From contig NZ_FYEW01000001.1 in NCBI RefSeq assembly GCF_900187375.1, forward strand, positions 1,426,001 to 1,490,000: a stretch of 64,000 nt of DNA, written 5' to 3'. The notes below the pieces were generated by a model, which saw nothing but the letters and a program-made list of their open reading frames with translations, made no database searches and was not told the origin of the DNA. Position numbers and translations under genes: made by a program. This DNA comes from Hymenobacter gelipurpurascens (GTDB taxonomy: Bacteria; Bacteroidota; Bacteroidia; Cytophagales; Hymenobacteraceae). This document shows positions 1-64,000 of the stretch, one piece after another (position 1 is the stretch's first letter; each line of letters starts with the position of its first letter).

Positions 1-579
1 GAGGACATGCTCCGCGTGGCCTCGTTCATCCAAGCCGAGCAAGGCAAGCTGGACATCATTTTCTCCAACGCCGGCTACTACAAAGTGAGCCGCCTGGGGG
101 AAATCACCGAAGAGTTCTTCGACCAGATGTACAACACGAACGTGAAGGGCAACCTGTTCACGGTGCAGGCCATGCTGCCGCTGATGGGCGAAGGCAGTTC
201 CATTATCCTGACGTCCTCCATGACGGCCTTCATCGGCCTGCCCGACTACACCTCCTACGCCGCCACGAAAGGCGCTATCATCGCCATGGCCAAGTGCTGG
301 GCCACGGACCTGAAGGCGCGCAAAATCCGCGTGAATGTCATCAGCCCCGGCCTGGTGCCGACCGAAGGCTACGAGGACGTTCAGGGCCTGAGCCCCGAGC
401 AGGTGAAAGATTTCTCCGACCGCATCGCGGCCGCTGAGATTCCCGTGGGCCGCGTGGGTACGGCGGAAGACATTGGCAACGCCGTAGTCTTTCTCGGCTC
501 CGACGCCAGCGGCTTCATCAATGCCGTAAACCTGGTCGTGGACGGCGGTCAAACCCAGGTTTACGCCGGCAAGCTCTAA
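1..579 (+). CDS. SDR family oxidoreductase (5' end outside window)
   Basis: This is the C-terminal part of a classical short-chain dehydrogenase/reductase, an NAD(P)-dependent Rossmann enzyme. The frame is open from base 1 and the N-terminal TGxxxGxG cofactor loop is absent, so the gene begins left of the window; the ATG at base 7 is internal. Visible motifs are the SNAG turn after beta-4, the catalytic Ser in ILTSS, the YAATK catalytic Tyr/Lys pair, and the C-terminal VDGG typical of FabG-like SDRs. The substrate cannot be told. It precedes a Crp/Fnr regulator by about 290 bases. Confidence 0.93.
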   Translation, partial: EDMLRVASFIQAEQGKLDIIFSNAGYYKVSRLGEITEEFFDQMYNTNVKGNLFTVQAMLPLMGEGSSIILTSSMTAFIGLPDYTSYAATKGAIIAMAKCWATDLKARKIRVNVISPGLVPTEGYEDVQGLSPEQVKDFSDRIAAAEIPVGRVGTAEDIGNAVVFLGSDASGFINAVNLVVDGGQTQVYAGKL

Positions 580-867
580 GCCGGTGCTATTACACCTCCG
601 GCATAGCCTGGCGGGTGTAGGCTGCTGGCCGGTGGGCCCCGGTGCGACCTCCGAAGCGTTCAGGTGGCGGTTTCGGTCGGGGGATTGCCTGACGGAATGC
701 GGCAACGGCCACGACCGTGATGCCAACATGCCCAAACTTTAACAAGCAGCTGGCATCTCAACCCAGCAAGGGCGTAATTTGGTAGCCGAGGCAACCGTCA
801 CTTGGCAGCAGGTGGTTACCAGCCCACCAACTGCCCGGTTGTCAAGCTCCACATACCACTACCCCGC
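580..867. other. Intergenic leader of the first Crp/Fnr gene
   Basis: No gene is seen. The stretch contains an imperfect hairpin after the SDR stop (about 591-619, arms TACACC and GGGTGTA) with no T-run, and a near-consensus -7 element TAATTTG at 775-781 that could start transcription of the Crp/Fnr gene. A TTG start at 802 would extend that gene by 22 codons, but the ATG at 868 is preferred. Confidence 0.4.
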
Positions 868-1458
868 ATGGAGGTTGCCCAATTCCACCAGCACATCCTA
901 CGACAACTACCGGCGATGAGCGCCGACGAACTAGTCGAGCTCACGGCCGCCTTTACGCTCCGCAAAGTCAAGAAACGTCAGTTTATCGTGCAGCCGGGAT
1001 TCACGGCGGACCATCGCATCTACGTGGTGCAGGGAGCCTTTAGGGCCTACGTCATCGACCCAGCCGGGGTGGAACACACCATCCAGTTTGCCGTGGAGGA
1101 TTGGTGGATAACCGACGTTAATAGCTACCTCTTTCGGACGCCGGCCCAGATGTTTATCGAGGCGCTCGAAGACAGCACCATCTTCGAAGTCGAGTACGCC
1201 ACTGAGCAGCGCCTCCTGCAATCCAACCGCCGCTTCGAAACGCTCTTCCGGCTCCAGGCCGAGCGGGCCGCTGCCTACCATCAGCGCCGGCTTATCTCGG
1301 CCCTGACCCGCACAGCCGAAGAGCGCTACGAAGAGTTTTTGGCGAAGTATCCGGCCGTGGTGCAACGGCTCCCGCAGTACGTCATTGCCTCTTACCTGGG
1401 TATGACCAAGGGCTTCCTTTCCCGAATTCGAAAGCACGGCGGAGCGAGAAAAGCATAA
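868..1458 (+). CDS. Crp/Fnr family transcriptional regulator
   Basis: This is a 196-residue Crp/Fnr-like regulator: an N-terminal cyclic-nucleotide-binding-type beta barrel (about residues 10-130) and a short C-terminal winged helix (YVIASYLGMTKGFLSRIRK) typical of Bacteroidota members. The ATG at 868 is chosen because the protein then aligns end to end with the two paralogues in this window (42418 and 61528); the upstream TTG at 802 only adds a non-conserved stretch. No redox cysteine cluster is visible, so it is not a classical Fnr, and ligand binding is unknown. Twenty bases past its stop is a 12-bp CTAG-centred palindrome in front of the enoyl-CoA hydratase promoter, which makes that operon the likely target. 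Confidence 0.93.
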   Translation: MEVAQFHQHILRQLPAMSADELVELTAAFTLRKVKKRQFIVQPGFTADHRIYVVQGAFRAYVIDPAGVEHTIQFAVEDWWITDVNSYLFRTPAQMFIEALEDSTIFEVEYATEQRLLQSNRRFETLFRLQAERAAAYHQRRLISALTRTAEERYEEFLAKYPAVVQRLPQYVIASYLGMTKGFLSRIRKHGGARKA

Positions 1459-1478
1459 CCCGGCTCCCCAGCGTTTTG

Positions 1479-1521
1479 TGCACTAGTGCAACCGCTAGGC
1501 ATTTGCTGAACGGGACCTTTG
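1479..1521 (+). promoter_or_regulatory. CTAG-centred palindrome plus -7 element (Crp/Fnr class II layout)
   Basis: The palindrome TGCACTAGTGCA occupies 1479-1490 (centre 1484.5). The -7 element GACCTTTG lies at 1514-1521. Centre to -7 start is 29.5 bp, the same as at 43054-43097. No TTG-type -33 element is seen at the usual place, as expected for an activator-dependent promoter. It lies between the Crp/Fnr gene and the enoyl-CoA hydratase gene. The assignment to the adjacent regulator is inference. Confidence 0.6.
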
Positions 1522-1572
1522 TGGTGTTCAAAGTAACCCACTCTCCGAGCGGTTCACCTCAGCCTAGCTATC

Positions 1573-2409
1573 ATGTCCACCAACCGGTTAACCATCATCC
1601 CACAATCGGCCGCCTACTGGCGCGTTGTCATTAATAATCCGCCCCTGAATCTGTTCGACCCGCCGATGTTCGCCGAGTTGAACGTGCTGATGGACCGCAT
1701 CGAGCAGGACGCCGACCTGAAGGTCGTCGTGTTCGAGAGCGGGGACCCGGATTTTTTCATGAACCACCACGACGTCGAGAACCGCCTGACGGTGCCCGAC
1801 CAGCCGGGCGCGATGCCGTTTTTCGGCAACTGGCCCAAGTTCGTGACCCGCTTGGCTCAGTCTTCCGTCCTCAGCATCGCCAAGGTGCGCGGGCGAGCTC
1901 GCGCGCAGGGCTTTGAGTTCGCCCTGGCCTGCGACATGCGTTTTGCTTCCCGGGAACGGGCAAAGTTTGCGCTGATTGAGGTCGGCGGCTCGTCCATCCC
2001 CGGCGGGGGCGGCGTTGAGTGGCTGTCCGCGTTGGTGGGCCGCTCGCGCACGCTGGAAATCGTGTGCAGCGCCGACGACTTCGACGCCGAAACCGGCGAG
2101 CGGTACGGCTTCGTCAACCGGGCCCTGCCGGACGCCGACCTCGACGCGTACGTGGATGCCTTGGCCGAGCGCCTGGGCCGGTTCGAGAAGCGGGCGCTGG
2201 AAACGGCCAAGAAAATGGTCAACGCCCGCGCCGGTGTGCCGTCCGAAGGCGACCTGTGGCTGTCGAACCACATCCTGCAAGGGGTCGACCTCTGGCCCGA
2301 AGCGGGGAAGGCTTTCTCCAAGATGCTCGACGCCGGTTTGGGGAAGGTCGGGGAGTTCGAATTGAATTTTGCCGAGCGGCTGGGCGACCTTCCCGCCGAT
2401 AGGTCTTAA
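1573..2409 (+). CDS. Enoyl-CoA hydratase/isomerase family protein
   Basis: This is a 278-residue crotonase-fold protein. The N-terminal strand is followed by a region with NPPLNLFDPPMF and a central FALACDMRFAS segment, the family's CoA-binding and helix-turn features; GGGGVEWLSALVGRSRTLE matches the typical GGTQRL-like region. Hydratase, isomerase or hydrolase activity cannot be distinguished: the usual Glu pair is not clearly in place, since ALIEVGGSSIPGGGG has one Glu. It probably acts on a CoA thioester in the cytoplasm. It is first gene of an operon with the DUF1330 gene (26-bp gap), downstream of a Crp/Fnr-type operator and -7 element. Confidence 0.9.
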   Translation: MSTNRLTIIPQSAAYWRVVINNPPLNLFDPPMFAELNVLMDRIEQDADLKVVVFESGDPDFFMNHHDVENRLTVPDQPGAMPFFGNWPKFVTRLAQSSVLSIAKVRGRARAQGFEFALACDMRFASRERAKFALIEVGGSSIPGGGGVEWLSALVGRSRTLEIVCSADDFDAETGERYGFVNRALPDADLDAYVDALAERLGRFEKRALETAKKMVNARAGVPSEGDLWLSNHILQGVDLWPEAGKAFSKMLDAGLGKVGEFELNFAERLGDLPADRS

Positions 2410-2435
2410 TCCCTCACATTCTACCACAAACAGCT

Positions 2436-2729
2436 ATGAGTGCCTATCTCGTGTATGTCCGGGACCGCATCACCGACCCCGAAGAATTCAAAAAATACGA
2501 GGAAAGCGCCCCCGCTGCCTCGGTCGGGCAGCCCATCACCCCGCTGGCCTTCTACGGCGCGGTGGAAACGCTGGAAGGCGAGCGGGTGGATGGCGCAGTC
2601 ATTCTGGAGTTTCCGACGGTCGCGGACGCTAAGGCCTCGTATGAGAGTCCCCTGTATCAGGCAGCCCTCCAGCACCGGCTGAAGGGAGCCGAGTACCGTG
2701 TGTTCATTGTCGAGGGCATTGCAGGATAA
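2436..2729 (+). CDS. DUF1330 domain-containing protein
   Basis: This 97-residue protein is one complete DUF1330 ferredoxin-like dimeric alpha/beta barrel domain. It shows the family start (AYLVYVRDRITDPEEFKKY) and the later WRS-like region (FPTVADAKASYESPLYQAAL). The biochemical role of the family is not established. It lies 26 bp after the enoyl-CoA hydratase gene on the same strand and before a strong terminator, so the two form a bicistronic operon. Confidence 0.9.
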   Translation: MSAYLVYVRDRITDPEEFKKYEESAPAASVGQPITPLAFYGAVETLEGERVDGAVILEFPTVADAKASYESPLYQAALQHRLKGAEYRVFIVEGIAG

Positions 2730-2958
2730 CATGGAGTCAAGCTGCTGCTAAGCTAGACTTTATGAGACTTCGCCGAAAAGTTCGTCGACCACGCCGTCAC
2801 CGATTAGACCAAAGGTCGAATTCCGCAGATGGAATTCTAGAAAAGTGTAAACGGCCAATTGCATCAGATAGAGGCTGCCTACTTGCTAGGCAGCCTCTTT
2901 TTGCATGGTTACCGATGACAGCCAAGGGCCAGCCATGACCCTGCTAACCCGGCACTAG
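2730..2958. other. Intergenic region with terminator, no gene
   Basis: No coding sequence is credible. It contains the terminator at 2870-2903. A segment at 2841-2851 (GAAAAGTGTAA) matches the distal half of the operator at 15840 but lacks its TTTGAA partner 21 bp on, and a minus-strand GACCTTTG (2810-2817) faces no gene. It may hold eroded regulatory DNA. Confidence 0.4.
2870..2903 (+). terminator. Rho-independent terminator after DUF1330
   Basis: A 12-bp perfect stem (AGAGGCTGCCTA with TAGGCAGCCTCT) and a 5-base loop are followed directly by a run of T. It ends the enoyl-CoA hydratase/DUF1330 operon. Confidence 0.9.
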
Positions 2959-3022
2959 GTTGAAAATTATAACAATTGGTTTGAATCGTGATTTCCGCGA
3001 CAAATTGGTTGGCCGACCTTTG
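2959..3022 (+). promoter_or_regulatory. AraC-type operator A and -7 element
   Basis: Direct repeats GTTGAA (2959-2964) and TTTGAA (2980-2985) are exactly 21 bp apart, with the second half reading TTTGAATCGTGATTT. The -7 element GACCTTTG lies at 3015-3022, 35 bp after the start of the second repeat. The same layout occurs at 4592, 11541 and 15840. It precedes the truncated AraC gene, about 135 bases before its ATG. Confidence 0.7.
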
Positions 3023-3156
3023 TAATAGTGAATGCAAGCTGCTCAGGGCAGTGTTGTAGAAATCCTAAACGGCCAACAAGCACATCAAGGCGCACCAGCC
3101 AGCGCCAGCAGAGCGCCCACTTCGGGCCGGCTCCTTGATGTTCTACCCAATGCACG

Positions 3157-3696
3157 ATGGCTGACCAGCTTATCACCCAGAACTTCCAGCTTGGCGCAGG
3201 CTCTGTGAGGCCCAATGGCTTCAAAGCCTACGCTATTGATACATCCGTCAATCCGTCACCCTCCTACAACCGCCGCGACTTTTACAAGGCCAGCCTGGTG
3301 ACGGGCCATTTCGTGCTTCAGGTGGCCGGTCGCAGCCTGGAGCTCAACGGCACCTACTTATTCTTTGCGAATCCACGCATTCCGTATTCCACGCTGCTGC
3401 TCTCGGTTCACATTACCGGGTATGCCTGCCTGTTTACCGAAGACTTCCTCCAGGCCAATAACCTGTTCGACAGCATGCAACAAGATGCTTTGTTCGCCAG
3501 TGGCGGCATTCCCGCATACCGGCTGACCGAGGGGCAGGCCGCGTATTGCACCGACATTTTCCACAAGATGCAGGAAGAGCAAAGCACCGGTTACCGGTTC
3601 AAGAACGACCTGATTCGCTCCTACCTACAGCTGCTCCTTCACGAGGCCTTTCGGGGGCAACACAACGCCTCGTTCGAAAGCCCTTGCTATTGTTAA
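3157..3696 (+). pseudogene. AraC-family regulator, truncated: sensor domain only
   Basis: The 179 residues correspond to the N-terminal ligand-binding domain of the full-length AraC protein at 10649. Shared stretches include GFKAYAIDTSVNPSPSYNRR (in the paralogue GFKAYQVDTAVNPGPTYRRR), FYKA, YSCLFTE-like YACLFTE and QLLLHEA. The reading frame stops at the point where the paralogue continues into its two helix-turn-helix motifs, so no DNA-binding domain remains. No HTH-coding remnant follows, which indicates a deletion rather than a single stop. It keeps operator A and a promoter, so it may still be expressed. It could be inert, or could form inactive heterodimers with the paralogue; the latter is speculation. 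Confidence 0.8.
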
Positions 3697-3729
3697 CACC
3701 AAGGCATCGATAGGCTTTGGGCCTCCGGC

Positions 3730-4413
3730 CTAACGGCCCGTTACGGAATAGCGCATCCAGAGAATATTGTCGGGCAGCTGCTCCACTTGCTGCAGCTGCA
3801 GCTGGGCCGGCGGGCCGGGCTGCTCGCCCTGCTCGAACACCGTGGGGGAGCTGGCCGCCCCGTCAATAACGGGGTAGTACAGCAAGCTGAGCTCGTCGAC
3901 TAAGCCGGCCTTGAGCAGGGAGCCGTTGACGTGACCGCCGCCTTCCAGCAAGATGGTTTGGATGGGAAACAGCCGGCCGAGCTTCTCCAGCACCAGCGCA
4001 AAATCGAGTTCCTGGACGCCACCAAAGAGGTACGACACACCCTGGCGGCGCAGATAGGCCAGGTACTCGTCGCTGACCTGCTCACTGAGCACCGCCACCA
4101 CGTGGTCTCCGTCGATGTAAGCTGATTCCCAGCCCAGCTTGCCGTGCGCGTCGACGGCGACCGCGAAGGATGTCGCCTCTTTATCGGCCACGAAGTCTTG
4201 GCGGTCGGGCACCGAATCTCCCGCCCGCAGGTCGGGCGGTAGGCCGCCGGTAAAGTCCACTTCGAACGTCACGCGCCCGCAAAGCCAGGCCTGCGCATCA
4301 AAGTTGGCAGCCGTGGTTTCGTAGGCCTTGGTGTCGGGCTTTCCGCCCCAGCGCTTTGTAATAATACGGCCGTCGAGCGAGGCCATCATGTGACAGATTA
4401 CGTGGGGTTTCAT
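3730..4413 (-). CDS. RibD C-terminal domain / dihydrofolate reductase family protein
   Basis: This is a 227-residue protein of the RibD C-terminal (DHFR-fold) family, NADPH-dependent reductases. It shows the start HVICHMMASLDGRI, central WLCGRVTFE, and LLEGGGHVNGSLLKAGLVDELSLLYYPVIDG, all classical for the family. It lacks the deaminase half of true RibD, so it is a stand-alone reductase of unknown substrate rather than a riboflavin enzyme. It is a lone minus-strand gene facing the truncated AraC gene. A weak minus-strand -7-like GCCCTTTG lies at 4529-4536. Confidence 0.9.
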   Translation of the reverse strand: MKPHVICHMMASLDGRIITKRWGGKPDTKAYETTAANFDAQAWLCGRVTFEVDFTGGLPPDLRAGDSVPDRQDFVADKEATSFAVAVDAHGKLGWESAYIDGDHVVAVLSEQVSDEYLAYLRRQGVSYLFGGVQELDFALVLEKLGRLFPIQTILLEGGGHVNGSLLKAGLVDELSLLYYPVIDGAASSPTVFEQGEQPGPPAQLQLQQVEQLPDNILWMRYSVTGR

Positions 4414-4591
4414 AAGAGCAGGAATAAAGGAGAGGTTAGTGGCAGGTGCTTACACCCTTTGGGCCACTGGAAGCTAATACGGCCCTTGCTTAAGGCAGGT
4501 GCTTTGTGCCACTACCGCCAGCCTGGTACAAAGGGCAAGCAGTCCAAGTGCCCGGACAGCTTCGATGCAGACGTGGTAAAACCGGCATCTG

Positions 4592-5755
<1,164 letters not shown>

Positions 5756-5762
5756 CCAAGCC

Positions 5763-6671
<909 letters not shown>

Positions 6672-6696
6672 CACCAATAACTGCCTCCGTCGTACC

Positions 6697-7128
6697 ATGA
6701 AACGACTCACCCACTTCGTTTACCTGCTCTTACTTCTGGTCACTATGGACACGCTTGCCCAATCCACCACGGAAACCGAAATCCTCAACTTATCCCAGGA
6801 GAAATTCCGGTGGAAAACGACAGGAAAAATTGACCTGGTGGAAGACTTGTTCGACGACGAACTGGTTTTCATTCACCTCAATGGCCATTTTTCTTCCAAG
6901 AAGGAATGGATACAAGAGCTGCGGACCAAGCGGTTTGTCTACAACTCGATTGACCTGAAGGAGGCTTCGGCCAAGGTGTATGGTGATACCGCCGTGCTGG
7001 TGGGCCGCGCCACCTTCAAAGTCACCATGGGCGGTTCCAAAGGCACTTACAACCTGGTGTACACGGAAGTTTACACCAAGAAACAGGGCAAGTGGAAGCT
7101 CGTGAACCTGCACACCACGATGGGCTAA
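6697..7128 (+). CDS. Exported SnoaL-like/DUF4440 nuclear transport factor 2-fold protein
   Basis: This is a 143-residue protein with an N-terminal signal peptide (KRLTHFVYLLLLLVTMDTLAQ, cleavage near Gln22) followed by one NTF2-like cone-fold domain of the DUF4440/SnoaL type, seen in FRWKTTGKIDLVEDLFDDELVF and in the last strand GKWKLVNLHTT. Some members of the superfamily are isomerases or cyclases and many have no known activity. It sits between two aldo/keto reductase genes, in the same orientation. It is one of five NTF2-like proteins in this window. Confidence 0.88.
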   Translation: MKRLTHFVYLLLLLVTMDTLAQSTTETEILNLSQEKFRWKTTGKIDLVEDLFDDELVFIHLNGHFSSKKEWIQELRTKRFVYNSIDLKEASAKVYGDTAVLVGRATFKVTMGGSKGTYNLVYTEVYTKKQGKWKLVNLHTTMG

Positions 7129-7141
7129 GCCCGCTTGCTGA

Positions 7142-8164
<1,023 letters not shown>

Positions 8165-8218
8165 CGCAGGCGGGTAGCATCACATCATCACTGAGCTCGC
8201 CTTGCTGAAATATTAATC

Positions 8219-8256
8219 GACAGGCCCCTACCCTAACAGCTGGGGGCCTGTTTTTT
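8219..8256 (+). terminator. Rho-independent terminator after the AKR cluster
   Basis: The stem CAGGCCCC with GGGGCCTG and a 13-base loop is followed by six T residues. It ends the AKR cluster just before the ATG of the NAD(P)-binding protein. Confidence 0.85.
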
Positions 8257-8265
8257 ATCCTACCC

Positions 8266-8838
8266 ATGAAAAACGTACTCATCCTTGGTGCCGGCGGCAA
8301 CATTGCCAAACAGGTTACTGCCCTGCTTGCTGGCGAGAAGGATATCAACCTAACCCTGTTTGTACGCAGCGCTGGCCGCCTGCGTAGCACGCCTGCCAAC
8401 GCCCGCGTGGTGGAAGGCGACGTGCTGAACTATGCGCAGCTGAAAGAAGCCGTTACGGGTCAGGACATCGTCTACGCGAACCTTTCGGGCGACCTGGAGC
8501 GCATGGCCCAAAACATCGTAAAAGCCATGGAGGAAACCGGGGTAAAGCACCTCATCTTCATCAGCTCGATTGAAATCTATGCGACGCCGCTGAAGGCTGT
8601 GCTGAAGCCCTACCGCAAAGCGGCCGACGTCATTGAAGCTTCGAGCCTGGACTACACCGTGCTGCGCCCGGCCTGGTTTACCTCCGACAACGAGGTGGAC
8701 TTTGAAATCACCCACAAGGGCGAGCCGGAGCGCGGCTCGGTCATCTCGCAGAAGAGCTTGGCCACGTTCATCACCCAGATTATCGAGTCGCCCGAGAAGT
8801 ACGCGCGGGAAAGCCTGGGCATCAACAAGCCCCGGTAA
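8266..8838 (+). CDS. NAD(P)H-binding protein, atypical SDR (NmrA/YwnB-like)
   Basis: This is a 190-residue atypical SDR with one Rossmann domain. The N-terminal VLILGAGGNIAKQV is the dinucleotide-binding loop, and HLIFISSIEIY and YTVLRPAWFT are family landmarks. The usual YxxxK catalytic pair appears only as a variant (PYRKAAD), so it may bind NAD(P) without classical dehydrogenase chemistry. It starts 10 bases after a terminator, with no clear promoter, and ends before another terminator. Role unknown; such proteins are often induced by electrophiles. Confidence 0.9.
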   Translation: MKNVLILGAGGNIAKQVTALLAGEKDINLTLFVRSAGRLRSTPANARVVEGDVLNYAQLKEAVTGQDIVYANLSGDLERMAQNIVKAMEETGVKHLIFISSIEIYATPLKAVLKPYRKAADVIEASSLDYTVLRPAWFTSDNEVDFEITHKGEPERGSVISQKSLATFITQIIESPEKYARESLGINKPR

Positions 8839-8907
8839 GTTGACACAAACTGGTTGTCCTACTGTAGGCGCTAACCAATCGTCCCATTTTGACGTGAAGC
8901 ATATCCT

Positions 8908-8936
8908 CGAAAGCCCAGCTCTGGGCTTTCGTTGTT
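8908..8936 (+). terminator. Rho-independent terminator
   Basis: GAAAGCCCAG (8909-8918) pairs with CTGGGCTTTC (8921-8930) around a minimal loop, followed by a T-rich stretch. It separates the NAD(P)-binding protein gene from the antiporter gene. Confidence 0.8.
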
Positions 8937-8955
8937 TCCTCTGGCCCCCTCCCCT

Positions 8956-10575
8956 ATGCAAAGCCTGCTGTTCGAATTCGTCTTTCTGGTCTTACTCATC
9001 CTGGCGCTGGTCATGCTGGCCCAGAAGCTGCGGCTGGCCTATCCCATTGTGCTGGTGCTGGGGGGCCTGGCGCTGAGCTTTACGGGGGCCTTCACCAACC
9101 TGGAGATTAACCCGGAGGTCGTGTTCCTGATTTTCCTGCCGCCGCTGCTCTACGAAGCGGCCTGGCAGGTGTCTTGGAAGGAGTTTTGGAAGTGGCGGCG
9201 GGTAATTGCCAGCTTTGCTTTCCCTATTGTCATCCTTACGGCGTGCATCGTGGCACTCGTGTCGCATTGGCTGATTCCAGGCTTTACGCTGGCGCTGGGC
9301 TTTTTGCTGGGCGGTATTGTGTCGCCGCCCGATGCCATTTCGGCCACCACCATCATGCGGCAGGTGAAAGTACCTAAGGTGCTGCTCAGCGTCATTGAGG
9401 GCGAAAGCCTGCTCAACGATGCCTCCTCGCTGATTGTGTTCCGGTTTGCGTTGGCGGCCGTGCTAACCGGGCAGTTCGCCTTCAGCGAGGCGGCCGGCAG
9501 CTTTTTCCTGGTCATTGTGTTGGGCACGCTCATCGGCCTGGGGGTCGGGCTGGTGTTTTACGCCATTCACCGCTGGCTACCGACGACTCCCAGCATCGAC
9601 ACGGTCCTGAGCCTGGTCACGCCCTACTGCATGTACTACGCGGCCGAACACTTCCATTACTCCGGGGTACTGGCGGTGGTCAGCGGCGGGCTACTGCTTT
9701 CCAGCCAGCGCAACACCATGCTCACCTACCGCAGCCGGATTGAGGGCGTGAACGTGTGGACGGTGCTGAGCTTTGTCTTCAACGGATTCATCTTCCTGCT
9801 CATTGGCTTGCAGTTGCCCACCATCACCCAGCAACTGGGCGACACCAGCCTGGGCACGGCCATTGGCTACGGCCTGCTCATCTCCTTGGCCCTCATTGTA
9901 ACCCGGCTGCTGTGCGCCATGGGCGCGTCGGTCTTTACGCGGGTGGCCAGTCGCTTCATCACGGTGGCCGATGCCAATCCGGGCTGGAAGCAGCCGCTCG
10001 TTACGGGCTGGGCCGGCATGCGAGGGGTGGTGTCGCTGGCCTCGGCGCTGGCCATTCCCCTGCTCACGCCGTCGGGGCAGCCCTTTCCCTTCCGCAACCT
10101 GATTCTGTTCATCACCTTCGTGGTCATCCTCGTCACGCTGGTGCTGCAGGGCCTCACGCTGCCCTGGCTGATTCGCAAATTGCGCCTGGAGGACAGGTTC
10201 GCGACCATCCCGGAGGAGCGCCAGGAACTGCTGATTCAGAAAAAGCTGGCTCAGCAAGCCCTGCGCTCCCTGGAGGAAAAATACCCACAGGACGGCCCGC
10301 CGAACGACTTCTTGCATAACCTACGGGCGCGGTTGCAGCTCGACAGTCGGTTTCTCACCCAGGCCCTAGATGTAAGGGATGATGCGCTGGACGATACCCT
10401 GCAACAGTACCAGCAATTCTATCTGGACGTGTTGGACCAGCAGCGCGTCCTGCTGCAACAGATGAACCAGCGGGAGGATTTCGATGAAGAGGTTATTCGA
10501 AAGTACCTGGCCATCCTGGACCTGGAAGAATACAAGCTGCGCGAAAAGCAGCTGCAACCCGTCGGCGCGGAATAG
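8956..10575 (+). CDS. Na+/H+ antiporter (CPA1 family)
   Basis: This 539-residue inner-membrane protein belongs to the CPA1 Na+/H+ exchanger family. About 12 hydrophobic segments occupy residues 1-410, with the conserved GESLLNDASSLIVFRFAL segment containing the ND ion-binding motif and PPDAISATT upstream. A charged cytoplasmic tail of about 125 residues (AQQALRSLEEKYPQDG onward) follows. The ATG at 8956 starts directly in the first membrane segment; a TTG at 8932 is less likely because it overlaps the terminator. It would exchange Na+ (or K+) for H+. It stands alone between a terminator and the AraC gene. Confidence 0.94.
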   Translation: MQSLLFEFVFLVLLILALVMLAQKLRLAYPIVLVLGGLALSFTGAFTNLEINPEVVFLIFLPPLLYEAAWQVSWKEFWKWRRVIASFAFPIVILTACIVALVSHWLIPGFTLALGFLLGGIVSPPDAISATTIMRQVKVPKVLLSVIEGESLLNDASSLIVFRFALAAVLTGQFAFSEAAGSFFLVIVLGTLIGLGVGLVFYAIHRWLPTTPSIDTVLSLVTPYCMYYAAEHFHYSGVLAVVSGGLLLSSQRNTMLTYRSRIEGVNVWTVLSFVFNGFIFLLIGLQLPTITQQLGDTSLGTAIGYGLLISLALIVTRLLCAMGASVFTRVASRFITVADANPGWKQPLVTGWAGMRGVVSLASALAIPLLTPSGQPFPFRNLILFITFVVILVTLVLQGLTLPWLIRKLRLEDRFATIPEERQELLIQKKLAQQALRSLEEKYPQDGPPNDFLHNLRARLQLDSRFLTQALDVRDDALDDTLQQYQQFYLDVLDQQRVLLQQMNQREDFDEEVIRKYLAILDLEEYKLREKQLQPVGAE

Positions 10576-10648
10576 CCCCGCCGAATGACCTCATCCGCAA
10601 AGCCTATCGGGCCAACCACCTGCTTGACACCGTCATTAATTTACTGCC

Positions 10649-11545
10649 ATGGACCCCAAATTAGCGCCCGCTCCCTCCTTGCTCAGCACTCATCAGGACC
10701 TGAGTGCCCAGGAACTGAAGCTGAAAGGCTTTAAAGCCTATCAGGTCGATACGGCCGTCAATCCCGGCCCGACCTATCGCCGGCGGGACTTCTACAAGGT
10801 GGCGCTGATGACCAGCCACTGCACCGTGCACTACGCCGACCGCAGCATTGAGCTGAACGGCACGAGCCTGATGTTTGCCAATCCGCATATTCCGTATTCC
10901 ATCGAGCTACACGCACCGCGGTTGACCGGCTACTCCTGCCTGTTCACCGAGGCCTACATGAAGGAAAACGACCGGTCGGAAAGCTTGCACCAGTCGCCGC
11001 TGTTTAAGGTCGGGGGTACGCCCATTTTCCACCTCAGCGCGGAGCAAGCCGCCTACGCGCAGGGCATTTTTCAGAAAATCCTGGCCGAGCAGGCCACCGA
11101 GTACCTGTACAAAGGCGACTTGATTCGCACCTACCTGCAGTTGCTCATCCACGAGGCGCTGCGCATGCAGCCGACCGAAAGCTTCGTGCAGCACAAGAAT
11201 TCTGCTTCCCGCATCGCCTCCCTGTTCCTGGAACTGCTGGAGCGACAATTCCCCATTGAAAGCCCGGAAAAGCCACTTTCCTTTAAAACGGCGCAGGACT
11301 TTGCCGAGCCCTTGGCCATCCACGTCAACCACCTGAACCGGGCCGTGAAGGAAGCAACCGGCAAATCCACCACCGCCCACGTTGCCGAGCGGGTTGTCGG
11401 CGAAGCCAAAGCCCTACTGCACCACACCGACTGGGACGTGGCCACCATTGGCTACGCGTTGGGCTTCGAATACGCCTCCTACTTCAACATCTTTTTTAAG
11501 AAGCACACCGGGCTTACCCCGCTGGCTTTTCGCAAGGCTGTTTGA
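10649..11545 (+). CDS. AraC-family transcriptional regulator (likely activator of the TTTGAA regulon)
   Basis: This is a 298-residue regulator. Residues 1 to about 180 form a cupin-like sensor domain; the C-terminal 100 residues carry two helix-turn-helix motifs (FAEPLAIHVNHLNRAVKEAT and VATIGYALGFEYASYFNIFF), ending in the PLAFRK signature. AraC proteins use the two HTHs to read direct repeats about 21 bp apart. Its stop codon lies inside operator C (11541-11567), which precedes the Pao-type oxidoreductase operon. The truncated copy at 3157 shares its sensor domain. It is therefore the best candidate to bind operators A-D; the inducer is probably an aldehyde or related electrophile, by comparison with YqhC of E. 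coli (inference). Confidence 0.94.
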   Translation: MDPKLAPAPSLLSTHQDLSAQELKLKGFKAYQVDTAVNPGPTYRRRDFYKVALMTSHCTVHYADRSIELNGTSLMFANPHIPYSIELHAPRLTGYSCLFTEAYMKENDRSESLHQSPLFKVGGTPIFHLSAEQAAYAQGIFQKILAEQATEYLYKGDLIRTYLQLLIHEALRMQPTESFVQHKNSASRIASLFLELLERQFPIESPEKPLSFKTAQDFAEPLAIHVNHLNRAVKEATGKSTTAHVAERVVGEAKALLHHTDWDVATIGYALGFEYASYFNIFFKKHTGLTPLAFRKAV

Positions 11546-11605
11546 TTCGTGTAAGGATTCGTTTGAATTCTATAGGAATACGCTCTGACCGGGCGAATAC
11601 CTTTG
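11541..11605 (+). promoter_or_regulatory. AraC-type operator C and -7 element
   Basis: TTTGAT (11541-11546) and TTTGAA (11562-11567) are 21 bp apart, with GTGTAAGGA between and TTCTATAGG after the second. The -7 element TACCTTTG lies at 11598-11605, 36 bp past the second repeat. The first repeat overlaps the stop codon of the AraC gene. A leader of roughly 220 bases, with nothing recognisable in it, separates it from the first Pao gene. Confidence 0.75.
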
Positions 11606-11831
11606 GGTAGGGCTGCCGTTTAACTAGCAAGCTCCTCTGTATCATCTGCTGGCGTCCCGCTTGGGGAGCACTTCAAGAAGGTGTCTCCTTGATGCGCTAT
11701 GGGTTCCCCGTTCCACTTCATCCGGCAAATCGTCTTGGAGGTGACTTCGAAGCCGAGCCAAAAACGGTTCGCTTTGTCCGGTTCTAGTATCCTCCCTTCC
11801 GGCTTTTTTCTCATTAATCCTTCCCCACGCC

Positions 11832-12464
11832 ATGGCTGCTGACTTATTTCCTCCCGCCGACGCTCCCAAGCCCGATGATGGCTCGCGCCGCTCGTTTATG
11901 AAACAGGCCGGCGGCATCCTGGGCCTGGCCCTGGCACCGCCGCTGGTTGGACAGGCCGAGCGCCTGACGGCCTATTCCAGAATAATTGAAGGCGCCACGG
12001 AGTTCACGCTACGCGTCAACGGGCAGGCCCACACCGTGCGCGCGGAGCCTCGCGTCACGCTGCTTGATGCGCTGCGCGAGCGGCTGGATTTGACCGGGAC
12101 CAAAAAGGGCTGCGACCACGGCCAGTGCGGGGCCTGCACGGTGCACGTAAATGGCCAGCGCACCCTCTCGTGCCTGACGCTGGCCGTGATGGCGCAGGGC
12201 AAGGAGATTACGACCATCGAGGGCCTAGCCAACGGCAACGAGCTGCACCCGATGCAGGCGGCCTTTCTGAAGCACGACGGCCTGCAGTGCGGCTACTGTA
12301 CGCCCGGCCAGATTATGTCGGGCGTGGCCTGCGTGAAGGAAGGCCACGCTGGTACCGACGACCAGGCCCGCGAGTGGATGAGCGGCAACCTCTGCCGCTG
12401 CGGCGCTTATCCTAATATCCTGGCCGCGGTGCGCGAAGTAGCCGGTCAATCTTCAAAAGGCTAA
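11832..12464 (+). CDS. paoA: Aldehyde oxidoreductase, 2Fe-2S subunit (PaoA-like)
   Basis: This 210-residue small subunit of the xanthine dehydrogenase family carries two [2Fe-2S] clusters that pass electrons from the molybdenum site to FAD. The plant-type ferredoxin motif is CDHGQCGACTVHVNG plus a later Cys, and the second cluster ligands are in CGYCTPG and CRCGAY. The N-terminus has a twin-arginine signal (SRRSFMKQAGGILGLAL), so the assembled complex is probably exported. It is first of a three-gene operon; the FAD subunit begins 4 bases after its stop. The order and features match E. coli PaoABC. Confidence 0.95.
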   Translation: MAADLFPPADAPKPDDGSRRSFMKQAGGILGLALAPPLVGQAERLTAYSRIIEGATEFTLRVNGQAHTVRAEPRVTLLDALRERLDLTGTKKGCDHGQCGACTVHVNGQRTLSCLTLAVMAQGKEITTIEGLANGNELHPMQAAFLKHDGLQCGYCTPGQIMSGVACVKEGHAGTDDQAREWMSGNLCRCGAYPNILAAVREVAGQSSKG

Positions 12465-12468
12465 TCCC

Positions 12469-13455
12469 ATGAACGACTTCAGCTACACCCAGGCCGCCAC
12501 GGCCAAAGAAGCCACCGGCCGGTTGAAAGATAAGCCTGCGGCCGCCTACATCGCCGGCGGCACCACGCTGCTCGACCTCATGAAGGCCAACCTGCAGGAA
12601 CATCCGCAGCTCGTGGACATCAACCTGCTGCCCTTCACCGGCATCGAGCAGACCAAAGACGGCCTGCGCATCGGGGCGCTGGAGCGCATGAACGCCGTGG
12701 GCGAGCACCCGCTAGTAGTGCAGCAGTTTCCGGCCATTTCGCAGTCTCTGCTGCTAGCAGCATCGCCCCAGCTGCGCAACATGGCCAGCATCGGCGGCAA
12801 CATCCTGCAGCGCACCCGCTGCGGATACTTCCGCGACCCGGCTTTTCCCTGCAACAAGCGCGTGCCCGGCTCCGGCTGCCCCGCCCTGACCGGTGACAAC
12901 CATAACCTAGCCATCCTGGGGGTGAGCGACAGTTGCATTGCCAACTCCTATCCCGGCGACTTCTCGGTGGCGCTGACGGCCTTCGATGCCGTGCTGACAC
13001 TGGAAAACCAGCGAGGCAAACAGCGTCGGGTCCCCCTCACCGATTTCTACCTTCTGCCGGGCAATACCCCCCACAAGGAAACGGTGTTGGAGCCCGGCGA
13101 ATTGATTGTGGCCGTCACGATTCCGACCACAACCCAGGCCCAGCGCTCGACCTACCTGAAGGTACGCGAGCGCAGCAGCTACGCCTACGCTCTCGCCTCG
13201 GCTGCCGTGGGCCTTGACGTGCAAGCTGGCACCATCCGTTCGGCCCGGGTGGCCCTGGGCGGCGCGGGCGCCCAGCCCTGGCGCTCCCGCGAAGCGGAAA
13301 AACTGCTCACCGGGGCGCCCGCCACGGAGGCCACGTTTCGGGCCGCGGCGGCGGCCGCCCTGCAGGGTGCCCAACCCCGGGAGCACAACCGCTTCAAGGT
13401 GGAGCTGGCGCAGAACACCCTGGTGCGGGCCCTGCAGCAGGTAGCTGCGGGCTAG
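12469..13455 (+). CDS. paoB: Aldehyde oxidoreductase, FAD subunit (PaoB-like)
   Basis: This is a 328-residue FAD-binding subunit. The N-terminal half has the flavin-binding loop AAYIAGGTTLLDLMK and the RNMASIGGN motif. A cysteine-rich insert (TRCGYFRDPAFPCNK, then GSGCPAL, then DSCIAN) matches the segment that holds the extra [4Fe-4S] cluster in PaoB-type enzymes. The C-terminal CO dehydrogenase flavoprotein domain follows. It would transfer electrons to an acceptor outside the Mo site. It is middle gene of the operon, 59 bases before the Mo subunit. Confidence 0.95.
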   Translation: MNDFSYTQAATAKEATGRLKDKPAAAYIAGGTTLLDLMKANLQEHPQLVDINLLPFTGIEQTKDGLRIGALERMNAVGEHPLVVQQFPAISQSLLLAASPQLRNMASIGGNILQRTRCGYFRDPAFPCNKRVPGSGCPALTGDNHNLAILGVSDSCIANSYPGDFSVALTAFDAVLTLENQRGKQRRVPLTDFYLLPGNTPHKETVLEPGELIVAVTIPTTTQAQRSTYLKVRERSSYAYALASAAVGLDVQAGTIRSARVALGGAGAQPWRSREAEKLLTGAPATEATFRAAAAAALQGAQPREHNRFKVELAQNTLVRALQQVAAG

Positions 13456-13514
13456 CAGCCCGGCTTTGTCGCCCCTTATTTCCATCCCCATCGCCCTTAC
13501 GCCCGAAGCCTCCC

Positions 13515-15827
13515 ATGGATACCGAACCCCAATTCTTTGAAACCAACGCGACGCCAGGCGTCGTGGGACAACCCCTGAGCCGCGTCGACGGCTGGGCGAA
13601 AGTGACGGGCCAGGCCAAGTACTCGGCTGAGTACAACCGCCTGCCGGGGCTGGTGCACGCCGTGCTCAAAACCAGCGACGTCGCCAAAGGGCGGGTGGTG
13701 AGCATCGATGCCAGCGCCGCCCAGCGGCAGCCGGGCGTGCTGGGCATCTTCACCCACGAGAACCTGCCCAAGCTTGCTCGTTCCCCCAACAGCCCGGAGG
13801 AAAAAGCGGCTCTCAATTCCCCGATGAGCTTTTTTCCGATGCAGTCGGACCGTATTGAGTATGCCGGCCAGCCGGTGGCCATCGTGGTGGCCGATACGCT
13901 GGAGCGCGCCCAGTATGCCGCCAGCCTGCTCAAAGTCACCATCTCGCCCGAGGCCCCGGTGGCTTCGTACCTGGACCCCAAGGCTACGCGATTCGTGCCG
14001 AAGGTGGTAAAGGGCGTGCCCGGCGTGACCAAGCGCGGGGAGGCGCAGGCGGCCTTTGCCAGTGCCCCGGTGCAGCTGACGGCTACCTACCACCACGCCA
14101 CCAACCACCACAATCCCATGGAGCCGGGCGCGACCATTGCCCACTGGGAAGCGGCCGACCGCCTCACCGTTTACGACACCACGCAGGCCATTACCTGGAC
14201 GCAGAAAACCCTGAGCCAGATGCTGGGCCTGAAAATCGAGCAGGTGCACGTGATTAGCAAGTTTCTGGGCGGCGGGTTTGGCTGCAAGGCCTGGGTGTGG
14301 CCCCACGTGGCGCTGGCCCCGCTCGTCGCCCGCGCCGTGGGCCGGCCCGTGAAGCTGGTGCTCACCCGCCCGCAGATGTTTACCGGCATGGGCCACCGCG
14401 AAGACCAGGAGCAGACCCTGCGCCTGGGCGCCACCAGAGAGGGCAAGCTGCTGGCCCTGGTGCACGAGAAAACGTCCACCACTTCGCCCTGGGACGACTA
14501 CGCCGAAAGCAACCACAAGATTCTGGATATGCTCTACGCCCTGCCGGCGTTCGAGTCGACCTACCACCTGGCCCACGCCAATGTGATGACCTCGACTTCG
14601 ACCCGCGCCCCGGGCGAGATGCCCGGCTCGTTTGCCATCGAGTGCTCCATGGACGATTTGGCCGCGCAGCTGAACCTGGACCCCATCCAGGTGCGCCTGC
14701 TCAACCACGCCGACAAAGACCCCGCCACGGGCCACCCCTGGAGCAGCAAGAGCCTGAAGCAGTGCTACCAACGCGGGGCCGAGCTCTTTGGCTGGAATAA
14801 GCGCAACCCCAAAGCCGGCCAGACCCGCGAAGGCCGCATGCTCGTGGGCTGGGGCATGGCCACGGCCAGCTACCCCGTACACAGCGGTAAGGGCAATGCC
14901 CGCGTCCGGCTCTACGCCGACGGCCGCGCTGTCGTGCAGGCCGGCGCCACCGACCTCGGCACCGGCACCTACACCATCAACACCCAGGTGGCGGCCGACG
15001 CGCTGGGCATCGCACCCGAAAACGTCCGCTTCGAGCTGGGCGACAGTAACCTGCCGACCACCACGGTTTCCGGCGGCTCCATGGCGGCCGGCACGGTCTC
15101 CTCGTCGGTGTACCTGGCGGCCCAGGATGTCTGGCGGCAGCTCATCAAAGTAGCCGTGGCCGATAAAAAGTCCCCCCTTTACCGCGCCAAGCCCGCTGAT
15201 GTGGTGATGGAAAAAGGCCGCCTGCAACTCAAAGCCGACCCCGGAAAGGGCGAAGCATTCGGGGAGTTGATGAAGCGAGCTGGCCTGGGCGACGTGGAAG
15301 GCAGCGCCATCGGCCGCTACGGCAGCAACTACGAGGAATCCCTGGCCACGAGCGAGCAGGCTCCGGAACACGCCATGCACGCCTTTGGGGCGCACTTCTG
15401 CGAGGTGCACGTGGACCCCGAGCTGGGAACCGTGCGCGTGACCCGCTGGGTGAGTGTAGTAGCCGGCGGCCGCATACTTAACCCCAAGACGGCCCGCTCG
15501 CAGGTAATGGGCGGCAGCATTTTTGGCATCGGCGCAGCCCTGATGGAGCAGACCGTGCGCGACTCCAATCTGGCTCGCTACACCAATGCCGACCTGGCGG
15601 GCTACCACGTCCCCGTTAACGCCGACATCCCCAATATGACCGTGGAATTCATCGACGAGCATGACCCCTACGTCAACGCAATGGGGGCTAAAGGCATCGG
15701 GGAAATATCGGTCGTGGGCGTCACGGCTGCCGTGTCCAATGCCGTCTTCCATGCCACGGGCCGGCGCCTGCGCTCGTTGCCCATGACGCCGGACAAGGTG
15801 CTGGCAGCGTTGCGGCAACCCTCCTAA
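13515..15827 (+). CDS. paoC: Aldehyde oxidoreductase, molybdopterin-binding subunit (PaoC-like)
   Basis: This is a 770-residue catalytic subunit binding a molybdenum-pterin cofactor and oxidising aldehydes to carboxylic acids. Visible are the N-terminal aldehyde oxidase a/b hammerhead domain (DGWAKVTGQAKYSAEY), the cofactor-binding FLGGGFGCKAWVWPHV, a TDLGTGTYT loop, and the catalytic Glu730 in GAKGIGEISVVG. It closes the paoABC-like operon. No PaoD/MocA maturation factor follows, so cofactor insertion must rely on a gene elsewhere. The stop is 13 bases before operator D. Confidence 0.96.
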   Translation: MDTEPQFFETNATPGVVGQPLSRVDGWAKVTGQAKYSAEYNRLPGLVHAVLKTSDVAKGRVVSIDASAAQRQPGVLGIFTHENLPKLARSPNSPEEKAALNSPMSFFPMQSDRIEYAGQPVAIVVADTLERAQYAASLLKVTISPEAPVASYLDPKATRFVPKVVKGVPGVTKRGEAQAAFASAPVQLTATYHHATNHHNPMEPGATIAHWEAADRLTVYDTTQAITWTQKTLSQMLGLKIEQVHVISKFLGGGFGCKAWVWPHVALAPLVARAVGRPVKLVLTRPQMFTGMGHREDQEQTLRLGATREGKLLALVHEKTSTTSPWDDYAESNHKILDMLYALPAFESTYHLAHANVMTSTSTRAPGEMPGSFAIECSMDDLAAQLNLDPIQVRLLNHADKDPATGHPWSSKSLKQCYQRGAELFGWNKRNPKAGQTREGRMLVGWGMATASYPVHSGKGNARVRLYADGRAVVQAGATDLGTGTYTINTQVAADALGIAPENVRFELGDSNLPTTTVSGGSMAAGTVSSSVYLAAQDVWRQLIKVAVADKKSPLYRAKPADVVMEKGRLQLKADPGKGEAFGELMKRAGLGDVEGSAIGRYGSNYEESLATSEQAPEHAMHAFGAHFCEVHVDPELGTVRVTRWVSVVAGGRILNPKTARSQVMGGSIFGIGAALMEQTVRDSNLARYTNADLAGYHVPVNADIPNMTVEFIDEHDPYVNAMGAKGIGEISVVGVTAAVSNAVFHATGRRLRSLPMTPDKVLAALRQPS

Positions 15828-15839
15828 AACGGCCAGCTG

Positions 15840-15904
15840 TTTGAAAAGTGTAAGCAATGCTTTGAATGCTATAGGCGGGTGCCTTCAGCCCCCGGATACC
15901 TTTG
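15840..15904 (+). promoter_or_regulatory. AraC-type operator D and -7 element
   Basis: TTTGAA at 15840-15845 and TTTGAA at 15861-15866 are 21 bp apart; between them is AAGTGTAAGCAATGC, and CTATAGG follows as in operator C. The -7 element TACCTTTG lies at 15897-15904, 36 bp past the second repeat. It drives the zinc alcohol dehydrogenase gene at 15944. Confidence 0.75.
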
Positions 15905-15943
15905 TCCTACTACAAAAACCTCTGATTTACCTCCCCAACCCGC

Positions 15944-16984
15944 ATGATTGAATCGAAAGGCTACGCGGCGCAAAGCCCAACCAGTGACCTGGCTCCCTGG
16001 ACCTTTGAACGCCGCGACGTGGGGGCACACGACGTGCAGATTGAAATTCTCTTCTGCGGCGTGTGCCACTCCGACTACCACCAGATTAAAAACGACTGGT
16101 TCCCGGGCGTCTTCCCGATGGTGCCGGGCCACGAAATCGTGGGCCGCATCACCCAGGTGGGCGACCACGTAAAGAACTTCAAAGTAGGCGACCTGGCCGG
16201 CGTCGGCTGCTTGGTGGACTCCTGCCAGACCTGCGCCAATTGTCAGCAGGACCTGGAGCAGTACTGCCTGGAAGGCAATACCCAAACCTACAACCAGGTA
16301 GGCCGCGACGGAAACGTCACCTACGGCGGCTATGCCAACAACATCGTGGTGCGCGAGGAATTTGCGCTGCACGTGTCGGAAAAGCTCGACCTGGCGGCCG
16401 TGGCGCCGCTGCTCTGTGCGGGCATTACTACCTACTCGCCGCTGCGTTACTGGAAAGTGGGCCAGGGCCACAAGCTGGCGGTGCTGGGCCTCGGCGGCCT
16501 GGGCCACATGGCCGTGAAATGGGGCGTGGCGTTTGGCGCGGAAGTGACCGTGCTCAGCACTTCGCCCGACAAGGAAGCCGCTGCCCGGGCTCTGGGCGCG
16601 CACAACTTCGTAGTGACCAAGGACGAGGCGCAGGTGGCGGCCGTGAAAGGCTCGTTCGACTTCATCCTCGACACCGTTTCGGCGCAGCACGACCTGGGCA
16701 TGTACTTGTCGCTGCTGGCTACCAACGGCACGCACATCATCGTGGGCGCGCCGCCCAAGCCCTTAGACCTGTCGGCCTTCTCGCTGTTCGACGGGCGCAA
16801 GAGCGTGGTGGGCTCCAGCATCGGCGGCATTGCTGAAACGCAGGAAATGCTCGACTTCGCGGCCGAGCACAACATCGTTTCGGATATCGAGCTGATTAAT
16901 TTCAAGGACATCAACACCGCGTATGAGCGCATGCTGAAAGGCGACGTGCGCTACCGCTTCGTCATCGACATCGCCACGCTGTAG
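15944..16984 (+). CDS. NAD(P)-dependent zinc alcohol dehydrogenase (YahK/CAD-like)
   Basis: This 346-residue medium-chain dehydrogenase is closest in character to YahK/cinnamyl-alcohol dehydrogenase-type aldehyde reductases. It has catalytic-zinc ligands in CGVCHSDYH and GHEIVG, a structural zinc lobe (CQTCANCQQDLEQYC), and the Rossmann loop GLGGLGHMAVK. It would reduce a broad range of aldehydes with NADPH. It follows the PaoABC-like operon and is under operator D, so it appears to be a second aldehyde-removing branch under the same control. Confidence 0.94.
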   Translation: MIESKGYAAQSPTSDLAPWTFERRDVGAHDVQIEILFCGVCHSDYHQIKNDWFPGVFPMVPGHEIVGRITQVGDHVKNFKVGDLAGVGCLVDSCQTCANCQQDLEQYCLEGNTQTYNQVGRDGNVTYGGYANNIVVREEFALHVSEKLDLAAVAPLLCAGITTYSPLRYWKVGQGHKLAVLGLGGLGHMAVKWGVAFGAEVTVLSTSPDKEAAARALGAHNFVVTKDEAQVAAVKGSFDFILDTVSAQHDLGMYLSLLATNGTHIIVGAPPKPLDLSAFSLFDGRKSVVGSSIGGIAETQEMLDFAAEHNIVSDIELINFKDINTAYERMLKGDVRYRFVIDIATL

Positions 16985-17005
16985 CCTTTTCATGCAAGGC
17001 AGTCT

Positions 17006-17046
17006 GGCCCCATCCCATCGCCCCTCGCTGTGGCGGGGGTGGGGCC
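17006..17046 (+). terminator. Hairpin after the alcohol dehydrogenase gene
   Basis: GGCCCC (17006-17011) pairs with GGGGCC (17041-17046), with further pairing inside (CGCCCC with GGCGGGGG). The tail ACTTTCTT is only moderately T-rich, so termination may be partial. Confidence 0.6.
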
Positions 17047-17122
17047 ACTTTCTTGAAGCTTACAGACTTCGTAGCCATACCCTAGCTGGCATAGGCGGCT
17101 TCCTACTTAACCCAAGGCGCCC

Positions 17123-17404
17123 ATGAAAGATGCTTTCTGGCAGCAGGTCATGTCCTTGCTGCCCCATCCGTCAGCTGGCGGCCCTCTTACCGCTGTCAGC
17201 ATCGGCTTGGGGCTTGACTCGCTGGATTTCGTCGAACTGGTGCTGGAAGTGGAAAAGCAGTTCGACATCCGTTTTTCCCACGCGGAACTGGCTGAGCTGC
17301 GCACGGTGCAACTCCTGCTCAGCGACATCGACCAGCATCTGCGGCGTCCCTTGTACGCCCAATTCTTTGCCCAGCTCCTTCAGAAAAGCACGTGGCGGTT
17401 ATAG
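17123..17404 (+). CDS. Acyl carrier protein-like protein
   Basis: This 93-residue protein has the phosphopantetheine attachment motif GLDSLDFVELVLEVE with the modifiable serine at residue 33, followed by KQFDIRF, which matches helix 2-3 of acyl carrier proteins. The C-terminal 20 residues are extra compared with a typical 78-residue ACP. It would carry an acyl or other thioester-bound group. No fatty-acid or polyketide synthase gene lies nearby, so it is an orphan ACP. It sits between the alcohol dehydrogenase and the exported CMD-family protein, all on the plus strand. Confidence 0.85.
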   Translation: MKDAFWQQVMSLLPHPSAGGPLTAVSIGLGLDSLDFVELVLEVEKQFDIRFSHAELAELRTVQLLLSDIDQHLRRPLYAQFFAQLLQKSTWRL

Positions 17405-17473
17405 CCTCTCCCTCGTGCCCGTGGTCCAAAAAGCATCCCCGCCACGGCTACTCATTCTTTAATTCCCCAGAGT

Positions 17474-18211
17474 ATGGTACACATCAGCATTTCTTTCCAG
17501 TTAGTACTTGGCTTGCTCCTGATGCTGGCAACAGCCGTACAGGCCCAGACCAAGGCTTCGGTGCCCGCGCCCCTCACGGGGAGGCAGCAATCCATCGCCA
17601 CTGTTTCCGCCCTCACGGCCCAGGGTGACCTGCCCCGCTTGCAGAAAGCCTTGCACGAGGGCCTGGAAGCCGGCCTGACCGTAAATGAAGCGAAGGAAGT
17701 GCTGGTGCACCTGTATGCGTACTGCGGCTTTCCGCGCAGCCTGCAAGGCTTGAACACGCTGATGAAGGTGCTGGACGAGCGCAAAGCCCAGGGCCTAAAC
17801 GTCGTGGTGGGCAAGACCGCATCGCCCATCAGCAGCACCGAGCCCAAGTACGAGCGCGGCATGAAGAACCTGGAAACGCTCACTGGCAAAGCGGAAACCG
17901 GACCCAAAACCGGGGTGTATGCCTTCAGCCCCGAAATCGACGTGTTTCTACGCGAGCACCTGTTCGCCGACATTTTTGACCGCGACGTGCTCACCTACCA
18001 GGAGCGGGAAATTGCCACCATTTCGGCGCTGGTAAGCTTGGGCGGCGTCGAGCCCATGCTGCAGTCCCACATCCTCAACGGCATGCACGTTGGGCTGACG
18101 GAGGCGCAGGTTCAGCAGATTATCGCGTTGAACGAGGTAGCCGTCGGGAAGAAGGACGCTGACGCCGGCCGGGCTGTGCTGAAGAAGGCGCTGGGAACCA
18201 AGCAGAAATAA
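17474..18211 (+). CDS. Exported carboxymuconolactone decarboxylase (CMD) family protein
   Basis: This 245-residue protein has a signal peptide ending near AVQAQ (residues 1-25) and two CMD/AhpD-type helical repeats: about residues 38-120 (EAKEVLVHLYAYCGFPRSL) and 150-235 (EREIATISALVSLGGVEPML). The first repeat keeps one Cys but not the CxxC of AhpD; the second has none, so peroxidase activity is unlikely. Its function is unknown; related double-domain proteins are common in Bacteroidota beside reductases. It is followed by the flavodoxin-like lipoprotein gene after 10 bases, indicating an operon. Confidence 0.9.
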   Translation: MVHISISFQLVLGLLLMLATAVQAQTKASVPAPLTGRQQSIATVSALTAQGDLPRLQKALHEGLEAGLTVNEAKEVLVHLYAYCGFPRSLQGLNTLMKVLDERKAQGLNVVVGKTASPISSTEPKYERGMKNLETLTGKAETGPKTGVYAFSPEIDVFLREHLFADIFDRDVLTYQEREIATISALVSLGGVEPMLQSHILNGMHVGLTEAQVQQIIALNEVAVGKKDADAGRAVLKKALGTKQK

Positions 18212-18221
18212 CGAATTCATC

Positions 18222-18854
18222 ATGGCCATTCTACTGCGCAGGCTTGTGGCCTGCTCTCTTTTACTGATGGGTTGTACTTCCTTCCAAACCGAGGACACCG
18301 CTGCAAGTGGAGCACCGGCTGTCGAGCCCGGCAAAGTATTGATTGTGTACTTGTCGCGCACCAGCAACACGAAAGCCGTGGCGGGTATCATTCAGCGAAC
18401 GGTGGGCGGGAAAGTGGTGGCCCTGGAATTAGAAAAGCCTTATCCTGCCAACTACCAAGCCACGGTGCAGCAGGTGAGCGATGAAAATGAAAAGGGCTAT
18501 TTGCCACCCCTGCGCACCAGCGTCGAGAACATCCGGCAATACGACGTCATCTTCGTCGGCTTCCCGACCTGGGGAATGCAGCTGCCTCCGCCCTTGAAAA
18601 GCTTTCTGAAGCAGTACGACCTTAGCGGGAAAACCATTGTGCCGTTCAGCACCCACGCGGGCTATGGGGTAGGCAGCGGTTTTGAAACGGTCAAGGCAAT
18701 GGCGCCCCGGAGCACCGTCCTGGAAGGGTTTTCAACGAAAGGTGGCGTGGAAAGAGACGGCGTGCTTTTCGTGATGGCGGGCAATAAGGAAAAGCAGGTA
18801 CAGAATGAAGTACAAGCTTGGCTGAAAAGAATTAAGCTCCTGAGCAGCAAGTAA
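18222..18854 (+). CDS. Flavodoxin-like lipoprotein
   Basis: This 210-residue protein has a lipoprotein signal (LLLMGC, lipidated Cys18) and then a flavodoxin-4-type FMN-binding domain. The phosphate loop is YLSRTSNTKAVAG, and FVGFPTWGMQLPPPLKSFL and FSTHAGYGVGSG are the two other FMN-contacting loops. It probably carries FMN and acts as an NAD(P)H-independent electron carrier or quinone reductase at the membrane surface. An exported flavodoxin is unusual. It forms an operon with the exported CMD protein and ends at a terminator. Confidence 0.9.
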   Translation: MAILLRRLVACSLLLMGCTSFQTEDTAASGAPAVEPGKVLIVYLSRTSNTKAVAGIIQRTVGGKVVALELEKPYPANYQATVQQVSDENEKGYLPPLRTSVENIRQYDVIFVGFPTWGMQLPPPLKSFLKQYDLSGKTIVPFSTHAGYGVGSGFETVKAMAPRSTVLEGFSTKGGVERDGVLFVMAGNKEKQVQNEVQAWLKRIKLLSSK

Positions 18855-18885
18855 ACAAGGCTGATTTCTTGCACCACCGATGGTA

Positions 18886-18915
18886 AAGCCTTCCGCAGTT
18901 AGCGGAGGGCTTTTT
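18886..18915 (+). terminator. Rho-independent terminator after flavodoxin gene
   Basis: AAGCCTTCCGC pairs with GCGGAGGGCTT around AGTTA, followed by five T. It closes the CMD-flavodoxin operon and lies directly at the left edge of the RND-pump remnant. Confidence 0.85.
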
Positions 18916-18928
18916 CGTTTCCAACCAA

Positions 18929-19360
18929 TTCGAGCCTAATCTCACCAACAACGTGTATGCCCAAATTGGTCTGATCACGCTGATTGGTTTATCGGCCAAA
19001 AACGCCATTCTGATTATCGAGTTTGCCAAGGAGCGGGTGGATAAGGGTATGCCGCTGGTAGATGCCACCTTGGAAGCCGTGCGCCTGCGTTTGCGCCCCA
19101 TCGTGATGACCTCGCTGGCCTTTATTTTGGGTGTGCTGCCGCTGGTGTTTGCTTCTGGCGCCGGCGCCCAAAGCCGGCAGACCATCGGCTGGACTGTACT
19201 CGGTGGGATGCTCTCGGCTACGCTGCTGGCCATCTTCATCGTGCCGGTGCTATATGTGCTTATAACCCGCCTGGCCTACGGCAAAGAGAAGCTGGCCGAG
19301 CTGGAGGCGGGCTATGAGACTGATGGCTATTTTACAGACGAGAGTAGTTTGCCAGGTTAA
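18929..19360 (+). pseudogene. RND efflux pump (HAE1/AcrB-type), C-terminal remnant
   Basis: The roughly 140 residues match the last membrane helices of a HAE1-type RND pump: [20 protein letters not shown] followed by [36 protein letters not shown], then [19 protein letters not shown] and the C-terminal tail. A whole pump is about 1040 residues, so some 85% is missing. The homology begins right after the flavodoxin terminator, without its own start codon (the GTG at 18953 is internal). The break marks a deletion or insertion point. It is not related by position to the HME pump at 22013. Confidence 0.85.
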
Positions 19361-19375
19361 TCTCTATTAGTTTTT

Positions 19376-19418
19376 AAAGCCCTAGTGCGAACGAATGGTT
19401 TGCACTAGGGCTTTAAAA
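19376..19418. terminator. Bidirectional hairpin terminator
   Basis: A perfect 13-bp stem (AAAGCCCTAGTGC with GCACTAGGGCTTT), 13-base loop, A-run on the left and T/A-rich sequence on the right. It sits between the RND remnant and the convergent hypothetical gene. Confidence 0.8.
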
Positions 19419-19588
19419 ATGCCTTGATCAGAATTCAAACTGCTCGCCGTTCAAAGGAGCCTTAGCAGCACCTATCGCTGGGAGTGCAGCAGCTTAGAGC
19501 ATGAATAGCTCGTGCTGAATGCTGCCACGCATCCAAGATCAGGGAAGCTAACTGCTTTTATAGCAGCACGAAATGGAACACGAAAGAA

Positions 19589-20131
19589 TTAGCGACCAAG
19601 TACCTCGCGCTTAAAGGCAGGATACGCGCCAAACAGAGCTTCTGCCGCAGGTCGAGGAACTGTTTTGGTCGGGTCTCCAAATTGGATTTGCCATGGGCAC
19701 TCCTCATCCCACGCAGCGAGTAGCCCTATCAATATTTCCCCATCCGGAGAATGGAGATTGAACATGAAATACGATTCCCGGTCTGTGGGATAAATCCGGG
19801 TGGAACCGTCCCCAGCATAAAATTTTACGCTTAGAACCTTAGTTCTAGGTCTCCAGCGGAAGTACATTCGGTCCTCTGGCTGAGCCTCAAACCCTCCCGA
19901 CCAGTGCTGCCAGCGATCTAGTATTTCTTCGATGCGCTGCAGCGTTGCCTGCGGAATGACAACTTCCTTTACTCCGTCCACCACAGCGTGAGTAGGCAAT
20001 TTGATGCGTTTGCCATTGTGCACAACATGGCTCGGCAATGGAAACGGTGGTTCACTTAGTTCCTTGGAAGAAAATTTGGAGGGCACTTCGATTGGAGTGC
20101 CAGAGTACACGATGGTACGAGGAATGCGCAT
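19589..20131 (-). CDS. Hypothetical protein
   Basis: A 180-residue protein that I do not recognise. It begins RIPRTIVYSGTPIEVPSKF and contains a central segment PQATLQRIEEILDRWQHW and a later beta-rich part (YFRWRPRTKVLSVKFYAGDG). No signal peptide, membrane segment or catalytic motif is seen. It stands alone on the minus strand at the left edge of the metal island. Codon use includes more AT-rich codons than neighbouring genes, which suggests a separate origin. Confidence 0.7.
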   Translation of the reverse strand: MRIPRTIVYSGTPIEVPSKFSSKELSEPPFPLPSHVVHNGKRIKLPTHAVVDGVKEVVIPQATLQRIEEILDRWQHWSGGFEAQPEDRMYFRWRPRTKVLSVKFYAGDGSTRIYPTDRESYFMFNLHSPDGEILIGLLAAWDEECPWQIQFGDPTKTVPRPAAEALFGAYPAFKREVLGR

Positions 20132-20763
20132 GAGGTGAAGGGTTAGAAGCTTTGAGAAGGGTCAATCAGGTACGTACCTCGTACTGTTGATCCATTCGAC
20201 GACGCTTATAGCGTTTGGAAGCCGCAGGGTTGGCTTCATCCTCATTTTATTTCACCAATTTTTCTCCTACACGCTCCGTTCGCTTTTCCTGACTACATAA
20301 GGCTGCCAAGCCTTATCCACTACTGGTTCTACTGGCTGACCTCAGCAGCAGTGCGGATTATTCTCTCTTACTGCCTGTGAGTGTGAAGCAAGCTAACAGC
20401 GGCCTGCGATGCACGAAAGCGTTTCGACGAACTTCGTATATGTTCAAGCCAAGCTACACCAGTTAGAAAAGGAAATGCAGACATTCATAGACACTGAGTA
20501 ACCCTGGCTGTGACCAAAGCTGAGTGAGACATCAGCCAGTTGGCTACTTGCGCCACATATTACCTTACCGCCTAAGCTGATATGGACGTTACTCAGTTAG
20601 TAGACTTATTTGAGCAGTTGGTAAAAGCCACGCCGGAATAAGCCAAATGGATAGTTTCGGCTAAAACCAAAGTCATTTTACTTACTCTACCCAGTAAGGG
20701 CGTTCAAGAGGATTAATATGAGCAAATGCTAATCAAATCAGCGCATCCAAACTCTGCCGATCA
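20132..20763. other. Gene-poor stretch at the left edge of the metal island
   Basis: No gene is convincing. Two tiny open frames, MHESVSTNFVYVQAKLHQ... (20409-20501, 30 codons) and MDVTQLVDLFEQLVKATPE (20582-20641), are too short to support. The sequence is lower in GC than the surroundings and appears to be decayed coding DNA. Confidence 0.4.
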
Positions 20764-20898
20764 TGGCTGTGCGCGGAGGTCTGCAAGGCCTGCGGTGACG
20801 AGTGCGAGAAGCATGGTGCCCACATGCAGCATTGCCAAGAATGTGCCGACGCTTGCCGCCGTTGCGAGGAGGCATGTCGCCAGCCTATGGCTGCGTAA
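20764..20898 (+). pseudogene. Four-helix-bundle copper-binding protein (DUF326/Csp-like), C-terminal remnant
   Basis: The frame from 20767 to the TAA at 20896-20898 encodes 43 residues with the cysteine ladder of DUF326 copper-storage-like proteins: LCAEVCKACGDECEKH, HMQHCQECADACRRCEEACR, then QPMAA. Full proteins have about 105-130 residues. No start codon is in frame, and a TGA lies at 20719-20721, so only the last helices survive. A different frame through the same DNA gives a 90-codon reading without any family features, which I reject. Confidence 0.78.
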
Positions 20899-21027
20899 AG
20901 CAAAGGGTTCTCGCACCACTATGAAAGCCTGTCTGCTGCCTGGGAGACGGGCTTTCTCGTGTGCGCGAAGCTACAAATCATGCAAACCCCCGGCTTAATT
21001 CTGTACCCGTTTCGGTGCACAGGCCGC

Positions 21028-21035
21028 TACTTTTG
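21028..21035 (+). promoter_or_regulatory. -7 promoter element for the HMA-domain gene
   Basis: TACTTTTG is a full match to TAnnTTTG, 52 bases before the ATG at 21087. No TTTG-type -33 element is clear. Confidence 0.5.
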
Positions 21036-21086
21036 GGTGTTTACAAATCGAACCCGCCCGCTACGGGCTTCTTAGCTTCGCTTCTC

Positions 21087-21293
21087 ATGAAAAAGCACCA
21101 TTTCAATACCAATATTAACCGCGGCAGCTGCATCCGCGCTGTGACTCCCACCCTCAACGGCGAGAAAGCCATTGCCTCCTGGCAGGTGGATACGGCTAAC
21201 CCGAACAAGGTGCTGACCGTGACAGGCGATGTAACGGAAGAGCAGGTGCTGGCGCTAGTCGAAGATGCGGGCTTCAAAGCTCAAAAAGCGTAG
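21087..21293 (+). CDS. Heavy-metal-associated (HMA) domain protein, degenerate metal site
   Basis: This 68-residue protein is a single HMA ferredoxin-like domain of the Bacteroidota type (FNTNIN start, VTPTLNGEKAIASWQVDTAN, KVLTVTGDVTEEQVLALVEDAGF). In relatives the metal loop is NINCxxC; here residue 12 is Arg, giving NINRGSC with only Cys15. It may therefore bind metal poorly, or only as a dimer. The ATG at 21087 gives the standard domain. It is preceded by a -7 element and followed by a terminator, so it is monocistronic beside the metal-efflux genes. Confidence 0.85.
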   Translation: MKKHHFNTNINRGSCIRAVTPTLNGEKAIASWQVDTANPNKVLTVTGDVTEEQVLALVEDAGFKAQKA

Positions 21294-21324
21294 TCATCCT
21301 ACTGGTACCAACCAGCACCTCTAA

Positions 21325-21374
21325 ACAAGTCCCGGTTCATAAGCAGGTGTTTACCGCTTTGAGCCGGGACTTGT
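21325..21374 (+). terminator. Rho-independent terminator after HMA gene
   Basis: ACAAGTCCCGG (21325-21335) pairs with CCGGGACTTGT (21364-21374) around a 28-base loop, followed by GTTGT. It lies between the HMA gene and the DUF6660 gene. Confidence 0.7.
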
Positions 21375-21487
21375 GTTGTACTAACCAGCCTATGCCGATG
21401 GCTCTAGTGTTTGAATAAGTCACGAGTTACAATTAGAGAACCTTTGCCTCCTGCAACTGGTAGAAGCACCGAGCCTGCGGTTTTGAG

Positions 21488-21495
21488 TACCTTTG
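21488..21495 (+). promoter_or_regulatory. -7 promoter element 5 bases before the DUF6660 start codon
   Basis: TACCTTTG at 21488-21495 matches TAnnTTTG. The ATG at 21501 lies where transcription would normally begin, so the message may be leaderless or nearly so. An alternative -7-like AACCTTTG lies at 21439-21446. Confidence 0.5.
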
Positions 21496-21500
21496 TCCTA

Positions 21501-21830
21501 ATGCGTTTCCTGTCTCTATTCTTCGCCTTCTACTTCGCCTGCCTGTCGACGCTGACCTGTGCCGATGAAGTGACCGTGTGCCAGGACCAAACGCAAACCA
21601 TCGTCGCCGCTACTACGCATGCGGATTGTGGCGCAGCAGACGTAGGGGACTGGTGCTCTCCCTTGTGCCAGTGTCATTGCTGTGGTGGAGCGGTAGCACC
21701 ACTCCCTTCCCTGGCCACGCCCGCCTCGGAAAACGCACTAGAATGGGGTTCTTCTGAGCGCCATGCGCATTCCATTGCCGCTGCCCCGACCCGGGCACCC
21801 TCCGTCGTGTGGCAGCCGCCACGGGCCTAA
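21501..21830 (+). CDS. DUF6660-like exported cysteine-rich protein
   Basis: This 109-residue protein has a signal peptide (RFLSLFFAFYFACLSTLTCAD) and a compact cysteine cluster CSPLCQCHCCGG, the hallmark of the small DUF6660 family found directly upstream of CzcA/CusA genes in Bacteroidota. It may bind metal in the periplasm; the family has no proven function. The ATG at 21501 starts the signal peptide; longer in-frame starts run through the promoter. It is followed by the efflux pump gene after 182 bases. Confidence 0.75.
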   Translation: MRFLSLFFAFYFACLSTLTCADEVTVCQDQTQTIVAATTHADCGAADVGDWCSPLCQCHCCGGAVAPLPSLATPASENALEWGSSERHAHSIAAAPTRAPSVVWQPPRA

Positions 21831-22012
21831 CCCTTCCTCCTATTTCCTGCTGAGTACTCTGTAGGCTGTCCGCTGCTGTAAGCACCGGGGCGGCCGCCTT
21901 ATGGGCGCATTGCGTCCAGGTAGAAGTACTTACCGTGCTGTTTCCGCCTGTGTTGCCGGAACCGCCGGCCACGCAGGGCTCACGGAAGCGTTAGACCTAA
22001 CCCCAGCGACGG

Positions 22013-25000
22013 ATGTTCGACCGGCTGATTCATTTTTCCATTCACAACAAGCTTATTATCGGGTTGCTCACCCTGGCGCTGATTGCCTGGGGCAGCTACT
22101 CGCTAAGCCGGCTACCGATTGACGCGGTACCCGACATCACCACCAACCAGGTCGTCGTTTACACGGTGGCCCCCTCCCTGGCAGCCAGCGACATCGAGCG
22201 CCTGGTCTCTTTCCCCGTGGAGCAAAGCCTGGCCACCATTCCGGGCCGCGAGGAAGTGCGTTCCTTCTCCCGATTTGGTCTCTCGGTGGTCACTATCGTC
22301 TTTGAGGACAAGATTGACATCTACTGGGCGCGCCAGCAGGTGGGAGAGCGCCTGCGGGAAGCTGAAAGCCAGATTCCTGCCAGCATCGGTCGGCCCGAAA
22401 TGGCCCCGGTCAGTACTGGCTTGGGTGAAATCTACCAGTACGTGGTACGCACTAAACCCGGCTATGAGAAGAAGTACGACGCCCGTGAACTGCGTACGAT
22501 TCAGGACTGGATTGTGCGTCGGCAACTACTGGGTACACCCGGTGTGGCCGACGTGGCCAGCTTCGGCGGGGAGCTCAAACAGTTTGAAATCCGGCTGGAT
22601 CCTACGCGGCTACGCTCACTGGGGGTAACCACCGAGCAAGTCTTCCAAGCTGTGTCGCGCAACAACCAGAACGCGGGCGGTGCCTACCTCGACCAAAAGC
22701 CTACGGCCTACTATATCCGCACCGAAGGGTTGGCGGAGAACACTGCCGACTTGGGCAACATCGTCGTGCGTACAACCCAAGGGGGTATGCCCGTGCTGGT
22801 GCGCGACGTAGCCGACGTACGCCTGGGATCTGCCGTGCGCTATGGAGCCATGACCCGTAACGCAGAGGGAGAGGTGACCGGTGGCCTCGTGCTAATGCTC
22901 AAAGGGGCTAATGCCAACGACGTCATTAAGGACGTGAAAGCGCGCATGGCAACCGTGCGCAAGTCCTTGCCGGAAGGGGTGACCATCGACGTGTACCTGG
23001 ACCGCTCCGACCTAGTGGGCCGCGCCATCAGCACCGTACAGACCAACCTGATCGAGGGGGCACTGATTGTTCTGTTTGTGCTGATCCTCTTCCTCGGTAA
23101 CTGGCGAGCGGGTCTTGTCGTGGCGTCCGTGATACCGCTGGCCATGCTCTTCGCTATCAGCCTGATGCGCCTGTTTGGGGTGTCCGGCAACCTACTCTCA
23201 CTGGGAGCGATTGACTTCGGCCTCGTCGTAGACGGAGCCGTGATTATCGTCGAGGCCATCGTCCACCGCTTGCACGGGGGGCAGCTCCAGGTGCCGGGAA
23301 ACCGGCTTACCAGTGCGCAGATGAACGAGGAAACCTACCACGCCGCCAGCAAAATCCGCTCTTCGGCCGCGTTCGGGGAAATCATTATCCTGATTGTGTA
23401 CCTGCCCCTGCTGGCGCTGGCCGGTATCGAGGGGAAGATGTTCCGTCCTATGGCGGAGACTGTTGCCTTTGCTATTCTGGGTGCCTTCCTTCTCTCGCTC
23501 ACCTACGTGCCCATGATGTCGGCGCTCGCCCTAAGCCGCTCGACTGAGCCAAAGCGCAACATATCGGATCGGATGATGAGCTGGCTTGAAGCGCGCTACC
23601 GCCCGGTGCTCGAATGGGCGCTACGCCGAAAGGCGATAGTGCTTACGGCGGCACTGGTCCTGTTTGGTGGCGCGCTCCTGCTGTTTCGCACCCTGGGCGG
23701 GGAGTTCATTCCCCAACTTGCGGAAGGTGACTTTGCGGTGGAAACCCGCACCCTGGCCGGTTCGTCGCTGAGCTACACGGTGGAAAAAAGCCAGCAGGCA
23801 GCCGCCATCCTACAGAAGCAGTTTCCTGAGGTAAAGGAGGTGGTCACCAAAATCGGTTCGGCTGAAATCCCTACGGACCCAATGGGAGTGGAAGCGGCCG
23901 ACATCATGGTGATTTTAGAAAAGGATCAGCGCAAGTGGACCTCGGCTAAAACACAGGAAAAACTGGCCGAGAAAATGGCAGAAGCCCTAAGCGTCATTCC
24001 GGGGGTTACCTTCGGCTTCCAGCAACCCATCCAGATGCGCTTCAACGAGCTCATCAGTGGGGCCAAGCAGGACGTGGTACTCAAAATCTATGGCGAGGAT
24101 CTGCAACAACTCGCTTCCTACGCCGAGCGGGCGGCCCGCCTAGTACGCCAGGTCGAAGGGGCGGAGGATGTGTACGTGGAGCAGGTCACGGGCCTACCCC
24201 AGATCGTGGTCAAGCTGGATCGCAACCGGCTGGCTCGCTTCGGCCTCAACGCGGACGATGTAAACCGCACCGTCCAAACCGCCTTTGCCGGCCAGACCGC
24301 CGGGCAACTCTTCGAGCAGGAGCGACGCTTCGACGTGGTGCTGCGCCTGGCCCCGGAACTGCGCCAGAACATCGGCAACGTACGCCAGCTGCTGATAGCC
24401 ACGCCGGCCGGCGAGCAGATTCCGCTGGAGCAGGTAGCGTCGGTGGATCTGCGGGAAGGACCCAACCAGATTCAGCGCGACGATGCCAAACGCCGGATCA
24501 CGGTGGCCTTCAACGTGCGCGGCCGCGACGTAGAGAGTGTGGTGACGGAGCTGCAAGGTAAAGTCGATACTCAACTCCAGCTGGCTCCCGGCTACTACAC
24601 CACCTACGGCGGGCAGTTCGAGAACCTACGCCAGGCTACCGAGCGCCTGAGCATTGCGGTGCCCGTGGCTCTGCTGCTCATCTTCGTGCTGCTGTTCTTC
24701 ACCTTCCAATCGTTTAAGCAGTCGGTGATGATTTTCACGGCCATTCCTCTTTCGGCTATTGGTGGGGTGCTGGCGCTGTGGTTGCGGGGTATGCCTTTCA
24801 GTATCTCGGCCGGAGTCGGGTTCATTGCCCTTTTCGGAGTAGCAGTACTCAACGGCATCGTACTCATTGGCTACTTCAACCAGCTCAAGGAGGAAGGCCG
24901 CACGGACCTGTATCAGCGCATTTTGGAAGGCACGCAGGTTCGCCTGAGACCCGTGCTCATGACGGCTACCGTCGCCTCACTGGGCTTTCTACCCATGGCG

Positions 25001-26416
25001 CTGTCCACCTCGGCCGGAGCGGAAGTGCAGCGTCCTCTGGCTACCGTCGTGATTGGCGGTCTGGTCACGGCGACACTACTGACCTTGCTTGTGCTGCCGG
25101 TGCTCTACGCCTGGTCTGAACGCAAAGCAACACCCATTAAGGAGCCCGTAACCTCCCGTCCCTTGCCCGTTTCGGTACTGCTCCTGGGGTTAGGACTGAG
25201 CGCAATGGTAGGGAGCACACCAGCTTACGCGCAGGGGCCGCTTACCTCCACCCAAGCGGTAGGACAAGCGTTGCAGGCCAACGGCACGGTGCAGGTAGCG
25301 CAACGCTCTCTACAGGCGCAGCAAGCCTTGCGACGCACTTCCTTTGACGTGGGGCGTACCACCGTGCTGGGTACCTACGGACAAGTTAACTCTCCCCTGT
25401 CAGACAACGTGCTGAGCATCGGCCAGACGGTGGCCCTGCCGGGGTACTACAAAGCCCAGGCGGGGCTGAATCAAGCGCAGATTAGTGGCCGGGAGCAGCA
25501 GCTCGCCCAGGTGCAGGCAGAGGTGCGCCGGCAGGTACGACGCAGCTATGAGCAGGCGGTATACGCCCGTCATCGTCTGCGCACCCTACGCGGGCAGGAC
25601 AGCATCTACCGAGAGTTTCTACGCTCCGCGCAACTCCGCTTCAAAACCGGCGAAGCCGCCCGCCTGGAGCCTGCCAACGCCTTGATTCAGCAAGGCGAAA
25701 CGCAGAACCTGCTTACCCAGTCCCGAGCGGATTATGCTATTGCCCAGCGTCAGCTGCAGGCTCTGCTGCAAACGTCACAGCCCGTGGCCATCGCCGACAG
25801 TACCTTGCGTCTGCTACCCACTCCCCTTGTCTCGACGGACACGACCCTGATGGCTCTCACCCCCCAGGCGCGGGTACTGCAGCAGCAGATCGCTGAGCGT
25901 CGGGCGGAAACGAAGGTAGAGCAAGCGCAAGGCCTTCCTCACGTCACGGTGGGCTACACCAACCAGTCGCTTCGTGGTACTTACGAAGTGGATGGAAGTG
26001 CCACCACCTATGGGGTAAAAGACCGTTTCCAGAGCGTGGAGGCCGGAGTCGCGATTCCCTTGCTGCGTGGCCCTCAAAAGGCGCGGGTGCAGGCCGCTCA
26101 GCTGCAGGAGCAGGTCGCCACGGCCTCCTACCAGCGCTACCAGGCGGAAGTAGCCAGTCAGTTGGACGAGTTAAACCTTCGCCTGCAGGAGCAACGGCAG
26201 CGAGTGCAGTTTTATGAGCAGACCGGATTACCGCAAGCTGCCGTCATCGTCCGGCTCAGCCAGCGCGCCTACAAGGCCGGCGAAACGACCTACTCCGAGC
26301 TGCTGCTTAATCTGGAGCGAGCCCTGAGCGTGCGCACCGCCTACCTGGACGCTGTGCTGCAGCACAATCAAACTGTTATCGACCTGGACTACCTGCTCGG
26401 CGCTACCGCCCAGTAA
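22013..26416 (+). CDS. CzcA/CusA-type heavy-metal RND pump fused to a TolC-like outer-membrane factor
   Basis: This 1467-residue protein joins two parts of a tripartite efflux machine. Residues 1 to about 1040 are an HME-RND proton antiporter with 12 membrane helices; the proton-relay segment GAIDFGLVVDGAVIIVEAIV carries the Asp/Asp/Glu set of CzcA-type divalent-metal pumps. Residues about 1050-1075 form another hydrophobic segment ending in AYAQ, like a signal peptide, and residues 1080-1467 are an outer-membrane-factor domain (QAVGQALQANGTVQVAQRSL; RAYKAGETTYSELLLNLERA). Such fusions occur in Bacteroidota. The adaptor gene follows after 28 bases. Cargo is probably Zn, Co, Ni or Cd (inference); Cu/Ag is not excluded. 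Confidence 0.94.
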   Translation: MFDRLIHFSIHNKLIIGLLTLALIAWGSYSLSRLPIDAVPDITTNQVVVYTVAPSLAASDIERLVSFPVEQSLATIPGREEVRSFSRFGLSVVTIVFEDKIDIYWARQQVGERLREAESQIPASIGRPEMAPVSTGLGEIYQYVVRTKPGYEKKYDARELRTIQDWIVRRQLLGTPGVADVASFGGELKQFEIRLDPTRLRSLGVTTEQVFQAVSRNNQNAGGAYLDQKPTAYYIRTEGLAENTADLGNIVVRTTQGGMPVLVRDVADVRLGSAVRYGAMTRNAEGEVTGGLVLMLKGANANDVIKDVKARMATVRKSLPEGVTIDVYLDRSDLVGRAISTVQTNLIEGALIVLFVLILFLGNWRAGLVVASVIPLAMLFAISLMRLFGVSGNLLSLGAIDFGLVVDGAVIIVEAIVHRLHGGQLQVPGNRLTSAQMNEETYHAASKIRSSAAFGEIIILIVYLPLLALAGIEGKMFRPMAETVAFAILGAFLLSLTYVPMMSALALSRSTEPKRNISDRMMSWLEARYRPVLEWALRRKAIVLTAALVLFGGALLLFRTLGGEFIPQLAEGDFAVETRTLAGSSLSYTVEKSQQAAAILQKQFPEVKEVVTKIGSAEIPTDPMGVEAADIMVILEKDQRKWTSAKTQEKLAEKMAEALSVIPGVTFGFQQPIQMRFNELISGAKQDVVLKIYGEDLQQLASYAERAARLVRQVEGAEDVYVEQVTGLPQIVVKLDRNRLARFGLNADDVNRTVQTAFAGQTAGQLFEQERRFDVVLRLAPELRQNIGNVRQLLIATPAGEQIPLEQVASVDLREGPNQIQRDDAKRRITVAFNVRGRDVESVVTELQGKVDTQLQLAPGYYTTYGGQFENLRQATERLSIAVPVALLLIFVLLFFTFQSFKQSVMIFTAIPLSAIGGVLALWLRGMPFSISAGVGFIALFGVAVLNGIVLIGYFNQLKEEGRTDLYQRILEGTQVRLRPVLMTATVASLGFLPMALSTSAGAEVQRPLATVVIGGLVTATLLTLLVLPVLYAWSERKATPIKEPVTSRPLPVSVLLLGLGLSAMVGSTPAYAQGPLTSTQAVGQALQANGTVQVAQRSLQAQQALRRTSFDVGRTTVLGTYGQVNSPLSDNVLSIGQTVALPGYYKAQAGLNQAQISGREQQLAQVQAEVRRQVRRSYEQAVYARHRLRTLRGQDSIYREFLRSAQLRFKTGEAARLEPANALIQQGETQNLLTQSRADYAIAQRQLQALLQTSQPVAIADSTLRLLPTPLVSTDTTLMALTPQARVLQQQIAERRAETKVEQAQGLPHVTVGYTNQSLRGTYEVDGSATTYGVKDRFQSVEAGVAIPLLRGPQKARVQAAQLQEQVATASYQRYQAEVASQLDELNLRLQEQRQRVQFYEQTGLPQAAVIVRLSQRAYKAGETTYSELLLNLERALSVRTAYLDAVLQHNQTVIDLDYLLGATAQ

Positions 26417-26444
26417 GAGTACTCCACTTCTTGACCCCGAACCC

Positions 26445-27617
26445 ATGCATAAGATTGCCTACCTGGTGCTGCTTGTGAGCCTGACTATGGCCAGCTGCAC
26501 CAAGAACAACGAGAAAGAAACGGCCGAAGCCACCGAGACAGCCGCGGCAGCGGAGGGTGAGGAAGCAGAGGAACCTTCCGATATGGTTACTCTTTCACCT
26601 GCCGAGCAGCAAGCGGCAGGTATTCAGACCGGCCGCATTGCTGCCCGGCCCATGGGAGCAGGGCTTGCCGTAACGGGTACGCTGGACGTGCCCCCGGAAA
26701 GCGCCGTCTCCATTACCGCCCCACTTGGGGGCTTCGTGGAGAATACGGAGTTGCTGCAAGGCACCCGCGTACGCAAGGGGGAGGTGCTGGCCACCATCCG
26801 TAATCCGGAGTTCGTGACGCTACAGCAAGATTACCTGGAAACCCGCGCCCGGTTGGAATACGCCCGCACGGAGCTGGCGCGGCAGAAAGAGCTGTACGAG
26901 CAGGAAGTTGCCCCCCAGAAGAACTATCAGCGCGCCCAGGCCGACTATAATGCTCTGCAGGTGCAAACCAATGCCCAAGCCACCCGTTTGCGGCTGGCAG
27001 GCTTACCCGTTGGAGGACGGATCGTCACCACCGCCAGCTTACGGGCTCCCCGAGCCGGCTTTGTACGCGCCGTGAACGTGACGGTAGGACAGGCGGTGAC
27101 CGCCACGGATGCGCTGTTTGAAATTGTGGACCCAGAGCATTTGCACGTCGAGCTCACCGTCTTCGAGCGCGACGTAGCCCGCGTACAAAAGGGGCAGTTG
27201 ATCCGATTCACACTGGCCAGTGACTCTACCGGCTCCCGCCGGGAACGTACCGCCCACGTGTACTTGGTCGGCAAAGCCATCGGCGAGGACCGCACCGTGC
27301 GCGTGCACGGTCATCTCGATCAGGAAAACGACCCTTCCCTGCTGCCAGGCCTCTACGTGCGGGCCACGATTGAAACCGGCCGTACGAACGCGCCTACGCT
27401 GCCAGATGCTGCCCTAGTACGCTTTGAGGGCAAAAACTACGCCTACGCCGTGGAAGCGTCGGGTCGCTACCGGATGGTGCCAGTCACGCTGGGTCGTAGC
27501 GAGGACAACTTCACGGAAGTCACCTTGCCCGAAGCCGTGCCGGCAACCACTACGTTCGTCACGACGGGAGCCTACTCGTTGCTGGCCAAGATGAAAAACG
27601 CCGAAGAGGAAGAGTAA
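26445..27617 (+). CDS. HME-RND periplasmic adaptor subunit (CusB/CzcB-like) lipoprotein
   Basis: This 390-residue membrane fusion protein has a lipobox ending at Cys18 (SLTMASC) and an acidic linker rich in Glu/Ala (residues 22-45). Barrel-sandwich halves flank a coiled-coil hairpin (LETRARLEYARTELARQKEL), followed by a beta-barrel and C-terminal membrane-proximal domain. It would bridge the RND pump to the outer-membrane factor, here fused to the pump. Second gene of the operon; YnfA starts 13 bases after its stop. Confidence 0.94.
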   Translation: MHKIAYLVLLVSLTMASCTKNNEKETAEATETAAAAEGEEAEEPSDMVTLSPAEQQAAGIQTGRIAARPMGAGLAVTGTLDVPPESAVSITAPLGGFVENTELLQGTRVRKGEVLATIRNPEFVTLQQDYLETRARLEYARTELARQKELYEQEVAPQKNYQRAQADYNALQVQTNAQATRLRLAGLPVGGRIVTTASLRAPRAGFVRAVNVTVGQAVTATDALFEIVDPEHLHVELTVFERDVARVQKGQLIRFTLASDSTGSRRERTAHVYLVGKAIGEDRTVRVHGHLDQENDPSLLPGLYVRATIETGRTNAPTLPDAALVRFEGKNYAYAVEASGRYRMVPVTLGRSEDNFTEVTLPEAVPATTTFVTTGAYSLLAKMKNAEEEE

Positions 27618-27630
27618 CCCAACCTGCCTT

Positions 27631-27963
27631 ATGCTTTTGATCCTCAAGCCCCTATTAGTATACTTCTTAGCCGGCCTCTGCGAAATCGGCGGAGGTTACC
27701 TCATGTGGCAGTGGCTCAAGGCAGACCGACCCAGCTGGATGGGCGCGGCCGGAGCGATCCTGCTGCTGCTCTACGGGTGGGTGGCCACCTGGCAGCTCAC
27801 TTCCTTCGGCAAAACCTACGCCGTATACGGCGGCATTTTTATCGTTATGTCCATTGCGTGGGCATGGTATTTCGACGGCTTCCGCCCCGACCGTTTTGAC
27901 ATCATCGGCGGCATTGTCTGCTTCGTGGGCATCGGCATCATCCTGTTCTGGCCCCGATCCTAA
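27631..27963 (+). CDS. YnfA family membrane protein
   Basis: This 110-residue protein has four hydrophobic helices and the YnfA signature AGLCEIGGGYLMWQWLK, with GKTYAVYGGIFIVMSIAWAW and IIGGIVCFVGIGII. YnfA is an SMR-like small transporter of uncertain substrate, often carried in metal-resistance operons. It lies 13 bases after the adaptor gene and 39 bases before the Fur-family gene. Confidence 0.94.
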   Translation: MLLILKPLLVYFLAGLCEIGGGYLMWQWLKADRPSWMGAAGAILLLLYGWVATWQLTSFGKTYAVYGGIFIVMSIAWAWYFDGFRPDRFDIIGGIVCFVGIGIILFWPRS

Positions 27964-28002
27964 TAACAAGGTGCCTATCCGCTCCACTCAACCGCTCTCG
28001 CT

Positions 28003-28425
28003 ATGGTTCATCCGCTCGAAGACACGCTCATCGCTAAGCAGATTACACCTACGCCCATGCGCCTGCTCGTGCTGGAGGTGCTGCAGCGGCACCCCGCCGC
28101 GCTCAGTCTGGCCGACGTGGAACAACTGCTGGGACATGCGGATCGCATAACGGTGCACCGCACGCTGAAAACCTTCACCGAGAAGGGACTCGTGCACCGC
28201 ATCGAGGATGGCAGCGGAGCCGTCAAGTTTGCCCTGTGTGAGCCCGGCTGCACTCCGGAGTACCACCAGGATCTACACGTACATTTCTTCTGTACCCGCT
28301 GCCGGGAAACGTCCTGCCTGCCGACAGTAGCCGTGCCTGCTATTGCCTTGCCGAGAGCGTACCAAGTACAGGAAACCAGTCTGGTAATGAAGGGTCTGTG
28401 CGGGAACTGCTCCAGCACCAGTTGA
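28003..28425 (+). CDS. Fur-family transcriptional regulator
   Basis: This 140-residue regulator of the Fur/Zur type has an N-terminal winged helix (TPTPMRLLVLEVLQRHPAAL; ADRITVHRTLKTFTEKGLVH), a hinge and a C-terminal dimerisation domain. Metal-binding motifs are HQDLHVHFFCTRCRE and CGNC, giving two CxxC pairs for structural zinc. It would repress metal-responsive genes. Five bases after its stop begins a 17-bp perfect inverted repeat, its probable operator. The effector metal is likely Zn, from the neighbouring Zn/Cd ATPase (inference). Confidence 0.92.
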   Translation: MVHPLEDTLIAKQITPTPMRLLVLEVLQRHPAALSLADVEQLLGHADRITVHRTLKTFTEKGLVHRIEDGSGAVKFALCEPGCTPEYHQDLHVHFFCTRCRETSCLPTVAVPAIALPRAYQVQETSLVMKGLCGNCSSTS

Positions 28426-28429
28426 AACT

Positions 28430-28446
28430 ATGCAATAGCATTGCAT
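28430..28446 (+). promoter_or_regulatory. 17-bp inverted repeat, candidate Fur/Zur-family operator
   Basis: ATGCAAT-AGC-ATTGCAT is a perfect 7-3-7 inverted repeat located between the Fur-family gene (stop at 28425) and the NicO-like gene (28508). A weak -7-like GAGGTTTG lies just downstream near 28460. The layout fits a metalloregulator site. I found no second perfect copy in the island. Confidence 0.5.
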
Positions 28447-28507
28447 CGCCCAGCGAGCGAGGTTTGTCTTCTCAAACGGCGGTGCTCACCTCTGACACCT
28501 CTACTCC

Positions 28508-29122
28508 ATGGTTGAACTTCTCACGGGTGCCCTTGTGCTCAGTCTGCTCCACGCTGCTATTCCTAACCATTGGGCTCCCGTACTGGCGGTGTCGCGGGCG
28601 GAGAACTGGACGTTGCGCCGGGCGGTAGGAGTCACAATGGTGGCCGGTCTGGCACACGTGCTGAGCACCGTCGGCATCGGCCTAGCACTGGGTCTGCTGG
28701 GGTGGCGTCTGTCCGCTCGTTTTGAGCAGGTTGCCGGCTGGGCAGCACCTGTGCTACTCATCAGCATTGGGCTGCTCTACGCTTTCTCTGGACCAGGTCA
28801 CGCGCACCCCAACCCACGGCCTATAAGCCGACGTAGCCCGCGTCGGCAGGTAGTGGTGGGGTTAGCCGCTACGATGTTCCTGGCTCCCTGCCTGGAAATT
28901 CAAACCTTCTTCCTGGCGGCTGGTACGCACGGCCCGGTAGCCTTAGCGCTGCTCATGACGCTATACCTGCTGACCTCCGTGACAGCCATGTGCGCGCTGG
29001 TAGCACTGGCCCACCGCAGTCTGACTCGTCTCAATCTGGACGGCCTGACCCACCACGGGCGACGTGTAACGGGCGCGGTACTCGTACTCGTCGGCATTGC
29101 CAGCTTTTTCGTGGAGTGGTGA
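28508..29122 (+). CDS. NicO/RcnA-like or TauE/SafE-like membrane transporter
   Basis: This 204-residue inner-membrane protein has about six hydrophobic helices. The first contains HAAIPNHWAPV, a His-bearing segment typical of NicO/RcnA and UreH-like metal transporters, and the loop after the third helix is His-containing (GPGHAHPNPR). Related small proteins are also labelled TauE/SafE-like sulfite exporters, so the substrate is unsure. Its place between a Fur-family operator and a Zn/Cd ATPase supports metal transport. Confidence 0.75.
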   Translation: MVELLTGALVLSLLHAAIPNHWAPVLAVSRAENWTLRRAVGVTMVAGLAHVLSTVGIGLALGLLGWRLSARFEQVAGWAAPVLLISIGLLYAFSGPGHAHPNPRPISRRSPRRQVVVGLAATMFLAPCLEIQTFFLAAGTHGPVALALLMTLYLLTSVTAMCALVALAHRSLTRLNLDGLTHHGRRVTGAVLVLVGIASFFVEW

Positions 29123-29177
29123 GCTTGCTTGCCACCCACGCCTTCCTCATCCGTTTGCAATACCCATTCTCTCGCTC

Positions 29178-31271
29178 ATGCTTGACCCTTCCCTAGATAA
29201 AACCAACGAGGAGCTGAATACTGCCAAGCAGGTACAGCTCGATAATGTCGGCGCGCTGACCCGTGACCAGCTCACCCCCGACGCGGCGACGGAGCCCCAG
29301 GGCCACGACGTTCCAGGTCATAACCATGCTCCGGCGGCGGATACAACACCAGACCCACATGCCGGTCACAGCCATGCAGCCGATGGTGACCACGACCATG
29401 CGCATGGGGAGGCGGGAGCTAGTCCCTACCTGTGGCCCGGCGTGAGCCTGGCGCTGCTGCTGGTCGGTATCGGCCTGGACTATTTCGATGTACCCTTCTT
29501 CAGCGGCACCGTACGCCTGCTGTGGTACGGAGTGGCCTTCCTGCTCGTCGGCTGGAAAGTCATGAAGGCCGCTGTGCTCAGCATCCCTTCGGGCAACGTG
29601 TTCAATGAGTTTCTGCTCATGAGTCTGGCTACGGTGGGAGCCTTTTCCATCGGTGAGTACCCGGAAGGAGTCGCCGTGATGCTGTTCTACACCGTGGGCG
29701 AGCTGTTCCAAGACGCGGCTGTGAACCGGGCTAAGCGCAGCATCCGAGCCCTGCTAGAGATTCAAGCCACTGAGGTCACCGTGTTGCGTGGTGGGCGGAG
29801 TATGGTGCTGGATCCCAAGCAGGTGCAGCTGGGCGATACCATCGAAGTGAAACCCGGGGAGAAAGTGGCCCTGGACGGAACGCTGACGGTGGGACCCGCG
29901 AGCTTCAATACCGCCGCGCTCACAGGAGAGTCAGCTCCTCAAACCAAGCAAACCGGCGAAGGTGTGCTGGCCGGCATGATCAACCAGGAGTCGTTGGTGC
30001 AGGTGCTGGTCACGGCCACCTACCAGGACACCAAGCTGGCGAAGATACTAGCGATGGTGCAGGACGCCGTAGGACGCAAAGCGAAAACTCAGCTGTTCAT
30101 CACGCGCTTTGCGAAAGTCTACACCCCTATTGTCGTGCTGCTGGCCGCGCTGCTCATCGCCGTGCCCTACCTCCTCGTGGACGACTACGTGTTTCGGGAC
30201 TGGCTCTACCGGGCGCTCGTCTTCCTGGTTATCTCCTGTCCCTGTGCGCTGGTGGTAAGTATCCCCCTGGGCTACTTCGGCGGTATCGGGGCGGCCTCCC
30301 GAGCAGGCATCCTGCTCAAGGGCTCCAACTTCCTGGACGTGCTGCGTGAAATTGACACCGTGGTAATGGACAAGACCGGAACGCTTACCCAGGGCGTGTT
30401 TGCCGTGCAGCAAGTTCAGCCCGCAACGGGGTTCGACGCTACGCAGCTCTTGCCGCTGGTAGGTGCCCTGGAGACCAAATCCACCCACCCCATTGCCAAA
30501 GCGGTAGTTCAGCACGTGGGTAGTGCGGTGACAGGCGTCACGGTAGAGAACGTGGAGGAAATAGCCGGCCACGGGCTGCGCGGCCGAGTCGACGGTAAGG
30601 AGGTACTCGCTGGCAACACCAAGCTGCTGACCAAGTTCAGCGTGCCCTACCCACCCGAAGTCGACCAAGTAGTAGATAGCATCGTGGTAGCGGCCGTGGA
30701 TGGGAAGTACGCTGGCTACCTGACGGTGGCGGATGCACCCAAAGCGGACGCTGAGCAGACGGTGCGTGAGCTGCGAGCCGACGGCATCACGAAGATCGTC
30801 ATGCTCTCCGGCGATAAGGACAGCATCACCCAGCGAGTAGCCCAGCAACTCGGCATTGACGAGGCCCACGGAGGTCTGTTGCCGGAGGACAAAGCCCGCT
30901 ACGTGCAGGAGTATCTCACTGCCGGTCGCAAGCTGGCGTTTGTGGGGGATGGAGTGAACGACGCCCCGGTAGTAGCCTTAGCGGATGTCGGTATTGCTAT
31001 GGGTGGTCTGGGGTCGGACGCCACCATCGAAACGGCCGACGTCGTGATTCAAACGGACCACCCCAGTAAGATTGCTACGGCTCGCCGTATTGCCCGCGCC
31101 ACTCACTCAGTGGTGTGGCAGAACATCTGGCTCGCGTTTGGGGTGAAAGCCATCGTCCTGGCTCTCGGAGCGGGTGGGGTAGCCACTATGTGGGAGGCCG
31201 TGTTTGCCGACGTGGGGGTAGCCTTGCTCGCGATTCTCAATGCCTGGCGGATTCAACGCATGAAGTTTTAA
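29178..31271 (+). CDS. Heavy-metal-translocating P-type ATPase (P1B, Zn/Cd/Pb type)
   Basis: This 697-residue P1B ATPase exports metal using ATP. The membrane metal site is C354-P-C356 (SCPCALVVSIPLG), the phosphorylated Asp398 is in DKTGTLTQG, the HP motif is STHPIAK, and the hinge is GDGVND. The last helix segment FADVGVALLAILNAWR matches Zn/Cd/Pb-type pumps. In place of an HMA domain, residues 43-77 hold nine His, a likely metal-collecting tail. The ATG at 29178 is chosen because the longer frame overlaps the upstream gene and adds no conserved sequence. DUF3703 follows after 3 bases. Confidence 0.95.
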   Translation: MLDPSLDKTNEELNTAKQVQLDNVGALTRDQLTPDAATEPQGHDVPGHNHAPAADTTPDPHAGHSHAADGDHDHAHGEAGASPYLWPGVSLALLLVGIGLDYFDVPFFSGTVRLLWYGVAFLLVGWKVMKAAVLSIPSGNVFNEFLLMSLATVGAFSIGEYPEGVAVMLFYTVGELFQDAAVNRAKRSIRALLEIQATEVTVLRGGRSMVLDPKQVQLGDTIEVKPGEKVALDGTLTVGPASFNTAALTGESAPQTKQTGEGVLAGMINQESLVQVLVTATYQDTKLAKILAMVQDAVGRKAKTQLFITRFAKVYTPIVVLLAALLIAVPYLLVDDYVFRDWLYRALVFLVISCPCALVVSIPLGYFGGIGAASRAGILLKGSNFLDVLREIDTVVMDKTGTLTQGVFAVQQVQPATGFDATQLLPLVGALETKSTHPIAKAVVQHVGSAVTGVTVENVEEIAGHGLRGRVDGKEVLAGNTKLLTKFSVPYPPEVDQVVDSIVVAAVDGKYAGYLTVADAPKADAEQTVRELRADGITKIVMLSGDKDSITQRVAQQLGIDEAHGGLLPEDKARYVQEYLTAGRKLAFVGDGVNDAPVVALADVGIAMGGLGSDATIETADVVIQTDHPSKIATARRIARATHSVVWQNIWLAFGVKAIVLALGAGGVATMWEAVFADVGVALLAILNAWRIQRMKF

Positions 31272-31274
31272 GCC

Positions 31275-31637
31275 ATGAACACATTGCTGCTTCCAGCTCG
31301 CCTGCGGCCGCATTTCCAAACCGAACTGCGCAAGGCTCACGAGGCTTATGCTCGTCAGGATCTAACAGGTGCGTTTCACCATTTAGAACGCGCCCATATC
31401 CTGGGTCAGCGCTGGTCCATTTCGCATACTCAGGTGCACCTGCTGATGCTGGCGCATGGGTTGCGTACGCGTAACCTGCGCGAAATACTGGGTCAGTTGC
31501 CTCGCATCGTGTTCGGCTTCCTTGGTTCGCTGGTCGGCAGGGTGCCCACCGGGAATACCGGGGGCGCCAACGTGAAAGCCGAGCAACCGATGCCCGTTCC
31601 AGTGGACTTGCAACACTTATTGGATGGTGCAGGCTAG
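31275..31637 (+). CDS. DUF3703 family protein
   Basis: This 120-residue protein matches DUF3703 along its length: HFQTELRKAHEAYARQDL, HHLERAHILGQRWSISHTQV, LGSLVGRVPTGNTGGANV, PMPVPVDL. The family has no known function but commonly accompanies metal-resistance genes. It is coupled to the P-type ATPase gene (3-base gap) and followed directly by the ACR3 remnant. Confidence 0.92.
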   Translation: MNTLLLPARLRPHFQTELRKAHEAYARQDLTGAFHHLERAHILGQRWSISHTQVHLLMLAHGLRTRNLREILGQLPRIVFGFLGSLVGRVPTGNTGGANVKAEQPMPVPVDLQHLLDGAG

Positions 31638-31657
31638 ACTCGCTTCGCTGCATTCTG

Positions 31658-31783
31658 AACTCCGGACAGTCATTTGCTGGCGTCATCAACCCTTTGATTG
31701 AGGTGCCTGTGCTGATTGCTTTAGTGAATGTAGCCTTCTGGTTTCGTCGTCGCTGGTACGGGGGTAAGAGCTCGCCCTCCTAG
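31658..31783 (+). pseudogene. ACR3-family arsenite efflux pump, C-terminal remnant
   Basis: The frame from 31658 to the TAG at 31781-31783 reads NSGQSFAGVINPLIEVPVLI then ALVNVAFWFRRRWYGGK. This is the last transmembrane segment and tail of ACR3 arsenical-resistance permeases (normally NSGQAFAxVIGPLVEVPVLI). It has 41 codons of about 350 and no start; a TGA lies just upstream in frame. It shows that an arsenic-resistance gene once followed the metal cluster. Confidence 0.82.
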
Positions 31784-31808
31784 ACACCTAATAGACAACG
31801 CCAAAACA

Positions 31809-31868
31809 TGCGCCTCCCTGATCGACGTGATAACCTGTTGTCACCGTTGATTAGGGAGGCGCACGTTT
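31809..31868 (+). terminator. Long imperfect inverted repeat / terminator
   Basis: Arms of about 27 bases pair over 31809-31863: the outer 11 bp TGCGCCTCCCT and AGGGAGGCGCA are perfect, the inner part has a few mismatches, and GTTTT follows. It marks the right end of the metal island. It may be a terminator for the ATPase operon; its length is unusual for one. Confidence 0.6.
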
Positions 31869-32751
31869 TCTACCACATGTGTTGGTTGCTACCCCTTGTC
31901 GAAAAGGAGCTATGACAAGGGTCAATAACAACTGCCCACACATTCAAGGTGTTCAATATTTGAGTGTGTGCGCACACATGAGTACTACCTCTCTTACCTG
32001 GGTGAGCGGTGTTCTCGTGCTCACAACAGATTCCTGGTTCCTAAGATCACTAGATAGCTATCTCCGTCATCCAGGCGGTTTCGGTGTGGTCGTTCGCATC
32101 TTGACCCTTGAGCAGATAGCGTTGGGTGCCACCTGCCTTGCGCACTATATGGCTAACTCCCTTCAGCCTACCCTGTCCTCTCCTACAGGCACGATACCCT
32201 CCAGTAATCGAGGAGCTCTGGTTGCAGTGCTACCAGTAACGCGCCAGATGCCACATCCCTGCGCAGTGTAAGAACCGGGCAGTGAAAAAACTATGGAAAA
32301 AAATAGGTGAGTCCCGAGTGCGCGAGAGTACCGGGTATACTACAAGACACCCCCCGGTGCTTCGAGGCAACCGACCCACCCCCTCCATGAGCTAACCTTC
32401 GCTCTTGAATGGGGGCTGCACAAGCAACGCGCTTCGGGTTCAAGCTTTCACATCGAGCTTTACTGTCGTGGATTCATATGCTGCTACGGCGCAGTAGCGT
32501 AAACCCACAATCAATGCGCGTAATAATGCGCTTGCGTTCAGTAGGTTAAGTGCAAACAATGGATTAAATTAGGTTACTACGATCCTTTGAGCGGCCGCCT
32601 AGAACCGTCCGTCTGGACGAGGGGCTTGTCCTTCCGCCGAGCTTACTGTGGCTCATTCCGTCCCGCCTCTCCCCTTCTATGCTGCTGGATAGCGCTGTTC
32701 GGCATAGACCTGATGGGGCAACCTAAGTACAACCCTCTATTCCCTAGTGCC
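31869..32751. other. Long non-coding leader region before the first FG-GAP gene
   Basis: No gene is credible here; a 130-codon frame at 31879-32271 has no family features. Bases about 32150-32385 are homologous to 62392-62627, which also lie upstream of an FG-GAP gene. A weak -7-like ATCCTTTG lies at 32582-32589, and 32520-32600 is AT-richer. Confidence 0.5.
32150..32385 (+). repeat. Dispersed repeat, copy 1 (long form)
   Basis: The best-conserved part is 32319-32380: CGCGAGAGTACCGGGTATAC, then ACAAGACACCCCCCGG, TGCTTCGAGGCAACCGACCC. It recurs at 35304-35373 and 62559-62625. Upstream segments (GGCTAACTCC; CTGCGCAGTG; AAATAGGTGAGTCCCGAGTG) are also shared with the 62.4-kb copy, giving about 235 bp of homology. 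Confidence 0.75.
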
Positions 32752-35157
32752 ATGCAACATTATTTTACCCGTTTCCTGCTGTTACTGCTGGCAGTATGCC
32801 TGTTGCAACCTTCATCGGCAGAGTTACTACGCTTCGAAACTGAAGCACAGAAGGCGAGCACTACACAAGTAGGCATAAGCGGCATCAGCGTTCCTTTAAA
32901 GTGGCTTGAGCCCGCGAAGACAACTGAGCACGTGTCTAGGCCTTCCGTACCAAGCAGCAATAGCTTCAGTTTACCGTTTGCATATGCCTATCCTGTAGCG
33001 GTTTCAACCGCCACAGGATCAGGAAACTTCGGCGGCGGCTCCAACGTGCCCGTGGGCGGTAATCCTAATTCAGTCCGCGTCGGTGACGTGGACGGGGACG
33101 GAGACTTGGATCTGCTCACCGCTAATGGCAACAGTGGATCAGTAAGCGTGCGGCTGAATGGCGGTATAGGTGGCTTCAGTGGTGGTTCCGACTTACCCAT
33201 AATCGAATGTTTTTCAGTCTGCGTCGGGGATGTAGACGGGGACGGCGACCTGGACCTGCTTGCCCCTAGTTACAGTAGCAGTACAGTAAGTGTGCGGTTA
33301 AACGACGGCGTAGGCAGCTTCAGCGGCGGCTCCGACGTGCCCACAGGCAGGAGCCCTGCATCCGTTGCGGTCGGGGACGTGGACGGGGACGGCGACTTGG
33401 ACTTGCTTACACCTAATACCAACGGCGGATCAGTAAGTGTGCGGCTGAACGACGGCGTAGGCGGCTTCAGTGGTGGCTCCGACGTGCCTGTGGGTAATAA
33501 TCCTAGTTCTATTGTAGTCAGGGACTTGGACGGAGACGGCGACCTGGATCTGCTTACCGCTGATTACTCATACGATATAGTGAAAGTGCGACTGAATGAC
33601 GGCAGTGGTAGCTTCAGCGGCGGTTCTAACGTGCCTATAAGCGGCGGTCCCATAAGTGTTGCGGTCGGCGACGTGGACATGGACGGGGACCTAGACTTCC
33701 TAACCGCCAATTACTTCAACAGAACGGTGAGCGTGCGGCTAAATGACGGCAGCGGCGGCTTCAGCGGAGGTTCTAACGTGCCTATGGCGAATTATGTACG
33801 TTCTGTTGCGGTCGGGGACGTGGACGGGGATGGCGACCTAGACCTGCTCGCCGCATTTGAAGGAAGCAATATGGTGAGTGTACAGCTGAACAACGGCAGC
33901 GGCGGCTTCAGGGAAGGCTCCTACGTGCCCGTGGGCACTTATCCTAGCTCAGTCTGCGTCGGGGACGTGGATGGGGACGGCGACCTGGACTTGCTCACTG
34001 CTAACACCGGCAGCGGATCGGTGAGCGTGCGGCTGAACCTGCCTCCTAATAATGCACCCGTGGCGAATGCGCAAAATGTAAGTACGGCCGAGGATGTGGC
34101 AAAGGACATTACCCTAAGCGGTACTGATGCTGACGGCAATGCGCTGACCTACAGCATCGATACTCCGCCTGTTCACGGCACGCTCAGTGGCACGGGGGCT
34201 ACCCGTACCTACACGCCTAATACCAACTACAACGGATCGGATAGCTTCACATTCACTGTTAGCGATGGCATCCTGACGTCGGTTCCTGCTACCGTTTCTG
34301 TCACTATAACAGCCGTGAATGATGCCCCCGTGCTGGCAGGCGTTCCCGCCAGTGCCAGTATCCCTCGTCAGGTGCTCTACTCCTTTACGGCCTCGGCCAC
34401 GGATGTGGAGGGAAGTGCTCTCATGTTTTCCCTGCAGGGAGCCCCTGCGGGCGCTTCTATTAACTCCACGACCGGCGCGCTCTCTTGGACGCCATCCGCC
34501 AGTCAGGCTGGTGCCTCTTACACTTTTGCTGTGCGGGTCACAGACGGGTCACTAACCGCCTCGCAGAATACTACCCTCACCGTGCTCAAGAGCGTGCCGG
34601 TTCCCTCTATCAACTCCTTTGCCCCCTCCTCCGGGCCGGTAGGGACAAGTGTGCTCTTAACGGGGGTTAACTTCGAAGGTACCAGTGGCGTGACCTTTAA
34701 TGGCGTACGGGCAGCCTACAAAGTGCAGGATGCGACCAGTATCCTGACCATGGTCCCCCCCGGCGCTAAAACAGGTAAAATCACAGTGACTGCTCCCGGA
34801 GGTACGGCTACCAGCAAGGGCCAGTTTAAGGTAACAGCCGGCACTGCCCTGATGGCCACGCAAACGCAGTTGGCATATGGCGAAGTAGTCCAAGGGGAAA
34901 TGGCCTTGCAGGCCAGCCCCAATCCGTTTCGGGATCGAATCTCACTACGGTTCTCTTTGGCTGAGGAGCAGGCCTACGAGTTGCGCGTCTATGATCTGCG
35001 GGGCGCGCTAGTGCAGGTGCTGCGGTCCGGTAGTAGCCCCGCAGGTCAGCTCCAGGAGGTGGAATGGGACGCCAGTACGTGTGCGGAGGGGCTGTACCTG
35101 ATTCACCTGAACTCTGCTGGCAGGTCACAGAATCTGAAAGTCCTGCTAACCCGCTGA
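32752..35157 (+). CDS. FG-GAP/VCBS repeat protein with Ig-like, IPT/TIG and T9SS sorting domains
   Basis: This 801-residue secreted protein has a signal peptide (FTRFLLLLLAVCLLQPSSAE). Seven FG-GAP repeats span about residues 90-430, each with a calcium-binding DVDGDGDLDLL loop and a VSVRLNDG strand. These are followed by a cadherin-like/VCBS domain (NAPVANAQNVSTAEDVAKDI), a putative Ig domain (AGVPASASIPRQVLYSFTAS), an IPT/TIG domain (PSINSFAPSSGPVGTSVLLT), and a C-terminal type A sorting domain for the type IX secretion system (LQASPNPFRDRISLRFSL ... NLKVLLTR). It is probably a surface adhesin or binding protein. The ATG at 32752 starts the signal peptide; upstream frame is non-conserved. 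Dispersed-repeat copies lie on both sides. Confidence 0.93.
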   Translation: MQHYFTRFLLLLLAVCLLQPSSAELLRFETEAQKASTTQVGISGISVPLKWLEPAKTTEHVSRPSVPSSNSFSLPFAYAYPVAVSTATGSGNFGGGSNVPVGGNPNSVRVGDVDGDGDLDLLTANGNSGSVSVRLNGGIGGFSGGSDLPIIECFSVCVGDVDGDGDLDLLAPSYSSSTVSVRLNDGVGSFSGGSDVPTGRSPASVAVGDVDGDGDLDLLTPNTNGGSVSVRLNDGVGGFSGGSDVPVGNNPSSIVVRDLDGDGDLDLLTADYSYDIVKVRLNDGSGSFSGGSNVPISGGPISVAVGDVDMDGDLDFLTANYFNRTVSVRLNDGSGGFSGGSNVPMANYVRSVAVGDVDGDGDLDLLAAFEGSNMVSVQLNNGSGGFREGSYVPVGTYPSSVCVGDVDGDGDLDLLTANTGSGSVSVRLNLPPNNAPVANAQNVSTAEDVAKDITLSGTDADGNALTYSIDTPPVHGTLSGTGATRTYTPNTNYNGSDSFTFTVSDGILTSVPATVSVTITAVNDAPVLAGVPASASIPRQVLYSFTASATDVEGSALMFSLQGAPAGASINSTTGALSWTPSASQAGASYTFAVRVTDGSLTASQNTTLTVLKSVPVPSINSFAPSSGPVGTSVLLTGVNFEGTSGVTFNGVRAAYKVQDATSILTMVPPGAKTGKITVTAPGGTATSKGQFKVTAGTALMATQTQLAYGEVVQGEMALQASPNPFRDRISLRFSLAEEQAYELRVYDLRGALVQVLRSGSSPAGQLQEVEWDASTCAEGLYLIHLNSAGRSQNLKVLLTR

Positions 35158-35240
35158 ACGGATAACCCTATACAGTACATCCGATTTTACACGCAACTGT
35201 AAAAACCGGCACTGGAACGTAACTCAACTGCTACCCAGAT

Positions 35241-35277
35241 CGCCCTGGCCGCTCTCGTGGTCGGGGCGTTTTGCTTT
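35241..35277 (+). terminator. Terminator after the first FG-GAP gene
   Basis: CGCCCTGGCCGC pairs with GTGGTCGGGGCG (12 pairs with G-T wobbles) around a 4-base loop, followed by TTTTGCTTT. Confidence 0.75.
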
Positions 35278-35303
35278 ACCGCTTCGTATAAGCACCCGTT
35301 GCA

Positions 35304-35373
35304 CGTGCTCGCGAGAGTGCCGGGTATACCACAAGACACCCCCGGTGCTTCGCGGCAACCGACCCACCCCCCA
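35304..35373 (+). repeat. Dispersed repeat, copy 2 (short form)
   Basis: The segment CTCGCGAGAGTGCCGGGTAT, ACCACAAGACACCCCCGGTG, CTTCGCGGCAACCGACCCAC is nearly identical to 32318-32381. It lies after the FG-GAP gene, so that gene is bracketed by direct repeats about 2.99 kb apart. Confidence 0.78.
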
Positions 35374-35436
35374 CCTCATGCAGCCCGGCGTGTTGCCCGG
35401 CGATTTAAATCGTTCACGTTTAACTGCTGCAGAGTT

Positions 35437-36362
35437 ATGACCCACCCCTTCACCCGGCCAGTCGCCGGCAGTGCCGCATGCACCTGCTCCTGCAGGGCAG
35501 CAGCGGATCCGGCAAGACCATGAGTGCCCTGCTGCTCGCTTACGGCCTTGCGGCCGGCGACTAGAGCAAGGTCGCCCTCATCGACAGCGAGCGCGGCTCC
35601 GCTCACCTCTACGCCGACCTGGGCGCCTACCAGGTCCTGCCGCTTACAGCACCGTTTACCCCGGAGCGCTACCTGGATGCGCTGGCCATCTGTGAGCAGG
35701 CGGGCATGCAGGTCATCATCCTGGACTCGATCACCCACTGCTGGGAGTACCTGCTCGACTACCACGCCAGCCTGCCGGGCAACTCGTTCACGGCCTGGAG
35801 CAAGGTCACCCCGCGCCATAACGCCTTCGTAGACCGGCTGCTGCGCTCCCCAGCCCACATCATCGCCACGGTGCGCTCCAAAACAGAGTATGCTCTCTCG
35901 GAGAAGAACGGCAAGCAGGTGCCCGAGTAGCTGGGCATGAAGAGCATCCAGCGTGACGGGCTGGACTACGAGTTCAGCCTCGTCTTTGAGCTCGACAGCA
36001 AGCATTATGCGGTGGCCACCAAGGACCGCACCCGCCTGTTTGCCGAGCAGCAGCCCTTCCGGCTCGGGGAAGGCACCGGACAGGCCCTGCTGGAATGGTG
36101 CGGTACCGGAAGTCCGGCTATTACACTGCTGGATGAGCAGGGCGTACGCCAGGCCATCCGGCAGGTGCGCACGCTGGATGAGCTGGTAACGCTCTACTAT
36201 CACACCGCTCCCGAGCACTAGGCCTCACTCCGGGCCGAGTTCCAAGAGCAGAAACAACACCTGCAGTCTCTACTACAAGCACCCAGCAGCCTGGGGGCCG
36301 ATCACCTCTACCTTCAACCCAACCCCACAAACACCCATGGAAACCTCGCTCATTCGGCTTAA
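35437..36362 (+). pseudogene. AAA ATPase (phage Sak4/RecA-like NTP-binding) with three in-frame TAG codons
   Basis: From 35478 a single frame encodes a P-loop ATPase of the kind found in phages and mobile elements of Bacteroidota: Walker A GSSGSGKT, VALIDSERGSAHLYADLG, Walker B-like VIILDSITHCWEYL, RSKTEYALSEKNGKQV, and GMKSIQRDGLDYEFSLVF. The frame is interrupted by TAG at 35562-35564, 35928-35930 and 36219-36221, with homology-like sequence continuing after each, and ends at TAA 36360-36362, overlapping the DUF3871 gene. The N-terminus also appears frameshifted (ATG 35437 in another frame). Simplest reading: a decayed gene. Amber read-through is a less likely alternative. Confidence 0.75.
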
Positions 36363-37351
36363 TGCCGCCCCCACACTGCTGCACGTACTACCCGAGGCCG
36401 ACCCGCAAGAGTCGGCCTTTTCTGTGTCCTCTACTTCCCGCGCCTTCATCGAGGCCAACACCACCCCGACGAGCTTCTCCGAGATCCGGCGCGACCACAT
36501 CATCCCCGTCTTCGTGAAGGACAACGAGCCGCTCATCAGCCAGGCCGACTTCATTCAGGTCACGGCCCAGGCCGTGCGCGACGTGTTTCGGGGCGAAGAG
36601 ATCCTCACCCCGCAGATCCGGGTGTCGCACCCCATCAAGGGCCGCACCCCGGATGCCAAGGACAAGCCGGCCAAAGACCTGCAGGACTGGGAGCGCACGC
36701 TCTATTACGAGCGCATGATGTTCGCCATCGAGATCCCCACCATGTTCGATGAGATCGGTGGCAACCGGCTCACGCTCATCGTCGGCGGGGTGAAGGCCTA
36801 CAACCTGGACAACCTCTACAATCGCAAGGGCGCGGTGGAACACTTCAAGCTGTTCGTGGGCTTCGAAAACAGGGTCTGTACGAACCTCTGCGTCCGAACT
36901 GACGGGCTACATGGACGACCTGCGCGTGAGCAGCGTGGAGCAGCTCCAAAAGGCCATTTACCAGCTGTTGCATGCGTATGACCACCACCAGCATCTGCGC
37001 CAGCTGCAGACGCTGACCGAGTACTCGATTACGGAGCAGCAGTTCGCCCAGCTCATCGGGCGCTGCCGCATGTATCAGTACCTGCCCGCTGCCGCCAAGC
37101 AACAGATTCCGGCGCTGCTCTACGGCGATCAGCAGCTGGCCAATGTCTGCAAGGACTACTACCGCGACCAGAGCTTCTGCCGCGAACCCAATGGGGACAT
37201 CAACCTGTGGCGGCTCTACAATCTGTTCACGGGGGCCAACAAGTCCACCTACATCGACCAGTTCCTTGATCGGTCAGTCAATGCGCTGGACTTTACGCAA
37301 CAGGTTCAATATGCGCTTGAGGGTACGAGTAATAATTGGTACTTGAGCTAA
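36337..37351 (+). pseudogene. DUF3871 family protein, frameshifted
   Basis: Two consecutive frames together make one DUF3871 protein of about 338 residues. Part 1 (36337 to about 36904) carries RAFIEANTTPTSFSEI, IPVFVKDNEPLIS, IRVSHPIKGRTPDAKDKPAK, YYERMMFAIEIP and VCTNLCVRTDG. Part 2 (frame of 36911, to TAA at 37351) carries QFAQLIGRCRMYQYLP, DYYRDQSFCR, INLWRLYNLFTGANKSTYID and ends NNWYLS. A one-base insertion in GGGC at 36904-36907 explains the break. The family is carried by Bacteroidota mobile elements and has no known activity. Here it follows the broken AAA ATPase. Confidence 0.85.
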
Positions 37352-37377
37352 CCTTCGATTCTACAAGGAGGAAAATG

Positions 37378-37414
37378 GAATCCCGTCCGGCAGGAAGAGT
37401 GCCGGGCGGGATTC
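37378..37414. terminator. Hairpin between DUF3871 remnant and a convergent lipoprotein gene
   Basis: GAATCCCGTCCGGCA pairs with TGCCGGGCGGGATTC around GGAAGAG. No clear T-run follows, so termination is probable but not certain. Confidence 0.6.
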
Positions 37415-37555
37415 TGTGCTTTCCCTGCTGCAGGGTGCGACCACACGCTTGCCCATGACATCGCGGTGGGTTGGATAGTCCTTTCAAACGGGCCGCTCCG
37501 TACTGTCCTCTGGTTGATTCACCGAAACGACGGGGTGTCTGCCCCGGTTGGTCCG

Positions 37556-38077
37556 CTAGTAGGTAATTTCCCCAACGAAGGACGCCGTACCCGCCGGGTT
37601 GTTGAAGTCGAGCACATCGGTTCCATAAATGTTGCCCGTAGCCCCTGTAAATCGGCCGGTTCCGCCGGTGATGGTGAAGTTGACCTGGACCGTGAACGTA
37701 GTAGCCGTTAGTGGCACGAGGACGATATCCAAGGTTCCCACCAATTGGTCGCCGTTGGCAGCCGTAATGGTGCGCGTGCCAGTACCCGATAGCGCATTGA
37801 TATCCAGGATGGGGAAGTCCTCAAAGGTCGATTTACCCAGGTGGGACATCTGCCCGGTCCCATTCACGACGGCTCCTCCTGGAGCCGAGGGTAGCGGAGA
37901 GGCCAGGGTGGCAAATGTTCCTTGCACGCTCACTGTGTGCTTGGCCTCTTTCAGGCGGGCGTCAGCGGTGGTTTCGCGCGCGGTGAGCTCCGCAGGGCTT
38001 CCTTCGGTAAGGTCAACTTTTTCGCACCCCGCTAAGGATAGCAGCACGATAGGCAGGACGATCAACAGCTTTTTCAT
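37556..38077 (-). CDS. Lipoprotein with dirigent-like GGTGRFxGATG motif
   Basis: This 173-residue lipoprotein has its lipobox at LSLAGC (Cys18). The mature part is beta-rich and ends with FTITGGTGRFTGATGNIYGT, a motif found in allene-oxide-cyclase/dirigent-like barrel proteins and many uncharacterised bacterial exported proteins. No enzymatic role is claimed. It is followed upstream on the same strand by another lipoprotein gene 75 bases away. Confidence 0.8.
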   Translation of the reverse strand: MKKLLIVLPIVLLSLAGCEKVDLTEGSPAELTARETTADARLKEAKHTVSVQGTFATLASPLPSAPGGAVVNGTGQMSHLGKSTFEDFPILDINALSGTGTRTITAANGDQLVGTLDIVLVPLTATTFTVQVNFTITGGTGRFTGATGNIYGTDVLDFNNPAGTASFVGEITY

Positions 38078-38152
38078 TGGAGAAGGGGGTAAAACGTGAA
38101 GGAGGAATGACGGGCAGAGCGTGCCCCCGGTCGCGGCTTGTCTCGTAACCGG

Positions 38153-39067
38153 TCAATTTTCAAAATCGTAGGTGGTGTTCACGCCCTTCACGCCAATGGT
38201 GTAGTTGTCCATGTAGCCGATGAAGTTGTTAGCAAAGGTAGGCCCGCCCAATCCCACGCGAATGCCGCCCAGCCCGTTGGGCAGGTTTTGGATGGTGGCG
38301 TTGGGGTACAGGCGCAGGTAGTCAGCGAGCGTAAAGAGCTTGCCTTTGTGGTCGGGGTCGTTCAGAATCGAGAGCGCGTCGCTGGTCATGTCTACGAGCC
38401 ACCAACCGCCGTGCAACGCGTCCCAGGTTTGCCAGGTATTGATCTTACTCGACCATTGGTCCAGGGCACCCGGCACGAGAAACTTCCCGGTTTGGTACCA
38501 CGGCGCAAAGTTGATCACATCATCGGGCAGGCCATCGCCGTTGATGTCCACGTGGAGCACCAGGAACGGGGTGTCCACCACGGTATCTCTCCGTTCTACG
38601 TACGTGGAGTAGGTGAGCTTGGTGATGTCGGATAATAAGGTGCCCGCGTACTTCGTATTCCGGACCCGGGCGAACGAAAAGCTGTGGTTGTGGTTGGGTG
38701 CCGTGGTGTAGCGCACGCTGCCGGTGCCCGCTAGAGGCGTCGCCGGGCCGGCGACTAAGTCCGCCGAGGCAGGGGGAGTGCCCATCACGTGCTTGACCCA
38801 CCCCTTCATATCCGCCGGGGTCACGACCACGACGGTGGTGGTCTCTTCGGGGAGCGGGTCATCTGAATCATTATCCTTGTCACAGGAAATCAGGAGAGCA
38901 CCAGCGGCCAGCAGCAGGGTAGAAAGCAGCGAGCGCCAAGCCGCGGTAGCGAGCAGACGGGTCTTGGGGGCAGAGCCTATTATTACGTGCCGCGGGGCAG
39001 CAATGCCGCAGAGGAAGGCATGTGGGCGAGCGAGCGCCCGGGCGTGGAGGGGGTAGTCAGCAGCCAT
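38153..39067 (-). CDS. Hypothetical secreted lipoprotein
   Basis: This protein of up to 304 residues has a lipoprotein-like signal (LLSTLLLAAGALLISC) located about 50 residues after the ATG at 39067. The true start may therefore lie inside, but no ATG, GTG or TTG close to the signal is obvious; the start is uncertain. The mature part is beta-rich with an apparent calcium-type loop (HVDINGDGLPDDVINF) and ends VGLGGPTFANNFIGYMDNYT. Function unknown. Confidence 0.65.
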   Translation of the reverse strand: MAADYPLHARALARPHAFLCGIAAPRHVIIGSAPKTRLLATAAWRSLLSTLLLAAGALLISCDKDNDSDDPLPEETTTVVVVTPADMKGWVKHVMGTPPASADLVAGPATPLAGTGSVRYTTAPNHNHSFSFARVRNTKYAGTLLSDITKLTYSTYVERRDTVVDTPFLVLHVDINGDGLPDDVINFAPWYQTGKFLVPGALDQWSSKINTWQTWDALHGGWWLVDMTSDALSILNDPDHKGKLFTLADYLRLYPNATIQNLPNGLGGIRVGLGGPTFANNFIGYMDNYTIGVKGVNTTYDFEN

Positions 39068-40157
39068 GAGGTGGAATGGAAGAGTGGGTGGAAAAAACAA
39101 GTCCCATCGGCAGCGCAGCCGCTTCTACCAAAAGGACCGTGTAGTATGCCCCTGCGGTCGACACCGACCGGCAAACGAAGCCGGGGTAGGGACGGGCTAC
39201 GCAGCCTACCTTTGCGCTACCAGTTCGCTGACAGGAGCAAAAGGTCAGGTGGACGTAGGGTGGAGTTGACGAACTGCTGTGGCGGCCACCCTTATTTCCT
39301 GTGGCTGGTCGAATCAGGCACTAGATGTGGGAAAAGGCGACTCTCTGAGCCCGGAAACTGCTTCGGCGCTGGTACCAGCTGCTCTAACAGTGCATGGTGT
39401 GAAAGCTCCGTCCAAGACGAGAGCACTAGGGGTCTGCTTTGTGTATAGGCACCGTGCCGGATGCGGCACCTGCATTACGAATGAAGAAACTGCACAATCC
39501 GTCAAAGGCACCACCCCACTTTATGGGGACCTGCCACGCGTTCCTTCCGTGGCCCTACCGGCTGTCCATGAGGGCAAGAACGGGACACGCCGTTGCCCAC
39601 CCGCACACTGTATCCTCTCTTAAGATACTGGTTATAAGTAACTTTAGCAAGAAATAATATAACTTTATCGATCACAGGTGTCATCGGTGTGCAGAGAGAC
39701 CTTAGCGCCGCTTGGGAGCGATCTGCTTTCAGCGGTGCCTGATCCGGTGCCGTGCGTAGTAGATCCCGGAAGGATCGGCATCATTATATGGCGACCCACG
39801 ACAAGGGCTTCCCGCTGACCCGGGACCTGTTCGCGTACGCCGTACACGCCAACCTGAATACCTGCTGGCCGTGGCACTGCTGAACTACCCTCTTTGTCAG
39901 AAACCCGTCCCGGCAGCCTACCAGTTGAACAGGTTTCTGGGTTGGGTAGCAAGCGAGTGAACAACACTTTGCCTATTGGTTTACCCAACCCGACTCGGAG
40001 CTATCCTGTTGTGAACGCATGGAGCAGTAAACCTTTCCACTCACAGGGTGGAAGATGTCGTGTGGGATGCACGAGCGATCCAGTATCTTGCTCCCCTTCC
40101 TTCGGTAACCGCCGCTCTTATCTCTACTCCATACTCCCTGACCCACCTCCTATACCC
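39068..40157. other. About 1.1 kb without a recognisable gene
   Basis: Several short frames exist on both strands but none has family features. Visible elements are a perfect -7 match TACCTTTG at 39207-39214, a 6-4-6 inverted repeat (CGGTCG, CGACCG) at 39155-39170 upstream of it, and an AT-rich stretch at 39610-39675. A 31-codon plus-strand frame MATHDKGFPLTRDLFAYA starts at 39788 and could be eroded coding DNA. Confidence 0.4.
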
Positions 40158-41345
40158 GTGAATTACAGCGAAACAGACTCTCTCATCTCCTTCCTGCGAA
40201 CCGCTCGCTGGCCGGTGTTTACCAAGCGGCAGCCCACCTTTTTCAGCATTGCGGGAATCAGCGGCAAGGAGTTGCCCCTGAGCAACACCTACAGCTTCTT
40301 CTTCAGGTCGGAAGCAGACCACGGCCTGGGGGCACTCTTCACCTTGGCTCTACTCGATGTGGTTCGCCGCAAATCGCCGGGTACGGAGCTCCCAGTACTT
40401 GACGGACCAGTGCGGGTATCGCGGGAGCATTCCATGGACGAAGGCCAGTGGCTTGACCTGCTCGTGCACAACGGCACTTCTGATTCCTCTCTGCATGGGG
40501 CGAGTTTCGCCATCCTGATCGAGAATAAAGTGAATCACTGGTTGCACAACGACCTGGATAACTACTGGAACAGCGTACGGGGGCCGGCTTGCAAGATGGG
40601 CATCGTCCTCGGTAAGAACCCCGAGCAGCCAGATGCACCGTGGCTGTTTATCTCACACCCGGAATTGGCGCAAGCCGTCGAAGCCCGCCTCGGGGCAGTA
40701 CTTAGCCAGGCGCACACCCGATACCTTCCTCTCCTGCTTCACCTGCTGGAATACCTTAAACAGATGACCGATTCAAACCACGACAACTTCGCCCTGGCGT
40801 TCAACTTTGCCCATCGTCACCGTGCTGAATTGGCGCTGGCGCAGAACGTGATCAACCAATTTAACGACAAGGGGTTAGCCAACGTCATTGTGGAAGCTTG
40901 GGGGCCAGAGTACAAGCAGCAGGGCGTGTTTGAAGACCGCGTGGATATTATGCATGTGCAGCGCAATGATGTGCGCTACATTGTGTTCTATGGGCACATG
41001 CTGGAATTGGACAAGGAATCCACCTATGGAATCACCTTATATGCCGGTGGGGCAGAGCGGAAGGCCGTCGCCAACTGGTTTACCTACCTGAGTGGGCAAC
41101 AGGCTGCCATAGACGCTGGCCTCAGCCGGTTGGACTGGTTTGACAAGAGCTACAAGGAACTGGTCATCGGAAAAAAATACACCTTCACGGGCAGCTCTCT
41201 GGAGGAGTTCCGCCAGGAAGTGCGCGAAGCATTGGAGCGTGACTGGAAACCCTTGGAACCAGCTTGGTTAACCAAATCTATCTCTGCGGTCAGCGCTGAG
41301 GCTACGGTACTACCCGTCGTTAGCAGCTTGGACGAACTGAGCTAA
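40158..41345 (+). CDS. PD-(D/E)XK nuclease superfamily protein
   Basis: This 395-residue protein (from the GTG at 40158, NYSETDSLISFLRTARWPVF) has a PD-(D/E)XK core: Asp100 in QWLDLLVHN and Glu122-Asn-Lys124 in FAILIENKVNHWLHNDLDNY, the typical IENK motif of the family's orphan nucleases. The upstream in-frame stretch to 39894 is non-conserved, so the GTG start is preferred. The C-terminal half (from about residue 230) is of unknown fold. No methylase or partner gene adjoins it. It may be a stand-alone defence or DNA-repair nuclease; its role is not shown by sequence. Confidence 0.8.
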   Translation: MNYSETDSLISFLRTARWPVFTKRQPTFFSIAGISGKELPLSNTYSFFFRSEADHGLGALFTLALLDVVRRKSPGTELPVLDGPVRVSREHSMDEGQWLDLLVHNGTSDSSLHGASFAILIENKVNHWLHNDLDNYWNSVRGPACKMGIVLGKNPEQPDAPWLFISHPELAQAVEARLGAVLSQAHTRYLPLLLHLLEYLKQMTDSNHDNFALAFNFAHRHRAELALAQNVINQFNDKGLANVIVEAWGPEYKQQGVFEDRVDIMHVQRNDVRYIVFYGHMLELDKESTYGITLYAGGAERKAVANWFTYLSGQQAAIDAGLSRLDWFDKSYKELVIGKKYTFTGSSLEEFRQEVREALERDWKPLEPAWLTKSISAVSAEATVLPVVSSLDELS

Positions 41346-41372
41346 GCGACGGGACCCCACCACGCAGGGCGA

Positions 41373-42236
41373 TTAATTGGTCGGCCCCGTGTCTACCTTA
41401 GATTCCACGGCAGCCTGCACGGTTGTCGATACGGCCGAGAGCAGGTCCAGTCCGGTGGACGCTTCAATGGCATCCACACTAACTCGGTATTGTCCCCAGT
41501 TGGTGTTGATGCCATTGTCGTTGGGGGTATCGACCGCGATCACGCGAGTGCTCGTGGTAACGCGGCTCGCATCGTTGTCTCCCACGGGAAGAATGACCAC
41601 GACCTTCCAGCAGCGGGCAGGCACCGTTACGCGGCCATTGTCGAGTGTTTGCGTCACCCCACCATTGGAGCCGGTGCCACCCTTGCCGTAGCTGCCACAG
41701 ATAATGTAGAGCTCCTGGCCGCTGTCCAGCAGCGAACGCGAGTAGTCCTCCAGGTTGGCCCAGGTCTGCTGGTTGTTGCGCGGCGCCTGGGGCATCATGT
41801 TGGTCATCAGAAAGGTGGCCGAGTTGTCGGCCTCCGTGCGGGTGCGGTCGGCAGAAGGGCAATTATGCCCCCGGTCAAAACCCGAGCCGGTATAGCTGCT
41901 GGCCTGTACCTGGTACCAGCCTGCGGGCAGCGTTGCGTCCGCCTTAAAGTCATCCTGACGCCCCGCCGAACCCCGCCACGAAGCGTCCAGGTGCCAGCTC
42001 ACCCAGTTCGGGATGCCCCGGTCGCGGTGGTAGGACAAGGCGTACTGGGGTTTGCTGAGCAAGTAATTAGTGGGCTGATCCGGGTCAGCGGTGGCCCCGC
42101 TCGGGTTGCCCAAGGTCAGGTGCTCCGGAAGCGCTTGCGACGCCGGGGTAGGCTCCTCGGAACTCGAACAGGCCGTCGTGCATACGCTAGCACTCGCGGC
42201 TAAGAGGACGAGGCATGATCGGGTAAAAGGTCTCAT
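41373..42236 (-). CDS. DNA/RNA non-specific endonuclease (NucA/EndA-type) lipoprotein
   Basis: This 287-residue nuclease has a lipoprotein signal (Cys23) and the beta-beta-alpha-metal active site DRGH at residues 121-124 (GFDRGHNCPSADRT), with the downstream metal-ligand region TFLMTNMMPQAPRNNQQTW containing the expected Asn. It would degrade extracellular DNA and RNA, for nutrient recovery or biofilm turnover. Convergent with the PD-(D/E)XK gene, 27 bases apart; the two need not be functionally linked. Confidence 0.94.
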   Translation of the reverse strand: MRPFTRSCLVLLAASASVCTTACSSSEEPTPASQALPEHLTLGNPSGATADPDQPTNYLLSKPQYALSYHRDRGIPNWVSWHLDASWRGSAGRQDDFKADATLPAGWYQVQASSYTGSGFDRGHNCPSADRTRTEADNSATFLMTNMMPQAPRNNQQTWANLEDYSRSLLDSGQELYIICGSYGKGGTGSNGGVTQTLDNGRVTVPARCWKVVVILPVGDNDASRVTTSTRVIAVDTPNDNGINTNWGQYRVSVDAIEASTGLDLLSAVSTTVQAAVESKVDTGPTN

Positions 42237-42417
42237 GTAAGGGTGCGAGGGTGGAAAAGCAGGGCAAATTACACCATTCCAAACGGGGTGCAGGATGAAT
42301 TGACCTGTCCGAGAGGTAAAACTTATGTGAACTGAAACGAGGGTATTTTGCAGTTAAACAGTGCTAAATATCCGTTTAATGGTGGAGTAAATCCACTGCT
42401 TGGTATACCTTCACGGC

Positions 42418-43002
42418 ATGGAAATTCCTGCTGCGTACCAGTCGCTACGTACCCATCTACAGGCCCGGGTACCTCTTTCCGACGACGATTTTGCCGTTTT
42501 CCAACAGTATCTACGCCTCCAGACGCTGAATAAGCGAGAACACCTGCTTCAAACTGGCGAGCCCTGCACCCACCTGGCCTTTGTGACTCAGGGCTGCCTG
42601 CGCAGCTACTCACTTAATACGCAAGGGCAGGAGCACACCCTGCAGTTTGCGCCAGAAGATTGGTGGGTGTCGGATATGTACAGCCTGCTGACGCAGCAGC
42701 CTAGCACGATGAACATCGACGCGCTGGAAGACTCGCAAGTGTTGCTGCTGGCCCAGGCCGACATGGAAACCATCTACGCGCACTTCCCGGTTTTCGAGCG
42801 CTATTTCCGCCTCCTGATGCAAAGCCGTTTTGTGGCCCTACAGGAGCGGGTCAACGCCTCGCTGAGCCAAACGGCTAGTGAGAAGTATCAGCACTTTCTG
42901 CGCAAGTACCCCGGCATTGCTCAGCGCGTGCCCCAGCATTTCATTGCCTCTTATCTGGGCATAACGCCGGAATCGCTGAGTCGGGTGCGCCGGCAGCTGT
43001 AA
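42418..43002 (+). CDS. Crp/Fnr family transcriptional regulator (second)
   Basis: This 194-residue regulator is a paralogue of the 868 and 61528 products. It has the cNMP-binding-type beta barrel (FVTQGCLRSYSLNTQGQEHT, LQFAPEDWWVSDMYSLL) and the C-terminal winged helix HFIASYLGITPESLSRVRR. The ATG at 42418 is preferred over a TTG six codons upstream. Fifty-two bases after its stop is a 14-bp CTAG-centred palindrome, 29.5 bp from a -7 element, in front of the SnoaL/CatE/esterase/YceI cluster, its probable target. Confidence 0.92.
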   Translation: MEIPAAYQSLRTHLQARVPLSDDDFAVFQQYLRLQTLNKREHLLQTGEPCTHLAFVTQGCLRSYSLNTQGQEHTLQFAPEDWWVSDMYSLLTQQPSTMNIDALEDSQVLLLAQADMETIYAHFPVFERYFRLLMQSRFVALQERVNASLSQTASEKYQHFLRKYPGIAQRVPQHFIASYLGITPESLSRVRRQL

Positions 43003-43053
43003 TCAGGAGGGGCGGCCCCTAGGAAATAAGTCAGCGGGCGGGCCGGTGCGTTC

Positions 43054-43097
43054 TTATCCTAGGATAATGCACAGGGGCCGCCGGCGGGGGACTTTTG
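43054..43097 (+). promoter_or_regulatory. CTAG-centred palindrome plus -7 element (Crp/Fnr class II layout)
   Basis: TTATCCTAGGATAA is a perfect 14-bp palindrome at 43054-43067 (centre 43060.5). The -7 element GACTTTTG lies at 43090-43097, so centre to -7 start is 29.5 bp, identical to 1479-1521. It precedes the SnoaL-like gene at 43139. Confidence 0.65.
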
Positions 43098-43138
43098 TCT
43101 TACTCTTTCACCTCGAAAGAACAGACATCCCCTAGACC

Positions 43139-43663
43139 ATGAAAAAGCTCCTGCTGCCTCTCGCCCTGTTTGCCGTTTCGCTGACTGCCGCCGCCCAGAA
43201 AACCACGACAAAGCCCGCCACTAAGTCTAGCGACTCGGTAGCCCAGCACCTAAAAACATTCGATGAGCTGGACTACGACGTGTTCAGCAACGCGAAGTGG
43301 GACCGCCTGCACGAAAGCCACGGTCAGGACATCCTGGTGCATTGGCCTGACGGCCACACCACCACCGGCATCGAGCAGCACATCACGGACCTGAAGGCCA
43401 TGTTCGTGTATGCCCCCGATACTCAGATCAAGCAGCACCCCTTCAAGCTGGGCCAGGGTAACTTAACGTCCGTATCGGGCATAATGAACGGCACCTTCAC
43501 CAAGCCCATGCCCACCGGCGACGGCAAGTTCATCCAACCCACGGGCAGAAAGTTCAGCTTGCCCATGTCCACTGTCGGCGTGTGGAAAGACGGCGTGATG
43601 GTGGAGGAATACCTCTACTGGGACAACCAATCCTTCATGAAGCAGCTCGGCCTAGCTCAGTAA
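43139..43663 (+). CDS. Exported SnoaL-like ester cyclase-family protein
   Basis: This 174-residue protein has a signal peptide (KKLLLPLALFAVSLTAAAQ) and one SnoaL/NTF2-like domain of the longer ester-cyclase-like type (VHWPDGHTTTGIEQHITDL, KFSLPMSTVGVWKDGVMVEE YLYWD region near the C-terminus). It may bind or convert a small hydrophobic ligand in the periplasm. It is first of a gene cluster with a VOC dioxygenase, an esterase and YceI, downstream of the Crp/Fnr palindrome. Confidence 0.88.
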   Translation: MKKLLLPLALFAVSLTAAAQKTTTKPATKSSDSVAQHLKTFDELDYDVFSNAKWDRLHESHGQDILVHWPDGHTTTGIEQHITDLKAMFVYAPDTQIKQHPFKLGQGNLTSVSGIMNGTFTKPMPTGDGKFIQPTGRKFSLPMSTVGVWKDGVMVEEYLYWDNQSFMKQLGLAQ

Positions 43664-43716
43664 ACCAGCTAGTTGCCGCCGCTGCGCCTGCCCTCACCTG
43701 CTACCTCCCTGCTGTT

Positions 43717-44664
43717 ATGAACACTACTTTGCTTTCGTATTCTTCGCTGCCCGCCGAACGCATCGGCGTGCACCCGCCGATGGAGCTGCCGTCGGTTATT
43801 CGCCTGGGTACCGTGCATCTGGCAGTCGCCAGCCTGGCCCGCTCGCTGGAGTTTTACCAGCGCGTGCTCGGGTTTGCGCTGCTTAGCCAGTCAACGGCTG
43901 TCGAAGGTCAGGCTGCCGTAGCGGAGCTGGGCGTGGCCGGTACTTCCCAGGTGCTGGTTCGCCTGTCCGAGCAGCCCGGGGCCAATCCCATTCCGCGCCG
44001 GGGCCGCCTGGGCATCTACCACCTAGCCGTGCTGCTGCCTTCCCGCGCCGATTTGGGTTGCTTTCTAAAGCACGTGCATTCCCTGGGGGTCTACGTGGGC
44101 TCCTCCGACCACAACTACAGCGAAGCCACCTACCTGACCGACCCCGACGGCTTTACCATTGAGGTATACCGCGACCGGCCCCGCAGCGAATGGCAGGTGA
44201 GCGAAGAAGGCGAAATCCAGTCGGCCCTCGACCCGCTCGACGAGGCCGGGGTGCTGCAAGCGGCCGGCAAAACCCACTGGCAGGGCCTGCCGGTGGGCAC
44301 TACCATCGGGCACCTACACTTTTACATCGGCAGCCTGGCCGAGGCAGCGGCCTTTTACCACACGGCTTTGGGCTTCGATATCGAAACCTGGAGCTTGTCG
44401 GGGGCCCTGTTTGTGGGCGCGGGCGGCTACCACCACCATTTGGGTTTGAACGTGTGGGCCGCCGGCTCGCCCGTGGCCACGGAGGCCGATGCCCGCCTGC
44501 TGTGCTGGGAGCTGTGGCTGCCTGATGCCGATTCCCGCGATGCGGCCGCGGCCCGCCTGCAAGCCGCCGGTTACGCGGTGGATTCTACTCCCGAAGGTCC
44601 TATTGCCACCGACCCGTGGGGCATCCGCGTGCTACTGGGGGCTGAGACTTCTTCCCCGCAATGA
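43717..44664 (+). CDS. VOC family protein, CatE-like extradiol dioxygenase
   Basis: This 315-residue protein has two vicinal-oxygen-chelate modules: the first from IRLGTVHLAVASLARSLEFY to GFTIEVYRDRP, the second from GTTIGHLHFYIGSLAEAAAF to the end. Layout and length match CatE/YfiE-like catechol-2,3-dioxygenases of Firmicutes and Bacteroidota. Candidate metal ligands are His in VHLAV, IYHLAV, GHLHFY and HHHLGL, and Glu in FTIEVYRD. It may cleave or isomerise an aromatic compound. The start ATG at 43717 avoids overlap with the SnoaL gene. Its stop overlaps the ATG of the esterase by 4 bases, showing translational coupling. Confidence 0.9.
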   Translation: MNTTLLSYSSLPAERIGVHPPMELPSVIRLGTVHLAVASLARSLEFYQRVLGFALLSQSTAVEGQAAVAELGVAGTSQVLVRLSEQPGANPIPRRGRLGIYHLAVLLPSRADLGCFLKHVHSLGVYVGSSDHNYSEATYLTDPDGFTIEVYRDRPRSEWQVSEEGEIQSALDPLDEAGVLQAAGKTHWQGLPVGTTIGHLHFYIGSLAEAAAFYHTALGFDIETWSLSGALFVGAGGYHHHLGLNVWAAGSPVATEADARLLCWELWLPDADSRDAAAARLQAAGYAVDSTPEGPIATDPWGIRVLLGAETSSPQ

Positions 44665-45407
44665 GTTGTCGGCCCTGGCTGTGGCTGACCTTCCTTCTTC
44701 CGCTTTTTCTGACTACTTCCATGACTGTTGCCACTTCCGCGCAGCCCCCGCTGCTGACTGATTTGCCCCTGTCCTACCGCCCGGTGAACCCGGCTCAGGC
44801 CACGGGCGCCAAACGCCTGCTGCTCCTCCTGCACGGGGTAGGCGGCAATGAGCTGAACCTACTTTCCGTAGGCGAGCAGCTGGCCGACGCCCATACGCTG
44901 GTGCTCTCGGTACGCGCTCCGCTGGTCTTTGGCCCCCTGGGATTCGGCTTTTACCAGGTTGATTTCTCGTCGGGCAAGCCCGTCTTCAACCAGGCCCAGC
45001 AGCTCGACGGGCAGCGCTTGCTGCTCTCCTTTATCCAGGAGGCCTCGACCCGGTACGGTATTCCGGCCGGGCAGGTGTATCTACTGGGATTCAGCCAGGG
45101 CGCCATCATGGCCTACGATGTGGCCCTGACCCACCCGGCGCAGGTGCGCGGCGTGCTGGCCTTTAGTGGACGCCTGCTGGTGGAATCGCGCCAGCACCAT
45201 GCCTCGGCCGCCGACGTGCAACAGGTGCAGTTTTTCCTCAGCCACGGCCGCTACGATGATAAGCTGCCCGCTTTCTACGCCGATGAGGCGGTCACCTTCC
45301 TGAAAACGCTGGGCATCATCCCCCGTTACGAAGCCTTCGAGGGCGGACACGAAATATCGGCTAGCGGCCTGGCCGCTGCCCACCAGTGGCTGACGCAACA
45401 GCCTTAA
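44661..45407 (+). CDS. Exported alpha/beta hydrolase (carboxylesterase/phospholipase family)
   Basis: This 248-residue hydrolase has an N-terminal signal segment (WLWLTFLLPLFLTTSMTV). The catalytic serine is in GFSQG, the oxyanion region is LLLHGVGGNE, and the later Asp and His are in GRYDDKLP and FEGGHEIS. It resembles YpfH/carboxylesterase-2-type serine hydrolases acting on short acyl esters. The ATG overlaps the stop of the dioxygenase gene (ATGA), so it is co-translated. Confidence 0.92.
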   Translation: MSCRPWLWLTFLLPLFLTTSMTVATSAQPPLLTDLPLSYRPVNPAQATGAKRLLLLLHGVGGNELNLLSVGEQLADAHTLVLSVRAPLVFGPLGFGFYQVDFSSGKPVFNQAQQLDGQRLLLSFIQEASTRYGIPAGQVYLLGFSQGAIMAYDVALTHPAQVRGVLAFSGRLLVESRQHHASAADVQQVQFFLSHGRYDDKLPAFYADEAVTFLKTLGIIPRYEAFEGGHEISASGLAAAHQWLTQQP

Positions 45408-45469
45408 TGGACCGTCAGCATCTCAAGCAATAACGCACTTCAAGTCAACAAATTTTCACTCAACAAACC

Positions 45470-46129
45470 ATGAAAAATCTCCTGTTCCCCCTCTTGTTGG
45501 CCGCCACCGTACTATCGGCGCCCGCACAAGCCGCTAAGGGCCCGGTTGCTCGGAAACCCGCTGCCGCCGTCATCGCCAATGAACCCTACAAAGTACAGCC
45601 GCAGCTGAGCTCACTCGGCTGGACGGGCAAGAAGATTGGTGGCCAGCACTCCGGTACCATCAGCCTCAAAGAAGGCATCGTGCTGGTGAAAGGCAGCCAG
45701 ATTGTAGGCGGCACGATCGTGGCCGACATGACCTCGCTGAAGAACACGGACCTGACGGATGCCGACTACAACGCCAAGCTGGTCGGCCACCTGAAATCGG
45801 AGGATTTCTTCGGCGTGGAAAAGAACCCCACGGCCACCTTCGTTATCACCAGCATCAAGCCGCTCAAGGGCGATGCCGCCGGCAACAACGCCATCATTAC
45901 TGGTAACCTGACCATCAAGGGCAAGACCAATCCCTTGAGCTTCCCCGCTAAAGTCGGCGTGAAAAACGGCGTGGCTGCAGCCTCGGGCACGGCCACCATC
46001 GACCGCACGAAATACGGGGTTACGTTTGGCTCGACCCTGTTCGGCACCGCGGCCGACAAAGCCGTAGAGGACAACTTCTCGCTAAGCTTCAACGTGATTG
46101 CCAAAAGCAAGGGCGTAGCGACGCGCTAA
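45470..46129 (+). CDS. YceI family exported protein
   Basis: This 219-residue protein has a signal peptide (LLFPLLLAATVLSAPAQAA) and a YceI lipocalin-like beta barrel (LSSLGWTGKKIGGQHSGTIS, TSLKNTDLTDADYNAKLVGH, VITSIKPLKG, TIKGKTNPLSFPAKV). YceI proteins bind polyisoprenoid or similar lipids; some respond to acid or chemical stress. It is last of the cluster that begins with the SnoaL gene and ends at a terminator shared with the convergent AraC gene. Confidence 0.94.
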   Translation: MKNLLFPLLLAATVLSAPAQAAKGPVARKPAAAVIANEPYKVQPQLSSLGWTGKKIGGQHSGTISLKEGIVLVKGSQIVGGTIVADMTSLKNTDLTDADYNAKLVGHLKSEDFFGVEKNPTATFVITSIKPLKGDAAGNNAIITGNLTIKGKTNPLSFPAKVGVKNGVAAASGTATIDRTKYGVTFGSTLFGTAADKAVEDNFSLSFNVIAKSKGVATR

Positions 46130-46135
46130 GCAAGT

Positions 46136-46184
46136 AGGCCGCCCCGGCATCCTCCTTCCATAGGAAAACCGGGGCGGCCTCTGC
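46136..46184. terminator. Hairpin between convergent yceI-like and araC-like genes
   Basis: AGGCCGCCCCGG pairs with CCGGGGCGGCCT (12 bp) around a 21-base loop. It likely stops transcription from both sides. Confidence 0.7.
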
Positions 46185-46197
46185 CTTTGCCCCCTGC

Positions 46198-47001
46198 TCA
46201 CTGCTCGCGGGCGGCAAACTCGGACGGCCGCTGGCCCACGAGCTTGTAAAAAGTGTTGCTGAAGGACGAAAGGCTGTTGTAGCCCACGGCGTAGGCTACT
46301 TCGCTGATCGTTTGCTTGGTTTCCAGCATCAGGGCCATCGCGGCCATGATGCGCCGCAGCTTCAGGTACTGCCCAAAGGAAATGCTCAGGCACTGCTGAA
46401 ACAGGCGCGACAGGCTGCGCGGGCTGAAACCGAACTGCCGGGCCAGGGTGCTGAGCTCCACCAGCTCGCCGATGTGCTCGTAGATGTGGCGCAGCACCGG
46501 TACCAGGCGCGGGTCTTCCGTGGTGGGCAAGGCCAGCGGCAGCGGGTGATGGCTGATGTGGGGCAGCACCATCTTCAGGTTCAGCAGAAACAGGTAGGGC
46601 TCGTACTGTTCAGGTCCCCGGTGCCCATACCAGCTTTCCGTGTAGCGCAGCATTTCGTAGAGCAGGTCCGTGACCGGGTAGATGCCCAGGGTACCAAAGA
46701 ATGGGTGTTCCCCGTCGCGGGCTTCGGCAAAGCACAGGCCAGTGATCACGTGCTGGTTTGAATGAAAAAGGACGCGGTGCGTAAGCCGGGGCGGAATCAG
46801 CACGTAGTGGCGGGCCGGCAGAAAGTACGTCTTGGTTGGCGTGATGAGGTAAGCCACGCCCTGGCGCACGTAGAGCAGCTGCGTTTTCTGGTGCTGATGC
46901 AGCGGATAGTTTTCCTCGCTGTGCTGCTGCAGCACAAACATCGTTTCAGGGCGGCTGTCGATAGTATCTAGTTCAACCAGAAATTCGTCGGTCGTAAGCA
47001 T
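46198..47001 (-). CDS. AraC-family transcriptional regulator (second)
   Basis: This 267-residue regulator has an N-terminal cupin sensor (HSEENYPLHQHQKTQLLYV) and a C-terminal double helix-turn-helix (STLARQFGFSPRSLSRLFQQ; SEVAYAVGYNSLSSFSNTF), ending KLVGQRPSEF. The ATG at 47001 is chosen; a longer frame runs across the shared promoter region. It is transcribed away from a zinc alcohol dehydrogenase gene. Its own -7 (TAGATTTG, minus strand, 47019-47026) lies between the half-sites of the repeat at 47013-47039, which suggests autorepression plus activation of the divergent gene. Confidence 0.93.
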   Translation of the reverse strand: MLTTDEFLVELDTIDSRPETMFVLQQHSEENYPLHQHQKTQLLYVRQGVAYLITPTKTYFLPARHYVLIPPRLTHRVLFHSNQHVITGLCFAEARDGEHPFFGTLGIYPVTDLLYEMLRYTESWYGHRGPEQYEPYLFLLNLKMVLPHISHHPLPLALPTTEDPRLVPVLRHIYEHIGELVELSTLARQFGFSPRSLSRLFQQCLSISFGQYLKLRRIMAAMALMLETKQTISEVAYAVGYNSLSSFSNTFYKLVGQRPSEFAAREQ

Positions 47002-47012
47002 GGGCTGGCAAG

Positions 47013-47071
47013 TTTGAACAAATCTATGGCTTGTTTGCAAAAGTCGGCCGTGCGTAGAGCCGGTACCTTTG
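47013..47071. promoter_or_regulatory. Divergent promoter region with second AraC-type operator
   Basis: TTTGAACAA (47013-47021) and TTTGCAAAA (47034-47042) are 21 bp apart. The plus-strand -7 element TACCTTTG at 47064-47071 serves the alcohol dehydrogenase gene: the half-sites start 51 and 30 bp upstream of it. The minus-strand -7 TAGATTTG at 47019-47026 serves the AraC gene. A matching element occurs at 49831-49889. Confidence 0.65.
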
Positions 47072-47184
47072 ACTTCAGTAACTACTCGCGCGCCAGGCTG
47101 GTGAAGGGCATCCCGCAAAGGCGCCTATAGCCCATCCAGCGGCGCCTTTCGGAACACTAATTTCACACCCAAATCCTAATTCCC

Positions 47185-48294
47185 ATGAAGATTACTGCTG
47201 CAGTCGTTAAAGAGAAAGGGGGCTCGTTTCTGCTCGAAGAAATGGAGCTGGACCAGCCTCAACCCCAGGAAGTGCTCGTGCGCATTGTGGCCACCGGCAT
47301 CTGCCACACCGATATGGTGATTCGCAACCAGCAGATGCCCGCGCCCCTGCCAATGGTATTGGGCCACGAGGGCGCCGGTGTGGTCGAAGCCGTGGGCAAC
47401 GAAGTAACCGAGGTAGCCGTGGGTGACCACGTGGTGCTCACCTTCGGCTACTGCGGCAAGTGCAGCAGCTGTCGGGAGGGCTTCCCTACCTACTGTGAGC
47501 ACATGCTGGAGCATAACTTCGCCGGCAGCCGCCCCGATGGCAGCCACCGCATTCACCAGCACAGCACGCCCGACTTGCACGACAGCTTCTTCTCGCAGTC
47601 GTCGTTTGCCACCTACGCCGTGGCCCACGAAAACAACACCATCAAGGTGCCCAAGGACGTACCGCTGGAGTTGCTCGGGCCGCTAGGCTGCGGCATCCAG
47701 ACCGGCGCCGGCGCCATTCTTAATAGCCTGAACGTGCCCTCCGGGGCCAGCATTGCCGTCTTCGGTACCGGAGCCGTGGGGCTGTCGGCCATCATGGCCT
47801 CGCGCGTGGCCGGGGCCACGACCATCATTGCCGTCGACATCAACGACGAGCGCCTGGCCCTGGCCCTGGAGCTGGGTGCCACGCACACGATCAACAGCAA
47901 GACGGGCAACGTGGTGGAGCAGATTCAGCAGCTCACCGGCCCGGGTACTCACTTCGCCTTCGACACCACGGGGCGCCCGGAAGTTATCCGCACGGCCGTG
48001 CAGGGGCTACGCACCCACGGCGTGTGCGGGCTGGTAGGCGTAACGGCCCCCGACAAGGAGTTGAGCTTCGGGCCCAACGACATCATGGTGGCCGGCCGGA
48101 CAGTGAAGGGCATTCTGCAGGGCGACTCGGTACCCAGCATCTTCATTCCGCGTCTGATTGCCCTCTACCAGCAGGGGCAGTTTCCCTTCGACAAGCTGGT
48201 GAAGTTCTACGAGTTCGATCAGATAAACCAGGCCGCCGAAGACTCCGAGAAGGGCGTTACCATCAAGCCGGTGCTGCGCATCGGTAAGGTGTAA
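47185..48294 (+). CDS. Zinc-dependent aryl/benzyl-alcohol dehydrogenase family protein
   Basis: This 369-residue medium-chain dehydrogenase resembles benzyl-alcohol dehydrogenases (XylB type). Catalytic-zinc ligands are in ATGICHTDM and GHEGAG, structural zinc ligands in CGKCSSCREGFPTYC, and NAD binding in FGTGAVGLSAIMA followed by the acidic VDIND that favours NAD over NADP. It would interconvert aromatic or allylic alcohols and aldehydes. It is divergent from the AraC gene and under its operator; a terminator follows. Confidence 0.94.
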   Translation: MKITAAVVKEKGGSFLLEEMELDQPQPQEVLVRIVATGICHTDMVIRNQQMPAPLPMVLGHEGAGVVEAVGNEVTEVAVGDHVVLTFGYCGKCSSCREGFPTYCEHMLEHNFAGSRPDGSHRIHQHSTPDLHDSFFSQSSFATYAVAHENNTIKVPKDVPLELLGPLGCGIQTGAGAILNSLNVPSGASIAVFGTGAVGLSAIMASRVAGATTIIAVDINDERLALALELGATHTINSKTGNVVEQIQQLTGPGTHFAFDTTGRPEVIRTAVQGLRTHGVCGLVGVTAPDKELSFGPNDIMVAGRTVKGILQGDSVPSIFIPRLIALYQQGQFPFDKLVKFYEFDQINQAAEDSEKGVTIKPVLRIGKV

Positions 48295-48329
48295 AGCAAC
48301 TGCTACATCTCCTGTGCCTAGCACGTAAG

Positions 48330-48360
48330 CGCCCGTCTTCTTAGGAAGGCGGGCGTTTTG
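48330..48360 (+). terminator. Rho-independent terminator
   Basis: CGCCCGTCTTC pairs with GAAGGCGGGCG around TTAG, followed by TTTTG. It ends the alcohol dehydrogenase transcript. Confidence 0.9.
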
Positions 48361-48456
48361 TTAGGGAAGCGATTCGGGCTGTCGCTAGGTCAGGTGGCTT
48401 TCCTTTCCAAGTACCCCCTTTTCCAGGAATGGGGCCCCTAGAGTGTTACTCCCTTT

Positions 48457-48855
48457 ATGAAAGTTAAATACCTGCTTGTTTTAGGCGGCAGCGCCTTATT
48501 GGTCTGGTTTATCCTGGATGCGCTCAGCCAACCCAGCCCCCAGGATTTGCCGGGCGAGTTTCAGGAAGTGGCCATGTTCCGCAATGAGAACAATACCGGG
48601 CCCGTCGTGCGCATTTACGCGGTAACCGTAGCCGATACCAGCCGCTGGCAGGAAATGCAGCAGTACGGGGCCCTCATGCCGCACACCAAGTACGGCACCA
48701 CCAAGGTGTTCTTCTTTGCCAAAAGCCGGCCCTTTCCGACCCGCCTTCAGCTGTCCAAGCCGCATTTTGCGCCCGCCCTCAATGGGTACTGCCTAGCGTC
48801 CTACGAGAAAGATGTGATGAGCAAGGTCACCTTCCAGAAACACCCGCTCCACTAG
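48457..48855 (+). CDS. Hypothetical membrane-anchored protein
   Basis: A 132-residue protein that I do not recognise. One N-terminal membrane helix (YLLVLGGSALLVWFILDAL) is followed by about 105 periplasmic residues containing YAVTVADTSRWQEMQQYGAL and TTKVFFFAKSRPFP. It lies 42 bases before a frameshifted hydrolase gene on the same strand. No catalytic motif is apparent. Confidence 0.72.
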   Translation: MKVKYLLVLGGSALLVWFILDALSQPSPQDLPGEFQEVAMFRNENNTGPVVRIYAVTVADTSRWQEMQQYGALMPHTKYGTTKVFFFAKSRPFPTRLQLSKPHFAPALNGYCLASYEKDVMSKVTFQKHPLH

Positions 48856-48897
48856 CCAGCCTTGCTTGCGCTAGAGTTTAACAGACCACACCATTTG

Positions 48898-49703
48898 ATG
48901 GAAAACAACCAAAAAACGACGGGCCAAGTCTCTTCTAAAGACGGCACGTCGATTGGCTACACCCGCCTGGGTAGCGGCCCGGCTCTTGTCGTAACCCACG
49001 GATCCTTCGATTCCCAGCAGGGCTGTCCTTTGCGCAGCTGTTGGCGGCTACGCACACCGTGTACGTGTACGACCGTCGGGGAAGGGGCCAGAGCCCCGAT
49101 GTGGGGAAGCCCTACTCGTTTCAGTACGAGCTGGATGACCTGGCCGCGATGGTGGCCCTGGCAGGGCCGGGTACGGCCTTGCTCGGACACAGCTTCGGGG
49201 GTGGCCTGGTACTGGCCTACACTATCCGCGAAGGGTTCACGGGCCGCATTATACTGTATGAGCCCATCAATTCTATTCTGCGCCAGCTCAGCGGAGGACA
49301 TTATGCCCACTTGCAAGCCCTCGTTGACCAGGGCCAGCTCGATGAAGCAACGGCTTTCGGAATGGAGAAGGTAGTTGGGTTGCCGGCAGCCCAGGTGGCG
49401 CAGGCCCGGCAAAGCCGAGGGTGGTTTCAGTCGGTAGAGCGAGTCACCGCCTTCGCCCGGGAAGTGGCCGGCTTGGATGCGCTTGCCCCCAGCGAAGCAG
49501 AAACCGACGCCATCCGGGTGCGGGCCTTCGTTTTGCTCGGCACGTCTACGGCCCTGGTTCCTATCCGGGTGGCGACGGCGGGAGTAGCCGCACGGGTACG
49601 CGGGCTCACCCTCTATCCGATTATCAACCAAGGGCATTTTGCCCACTTTGAAAACCCCGAGCAGCTACGTCAACTGGTTGTGCGCTGTCTTACAGAAGCT
49701 TAA
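48898..49703 (+). pseudogene. Alpha/beta hydrolase, interrupted by a frameshift
   Basis: The protein begins in one frame (MENNQKTTGQVSSKDGTSIG to VVTHGSFDSQQG) and continues in another (GLSFAQLLAATHTVYVYDRR to the stop at 49703). The join lies at about 49015-49022 and needs a single missing base. The second part holds the nucleophile elbow LLGHSFGGG and the final His in NQGHFAHFENPEQL. Together about 268 residues form a normal alpha/beta hydrolase. It is either a recent pseudogene or a sequencing error; everything else in the protein is intact. Confidence 0.82.
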
Positions 49704-49830
49704 TAAACATGCCTTTTCATTTTACAGGCGGGGTATCTAAGGACGCCTGTGAGATCGGGCGTTGAGTAGCAAACTGAAGTGTCTTAGGGAGAGCGGCACT
49801 GAAAAAAGCAGTGACAGGCACGTTGGCTGG

Positions 49831-49889
49831 TTTGAACAATATTCTGACTAATATGATAAAATGAGCCGAGTAGAAGGGCGGTAATTTTG
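49831..49889 (+). promoter_or_regulatory. AraC-type element and -7 element before the efflux operon
   Basis: TTTGAACAA (49831-49839) and, 21 bp on, TATGATAAAA (49852-49861) match the 47013 operator, including CTnnTnTG in the middle. The -7 element TAATTTTG lies at 49882-49889; half-sites start 51 and 30 bp upstream, exactly as at the alcohol dehydrogenase promoter. Confidence 0.6.
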
Positions 49890-49910
49890 TGCTGTTACAA
49901 AAAGCTCATC

Positions 49911-51254
49911 ATGAACGGTTCAAGGTGGCTGCGGCTAGGTGTCGTAGCTTTTTTACTTTCAGTCACTTACCCACTCGCTGCGCAAACGGCCAGTCATCCT
50001 GCTGAGCCCCTTACCCTGGAGCAGGCCTGGGCGCTGGCCACCGCGCACAACAAAGAAGTGCTGATGCAACGCCGGCAGGTAGCGCTCAGCGCCGAGTTGG
50101 TGAAGGACCGGCAGAATGAGCACCTGCCCCACGTGACCACCAGCGGCAGCTACGCCTACCTGGGCGGGCTAATTGCCTACGAGCCCTACGCCGGGCTGCA
50201 CAACCCCGAGCAGAAAGCCGTGCCGCCCAGCCCCCACGCCTACCACGTCGGCCTCGAAGCCGACTGGGAAGTATACACCGGCGGCCGCATCAACAACCAG
50301 ATTGCTACCCAGACCGTCAATGAGGGGCTGGAAACCGAGCGCCTGGCCCTGACGGCCAGCGACGTGCGCCTGCGCGTAGCCACGGCCTATCTCGACGTGC
50401 AGCGCAACCGCGAGTACCAAGCCCTGACGGCCAACAACGTCAAGGAGTCGGAGCGGCGGCTGACGCAGATCCGGTCGTTGTTCAAGAATGGAGTAGTGCT
50501 GCGCTCCGACCTGCTGCGGGCGGAGTTGCAGCTTTCGCGGCAACAGCTGCTCCTAACCGAAATCGGTAACACGCTCACGCTTACCAACCAGCGCCTGAAC
50601 CTGCTGCTGGGCACCTCCGAAGACCAGGTAAACCAGCTGGCCCCGGTTAACCCGACCCCGGCGGTGCTGGATACGACCTACGCCGACTACCTCGGCCAGG
50701 CGCAGGCTAACGCCCCTGAGCTGCGGGTGGCCGGGCTGCAAACCCGCCTGAGCGAGCTGCGGCTGCAGGCCACTCAGGTGAGCAAGCGCCCGCAAGTGGG
50801 TCTGTTCACGGGCTACGCCTACACCTACCCCAACCGGCTGGTGTTTCCCAACGTGTCGCAGATATATGGCGTGGGCGAAGTCGGCGTGCGGGTTTCCTAC
50901 AACATCACTGCCCGCTGGCTGGACCGCCACGCCGAGAAGGCCGCCGAAATCGGCATAGAGCGCCAGCGCATCGGCCAGGAGAGGGTGCTGGACGACAAGC
51001 GCCAGGAAGTGAAAACGGCCTACGTGCGCTACCAAGAAACCCAGGAGCGCCTGCGCATTGCGGAGCAGAGCATTGGGCAGGCCGCCGAAAATTACCGCAT
51101 CGTCAGCCACACCTACTTCAACCAGCTGGCCCTGCTCACCGACTTGCTGGACGCGGATAATCAGCTCCTGCAGGCCCGCTTTGACCTGGTGACCGCCCAA
51201 ACGCTGGCGGGTACCTACTACTATCAACTGCAAAAAGCCATCGGCCACCTATAA
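49911..51254 (+). CDS. TolC-family outer-membrane efflux protein
   Basis: This 447-residue outer-membrane factor has a signal peptide (SRWLRLGVVAFLLSVTYPLAAQ) and two long repeated helical/strand halves (LTLEQAWALATAHNKEVLMQ; YADYLGQAQANAPELRVAGL) ending in the coiled-coil segment LLDADNQLLQARFDLVTAQ. It forms the exit duct of a tripartite pump. The HlyD-family gene starts 3 bases after its stop and the MFS gene follows. The ATG at 49911 starts the signal peptide. Confidence 0.94.
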   Translation: MNGSRWLRLGVVAFLLSVTYPLAAQTASHPAEPLTLEQAWALATAHNKEVLMQRRQVALSAELVKDRQNEHLPHVTTSGSYAYLGGLIAYEPYAGLHNPEQKAVPPSPHAYHVGLEADWEVYTGGRINNQIATQTVNEGLETERLALTASDVRLRVATAYLDVQRNREYQALTANNVKESERRLTQIRSLFKNGVVLRSDLLRAELQLSRQQLLLTEIGNTLTLTNQRLNLLLGTSEDQVNQLAPVNPTPAVLDTTYADYLGQAQANAPELRVAGLQTRLSELRLQATQVSKRPQVGLFTGYAYTYPNRLVFPNVSQIYGVGEVGVRVSYNITARWLDRHAEKAAEIGIERQRIGQERVLDDKRQEVKTAYVRYQETQERLRIAEQSIGQAAENYRIVSHTYFNQLALLTDLLDADNQLLQARFDLVTAQTLAGTYYYQLQKAIGHL

Positions 51255-51257
51255 GTC

Positions 51258-52328
51258 ATGATCCAGCCGACGACCTCGCCGCAACATCCCGCGCAGCGCA
51301 CCGACCGCCTGGTGGCGCGCATCACCTCTACCCTCGCCGGCTTGCTGGTGCTGGTCCTGCTCATCTGGGCCGGCCGCATCGGGTGGTCGATGCTGCACTA
51401 CGAAAGCACCGACGATGCTCAGGTGGAAGAATACATCAACCCCATTAACAGCAAGGTCAGCGGCTACATCCGCCAGATTCACTACCAGGAAAATCAGGCG
51501 GTGAAGGCCGGCGACACGTTGGTGGTACTCGACGACCGCGACTTCGAGCTGCCCGTGGCCGAAGCCGAAGCGGCCCTGGCCAATGCCCAGGCCCAGCTGC
51601 TGAACCTGGCCCGCACCGTGCAAACCTCGCAGCGTAGCTCGCAGGTGAGTCAAAGCCAGATTGGGGCGGCCAAGGCCCGGCTCGTGCAGCAGGAGCAGGA
51701 CTTTGCCCGCTACCACCAGCTGCTGGCCGACGAAGCCGTGACCCGCCAGCAGTTCGAGCGGGTGCAGTCGGCCCTCGACGTGGCCCGCTCCGACTACCAG
51801 GCGCTGGCTGGCGGCTACCAGACTGCCCTCTCGCGTGTAAATGAAAGTCAGGGCCAGCGGGCCGTGCTGCAAGCCGAAATCCGGCGGCGCCAAGCGCTGC
51901 TGCGTAAAGCCCGGCTGGACCTCTCCTATACCATCGTGACGGCCCCGTACGCCGGCGTGATGGGCCGCCAGACCATTCAGGAAGGTCAGCTGATGCAGGC
52001 CGGGCAGCCGCTGGCCTACATTGTAAACCGCCAGGCAGGCAAGTGGATAACGGCCAACTTCAAGGAAACTCAGCTGCCCCGCCTGCACGTGGGGCAGCCC
52101 GTGCGCATCATCACCGATGCCTACCCCGACCAAGTGTTTGCGGGCCGCATCGAGTCGCTGTCGCCGGCCACGGGGGCGCGGTTTTCGCTCTTGCCGCCCG
52201 ACAACGCCACCGGCAACTTCATCAAGGTGATTCAGCGCCTACCCATCCGCATTCATCTCACCGATCAGCCGGCGAAAATCGCCCAACTCGCGGCCGGCAT
52301 GAATGCCACCGTGACGGTGGCCAAGTAA
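51258..52328 (+). CDS. HlyD/EmrA-family membrane fusion protein
   Basis: This 356-residue adaptor has one N-terminal membrane helix (LAGLLVLVLLIWAGRIGWSM). The barrel-sandwich halves (SGYIRQIHYQENQAVKAGDT and LSYTIVTAPYAGVMGR) flank a long coiled coil (LANAQAQLLNLARTVQTSQR), with a C-terminal beta domain. EmrA-type adaptors couple MFS pumps to TolC. Middle gene of a three-gene efflux operon with 3- and 12-base gaps. Confidence 0.95.
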   Translation: MIQPTTSPQHPAQRTDRLVARITSTLAGLLVLVLLIWAGRIGWSMLHYESTDDAQVEEYINPINSKVSGYIRQIHYQENQAVKAGDTLVVLDDRDFELPVAEAEAALANAQAQLLNLARTVQTSQRSSQVSQSQIGAAKARLVQQEQDFARYHQLLADEAVTRQQFERVQSALDVARSDYQALAGGYQTALSRVNESQGQRAVLQAEIRRRQALLRKARLDLSYTIVTAPYAGVMGRQTIQEGQLMQAGQPLAYIVNRQAGKWITANFKETQLPRLHVGQPVRIITDAYPDQVFAGRIESLSPATGARFSLLPPDNATGNFIKVIQRLPIRIHLTDQPAKIAQLAAGMNATVTVAK

Positions 52329-52340
52329 CCCTGCCGCCTG

Positions 52341-53927
52341 ATGAAACAAGCTGAGCCGCTGCCTCTTTTCAAGGCGTGGGTACCCGAGTGGGCCATTCGG
52401 GCCGTGCTATTTTGGGCGCTGCTGCCGCCGTTTCTGCTGCTGGGCCTCTACGCTGGCAGTGGGGCCGAGGTGGCCGCCTACTACGGCGTGGAGCCGGCCG
52501 ACGTGCAGTTCTCCATCCTGCTGTTCTACGCGGGCCTGGTGGCCTTTCTGCCTTTCGACCCGCACCTGGGCAGTTACCTGCGTCTGCGCAATTATCTACT
52601 CGTGAGCGTTGTGCTGCTGGCGGGATTAGTGGGCCTGGCCGGCTGGGTGCGCGATTTTCGTCTGCTGCTGGTACTGCGCTTTTTGCAGGGCACGGTGGCC
52701 TGCACTATCGTCACGCCGCTGCTGACGCTGATTTTTTCGCGCCTGCACACTACCCGGGCGCGAGCCATGGGCTACGCCGTGTTTTACGGGGGGCTGCTGG
52801 CCTCGGCGCCGCTGGGCACCATGCTGAGCTGGACGGTGCTTGACCGCTACCCCGTGCCGGCGCTGTTTCACGCGTTTCTGCTGCTGGCCGTGCCCGGCGC
52901 GCTGCTGCTGCTGCTCATTCTGAACGGGGTGCGCACCCGGCGTCGGCTGCCGCTCACCCAGCTGGAGTGGCCCAGCTGGGTGCTGCTGGCCACGATGCTG
53001 CTGGGCATGGCCTACCTGGCTTCGTATGGCCAGCTGCGGTACTGGCTGGAAAGCCCGGAAGCCTGGCTGGCGCTGGGGCTCTCCGTGGTGGGCGGCGGGG
53101 CCTTCGGGTGGCGCCAATGGCATCTGAAGCGGCCCTATATTCACCTGGGGGTGTTTCGCTACCGCACCTTTTGCGTAGGGCTGGTCCTGTTCATGGCGTT
53201 CTACTTTTTCCGGGGCACCACCAACATCTCGGCCTCTTATTTCACCGGGGTGCTGCACGTCAATGCTCATCAGATGGTGGAGCTGCAAGCCGCTACGCTG
53301 GTGGGCATTGTGCTGGGCGTGAGCGTCGTGGTGCGCTTCGTGCTGCTAGGCACGCCCCTGCGCCGGCTGCTGGTGGTCGGCTTCGCCCTGCTGCTGGCCC
53401 ACCACGTCTGGATGTATCTACTCTTCGGCCCGGCCCAGGGGCTGGCCGTTTTTCGGCTACCCCTGCTGCTGCAAGGGGTGGCCGTGGGCTTTGTATTGGT
53501 GCCGCTGGCCTTGTTTACCATGGGCGGGCTGCCGCCGCAGTTGGCCTCGGCAGGCACCTTCGCGGCGGTGGCCTTTCGCAACCTGGGCTTCGTGGGCTCG
53601 CTGGCTGTTACCAGCGTGCTGCAGCCGTATTGGCGCACGGCCCAGCTCGACCGGTTCCGAGCCGATTTGCTGCCCGGCACTAGCCTTGTGGCCGCCCGCA
53701 TGCAGGTCCTGCAGCACACCCTGCAAGGCCGGGGGCTAGACGTGGAAACAGGCCAGCGCGGCGCGGCCAGCCTGCTCTCCCGCACCCTCGAAACGCAAAC
53801 CCTGCTGCGCTACTGCCTCAACTACTTCGGCTTGGTCAGCCTGGGCATCACGGCCCTGCTTGTGGTGCTGCTGGTGCTGCCGCCGCTACACTGGCAGGCC
53901 GTCACGTTCCGGCAGCGGCCCTTGTAA
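52341..53927 (+). CDS. MFS transporter (EmrB/DHA2-like drug efflux pump)
   Basis: This 528-residue inner-membrane protein has about 14 hydrophobic segments, as in DHA2 proton-driven drug pumps. Motif-like segments include [20 protein letters not shown] and [19 protein letters not shown] (antiporter motif C region). Together with the TolC and HlyD proteins it would expel a lipophilic compound. Control by the AraC-type element upstream suggests induction by the same compound as the alcohol dehydrogenase at 47185. Confidence 0.93.
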
Positions 53928-53997
53928 GGTAGCCTGGCATGGGCTTTTCATTGCTTTTCTCACTTTCTGCTTCGGCGGCTCCGCCACCCCTCGTATT

Positions 53998-54813
53998 ATG
54001 TCCCAACATAAAGAAGTCAAGCTCGTTACCACCCACCAGCTGCAGGCTATGAAGCAGCGGGGCGAGAAAATCTCCATGCTCACGGCCTATGATTGCTCCA
54101 TGGCCAGGATTCTGGATGGGGCCGGCACCGACGTGCTGCTCGTCGGCGACTCGGCCGCCAATGTCATGGCGGGCCATGAAACCACGCTGCCTATCACCCT
54201 GGACCAGATGATTTACCACGCCCAAAGCGTGGTGCGGGGCACCCGGCGGGCCTTCGTGGCCGTGGATTTACCTTTCGGCTCCTACCAGGGCAATAGCAGC
54301 GAGGCCCTGCGCTCGGCCGTGCGCGTTATGAAGGAAAGCGGGGCCCACGGCCTGAAGCTGGAGGGTGGGGCCGAAATCAAGGACAGCATCACGCGCATTC
54401 TGGCGGCCGGCATTCCGGTGATGGGCCACCTCGGCCTCACGCCCCAAAGCATTTACAAGTTTGGCACCTACACCGTGCGCGCTAAGGAAGCCGCCGAGGC
54501 ACAGAAGCTGCTGGAAGATGCCCAACTGCTGCAGGAGCTGGGCTGCTTTGCCGTAGTGCTGGAAAAGATTCCGGCGGTGCTCGCCCGGCAGGTAGCCGAG
54601 CAGCTCACGATTCCGGTTATCGGCATCGGTGCCGGGCCCCACATGGATGGGCAGGTACTCGTCGTGCACGACGTGCTGGGCATCACCCAGGAATTCAAGC
54701 CCCGCTTCCTGCGCCGCTACGCCGAGCTGGGCGACCTGATGCACCAGGCCGTCACACAGTACGTGAGCGATGTGAAAAGCCGCGCCTTTCCTACGGAAGC
54801 GGAAGGCTACTAA
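53998..54813 (+). CDS. panB: 3-methyl-2-oxobutanoate hydroxymethyltransferase
   Basis: This 271-residue TIM-barrel enzyme of pantothenate synthesis transfers a hydroxymethyl group from methylene-tetrahydrofolate to 2-oxoisovalerate to make ketopantoate. Signatures are [54 protein letters not shown], and the catalytic Glu in [30 protein letters not shown] is also typical. The ATG at 53998 gives the normal family length. It is a core gene sitting among accessory genes, 70 bases after the MFS gene. Confidence 0.97.
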
Positions 54814-54874
54814 AGCCATAATTCAGCTTGTAGTGTCTAGTGCATAACACGTTCCGCAAAGGCCCGCTGGACTC

Positions 54875-54945
54875 GGCTTAAACTAGTTTAAGCCTATTTC
54901 TTACGATAGTTCATCGGCCCGGCCGCGCCCGGTGGGGGACCTTTG
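54875..54945 (+). promoter_or_regulatory. 20-bp CTAG-centred palindrome plus -7 element (class I layout)
   Basis: GGCTTAAACTAGTTTAAGCC is a perfect 20-bp palindrome at 54875-54894 (centre 54884.5). The -7 element GACCTTTG lies at 54938-54945, giving 53.5 bp from centre to -7 start. A near-identical palindrome with the same 53.5-bp spacing controls the minus-strand operon at 61433. Confidence 0.75.
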
Positions 54946-54980
54946 TCCTGTTCAATACCCCCATCTTTCAACAACCGATA

Positions 54981-55466
54981 ATGAAGACTTCCCTGTTTGC
55001 TGCCGCTCTTTTCCTTTCCCTGACCTCCCTGCAAAGCAAAGCCATGACCCTGTCAGGCGAGCGGCCCGTTTCCGTAACCGTTGCCGACAACGACAAAGCC
55101 GCCATTGAGAAAGTCATCACGGCCTACCGCGATGCCCTGAAGGAAGCCAACGCCAGCAGGGTGGTGGCCCTCTACACCAAAGACGCCGTGCTCATGCCGC
55201 CAGGCGCCCCTACCGCCGTGGGCCAGGAGCAGGTGAAAGCCACGTACGAGTATGTGTTCAGCGCCATAAAGCTGGACATCAATTTCAGCATTGACGACAT
55301 CGTGGTAAACGGCAACAGTGCCATCGTGCGCTCCACCTCCAAAGGCACTGCCGTGGTAAATGCCAATGGCCAGTCGGCCCCGGAAGAGAACCGCGAGCTG
55401 TTTGTCTTCCAGAAGGTAGGCGGCCAGTGGAAGATTGCCCGCTACATGTACAACAAAACGAAGTAA
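54981..55466 (+). CDS. Exported SnoaL-like/DUF4440 protein
   Basis: This 161-residue protein has a signal peptide (LFAAALFLSLTSLQSKA) and an NTF2-fold domain of the SgcJ/DUF4440 type (IEKVITAYRDALKEANASRV, YTKDAVLMPPGAPTAVGQEQ, and the C-terminal GGQWKIARYMYN). The C-terminus resembles that of the lipoprotein at 59362 (GQWKIARYIFN). It lies under the 20-bp palindrome and so is probably co-regulated with the 59362 gene. An MFS transporter gene follows after about 200 bases. Confidence 0.9.
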   Translation: MKTSLFAAALFLSLTSLQSKAMTLSGERPVSVTVADNDKAAIEKVITAYRDALKEANASRVVALYTKDAVLMPPGAPTAVGQEQVKATYEYVFSAIKLDINFSIDDIVVNGNSAIVRSTSKGTAVVNANGQSAPEENRELFVFQKVGGQWKIARYMYNKTK

Positions 55467-55670
55467 GCGCTACACTGCCCGCCCGCTTCGGGGGTGCCCC
55501 CAATACGAAACGTCGACTTGCCCGTAATGGGAGGTGACGCTTTGTGTTGGGGGCTGACTTTTTCCCTGGTGCTGCAACTTGTGCCGCCGAGCTGCGGTAC
55601 CATGCGGCTAGGAAGCTGGGGTAGCGCCCCAATCCCTATTTGTCTTATTGACTACCCCCCAAGCAAGCCT

Positions 55671-56966
55671 GTGCAACCTACCCTGACCAACCAAGCGCAG
55701 CCCCGCGCTGGGCTTTCCCGCGCCTCCCTGCTGGTGGCCACATGCTCGACCATCATTGAGTGGTATGACTTCACCCTCTGCCTCTATTTCGCCACCGTCC
55801 TCTCGCGGGTCTTCTTTGGCCCGGGGGCCACGTCACTGCTCACTGCCCTCGGCGGGTTTGCCGTCTCCTACCTGATGCGGCCGCTGGGCGCGCTGGTCTT
55901 CGGCCACATCGGCGACCGCTACGGCCGGCGGCGCATGATGCTGCTGTCCATGGCCGTGATGACTGGGGCCATGCTCGTCACGGCCCTGCTGCCCACCCAT
56001 GCGCAAATCGGGGCGTGGGCCGGGTGGCTGCTCTTGCTGCTGCGGTGTTTGATGGCCTTCTCGGTGGGGGGCGAGTACACGGGGGTGGTGGCCTACTTGC
56101 TGGAAGGGGCCCGGCCAGGCCGCCGCGGCCTGGTGACTTCGCTGGCTGCTGCCGCGAGCGAGGTCGGCGCCTTGCTGGCCGTGGGCGTGTGCGCCCTGCT
56201 CGTGTACGGGCTGCCGACGGCCAGCGTGGATACCTGGGGCTGGCGCCTGCCTTTCCTGCTGGGAGCGGTCCTGGCCGGCGGCGTCTGGCTGGCCCGCTCC
56301 ACCATGCAGGAGTCGCCTGACTTCGAGCGGCAGCAGGAGGCCGGCACGGTGCCCACCTCCCCCCTGCGCCACACACTGCGCTACCACCGACCCGCCATTT
56401 TGCGCACGTTCGCTATCTCCGCCCTGGGCTCCATCACGTATTACGTTGGTATTACCTACGTACCGACCTTCCTGTCCACCACCGGGCAGCGCGGGGAAGG
56501 CGAGGCGTTGGGGCTGTCCACCATGGCGGCCGTGGTCGTCATCCTGGTCACGCCCTTCGTGGGACTGCTGTCCGACCGCCTGGGCCGCAAGCCCGTGCTG
56601 GCGGTGCTGGCCGGGGCCAGCGCCCTGCTGCCCATCACCCTGTTTTCGCTCATGCGCGGCGGCAGCACCCTGCAGGCTATTCTGGGGGCAGTGGTGCTGG
56701 CCGCGGTGGCCGGGGGCGTCAGTGCGGTCGGCGCCGCCGCCACGGCTGAGCAATTTCCAGGCGAAGGCCGCCTGAGCGGGTTGGCTTTGGGGGCCACGGC
56801 GGCCACGGCCGTGTTCGGGGGCCTTACGCCCTTTTTGGCGGAGTTGCTCATCGCCCGCACGGGCTGGCCGCTCGTACCCGGGGCCATGATTGCCTTGGTC
56901 GCGCTGCTGGTGCTGCCGGTCCTGCTCACCATGCCCGAAACTGCCTTTTCAAAACGAACTACCTAA
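55671..56966 (+). CDS. MFS transporter, metabolite:H+ symporter (MHS) family
   Basis: This 431-residue transporter has 12 hydrophobic helices and the MHS start SLLVATCSTIIEWYDFTLCL, with GHIGDRYGRRRMM between helices 2 and 3 and a second similar loop (LLSDRLGRKPVL) in the other half. MHS proteins import organic acids, osmolytes and similar solutes. GTG at 55671 gives the usual family N-terminus; a longer frame to 55494 is not conserved. It is likely co-transcribed with the SnoaL-like gene at 54981. Confidence 0.9.
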   Translation: MQPTLTNQAQPRAGLSRASLLVATCSTIIEWYDFTLCLYFATVLSRVFFGPGATSLLTALGGFAVSYLMRPLGALVFGHIGDRYGRRRMMLLSMAVMTGAMLVTALLPTHAQIGAWAGWLLLLLRCLMAFSVGGEYTGVVAYLLEGARPGRRGLVTSLAAAASEVGALLAVGVCALLVYGLPTASVDTWGWRLPFLLGAVLAGGVWLARSTMQESPDFERQQEAGTVPTSPLRHTLRYHRPAILRTFAISALGSITYYVGITYVPTFLSTTGQRGEGEALGLSTMAAVVVILVTPFVGLLSDRLGRKPVLAVLAGASALLPITLFSLMRGGSTLQAILGAVVLAAVAGGVSAVGAAATAEQFPGEGRLSGLALGATAATAVFGGLTPFLAELLIARTGWPLVPGAMIALVALLVLPVLLTMPETAFSKRTT

Positions 56967-56988
56967 GCTGGCCTCAGTGCCGAGACTA

Positions 56989-57048
56989 AAAAAGCCCCAC
57001 CCCAACGTCTCTTCCAGAAGCGAAAGAGTTGTTGAGCTGGGGCTTTTA
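56989..57048. terminator. Bidirectional terminator between convergent genes
   Basis: AAAAGCCCCA (left) pairs with TGGGGCTTTT (right), with A-run and T-run on the two sides, around a long loop containing a further CAAC/GTTG pairing. It separates the MFS gene from the convergent SDR gene. Confidence 0.75.
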
Positions 57049-57078
57049 AGCACCTATAACCCTGGGGGAATGGCCTAG

Positions 57079-57750
57079 CTACGCTAGTAGACTATCGACT
57101 TCCACGTTCCAGAACTTGCCGCTCTCAGGCCGGGCCTGAATGCCGCGAAACAAGCCCTCCGCCGACTGCTCAGTGGTGAAGGGGGCGCTGTCGCCGCCCA
57201 TACGGGTCTGCACCCAACCCGGGTGCATGGGCGTGACCGAGATGCCGCGCTCGGCTACGCGCTCGGCCAGGATAGCAGCGTACATGTTGATGGCGGCCTT
57301 GGAAATGCGGTAGGCGGGGCTGTCAGCGGCGGCGTGACTTACCAGGCCCATCTTCGAGGAGAGGAAAATGATTTGCCCTCCGTCGCGCACCAGCGGCAGC
57401 ATGGGCTCGGTGAAGAGAATGGTGCCGTCCACGTTGGTGGCGAAGGTATCGCGCAGGGCGGAGCGCTCGGGCGTAATCGTGCCCAGGTCGGAGCCGACCC
57501 CGGCGTTGTTCACTAGCAGGTCAATGCTGGGCGCGAGCTGGCCGATTTGAGCGACGGCCTGCGCGATGCTGGCGTCGTCGGTGACGTCCAGGGATATCAC
57601 GCTGAGGTTGGGATGGCTGAAATCAGCCATCTGGCCCGAGCGGGACGTGCCAATAACGCGGTAGCCTTCGGCCAGCAGTTTATGGGTAAGGGCCAGACCG
57701 ATGCCGCTGTTAGCGCCGGTTAAAACGGCAGTTTTTATTTGCGTGTTCAT
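57079..57750 (-). CDS. SDR family oxidoreductase
   Basis: This 223-residue short-chain dehydrogenase resembles carbonyl reductase/sniffer-like SDRs. The cofactor loop TGANSGIG is at residues 11-18, NNAG follows beta-4, the catalytic Ser is in FLSSKMG, and Tyr/Lys are in YRISKAA. Cofactor preference leans to NADPH from TSRSG after beta-2. It is the last gene of the long minus-strand operon controlled from 61433. The ATG at 57750 is chosen over a TTG one codon upstream. Confidence 0.94.
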   Translation of the reverse strand: MNTQIKTAVLTGANSGIGLALTHKLLAEGYRVIGTSRSGQMADFSHPNLSVISLDVTDDASIAQAVAQIGQLAPSIDLLVNNAGVGSDLGTITPERSALRDTFATNVDGTILFTEPMLPLVRDGGQIIFLSSKMGLVSHAAADSPAYRISKAAINMYAAILAERVAERGISVTPMHPGWVQTRMGGDSAPFTTEQSAEGLFRGIQARPESGKFWNVEVDSLLA

Positions 57751-57866
57751 CAAGAAGTTATGTTTAGAAAAAGTACTCGTGTTCCGGCTCTATGGCCGGC
57801 GTAAGGGTTGGCTCCTCCCAGTAAGAGAGGAGCACATACGGGGCCTTAATGGGTAGACCCCGCGGG

Positions 57867-58835
57867 TTAGGGAAGGACAACAATCTTGCCCCCCGCCGCA
57901 TTGCTCTCCATGAGCTGGTGCGCCTCGGCAATCTGGTCGAGCGAAAAGATGCGGCCGATGCCGAGCAGGACTTGGCCGGCTTCCACCGAGTCGATAAAGG
58001 TCTGCAGCGCGGCCGCAGGGGCCGTAATCTGGCCGCTGTCGTAAATGGTCAGGCTGACAGTGGCCGGAATAAACTCCATGGGCGCAAAGTCCGGGATAGA
58101 CCAGCTCTCGGAGAGCATACCCGTCATGCAGCCGACGCCCCCGGGCTTGATGCAGGCCAGCGAATCCTGCAGGGTGGTGGCACCGACCAATTCCAGCACC
58201 TTGTCCACGCCCTCGGGGCAGAGCGCCCGGACTGGCCCTAGCAGCTGGCCATTGTCGACGAGCACGTGCGTGGCGCCGTTGGCGGTGAGCAGGTCGGCCT
58301 TGGCCGCACTTCGGGTGGTAGCCAGCACCGTCAGGCCAGCGTTGCGAGCCACTTGCGCGGCCAGCAGCCCCACCGAAGAGGTGCCGCCCCGGATGAGCAG
58401 CGTTTCGCCCGCCTGGATTTTCAGGGCCAGGTGCAGCGAGCCGTACACCGTCTGGAACATTTCGGGAATGGCCCCGAGCTGCGGCCAAGGCAGCTGACTG
58501 CGAAATGGATACAGGATGCTTTTGGGCACCACCGTATACTCGGCATAACTGCCGTCGTAGTCCCGGCCCATGCCCCCCATCAGGGCCGCCACCTGCTGGC
58601 CGGGCTGGTACTGACCTGAAGGGTCCTGCACCACTTCGCCGACGCACTCGATGCCCAGCACCCGTGGAAATTGCACCCCCGGCGAGAGTCCTTTGCGGGT
58701 CATCAGCTCGGAGCGGTTCAGCCCGAAGGCGCGCACCCGCAGCAGCACCTGCCCCGATTGGGGAGTGGGCACGGGGCGCTCTTCAAGTTGAAACTGGTCG
58801 GCGCCACCGGGGCGGGGCAAGACGGCTGCTTTCAT
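57867..58835 (-). CDS. Zinc-independent quinone oxidoreductase-like MDR protein
   Basis: This 322-residue medium-chain reductase starts MKAAVLPRPGGADQFQLEER and has the GroES-like fold followed by the NADPH loop RGGTSSVGLLAAQVARNAGL. No zinc-ligand cysteines are present, as in QOR/crotonyl-CoA-reductase-like proteins. It would reduce quinones or enones with NADPH. It lies between the SDR gene (116-base gap) and the SnoaL-like genes on the same strand. Confidence 0.93.
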   Translation of the reverse strand: MKAAVLPRPGGADQFQLEERPVPTPQSGQVLLRVRAFGLNRSELMTRKGLSPGVQFPRVLGIECVGEVVQDPSGQYQPGQQVAALMGGMGRDYDGSYAEYTVVPKSILYPFRSQLPWPQLGAIPEMFQTVYGSLHLALKIQAGETLLIRGGTSSVGLLAAQVARNAGLTVLATTRSAAKADLLTANGATHVLVDNGQLLGPVRALCPEGVDKVLELVGATTLQDSLACIKPGGVGCMTGMLSESWSIPDFAPMEFIPATVSLTIYDSGQITAPAAALQTFIDSVEAGQVLLGIGRIFSLDQIAEAHQLMESNAAGGKIVVLP

Positions 58836-58965
58836 GGGAATGCGATAATGGTCAGCTAACAAGATGGCTCAGCGTTCTTGCCAGCATACGTTGGCGAAGG
58901 AGAAGTGCCGCTAAACGTTGCGGTTAGAATGACCGGAACGATCCGCTGGCCCCATCCCGCGCTGA

Positions 58966-59358
58966 TTAGGCAGCCTGCACGCTGTTGAAGATGTAGCAAA
59001 AGATTTTCCAGCCCTGGGGCTGCTGACGCAGCACGAAGAAGTCGCGGCTGCGGCGACCTAGTTCCCGCTGGGTGGCGCGCTCGGTGCTGCGGGTGCTGGC
59101 CGTGGCGCGCACAAAGCAGTAAGCCCCATCCACCGCCACGGATTCGACCGCGAAGTCGATCTGAAACTCCTCCTTGGCAAAGAAGGCTTCTGCGCGGGCC
59201 AGAAGTTCGCTGACCGGAAGGGTCGTGAGGCCTTCGGGCATGAATACCCCGTCCGGAGTGTAGAAGGAGGCCAGGGCAGCGGTATCGGCCGAGTTCAGGG
59301 CCTGAGCGTACTGAGTTAGCAGGTGCTCAGCGGCCAGGGTTTCCGGTTGCGTAGACAT
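58966..59358 (-). CDS. SnoaL-like/DUF4440 cytoplasmic protein
   Basis: This 130-residue NTF2-fold protein (AAEHLLTQYAQALNSADTAA, FYTPDGVFMPEGLTTLP, C-terminal GWKIFCYIFNSV) lacks a signal peptide, unlike its four relatives in the window. It starts 3 bases after the stop of the related lipoprotein gene at 59362, so the two are paralogues in one transcript. Confidence 0.88.
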   Translation of the reverse strand: MSTQPETLAAEHLLTQYAQALNSADTAALASFYTPDGVFMPEGLTTLPVSELLARAEAFFAKEEFQIDFAVESVAVDGAYCFVRATASTRSTERATQRELGRRSRDFFVLRQQPQGWKIFCYIFNSVQAA

Positions 59359-59361
59359 GGT

Positions 59362-59859
59362 TTACTGGGGCGCGTTGAAGATGTAACGAGCGATTTTCCA
59401 CTGGCCGCTTTCTTTCACCAGCACCCACTGCTCGCGGAAGCTCACCTTGGCGCTAGGGCCGGAGGGTTTTACCAGCTGGGTACCACTGGAGGTGGACGTG
59501 GCGAAGGCGTAGTCGCTAGTTACCACCGTGATGTTGGCCGGGGTGAAGGCAAGCGTGAGCGTCACGGCGCTGAACAGGCCATCGAAGGCGGCACGCACTT
59601 GGGTTTGGCCGGTGGCCGTCGGCGAACCCGGAGCAGCAAATACCCCATCCTGAGCGAAAAGCGTGGTGACGGTGGCGGCATTCGACGCATTCAGCGCCGT
59701 GCCGTAGTTGGTGAGCAGCTGCTGAATGGCAGTTTTCTCTGCCGTGGTATCCACGGCGGGCGTGGCAGTAGTCTTGTCGTCGTCCTTGTCGCAGGAAAGG
59801 AGAGCCGGCGTCAAAGCGAGAGCGAAAACCAGGGTGCGGAATACGTTGGGCAGGTTCAT
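59362..59859 (-). CDS. SnoaL-like/DUF4440 lipoprotein
   Basis: This 165-residue lipoprotein has its lipobox at PALLSC (Cys23), a short Asp/Lys/Thr-rich linker and one NTF2-like domain (AIQQLLTNYGTALNASNAAT, FAQDGVFAAPGSPTATGQTQ, GQWKIARYIFN). The domain is close to that of the 54981 product. It is probably held at the outer membrane. It lies in the minus-strand operon, 121 bases from the PPC-domain gene. Confidence 0.9.
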   Translation of the reverse strand: MNLPNVFRTLVFALALTPALLSCDKDDDKTTATPAVDTTAEKTAIQQLLTNYGTALNASNAATVTTLFAQDGVFAAPGSPTATGQTQVRAAFDGLFSAVTLTLAFTPANITVVTSDYAFATSTSSGTQLVKPSGPSAKVSFREQWVLVKESGQWKIARYIFNAPQ

Positions 59860-59980
59860 AAATGTAGGGGAAAGGGGGAAAAGTGAATGGTGAAAAATGC
59901 GTTGCGTAGGGCCCGACCCACCGCGGCAGAACCGGAGGTCAGTAGCCGGCTGGTCAACCCGAGGCGGCGCCAGTAAGCAG

Positions 59981-60559
59981 TTAGTTGGTTAGGTCCGGGT
60001 CAATCAGGTTGGCGTCGAACTCGGCGTTGTGCTTTTTGTAGAGCGGGGTGGGCTCCACGGTCACGAACAGCTCCACCGTAGGGCCGGAAATCAGCTCGAA
60101 CAGGTGGCCCCCGTGCAAGAGGCCATCGAAGGTGGCCAGGCTTACGTGGGTATGCGCCACCGGCTTGTCGCCTAGCAGGGTAATGTTGCCGGTGAGCGAC
60201 GCCACCTCGACGGGTTCGGCGAAAGGGATGACTTTGAACTGCTTGCGGTCGTAGTCATACACCCCAATCTTGGCCGAGAAGGCATCCCCAATGGCCTGGT
60301 AGTGGGCGTTTTTGACGTGGTACTGCTGGGCAAACTTGGTCAGGCCCGCCACGATTTCGTCGCCCTTGGCGAAGACCAACAGGTAGGTTTTGGTTTGCCC
60401 GTTGGTGCTGAGGAGCTTCGTTTTGACCCCGGGCGCTTTGCTCACGTCCACGGGCTTCGCGCTCGAGGTGCCGATATACTCCTGGGCCTGGGTAGTCAGG
60501 GCGCTGCTAGCTACGAATAAGGCCGTGGCGGCGAGGTACTTCAAGAAGGAAAAACGCAT
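59981..60559 (-). CDS. Exported PPC (DUF296) domain protein
   Basis: This 192-residue protein has a signal peptide (RFSFLKYLAATALFVASSAL to TTQAQ) followed by a PPC/DUF296 domain (TYLLVFAKGDEIVAGLTKFA, HYQAIGDAFSAKIGVYDYDR, HTHVSLATFDGLLHGGHLFE). In plants this fold occurs in AT-hook DNA-binding proteins; many bacterial forms stand alone with unknown role. Export makes DNA binding unlikely here. The conserved His residues (HTHVSL, HGGHLFE) could hold a metal. It follows the hydrolase gene by 7 bases. Confidence 0.9.
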   Translation of the reverse strand: MRFSFLKYLAATALFVASSALTTQAQEYIGTSSAKPVDVSKAPGVKTKLLSTNGQTKTYLLVFAKGDEIVAGLTKFAQQYHVKNAHYQAIGDAFSAKIGVYDYDRKQFKVIPFAEPVEVASLTGNITLLGDKPVAHTHVSLATFDGLLHGGHLFELISGPTVELFVTVEPTPLYKKHNAEFDANLIDPDLTN

Positions 60560-60566
60560 CGGAGTA

Positions 60567-61433
60567 TTACTTAATGAAAGGCACCATATCGGCCCAGGTG
60601 GCCGGGAAATTGATGAGGAAGGCCCCGTGCGAGGCATTGGGGACGATGGCCAGCTGGCTGCGGCGAATCATCCGGGCCGTGTTGAGCACGCGCTGCACGG
60701 GGTTACCCTCGTCCCGGTCGCCGGCCATGACCAACGTGGGGCACTGGATGGTTTGCAGCAGGGCTTTGTCCACGGTCAGGTGGCTGTACATGTTGCCTAC
60801 CTGGGTGAACATCTCCGCTAGGCGCTGGGGCTGGGGCATCAGCGCCAGTTGCTGGCGCATGTAGGCGCTGTCGAGGGCGAAGGCCTGCTGGGTGCTGAAG
60901 GTGAAGTCGCGCATGCCGGGGGCCAGCTCACTGGCGCCCATCACAATGAGCTTGCGCACCCGCTCGGGGTACATACTGGCCAGTTTAAAGGCCGTAAAGC
61001 CGCCGTCGCTGAAGCCGAACACGATGGCGCTGTCGCGGGTCGTGGCCTTGAGCACGGCCAGCACGTCACCTGCCCGCTGCTCATAGGTGAGCGGAGCCGT
61101 GCCCAGCTCCGACTTGCCGTGGCCGCGGGTGGAAACGGCAATGACCTGGTACTTGCGCGAGAGGCTGTCAATCAAGCGGCCCATCTCGTAGGTCGAGCCG
61201 AAAATGCCGCCGTGCAGCAGCACGAACGGCCGGCCCTTGCCGTACACCTCGTAGTAGATTTTGGCGTCGCCGGCCTGGGCGTAGTGTCCGGCCTTGGGGT
61301 TGTTGCCGTACTGAATGGCCCCCTTCGGGGAGGGCGCAGCCTGCAGGAAGGCCCGCAGGGGCTTGGCGGTACGCTGCTGGCCGAAAGCGGTGGAGGTGAA
61401 AAGGAGCAGTAAGAAGAGAAGTTGCCGAGTCAT
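60567..61433 (-). CDS. Exported alpha/beta hydrolase
   Basis: This 288-residue serine hydrolase has a signal peptide (TRQLLFLLLLFTSTAFGQ), the oxyanion loop PFVLLHGGIFGSTYEMGRL, nucleophile in FGFSDGGF, acid in MAGDRDEG and His in NASHGAFL. It is first gene of the minus-strand operon; the -7 element and palindrome lie directly upstream. The ATG at 61433 starts the signal peptide. Substrate unknown. Confidence 0.94.
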   Translation of the reverse strand: MTRQLLFLLLLFTSTAFGQQRTAKPLRAFLQAAPSPKGAIQYGNNPKAGHYAQAGDAKIYYEVYGKGRPFVLLHGGIFGSTYEMGRLIDSLSRKYQVIAVSTRGHGKSELGTAPLTYEQRAGDVLAVLKATTRDSAIVFGFSDGGFTAFKLASMYPERVRKLIVMGASELAPGMRDFTFSTQQAFALDSAYMRQQLALMPQPQRLAEMFTQVGNMYSHLTVDKALLQTIQCPTLVMAGDRDEGNPVQRVLNTARMIRRSQLAIVPNASHGAFLINFPATWADMVPFIK

Positions 61434-61455
61434 GATTGCATCGTTTAAAGCAATG

Positions 61456-61526
61456 CAAAGGTCCGGCAACGGGTCAGCCCCCACCCCTAAACAATCGTAA
61501 GAAATGGGCTTAAACTAGGTTAAGGG
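61456..61526 (-). promoter_or_regulatory. CTAG-centred palindrome plus -7 element on the minus strand (class I layout)
   Basis: On the minus strand the -7 element GACCTTTG lies at 61463-61456. The operator GGCTTAAACTAGGTTAAGGG (plus-strand reading, 61507-61526) matches the 54875 palindrome at 17 of 20 positions. Its centre 61516.5 is 53.5 bp from the -7 start, identical to the 54875 site. It sits 2 bases after the end of the Crp/Fnr gene. Confidence 0.75.
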
Positions 61527-61527
61527 T

Positions 61528-62130
61528 TCAGGCCTTGGGGACCCGGTCCTTGCGGATTTTGCTCAGGAATTCCGGCGTGATGCCCAGGTAGGAGGCAATC
61601 TGCGTGTTGGGCAGCCGCTGGGCCAGGTGAGGGTGCTGGTCCAGGAAATTCTGGTAGCGCTCCTCGGCGTTGGCGCTGATGCTTTGCAGGATGCGGTGTT
61701 GCAGCGCGATGTAGCCCCGCTCGACGAGAATGCGGAAGTTGCGGTCAAACTTGTGGAAGTGGGTAAACAGGTCCAGCAGGTCGGCGTGCTTGATCTGTAG
61801 CACCACGGAGGACTCCAGCGCCTCGATATAGACGCCGCTGGGCTTCTGCGCGTAAAAGCTGGCCAGGTCGGTCATCCACTCGTTTTCCACGGCAAACTGC
61901 AGGATGTGCTCCTTGCCGCCCTGGTCGACGGCGTACATCTTGAAGCCGCCACTCACCACGAAGGAGGCGTACTGGCAAATATCCCCCTGCTGCAGCAGGA
62001 AGGCCCGGCGTTTAATGGGGCGTTCCGTGAAGCGCGACGCAAACGCCTCTTCCTCTTCGTCCGTCAGGGGAAAATAGTCGTACTGGAAGTAGGCACTGAG
62101 AGCGGCTAGGGAGGCAGTGTGAGGCTTCAT
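61528..62130 (-). CDS. Crp/Fnr family transcriptional regulator (third)
   Basis: This 200-residue regulator has the cNMP-type barrel (FVVSGGFKMYAVDQGGKEHI, LQFAVENEWMTDLASFY) and the C-terminal winged helix TQIASYLGITPEFLSKIRK. It is a paralogue of the 868 and 42418 products. Its stop codon abuts the operator in front of the alpha/beta hydrolase operon, and a near-identical operator lies at 54875, so its regulon probably includes both. No redox Cys cluster is visible; the signal is unknown. Confidence 0.93.
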   Translation of the reverse strand: MKPHTASLAALSAYFQYDYFPLTDEEEEAFASRFTERPIKRRAFLLQQGDICQYASFVVSGGFKMYAVDQGGKEHILQFAVENEWMTDLASFYAQKPSGVYIEALESSVVLQIKHADLLDLFTHFHKFDRNFRILVERGYIALQHRILQSISANAEERYQNFLDQHPHLAQRLPNTQIASYLGITPEFLSKIRKDRVPKA

Positions 62131-62950
62131 GAGGGAATCTTATAGGTACGCGTGGCGGTGCAGAGAGTGCGGCGGCAATATAGAAGTGAATAAAGTCGAC
62201 TACCAGAAGCAAGGAGTTTGGATACCTTCTTTTCCATCGGGACGCCACTCCCATCAGGATGCCAGCTATGCTCTATACCCGCTGCATCGAACAATCTTCA
62301 CTAAAACTCAGGAACCATACCTGTCACGATGTGTTCCTTCGTGCCTTCCTCCCTCCTGCGCAAGGGTATGATGTTGGTGTGCTACCCTCCCGTATAGCTA
62401 ACTCCGTTTAGCATAACCTCTCCTTACTTCCTGCAGGCACTACCTCCAGTTATCGAGGGGCACTGATCATGTTGCTTATAGGAGTCGACTGGATGCCCCC
62501 CTGCGCAGTGAGTGAACCGGCCTGTGAGAAAAACTCTGGGGAGAATAGGTGAGACCTAAGTGCGCGCGAGTACATGGGTATACCACAAGATCCCCCACGC
62601 TTCGAGGCAACCTACCTACCCCCTATCTTGTGCAACAGCACTTCTGCTTCGGTCTTTGCCCTACTGCACGATCAGACGTTGCCTTATTCCTCCTGTATGA
62701 GGCAGCGTTACACCTATGTCACGGCCGCTTAAAAGTAGCACAAGCAAAAGGACTAAGCAGTTGAATATGTAACGTATAAAAGTTTATCTTTACTTATTCC
62801 CTGTTATAGATCTTGTACCTGCGAGTGTTTACTCCTGCAAGGCGGTTATTATCCGCTGTGCCTGAGAGCCTTATCTTGGCTTCGGCTGTGTTGTGTCGTG
62901 TTGTTGCCTGGTAGACAGTCCAGGGTATTCCTCTATTTTCCTTTCTCTTC
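62131..62950. other. Long non-coding leader before the second FG-GAP gene
   Basis: No credible gene. Bases 62392-62627 are homologous to 32150-32385. A possible promoter is TTG at 62761-62763 with TATCTTTA at 62785-62792. An AT-rich stretch runs from 62730 to 62820. Confidence 0.5.
62392..62627 (+). repeat. Dispersed repeat, copy 3 (long form)
   Basis: Shared blocks with copy 1 include AGCTAACTCC, CCTGCGCAGTG, AATAGGTGAG, GTATACCACAAGA and GCTTCGAGGCAACC in the same order and spacing. This copy is more diverged (for example CGCGCGAGTACATGGGTATA) but clearly homologous. It lies upstream of an FG-GAP gene, as does copy 1. Confidence 0.7.
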
Positions 62951-64000
62951 ATGGTACACCGTTATACTCGCGCTTTGCTGCTGGCAGGGGGGATGCTCCT
63001 GTGCGCACTGGATGGTTTCGCACAGTTACTGCAGATAATTCCTCCTAATATCACAAGCCTCGACCCGGTTCGAAACGCAGTAAGGGCTCCACGCACGACC
63101 AATGTGGCCGTTTCCTTTGACCAAGCGTTGAATACGACCGCAGAAACGCAGCAGGCGCTAAAGATATTTAGTGCGCAAGCGGGTGGAAGGAAAGCAGGGA
63201 CAGCTACCGTCAGTGGGGCCACGCTCACCTTCAATCCTGCTATTGACTTCAAGCCTGGCGAAACGGTGTTTGCCACCATCACCCAAGGCGTACAAAATAG
63301 TAGTGGCGCTTCCTTAGCCAAGCCGCACGTATACCAGTTCACCTCCGCCGCCAGAGCCAGCTCAGGTACATTCAATGGACTTTCCGTTGTACCCATGGGT
63401 CAAGGCCCTCGTGGTGTTGTGGCAGGTGATGTTGATGGAGATGGTGATGTAGACTTACTGGCAGCCAATATCAATTCAAACACCGTTACTGTAAGATTGA
63501 ATGATGGTGCCGGTAGTTTTAGTAACAGTACCGAAGTGCTTGTGGGGAGTAACCCTTGGGATGTGGCTCTTGGAGATGTGGATGCCGACGGTGACTTAGA
63601 TATAATCACCGGTAAGAGCGAGGGCACCACTGTGAGCGTAAGTATAAATAATGGCACCGGTGTTTTTAGCAGTTATTCCGAAGTATCTGCAGGTAACCAA
63701 CCCGTGAAAGTAGGGGTAGCAGATATTGATGGAGATGGTGACCTGGACCTGCTGGCTGGTAGTGTCAGCAGTTTTGCTGTGAGGCTGAATAGTGGTACGG
63801 GTAGCTTTAGCGCTGGGTCTGATGTACAGTTAGGAATCGGTCCTTGGAATAATATGGCACTAGGCGACGTAGATGCGGACGGTGACATCGATATACTTGT
63901 AAGCTCACCGTTTAATCTTGCCATAGAGGTCCTGCTGAATAACGGGGCCGGAAATTTCAGCGTAGGAACTTCAGTACCTGTTGACAACAATGTGACTGGC
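62951..64000 (+). CDS. FG-GAP repeat protein with SbsA-type Ig domain (3' end outside window)
   Basis: The first 350 codons are in the window with no stop. A signal peptide (VHRYTRALLLAGGMLLCALD to GFAQ) is followed by a bacterial Ig-like SbsA/Big_5 domain (PVRNAVRAPRTTNVAVSFDQ, FKPGETVFATITQGVQNSSG, KPHVYQFTSA) and then FG-GAP repeats, four in view, each with DVDGDGDVDLL-like calcium loops. It is probably a T9SS-exported surface protein like the 32752 product, but its C-terminus is not visible. It uses more AT-rich codons than most genes here. Confidence 0.92.
   Translation, partial: MVHRYTRALLLAGGMLLCALDGFAQLLQIIPPNITSLDPVRNAVRAPRTTNVAVSFDQALNTTAETQQALKIFSAQAGGRKAGTATVSGATLTFNPAIDFKPGETVFATITQGVQNSSGASLAKPHVYQFTSAARASSGTFNGLSVVPMGQGPRGVVAGDVDGDGDVDLLAANINSNTVTVRLNDGAGSFSNSTEVLVGSNPWDVALGDVDADGDLDIITGKSEGTTVSVSINNGTGVFSSYSEVSAGNQPVKVGVADIDGDGDLDLLAGSVSSFAVRLNSGTGSFSAGSDVQLGIGPWNNMALGDVDADGDIDILVSSPFNLAIEVLLNNGAGNFSVGTSVPVDNNVTG

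Follow-up and report, generated by a model that had tools for sequence, protein, structure and literature searches.

The window, the whole 64-kb stretch of DNA analysed here, holds four tandem-repeat sites (operators A to D), a gene for an AraC-family regulator, here called 10649 after its start position, and a series of putative target genes (Table 1). For the first aldo/keto reductase (AKR) gene, ATG 4766 is the likely start, because GTG 4637 would place promoter B within the gene; the genes from 5823 to 8838 are probably the remainder of the same operon. We describe the molybdenum aldehyde oxidoreductase only as PaoABC-like, since it stays below the NCBIfam equivalog cut-offs (626.9 bits against 1180 for PaoC and 238.5 against 322 for PaoA), and the dehydrogenase at 15944 only as Ahr-like, since it scores 306.6 bits against a cut-off of 470 for Ahr.

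Table 1 Operators, predicted promoter elements and genes in the window
Feature	Position	Strand	Remarks
Operator A	2959..3000	+	tandem half-sites; second TTTGA at 2980; 5' of HTH-less AraC-domain gene
Predicted -7 element GACCTTTG, promoter A	3015..3022	+	from sequence; 35 bp after second TTTGA
HTH-less AraC-type regulatory/dimerisation-domain protein, 179 aa	3157..3696	+	behind operator A
Operator B	4592..4633	+	second TTTGA at 4613; 5' of aldo/keto reductase cluster
Predicted -7 element GACCTTTG, promoter B	4648..4655	+	from sequence; 35 bp after second TTTGA
Aldo/keto reductase	4766..5755	+	first gene behind promoter B
AKR 5823-6671, SnoaL-like 6697-7128, AKR 7175-8164, NAD-binding protein 8266-8838	5823..8838	+	
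AraC-family regulator, 298 aa	10649..11545	+	C-terminal double HTH (PF12833); proposed activator
Operator C	11541..11582	+	second TTTGA at 11562
Predicted -7 element TACCTTTG, promoter C	11598..11605	+	from sequence; 36 bp after second TTTGA
PaoABC-like molybdenum aldehyde oxidoreductase	11832..15827	+	FeS 11832-12464, FAD 12469-13455, Mo 13515-15827
Operator D	15840..15881	+	second TTTGA at 15861
Predicted -7 element TACCTTTG, promoter D	15897..15904	+	from sequence; 36 bp after second TTTGA
Zinc alcohol dehydrogenase	15944..16984	+	closest NCBIfam model is Ahr aldehyde reductase

The four sites lie where the initial annotation had placed them, with repeats exactly 21 bp apart, and the distance from the start of the second repeat to the -7 box is as fixed as it had claimed (35, 35, 36 and 36 bp for A, B, C and D). 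The pattern TTTGAW-N3-TRTAA-N7-TTTGAAT, allowing up to two mismatches, has four matches in the 64 kb, all of them sites A to D, compared to 0.01 expected from shuffled sequences. The consensus half-site is TTTGAWnnnYRTAA and the -7 element is NAnnTTTG; in a Flavobacterium study, the passages cited place TAnnTTTG at -12 to -5 (PMC9723704). In site A the first copy reads GTTGAA instead of TTTGAA, and in operator C the TGA of the first TTTGA is the stop codon (11543-11545) of 10649. A shared middle element does exist, but across eight sites of this genome it is YRTA rather than the proposed TATAA or TGTAA, its first base in the first half-sites being T in five and C in three. What had been proposed as a separate tail is the B-box belonging to the half-site's second copy, so that the operator is one 14-nt half-site repeated, with no separate middle and tail. 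This second half-site contains GTGATTT in A and B and CTATAGG in C and D. A regulon of four promoters is also too narrow, as the genome has ten candidates, six of them exact: the six beyond the window comprise three exact matches to the full promoter pattern and three with one deviation. A second paoABC-ahr copy in the genome has operators in the same two places, before paoA and before ahr.

The C-terminal part of 10649 is a double HTH matched by PF12833 (E 2.9e-18) and PF00165 (E 3.3e-7), both above gathering scores; it aligns gap-free to the AraC DNA-binding domain 2k9s and has the double HTH that marks the AraC/XylS family. A Pfam search with the N-terminal part gave no match. The HTH-less paralogue is 51% identical to 10649, and its model corresponds to the AraC dimerisation domain. 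Our preferred reading, to which we give a probability of about 0.8, is that a Bacteroidota AraC subfamily uses these sites as operators and that 10649 most likely activates C and D, and plausibly B and A. Each half-site would combine a TTTGA A-box with a B-box (YRTAA here) about one helical turn further on, and one dimer would occupy the two direct repeats at 21 bp. We infer binding and activation by such a dimer, an inducer of electrophile or aldehyde type, and the choice of 10649 over a paralogue at A and B. For 10649, paoABC (C) and ahr (D) would be the most likely targets, with the HTH-less sensor-domain gene (A) and the AKR operon (B) as plausible further ones. At the level of sequence, the earlier proposal of an AraC-type direct-repeat operator in fixed phase to the -7 box and with oxidoreductase targets is supported. 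Its assignment of all sites to 10649 is likely for at least C, which contains the stop codon of the gene, but for the full set it has to reckon with four intact AraC-subfamily members in the genome, namely 10649 and relatives 62, 54 and 47% identical to it.

It is a real possibility, somewhat short of an even chance, that the operators are divided among these paralogues, with 10649 acting on C and D and another member or members, e.g. C1:1420143, acting on A and B. The two pairs differ in their second half-site and in phase (35 versus 36 bp), and every paralogue region has its own sites: C1:1421093 lies behind the AraC gene at 1420143 and L056:18017 behind that at 1423164, and L057:10066 and 14580 fall in the 527952 region. 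The GTRTAC variant seen at the second pao copy turns up again 123-246 bp behind 527952-like AraC genes (L092, L184 and L191). Such a division is at odds with locus L099 (19 kb, genome G023), where an A/B-like operator before an AKR gene and a C-like operator before ahr surround the single full-length AraC gene found, and with the occurrence of the 35- and 36-bp phases with either kind of second B-box. The recognition helices of the paralogues are similar, not identical, so cross-binding is possible. Also against the preferred reading, five near orthologues of 10649 (72-78% identical) have no forward operator at the stop codon and an inverted one before paoA.

The gene behind operator A had been described as a truncated AraC gene. 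Its product indeed has no HTH, but the protein seems to belong to an HTH-less family and not to be a remnant, although some of the evidence is contrary. It resembles 14 database proteins that lack an HTH and are 168-189 aa long (182-189 aa in most cases), and its nine best-scoring relatives are all HTH-less. The predicted structure matches isolated AraC/RhaR/BgaR regulatory domains. An open frame is present in the window, L093, L094 and L097, where it was found as an ORF. Five pairs among these four have a finite dS and give dN/dS of 0.23-0.45 (lowest 0.23 for L097-L093 and L094-L097, and 0.28 for window-L094 and window-L097); dS approaches saturation, one pair being saturated, and some of the divergence may have arisen before the HTH was lost. 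We consider it unlikely that 3157 is a decaying AraC gene with a leftover operator. Decay would fit the missing HTH, with nothing HTH-like seen by eye in three frames of the 3' flank, a C-terminal tail unlike those of its relatives, and an identity to three full-length regulators (50-51%) barely below that to HTH-less proteins (52-56%). In the same direction, the L089 copy carries a frameshift near residue 50, and L095 lacks the gene, with a cupin frame directly behind the orthologous operator; we therefore rejected the idea that the gene is intact wherever its operator is. The genes in L089, L093, L094 and L097 were found by following the operator, which is thus present there by construction.

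The HTH-less protein is a candidate feedback inhibitor, and such an operator-controlled family would offer AraC proteins a natural means of feedback. ANR proteins (AraC negative regulators, e.g. Aar) have a fold other than the AraC dimerisation domain, whereas the 3157 product is, according to its model, a 179-aa stand-alone AraC regulatory domain with the dimerisation-domain fold and falls outside that group. ANR proteins are described in the passages cited as small proteins, and like them the 3157 protein could restrain an AraC-family activator (PMC5570504, PMC10148876).

The operators resemble those of a well-known system, and the downstream half-site, 35 or 36 bp before NAnnTTTG, reaches the -33 region, as in a class II AraC activator promoter. 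At araI1-I2, E. coli AraC binds two directly repeated half-sites with a spacing of 21 bp, of which the proximal one lies at the -33/-35 region. Both the 21-bp direct repeats and the fixed position of the proximal half-site near -33/-35 recur at the predicted promoters, 10649 shares the C-terminal double HTH, and the regulatory-domain fold, as modelled for the HTH-less paralogue, would be that of the AraC dimerisation domain. Unlike in E. coli, the -7 box is the Bacteroidota NAnnTTTG, the half-site is TTTGA...YRTAA, the operator lies at or near the regulator stop codon, and many relatives have a single half-site fused to an apparently leaderless regulator promoter (64 of 64 such starts in the named-genome set). 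Some AraC-family proteins are repressors, and activation is here deduced from promoter sequence. It is nevertheless improbable that the regulator represses these promoters, as the proximal half-site ends 5' of the -7 box and has the class II activator position; by contrast, many regulator genes have at their start a half-site that overlaps the -7 box.

In other genomes we observe the same motif with the same spacings, conserved together with the AraC subfamily and with its place in the cassette. Half-site pairs in 60 loci number 72 at 21 bp and 3-17 at other spacings from 14 to 35, in a scan with a matrix trained on G000 only that includes L140 and L141, chosen for a motif match, and at least five more loci (L096, L099, L115, L128 and L129) chosen around AraC genes and already known to be motif-positive. 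TTTGA-N16-TTTGA occurs within -40..+300 of the stop codon in 57 of 131 AraC genes (kept from 137 ORFs by requiring a C-terminal HTH and removing duplicates), compared to 0-8 for other spacings from 15 to 30; at this strict cut-off the other 74 of the 131 genes have no downstream tandem. Of the 57 tandems, 43 begin exactly at -5 relative to the stop. In the named genomes, a set largely separate from the other loci, 74 of 81 AraC genes have a 21-bp tandem at most 25 bp from the stop, and other spacings give 0-12. NAnnTTTG follows at 35 or 36 bp in 71 of 83 regulator-adjacent operators, with three matches at all other scanned positions. A spacing grid over 162 loci, nearly all chosen around AraC genes, has 54 promoters at (21, 35), 65 at (21, 36) and 0-5 in every other cell. 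The greedy ORF picker used to call neighbouring genes overlooked some regulators, and the regulator-operator counts use later calls. Per-genome totals for 81 genomes of the genus give 157 matches to the full promoter pattern, spread over 52 genomes. The pattern is present in exact form in 51 of the 58 genomes with the AraC subfamily (scored at E up to 1e-40 on a limited number of candidates per genome), leaving seven without, and in one of the 23 genomes that lack the subfamily (Fisher 8.6e-13). The set of relatives is the best 80 of 202, and the counts are not independent events, since genes within each set are related. The initial annotation had staked the motif on its conservation at related promoters, and it survived in the half-site pair scan, the grid, the whole genomes and the named-genome set. 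Genomes without the subfamily also contain loose TTTGAW pairs at 21 bp, but the spacing grid, the reversed-pattern control (1 match against 157), the co-occurrence with the subfamily and the lack of excess at spacings 18 and 24 lead us to reject the view that the repeats arise by chance in AT-rich promoters or reflect coding repeats in a multiple of three.

A broader interpretation, which we regard as doubtful, is a phylum-wide self-contained cassette with a half-site fused to the leaderless regulator promoter for autorepression, a full operator at or just behind the stop codon for activation of the next gene and, in some Hymenobacter, an HTH-less titrator. There, a stand-alone HTH-less sensor/dimerisation domain switched on by the same kind of operator would titrate the regulator or its ligand, which would make it a bacterial analogue of Id-type dominant-negative feedback. 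Autoregulation of 10649 through a half-site at its own start was rejected, as the motif, present in many relatives, is absent there. Nor is there an excess of second half-sites 21 bp before the own-promoter one (7 of 102; other distances of 10-29 give 1-9). In the parts of the open-access literature covered, we recognised no description of the motif, the cassette or the HTH-less family. The nearly fixed position of the operator at the regulator stop codon would make binding sites, promoters and targets predictable for many Bacteroidota AraC genes annotated only as "helix-turn-helix protein" or "activator of pobA".

B-box variation between subfamilies makes the AraC recognition helix testable. 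In a set of 169 AraC genes (130 from the genus and 39 from outside, with a C-terminal HTH required and duplicates removed), a clean recognition code (residue 278 H to G and N to A at B-box position 11) appears strong only as raw counts, and we rejected it. When these and 81 further genes are merged to 243 without duplicates, column 278 ranks first of 80 HTH columns for B-box position 11 (p=0.002, uncorrected), fifth for positions 10-11 jointly and 70th of 74 for the own-promoter half-site. The covariation is not significant among 4098 tests on 83 of 98 regulator-operator pairs. With 7-8 changes on the tree and no significance after correction, this residue-base covariation is therefore no more than suggestive.

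In E. coli, the AraC-type activator YqhC controls yqhD-dkgA, an aldehyde reductase and a methylglyoxal reductase, and the passages cited contain no binding-site motif for it (PMC8262776). The regulator proposed here may likewise act on targets of aldehyde-reductase type, but these also include a PaoABC-like enzyme, short-chain dehydrogenases (SDRs) and cupins. The role first suggested for the regulon, aldehyde detoxification, would plausibly suit the AKR, PaoABC-like and Ahr-like genes, but over all operators SDRs are the commonest first target: a downstream ORF was found for 115 of 119 promoters, and 48 of these are SDRs, 23 AKRs and 12 cupins, the families listed being 25 of 43.

The AraC-type operator system in this region is real and well phased; the initial annotation saw it correctly and misread it in part. 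The two TTTGAA-like copies it reported at each of four sites, A to D, are present in the window sequence 21 bp apart, and the second copy indeed starts 35, 35, 36 and 36 bp ahead of the -7 box (NAnnTTTG) at A, B, C and D, respectively. A degenerate pattern for the whole site matches these four sites only in the 64 kb, compared to 0.01 matches expected in shuffled sequence; the first copy of site A reads GTTGAA. Alignment with four more sites from the same genome, G000, reveals that the operator is a single half-site, TTTGAWnnnYRTAA, in duplicate, composed of an A-box (TTTGA) and a B-box. What had been described as the "middle" is the first half-site's B-box, and the "tail" is that of the second. 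In mechanism, the system is a variation on an established type. Between the gene behind A and promoter B lies a RibD C-terminal-domain reductase gene (3730-4413, minus strand). Past a Crp-family gene (802-1458) and upstream of an enoyl-CoA hydratase-like gene (1573), GGACCTTTG occurs at 1513-1521, where a matrix scan detects no tandem half-site.

The four sites had been interpreted as a single four-promoter regulon. The 5.06-Mb genome to which the window belongs instead contains an operator family beside a regulator family, as ten candidate sites and several relatives of the AraC regulator encoded at 10649 are found there; the remaining AraC proteins of G000 are more distant from it (at most 30%, or partial matches). 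The full promoter pattern fits six of the ten candidates without deviation, the others being site A and 534580 (both GTTGA), 530066 (-7 box) and L056:18017. The second paoA and second ahr, each behind its own operator, are a paralogous repeat of the C/D arrangement.

Operator sites, AraC relatives and the second paoABC-ahr copy in G000 (C1, contig coordinates; L056 and L057, loci fetched from G000)
Feature	Position	-7 box	Remarks
Site A	window 2959	GACCTTTG	
Site B	window 4592	GACCTTTG	
Site C	window 11541	TACCTTTG	
Site D	window 15840	TACCTTTG	
Further site	C1:1416209		21-bp spacing
Further site	C1:1421093		21-bp spacing
Further site	C1:530066	TATCTTTA	21-bp spacing; before second paoA
Further site	C1:534580		21-bp spacing; before second ahr
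Further site	C1:522473 (= L057:2473)		21-bp spacing
Further site	L056:18017		21-bp spacing; second copy ATTGA
Second paoABC-ahr copy	C1:530066-535724 (L057:10066-15724)		
AraC relative	C1:1420143		62% to 10649
AraC relative	C1:1423164		54% to 10649
AraC relative	C1:527952		47% to 10649
HTH-less gene	window 3157		

The 21-bp pairing recurs in loci of other genomes. A half-site matrix trained on G000 alone finds 72 pairs at 21 bp in 60 such loci, compared to 3-17 for any other spacing between 14 and 35; a motif match was the reason for including L140 and L141, and at least five others were fetched around AraC genes with the match already known. With a B-box-free criterion tolerating one mismatch in ten, TTTGA-N16-TTTGA lies within -40 to +300 of the stop codon in 57 of 131 AraC genes (0-8 for other spacings from 15 to 30), and in 43 of these 57 the stop TGA doubles as the TGA of the first TTTGA. 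Under a slightly laxer rule, the operator is present in 98 of 169 AraC genes (39 of the 169 from outside the genus) and is offset by -5 in 65 of the 98 (51 genus, 14 outside). The genes within these locus and gene sets, and within the set from named genomes described below, are kin, and their counts are not independent events. The -7 box stands at 35 bp (20) or 36 bp (51) in 71 of 83 regulator-adjacent operators, with three at all other scanned positions. Over 162 loci including the window, a joint scan of repeat spacings from 18 to 24 and -7 box distances from 25 to 45 places 119 promoters in the two cells expected; the remaining cells contain between 0 and 5 each. Five promoters occupy the cell with 21-bp spacing and a -7 box 30 bp past the second half-site.

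In five loci (L091, L093, L094, L095 and L097), which encode AraC near-orthologues sharing 72-78% identity with 10649, the AraC-paoA operator is inverted, and NAnnTTTG is absent from its usual place downstream. Within about 100 bp past the AraC stop, they share GGCAAC-16 bp-GGTATA/AGTATA; these are perhaps class I promoters of another kind.

Genome-wide, TTTGA-N16-TTTGA-N31/32-AnnTTTG has 157 matches in 52 of 81 genus genomes, G000 included, and the reversed control has one. Of the 58 genomes that encode the AraC subfamily (E up to 1e-40), 51 contain the pattern, versus 1 of the 23 that lack the subfamily (Fisher 8.6e-13, Spearman 0.76). A largely separate set from named genomes comprises 81 AraC relatives in 80 loci, chosen as the best 80 of 202 relatives; most are from Flavobacterium, and Dyadobacter, Pedobacter, Sphingobacterium, Mucilaginibacter, Chitinophaga and others are also represented. 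Of these 81 genes, 74 carry a 21-bp tandem no more than 25 bp from the stop (other spacings, 0-12). An operator is present at 78 of the genes; the best-scoring operator of each begins at +4 (46), -5 (18) or +5 (7) relative to the stop, and the -7 box lies at 36 bp (67) or 35 bp (10), with three matches elsewhere. Overlap with the stop codon is therefore frequent in the genus and not universal, and a start 4 bp past the stop is commoner outside. The subfamily itself is patchy, occurring in 21 of 198 phylum and 27 of 295 class genomes at the cut-offs used. A separate class of operator, in which CAGTAGATGGTTTGA precedes GCGCA or similar (for example G093:C25:109984, G091:C7:1064246 and G102:C11:133219), occurs once per genome in many genomes among the matches listed and probably has its own AraC.

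The window operators precede the HTH-less gene, an aldo/keto reductase cluster and genes for a PaoABC-like enzyme and an Ahr-like dehydrogenase, the last two scoring under the NCBIfam equivalog cut-offs. First downstream genes in the wider set (n = 115) include 48 short-chain dehydrogenase, 23 aldo/keto reductase, 12 cupin, 3 zinc alcohol dehydrogenase and 2 two-iron-two-sulphur model matches, among the 25 of 43 families listed. The natural reading of these sequence assignments would be a carbonyl/electrophile response. The 10649 stop codon is fused to operator C, matching the conserved cassette, and operator D shares C's type, which makes 10649 the likely regulator at both. That it also acts at A and B is plausible, because in L099 (G023) the sole full-length AraC found in the locus (69% identical) accompanies both an A/B-like operator before an aldo/keto reductase gene and a C-like one before ahr. 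Paralogues of 10649 in G000 have similar recognition helices and might act at A and B.

The A-box and helix 3 (NHLNRAVKE and close variants) are nearly constant; the B-boxes vary between subfamilies. Residue 278 of 10649, which would correspond to MarA T93, stands at the start of helix 276-287 in the model. Histidine here goes with G at B-box position 11 (42 of 49 first and 43 of 49 second half-sites) and asparagine with A (7 of 7 and 6 of 7), tyrosine being mixed; on the tree, this pairing reflects few independent changes. For position 11, residue 278 comes first among the 80 HTH columns in the merged set (uncorrected p 0.002), and for positions 10-11 jointly it comes fifth. In the own-promoter half-site, its rank for position 11 is 70 of 74. 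No protein-site pair is clearly significant in 4098 covariation tests. We regard the correspondence as a lead rather than a result.

A half-site also occurs at the regulators' own starts. TAnnTTTG lies 11 or 12 bp upstream of an in-frame ATG in 52 of 169 AraC genes, which would be leaderless, since a Flavobacterium study places TAnnTTTG at -12 to -5 (PMC9723704). In 45 of these 52 starts (35 exact), TTTGA lies exactly 11 bp ahead of TA, giving a half-site whose B-box merges into the -7 box; this is seen in none of ten further leaderless-type genes from those loci and in 64 of 64 leaderless-type starts of the named set. In the first set, 29 of 37 genes have the same base at position 11 here and in the first operator half-site. 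In the merged set, own-start and operator half-sites agree at position 10 in 77 of 93 genes (52.4 expected) and at position 11 in 49 of 93 (35.5 expected), relatedness being ignored. Protein bound here should block RNA polymerase and thereby cause autorepression. At 10649 itself no own-start half-site was found.

The gene at 3157, initially read as a truncated AraC, encodes a 179-residue product that ends past the regulatory domain. Its model (mean pLDDT 75.8) best matches the isolated AraC dimerisation domain, and also the regulatory domains of RhaR, BgaR and ExsA. Such a protein could dimerise and bind ligand without binding DNA; if induced by a regulator with which it might pair, it may provide negative feedback or ligand buffering. 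In the open-access literature searched, no description of this system's stop-codon operator, start-codon half-site or HTH-less member was found. Searching 5.8 billion proteins with 3157 gave 61 matches including itself; 14 relatives, among them the nine best-scoring others, have 168-189 residues and no HTH. In the alignment, HTH-less relatives are 52-56% and full-length regulators 50-51% identical to 3157; a fifteenth HTH-less relative, P0061 (181 residues), is 40% identical. Across 120 genus genomes, the search at E up to 1e-33 picked up two short frames, in G000 and G035 (L094), each behind an operator; a 272-residue frame in G009 resembles a full-length regulator that has been disrupted. 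Besides the window, L093, L094 and L097 have an open HTH-less frame behind an operator, by which these genes were located. The four intact copies give dN/dS values of 0.23-0.45 over the five pairs whose dS is finite, and dS is close to saturation. The copy in L089 (10566-11101), likewise located through its operator, is frameshifted near residue 50, and L095 keeps the matching operator (6549), followed by a cupin frame, with the HTH-less gene missing.
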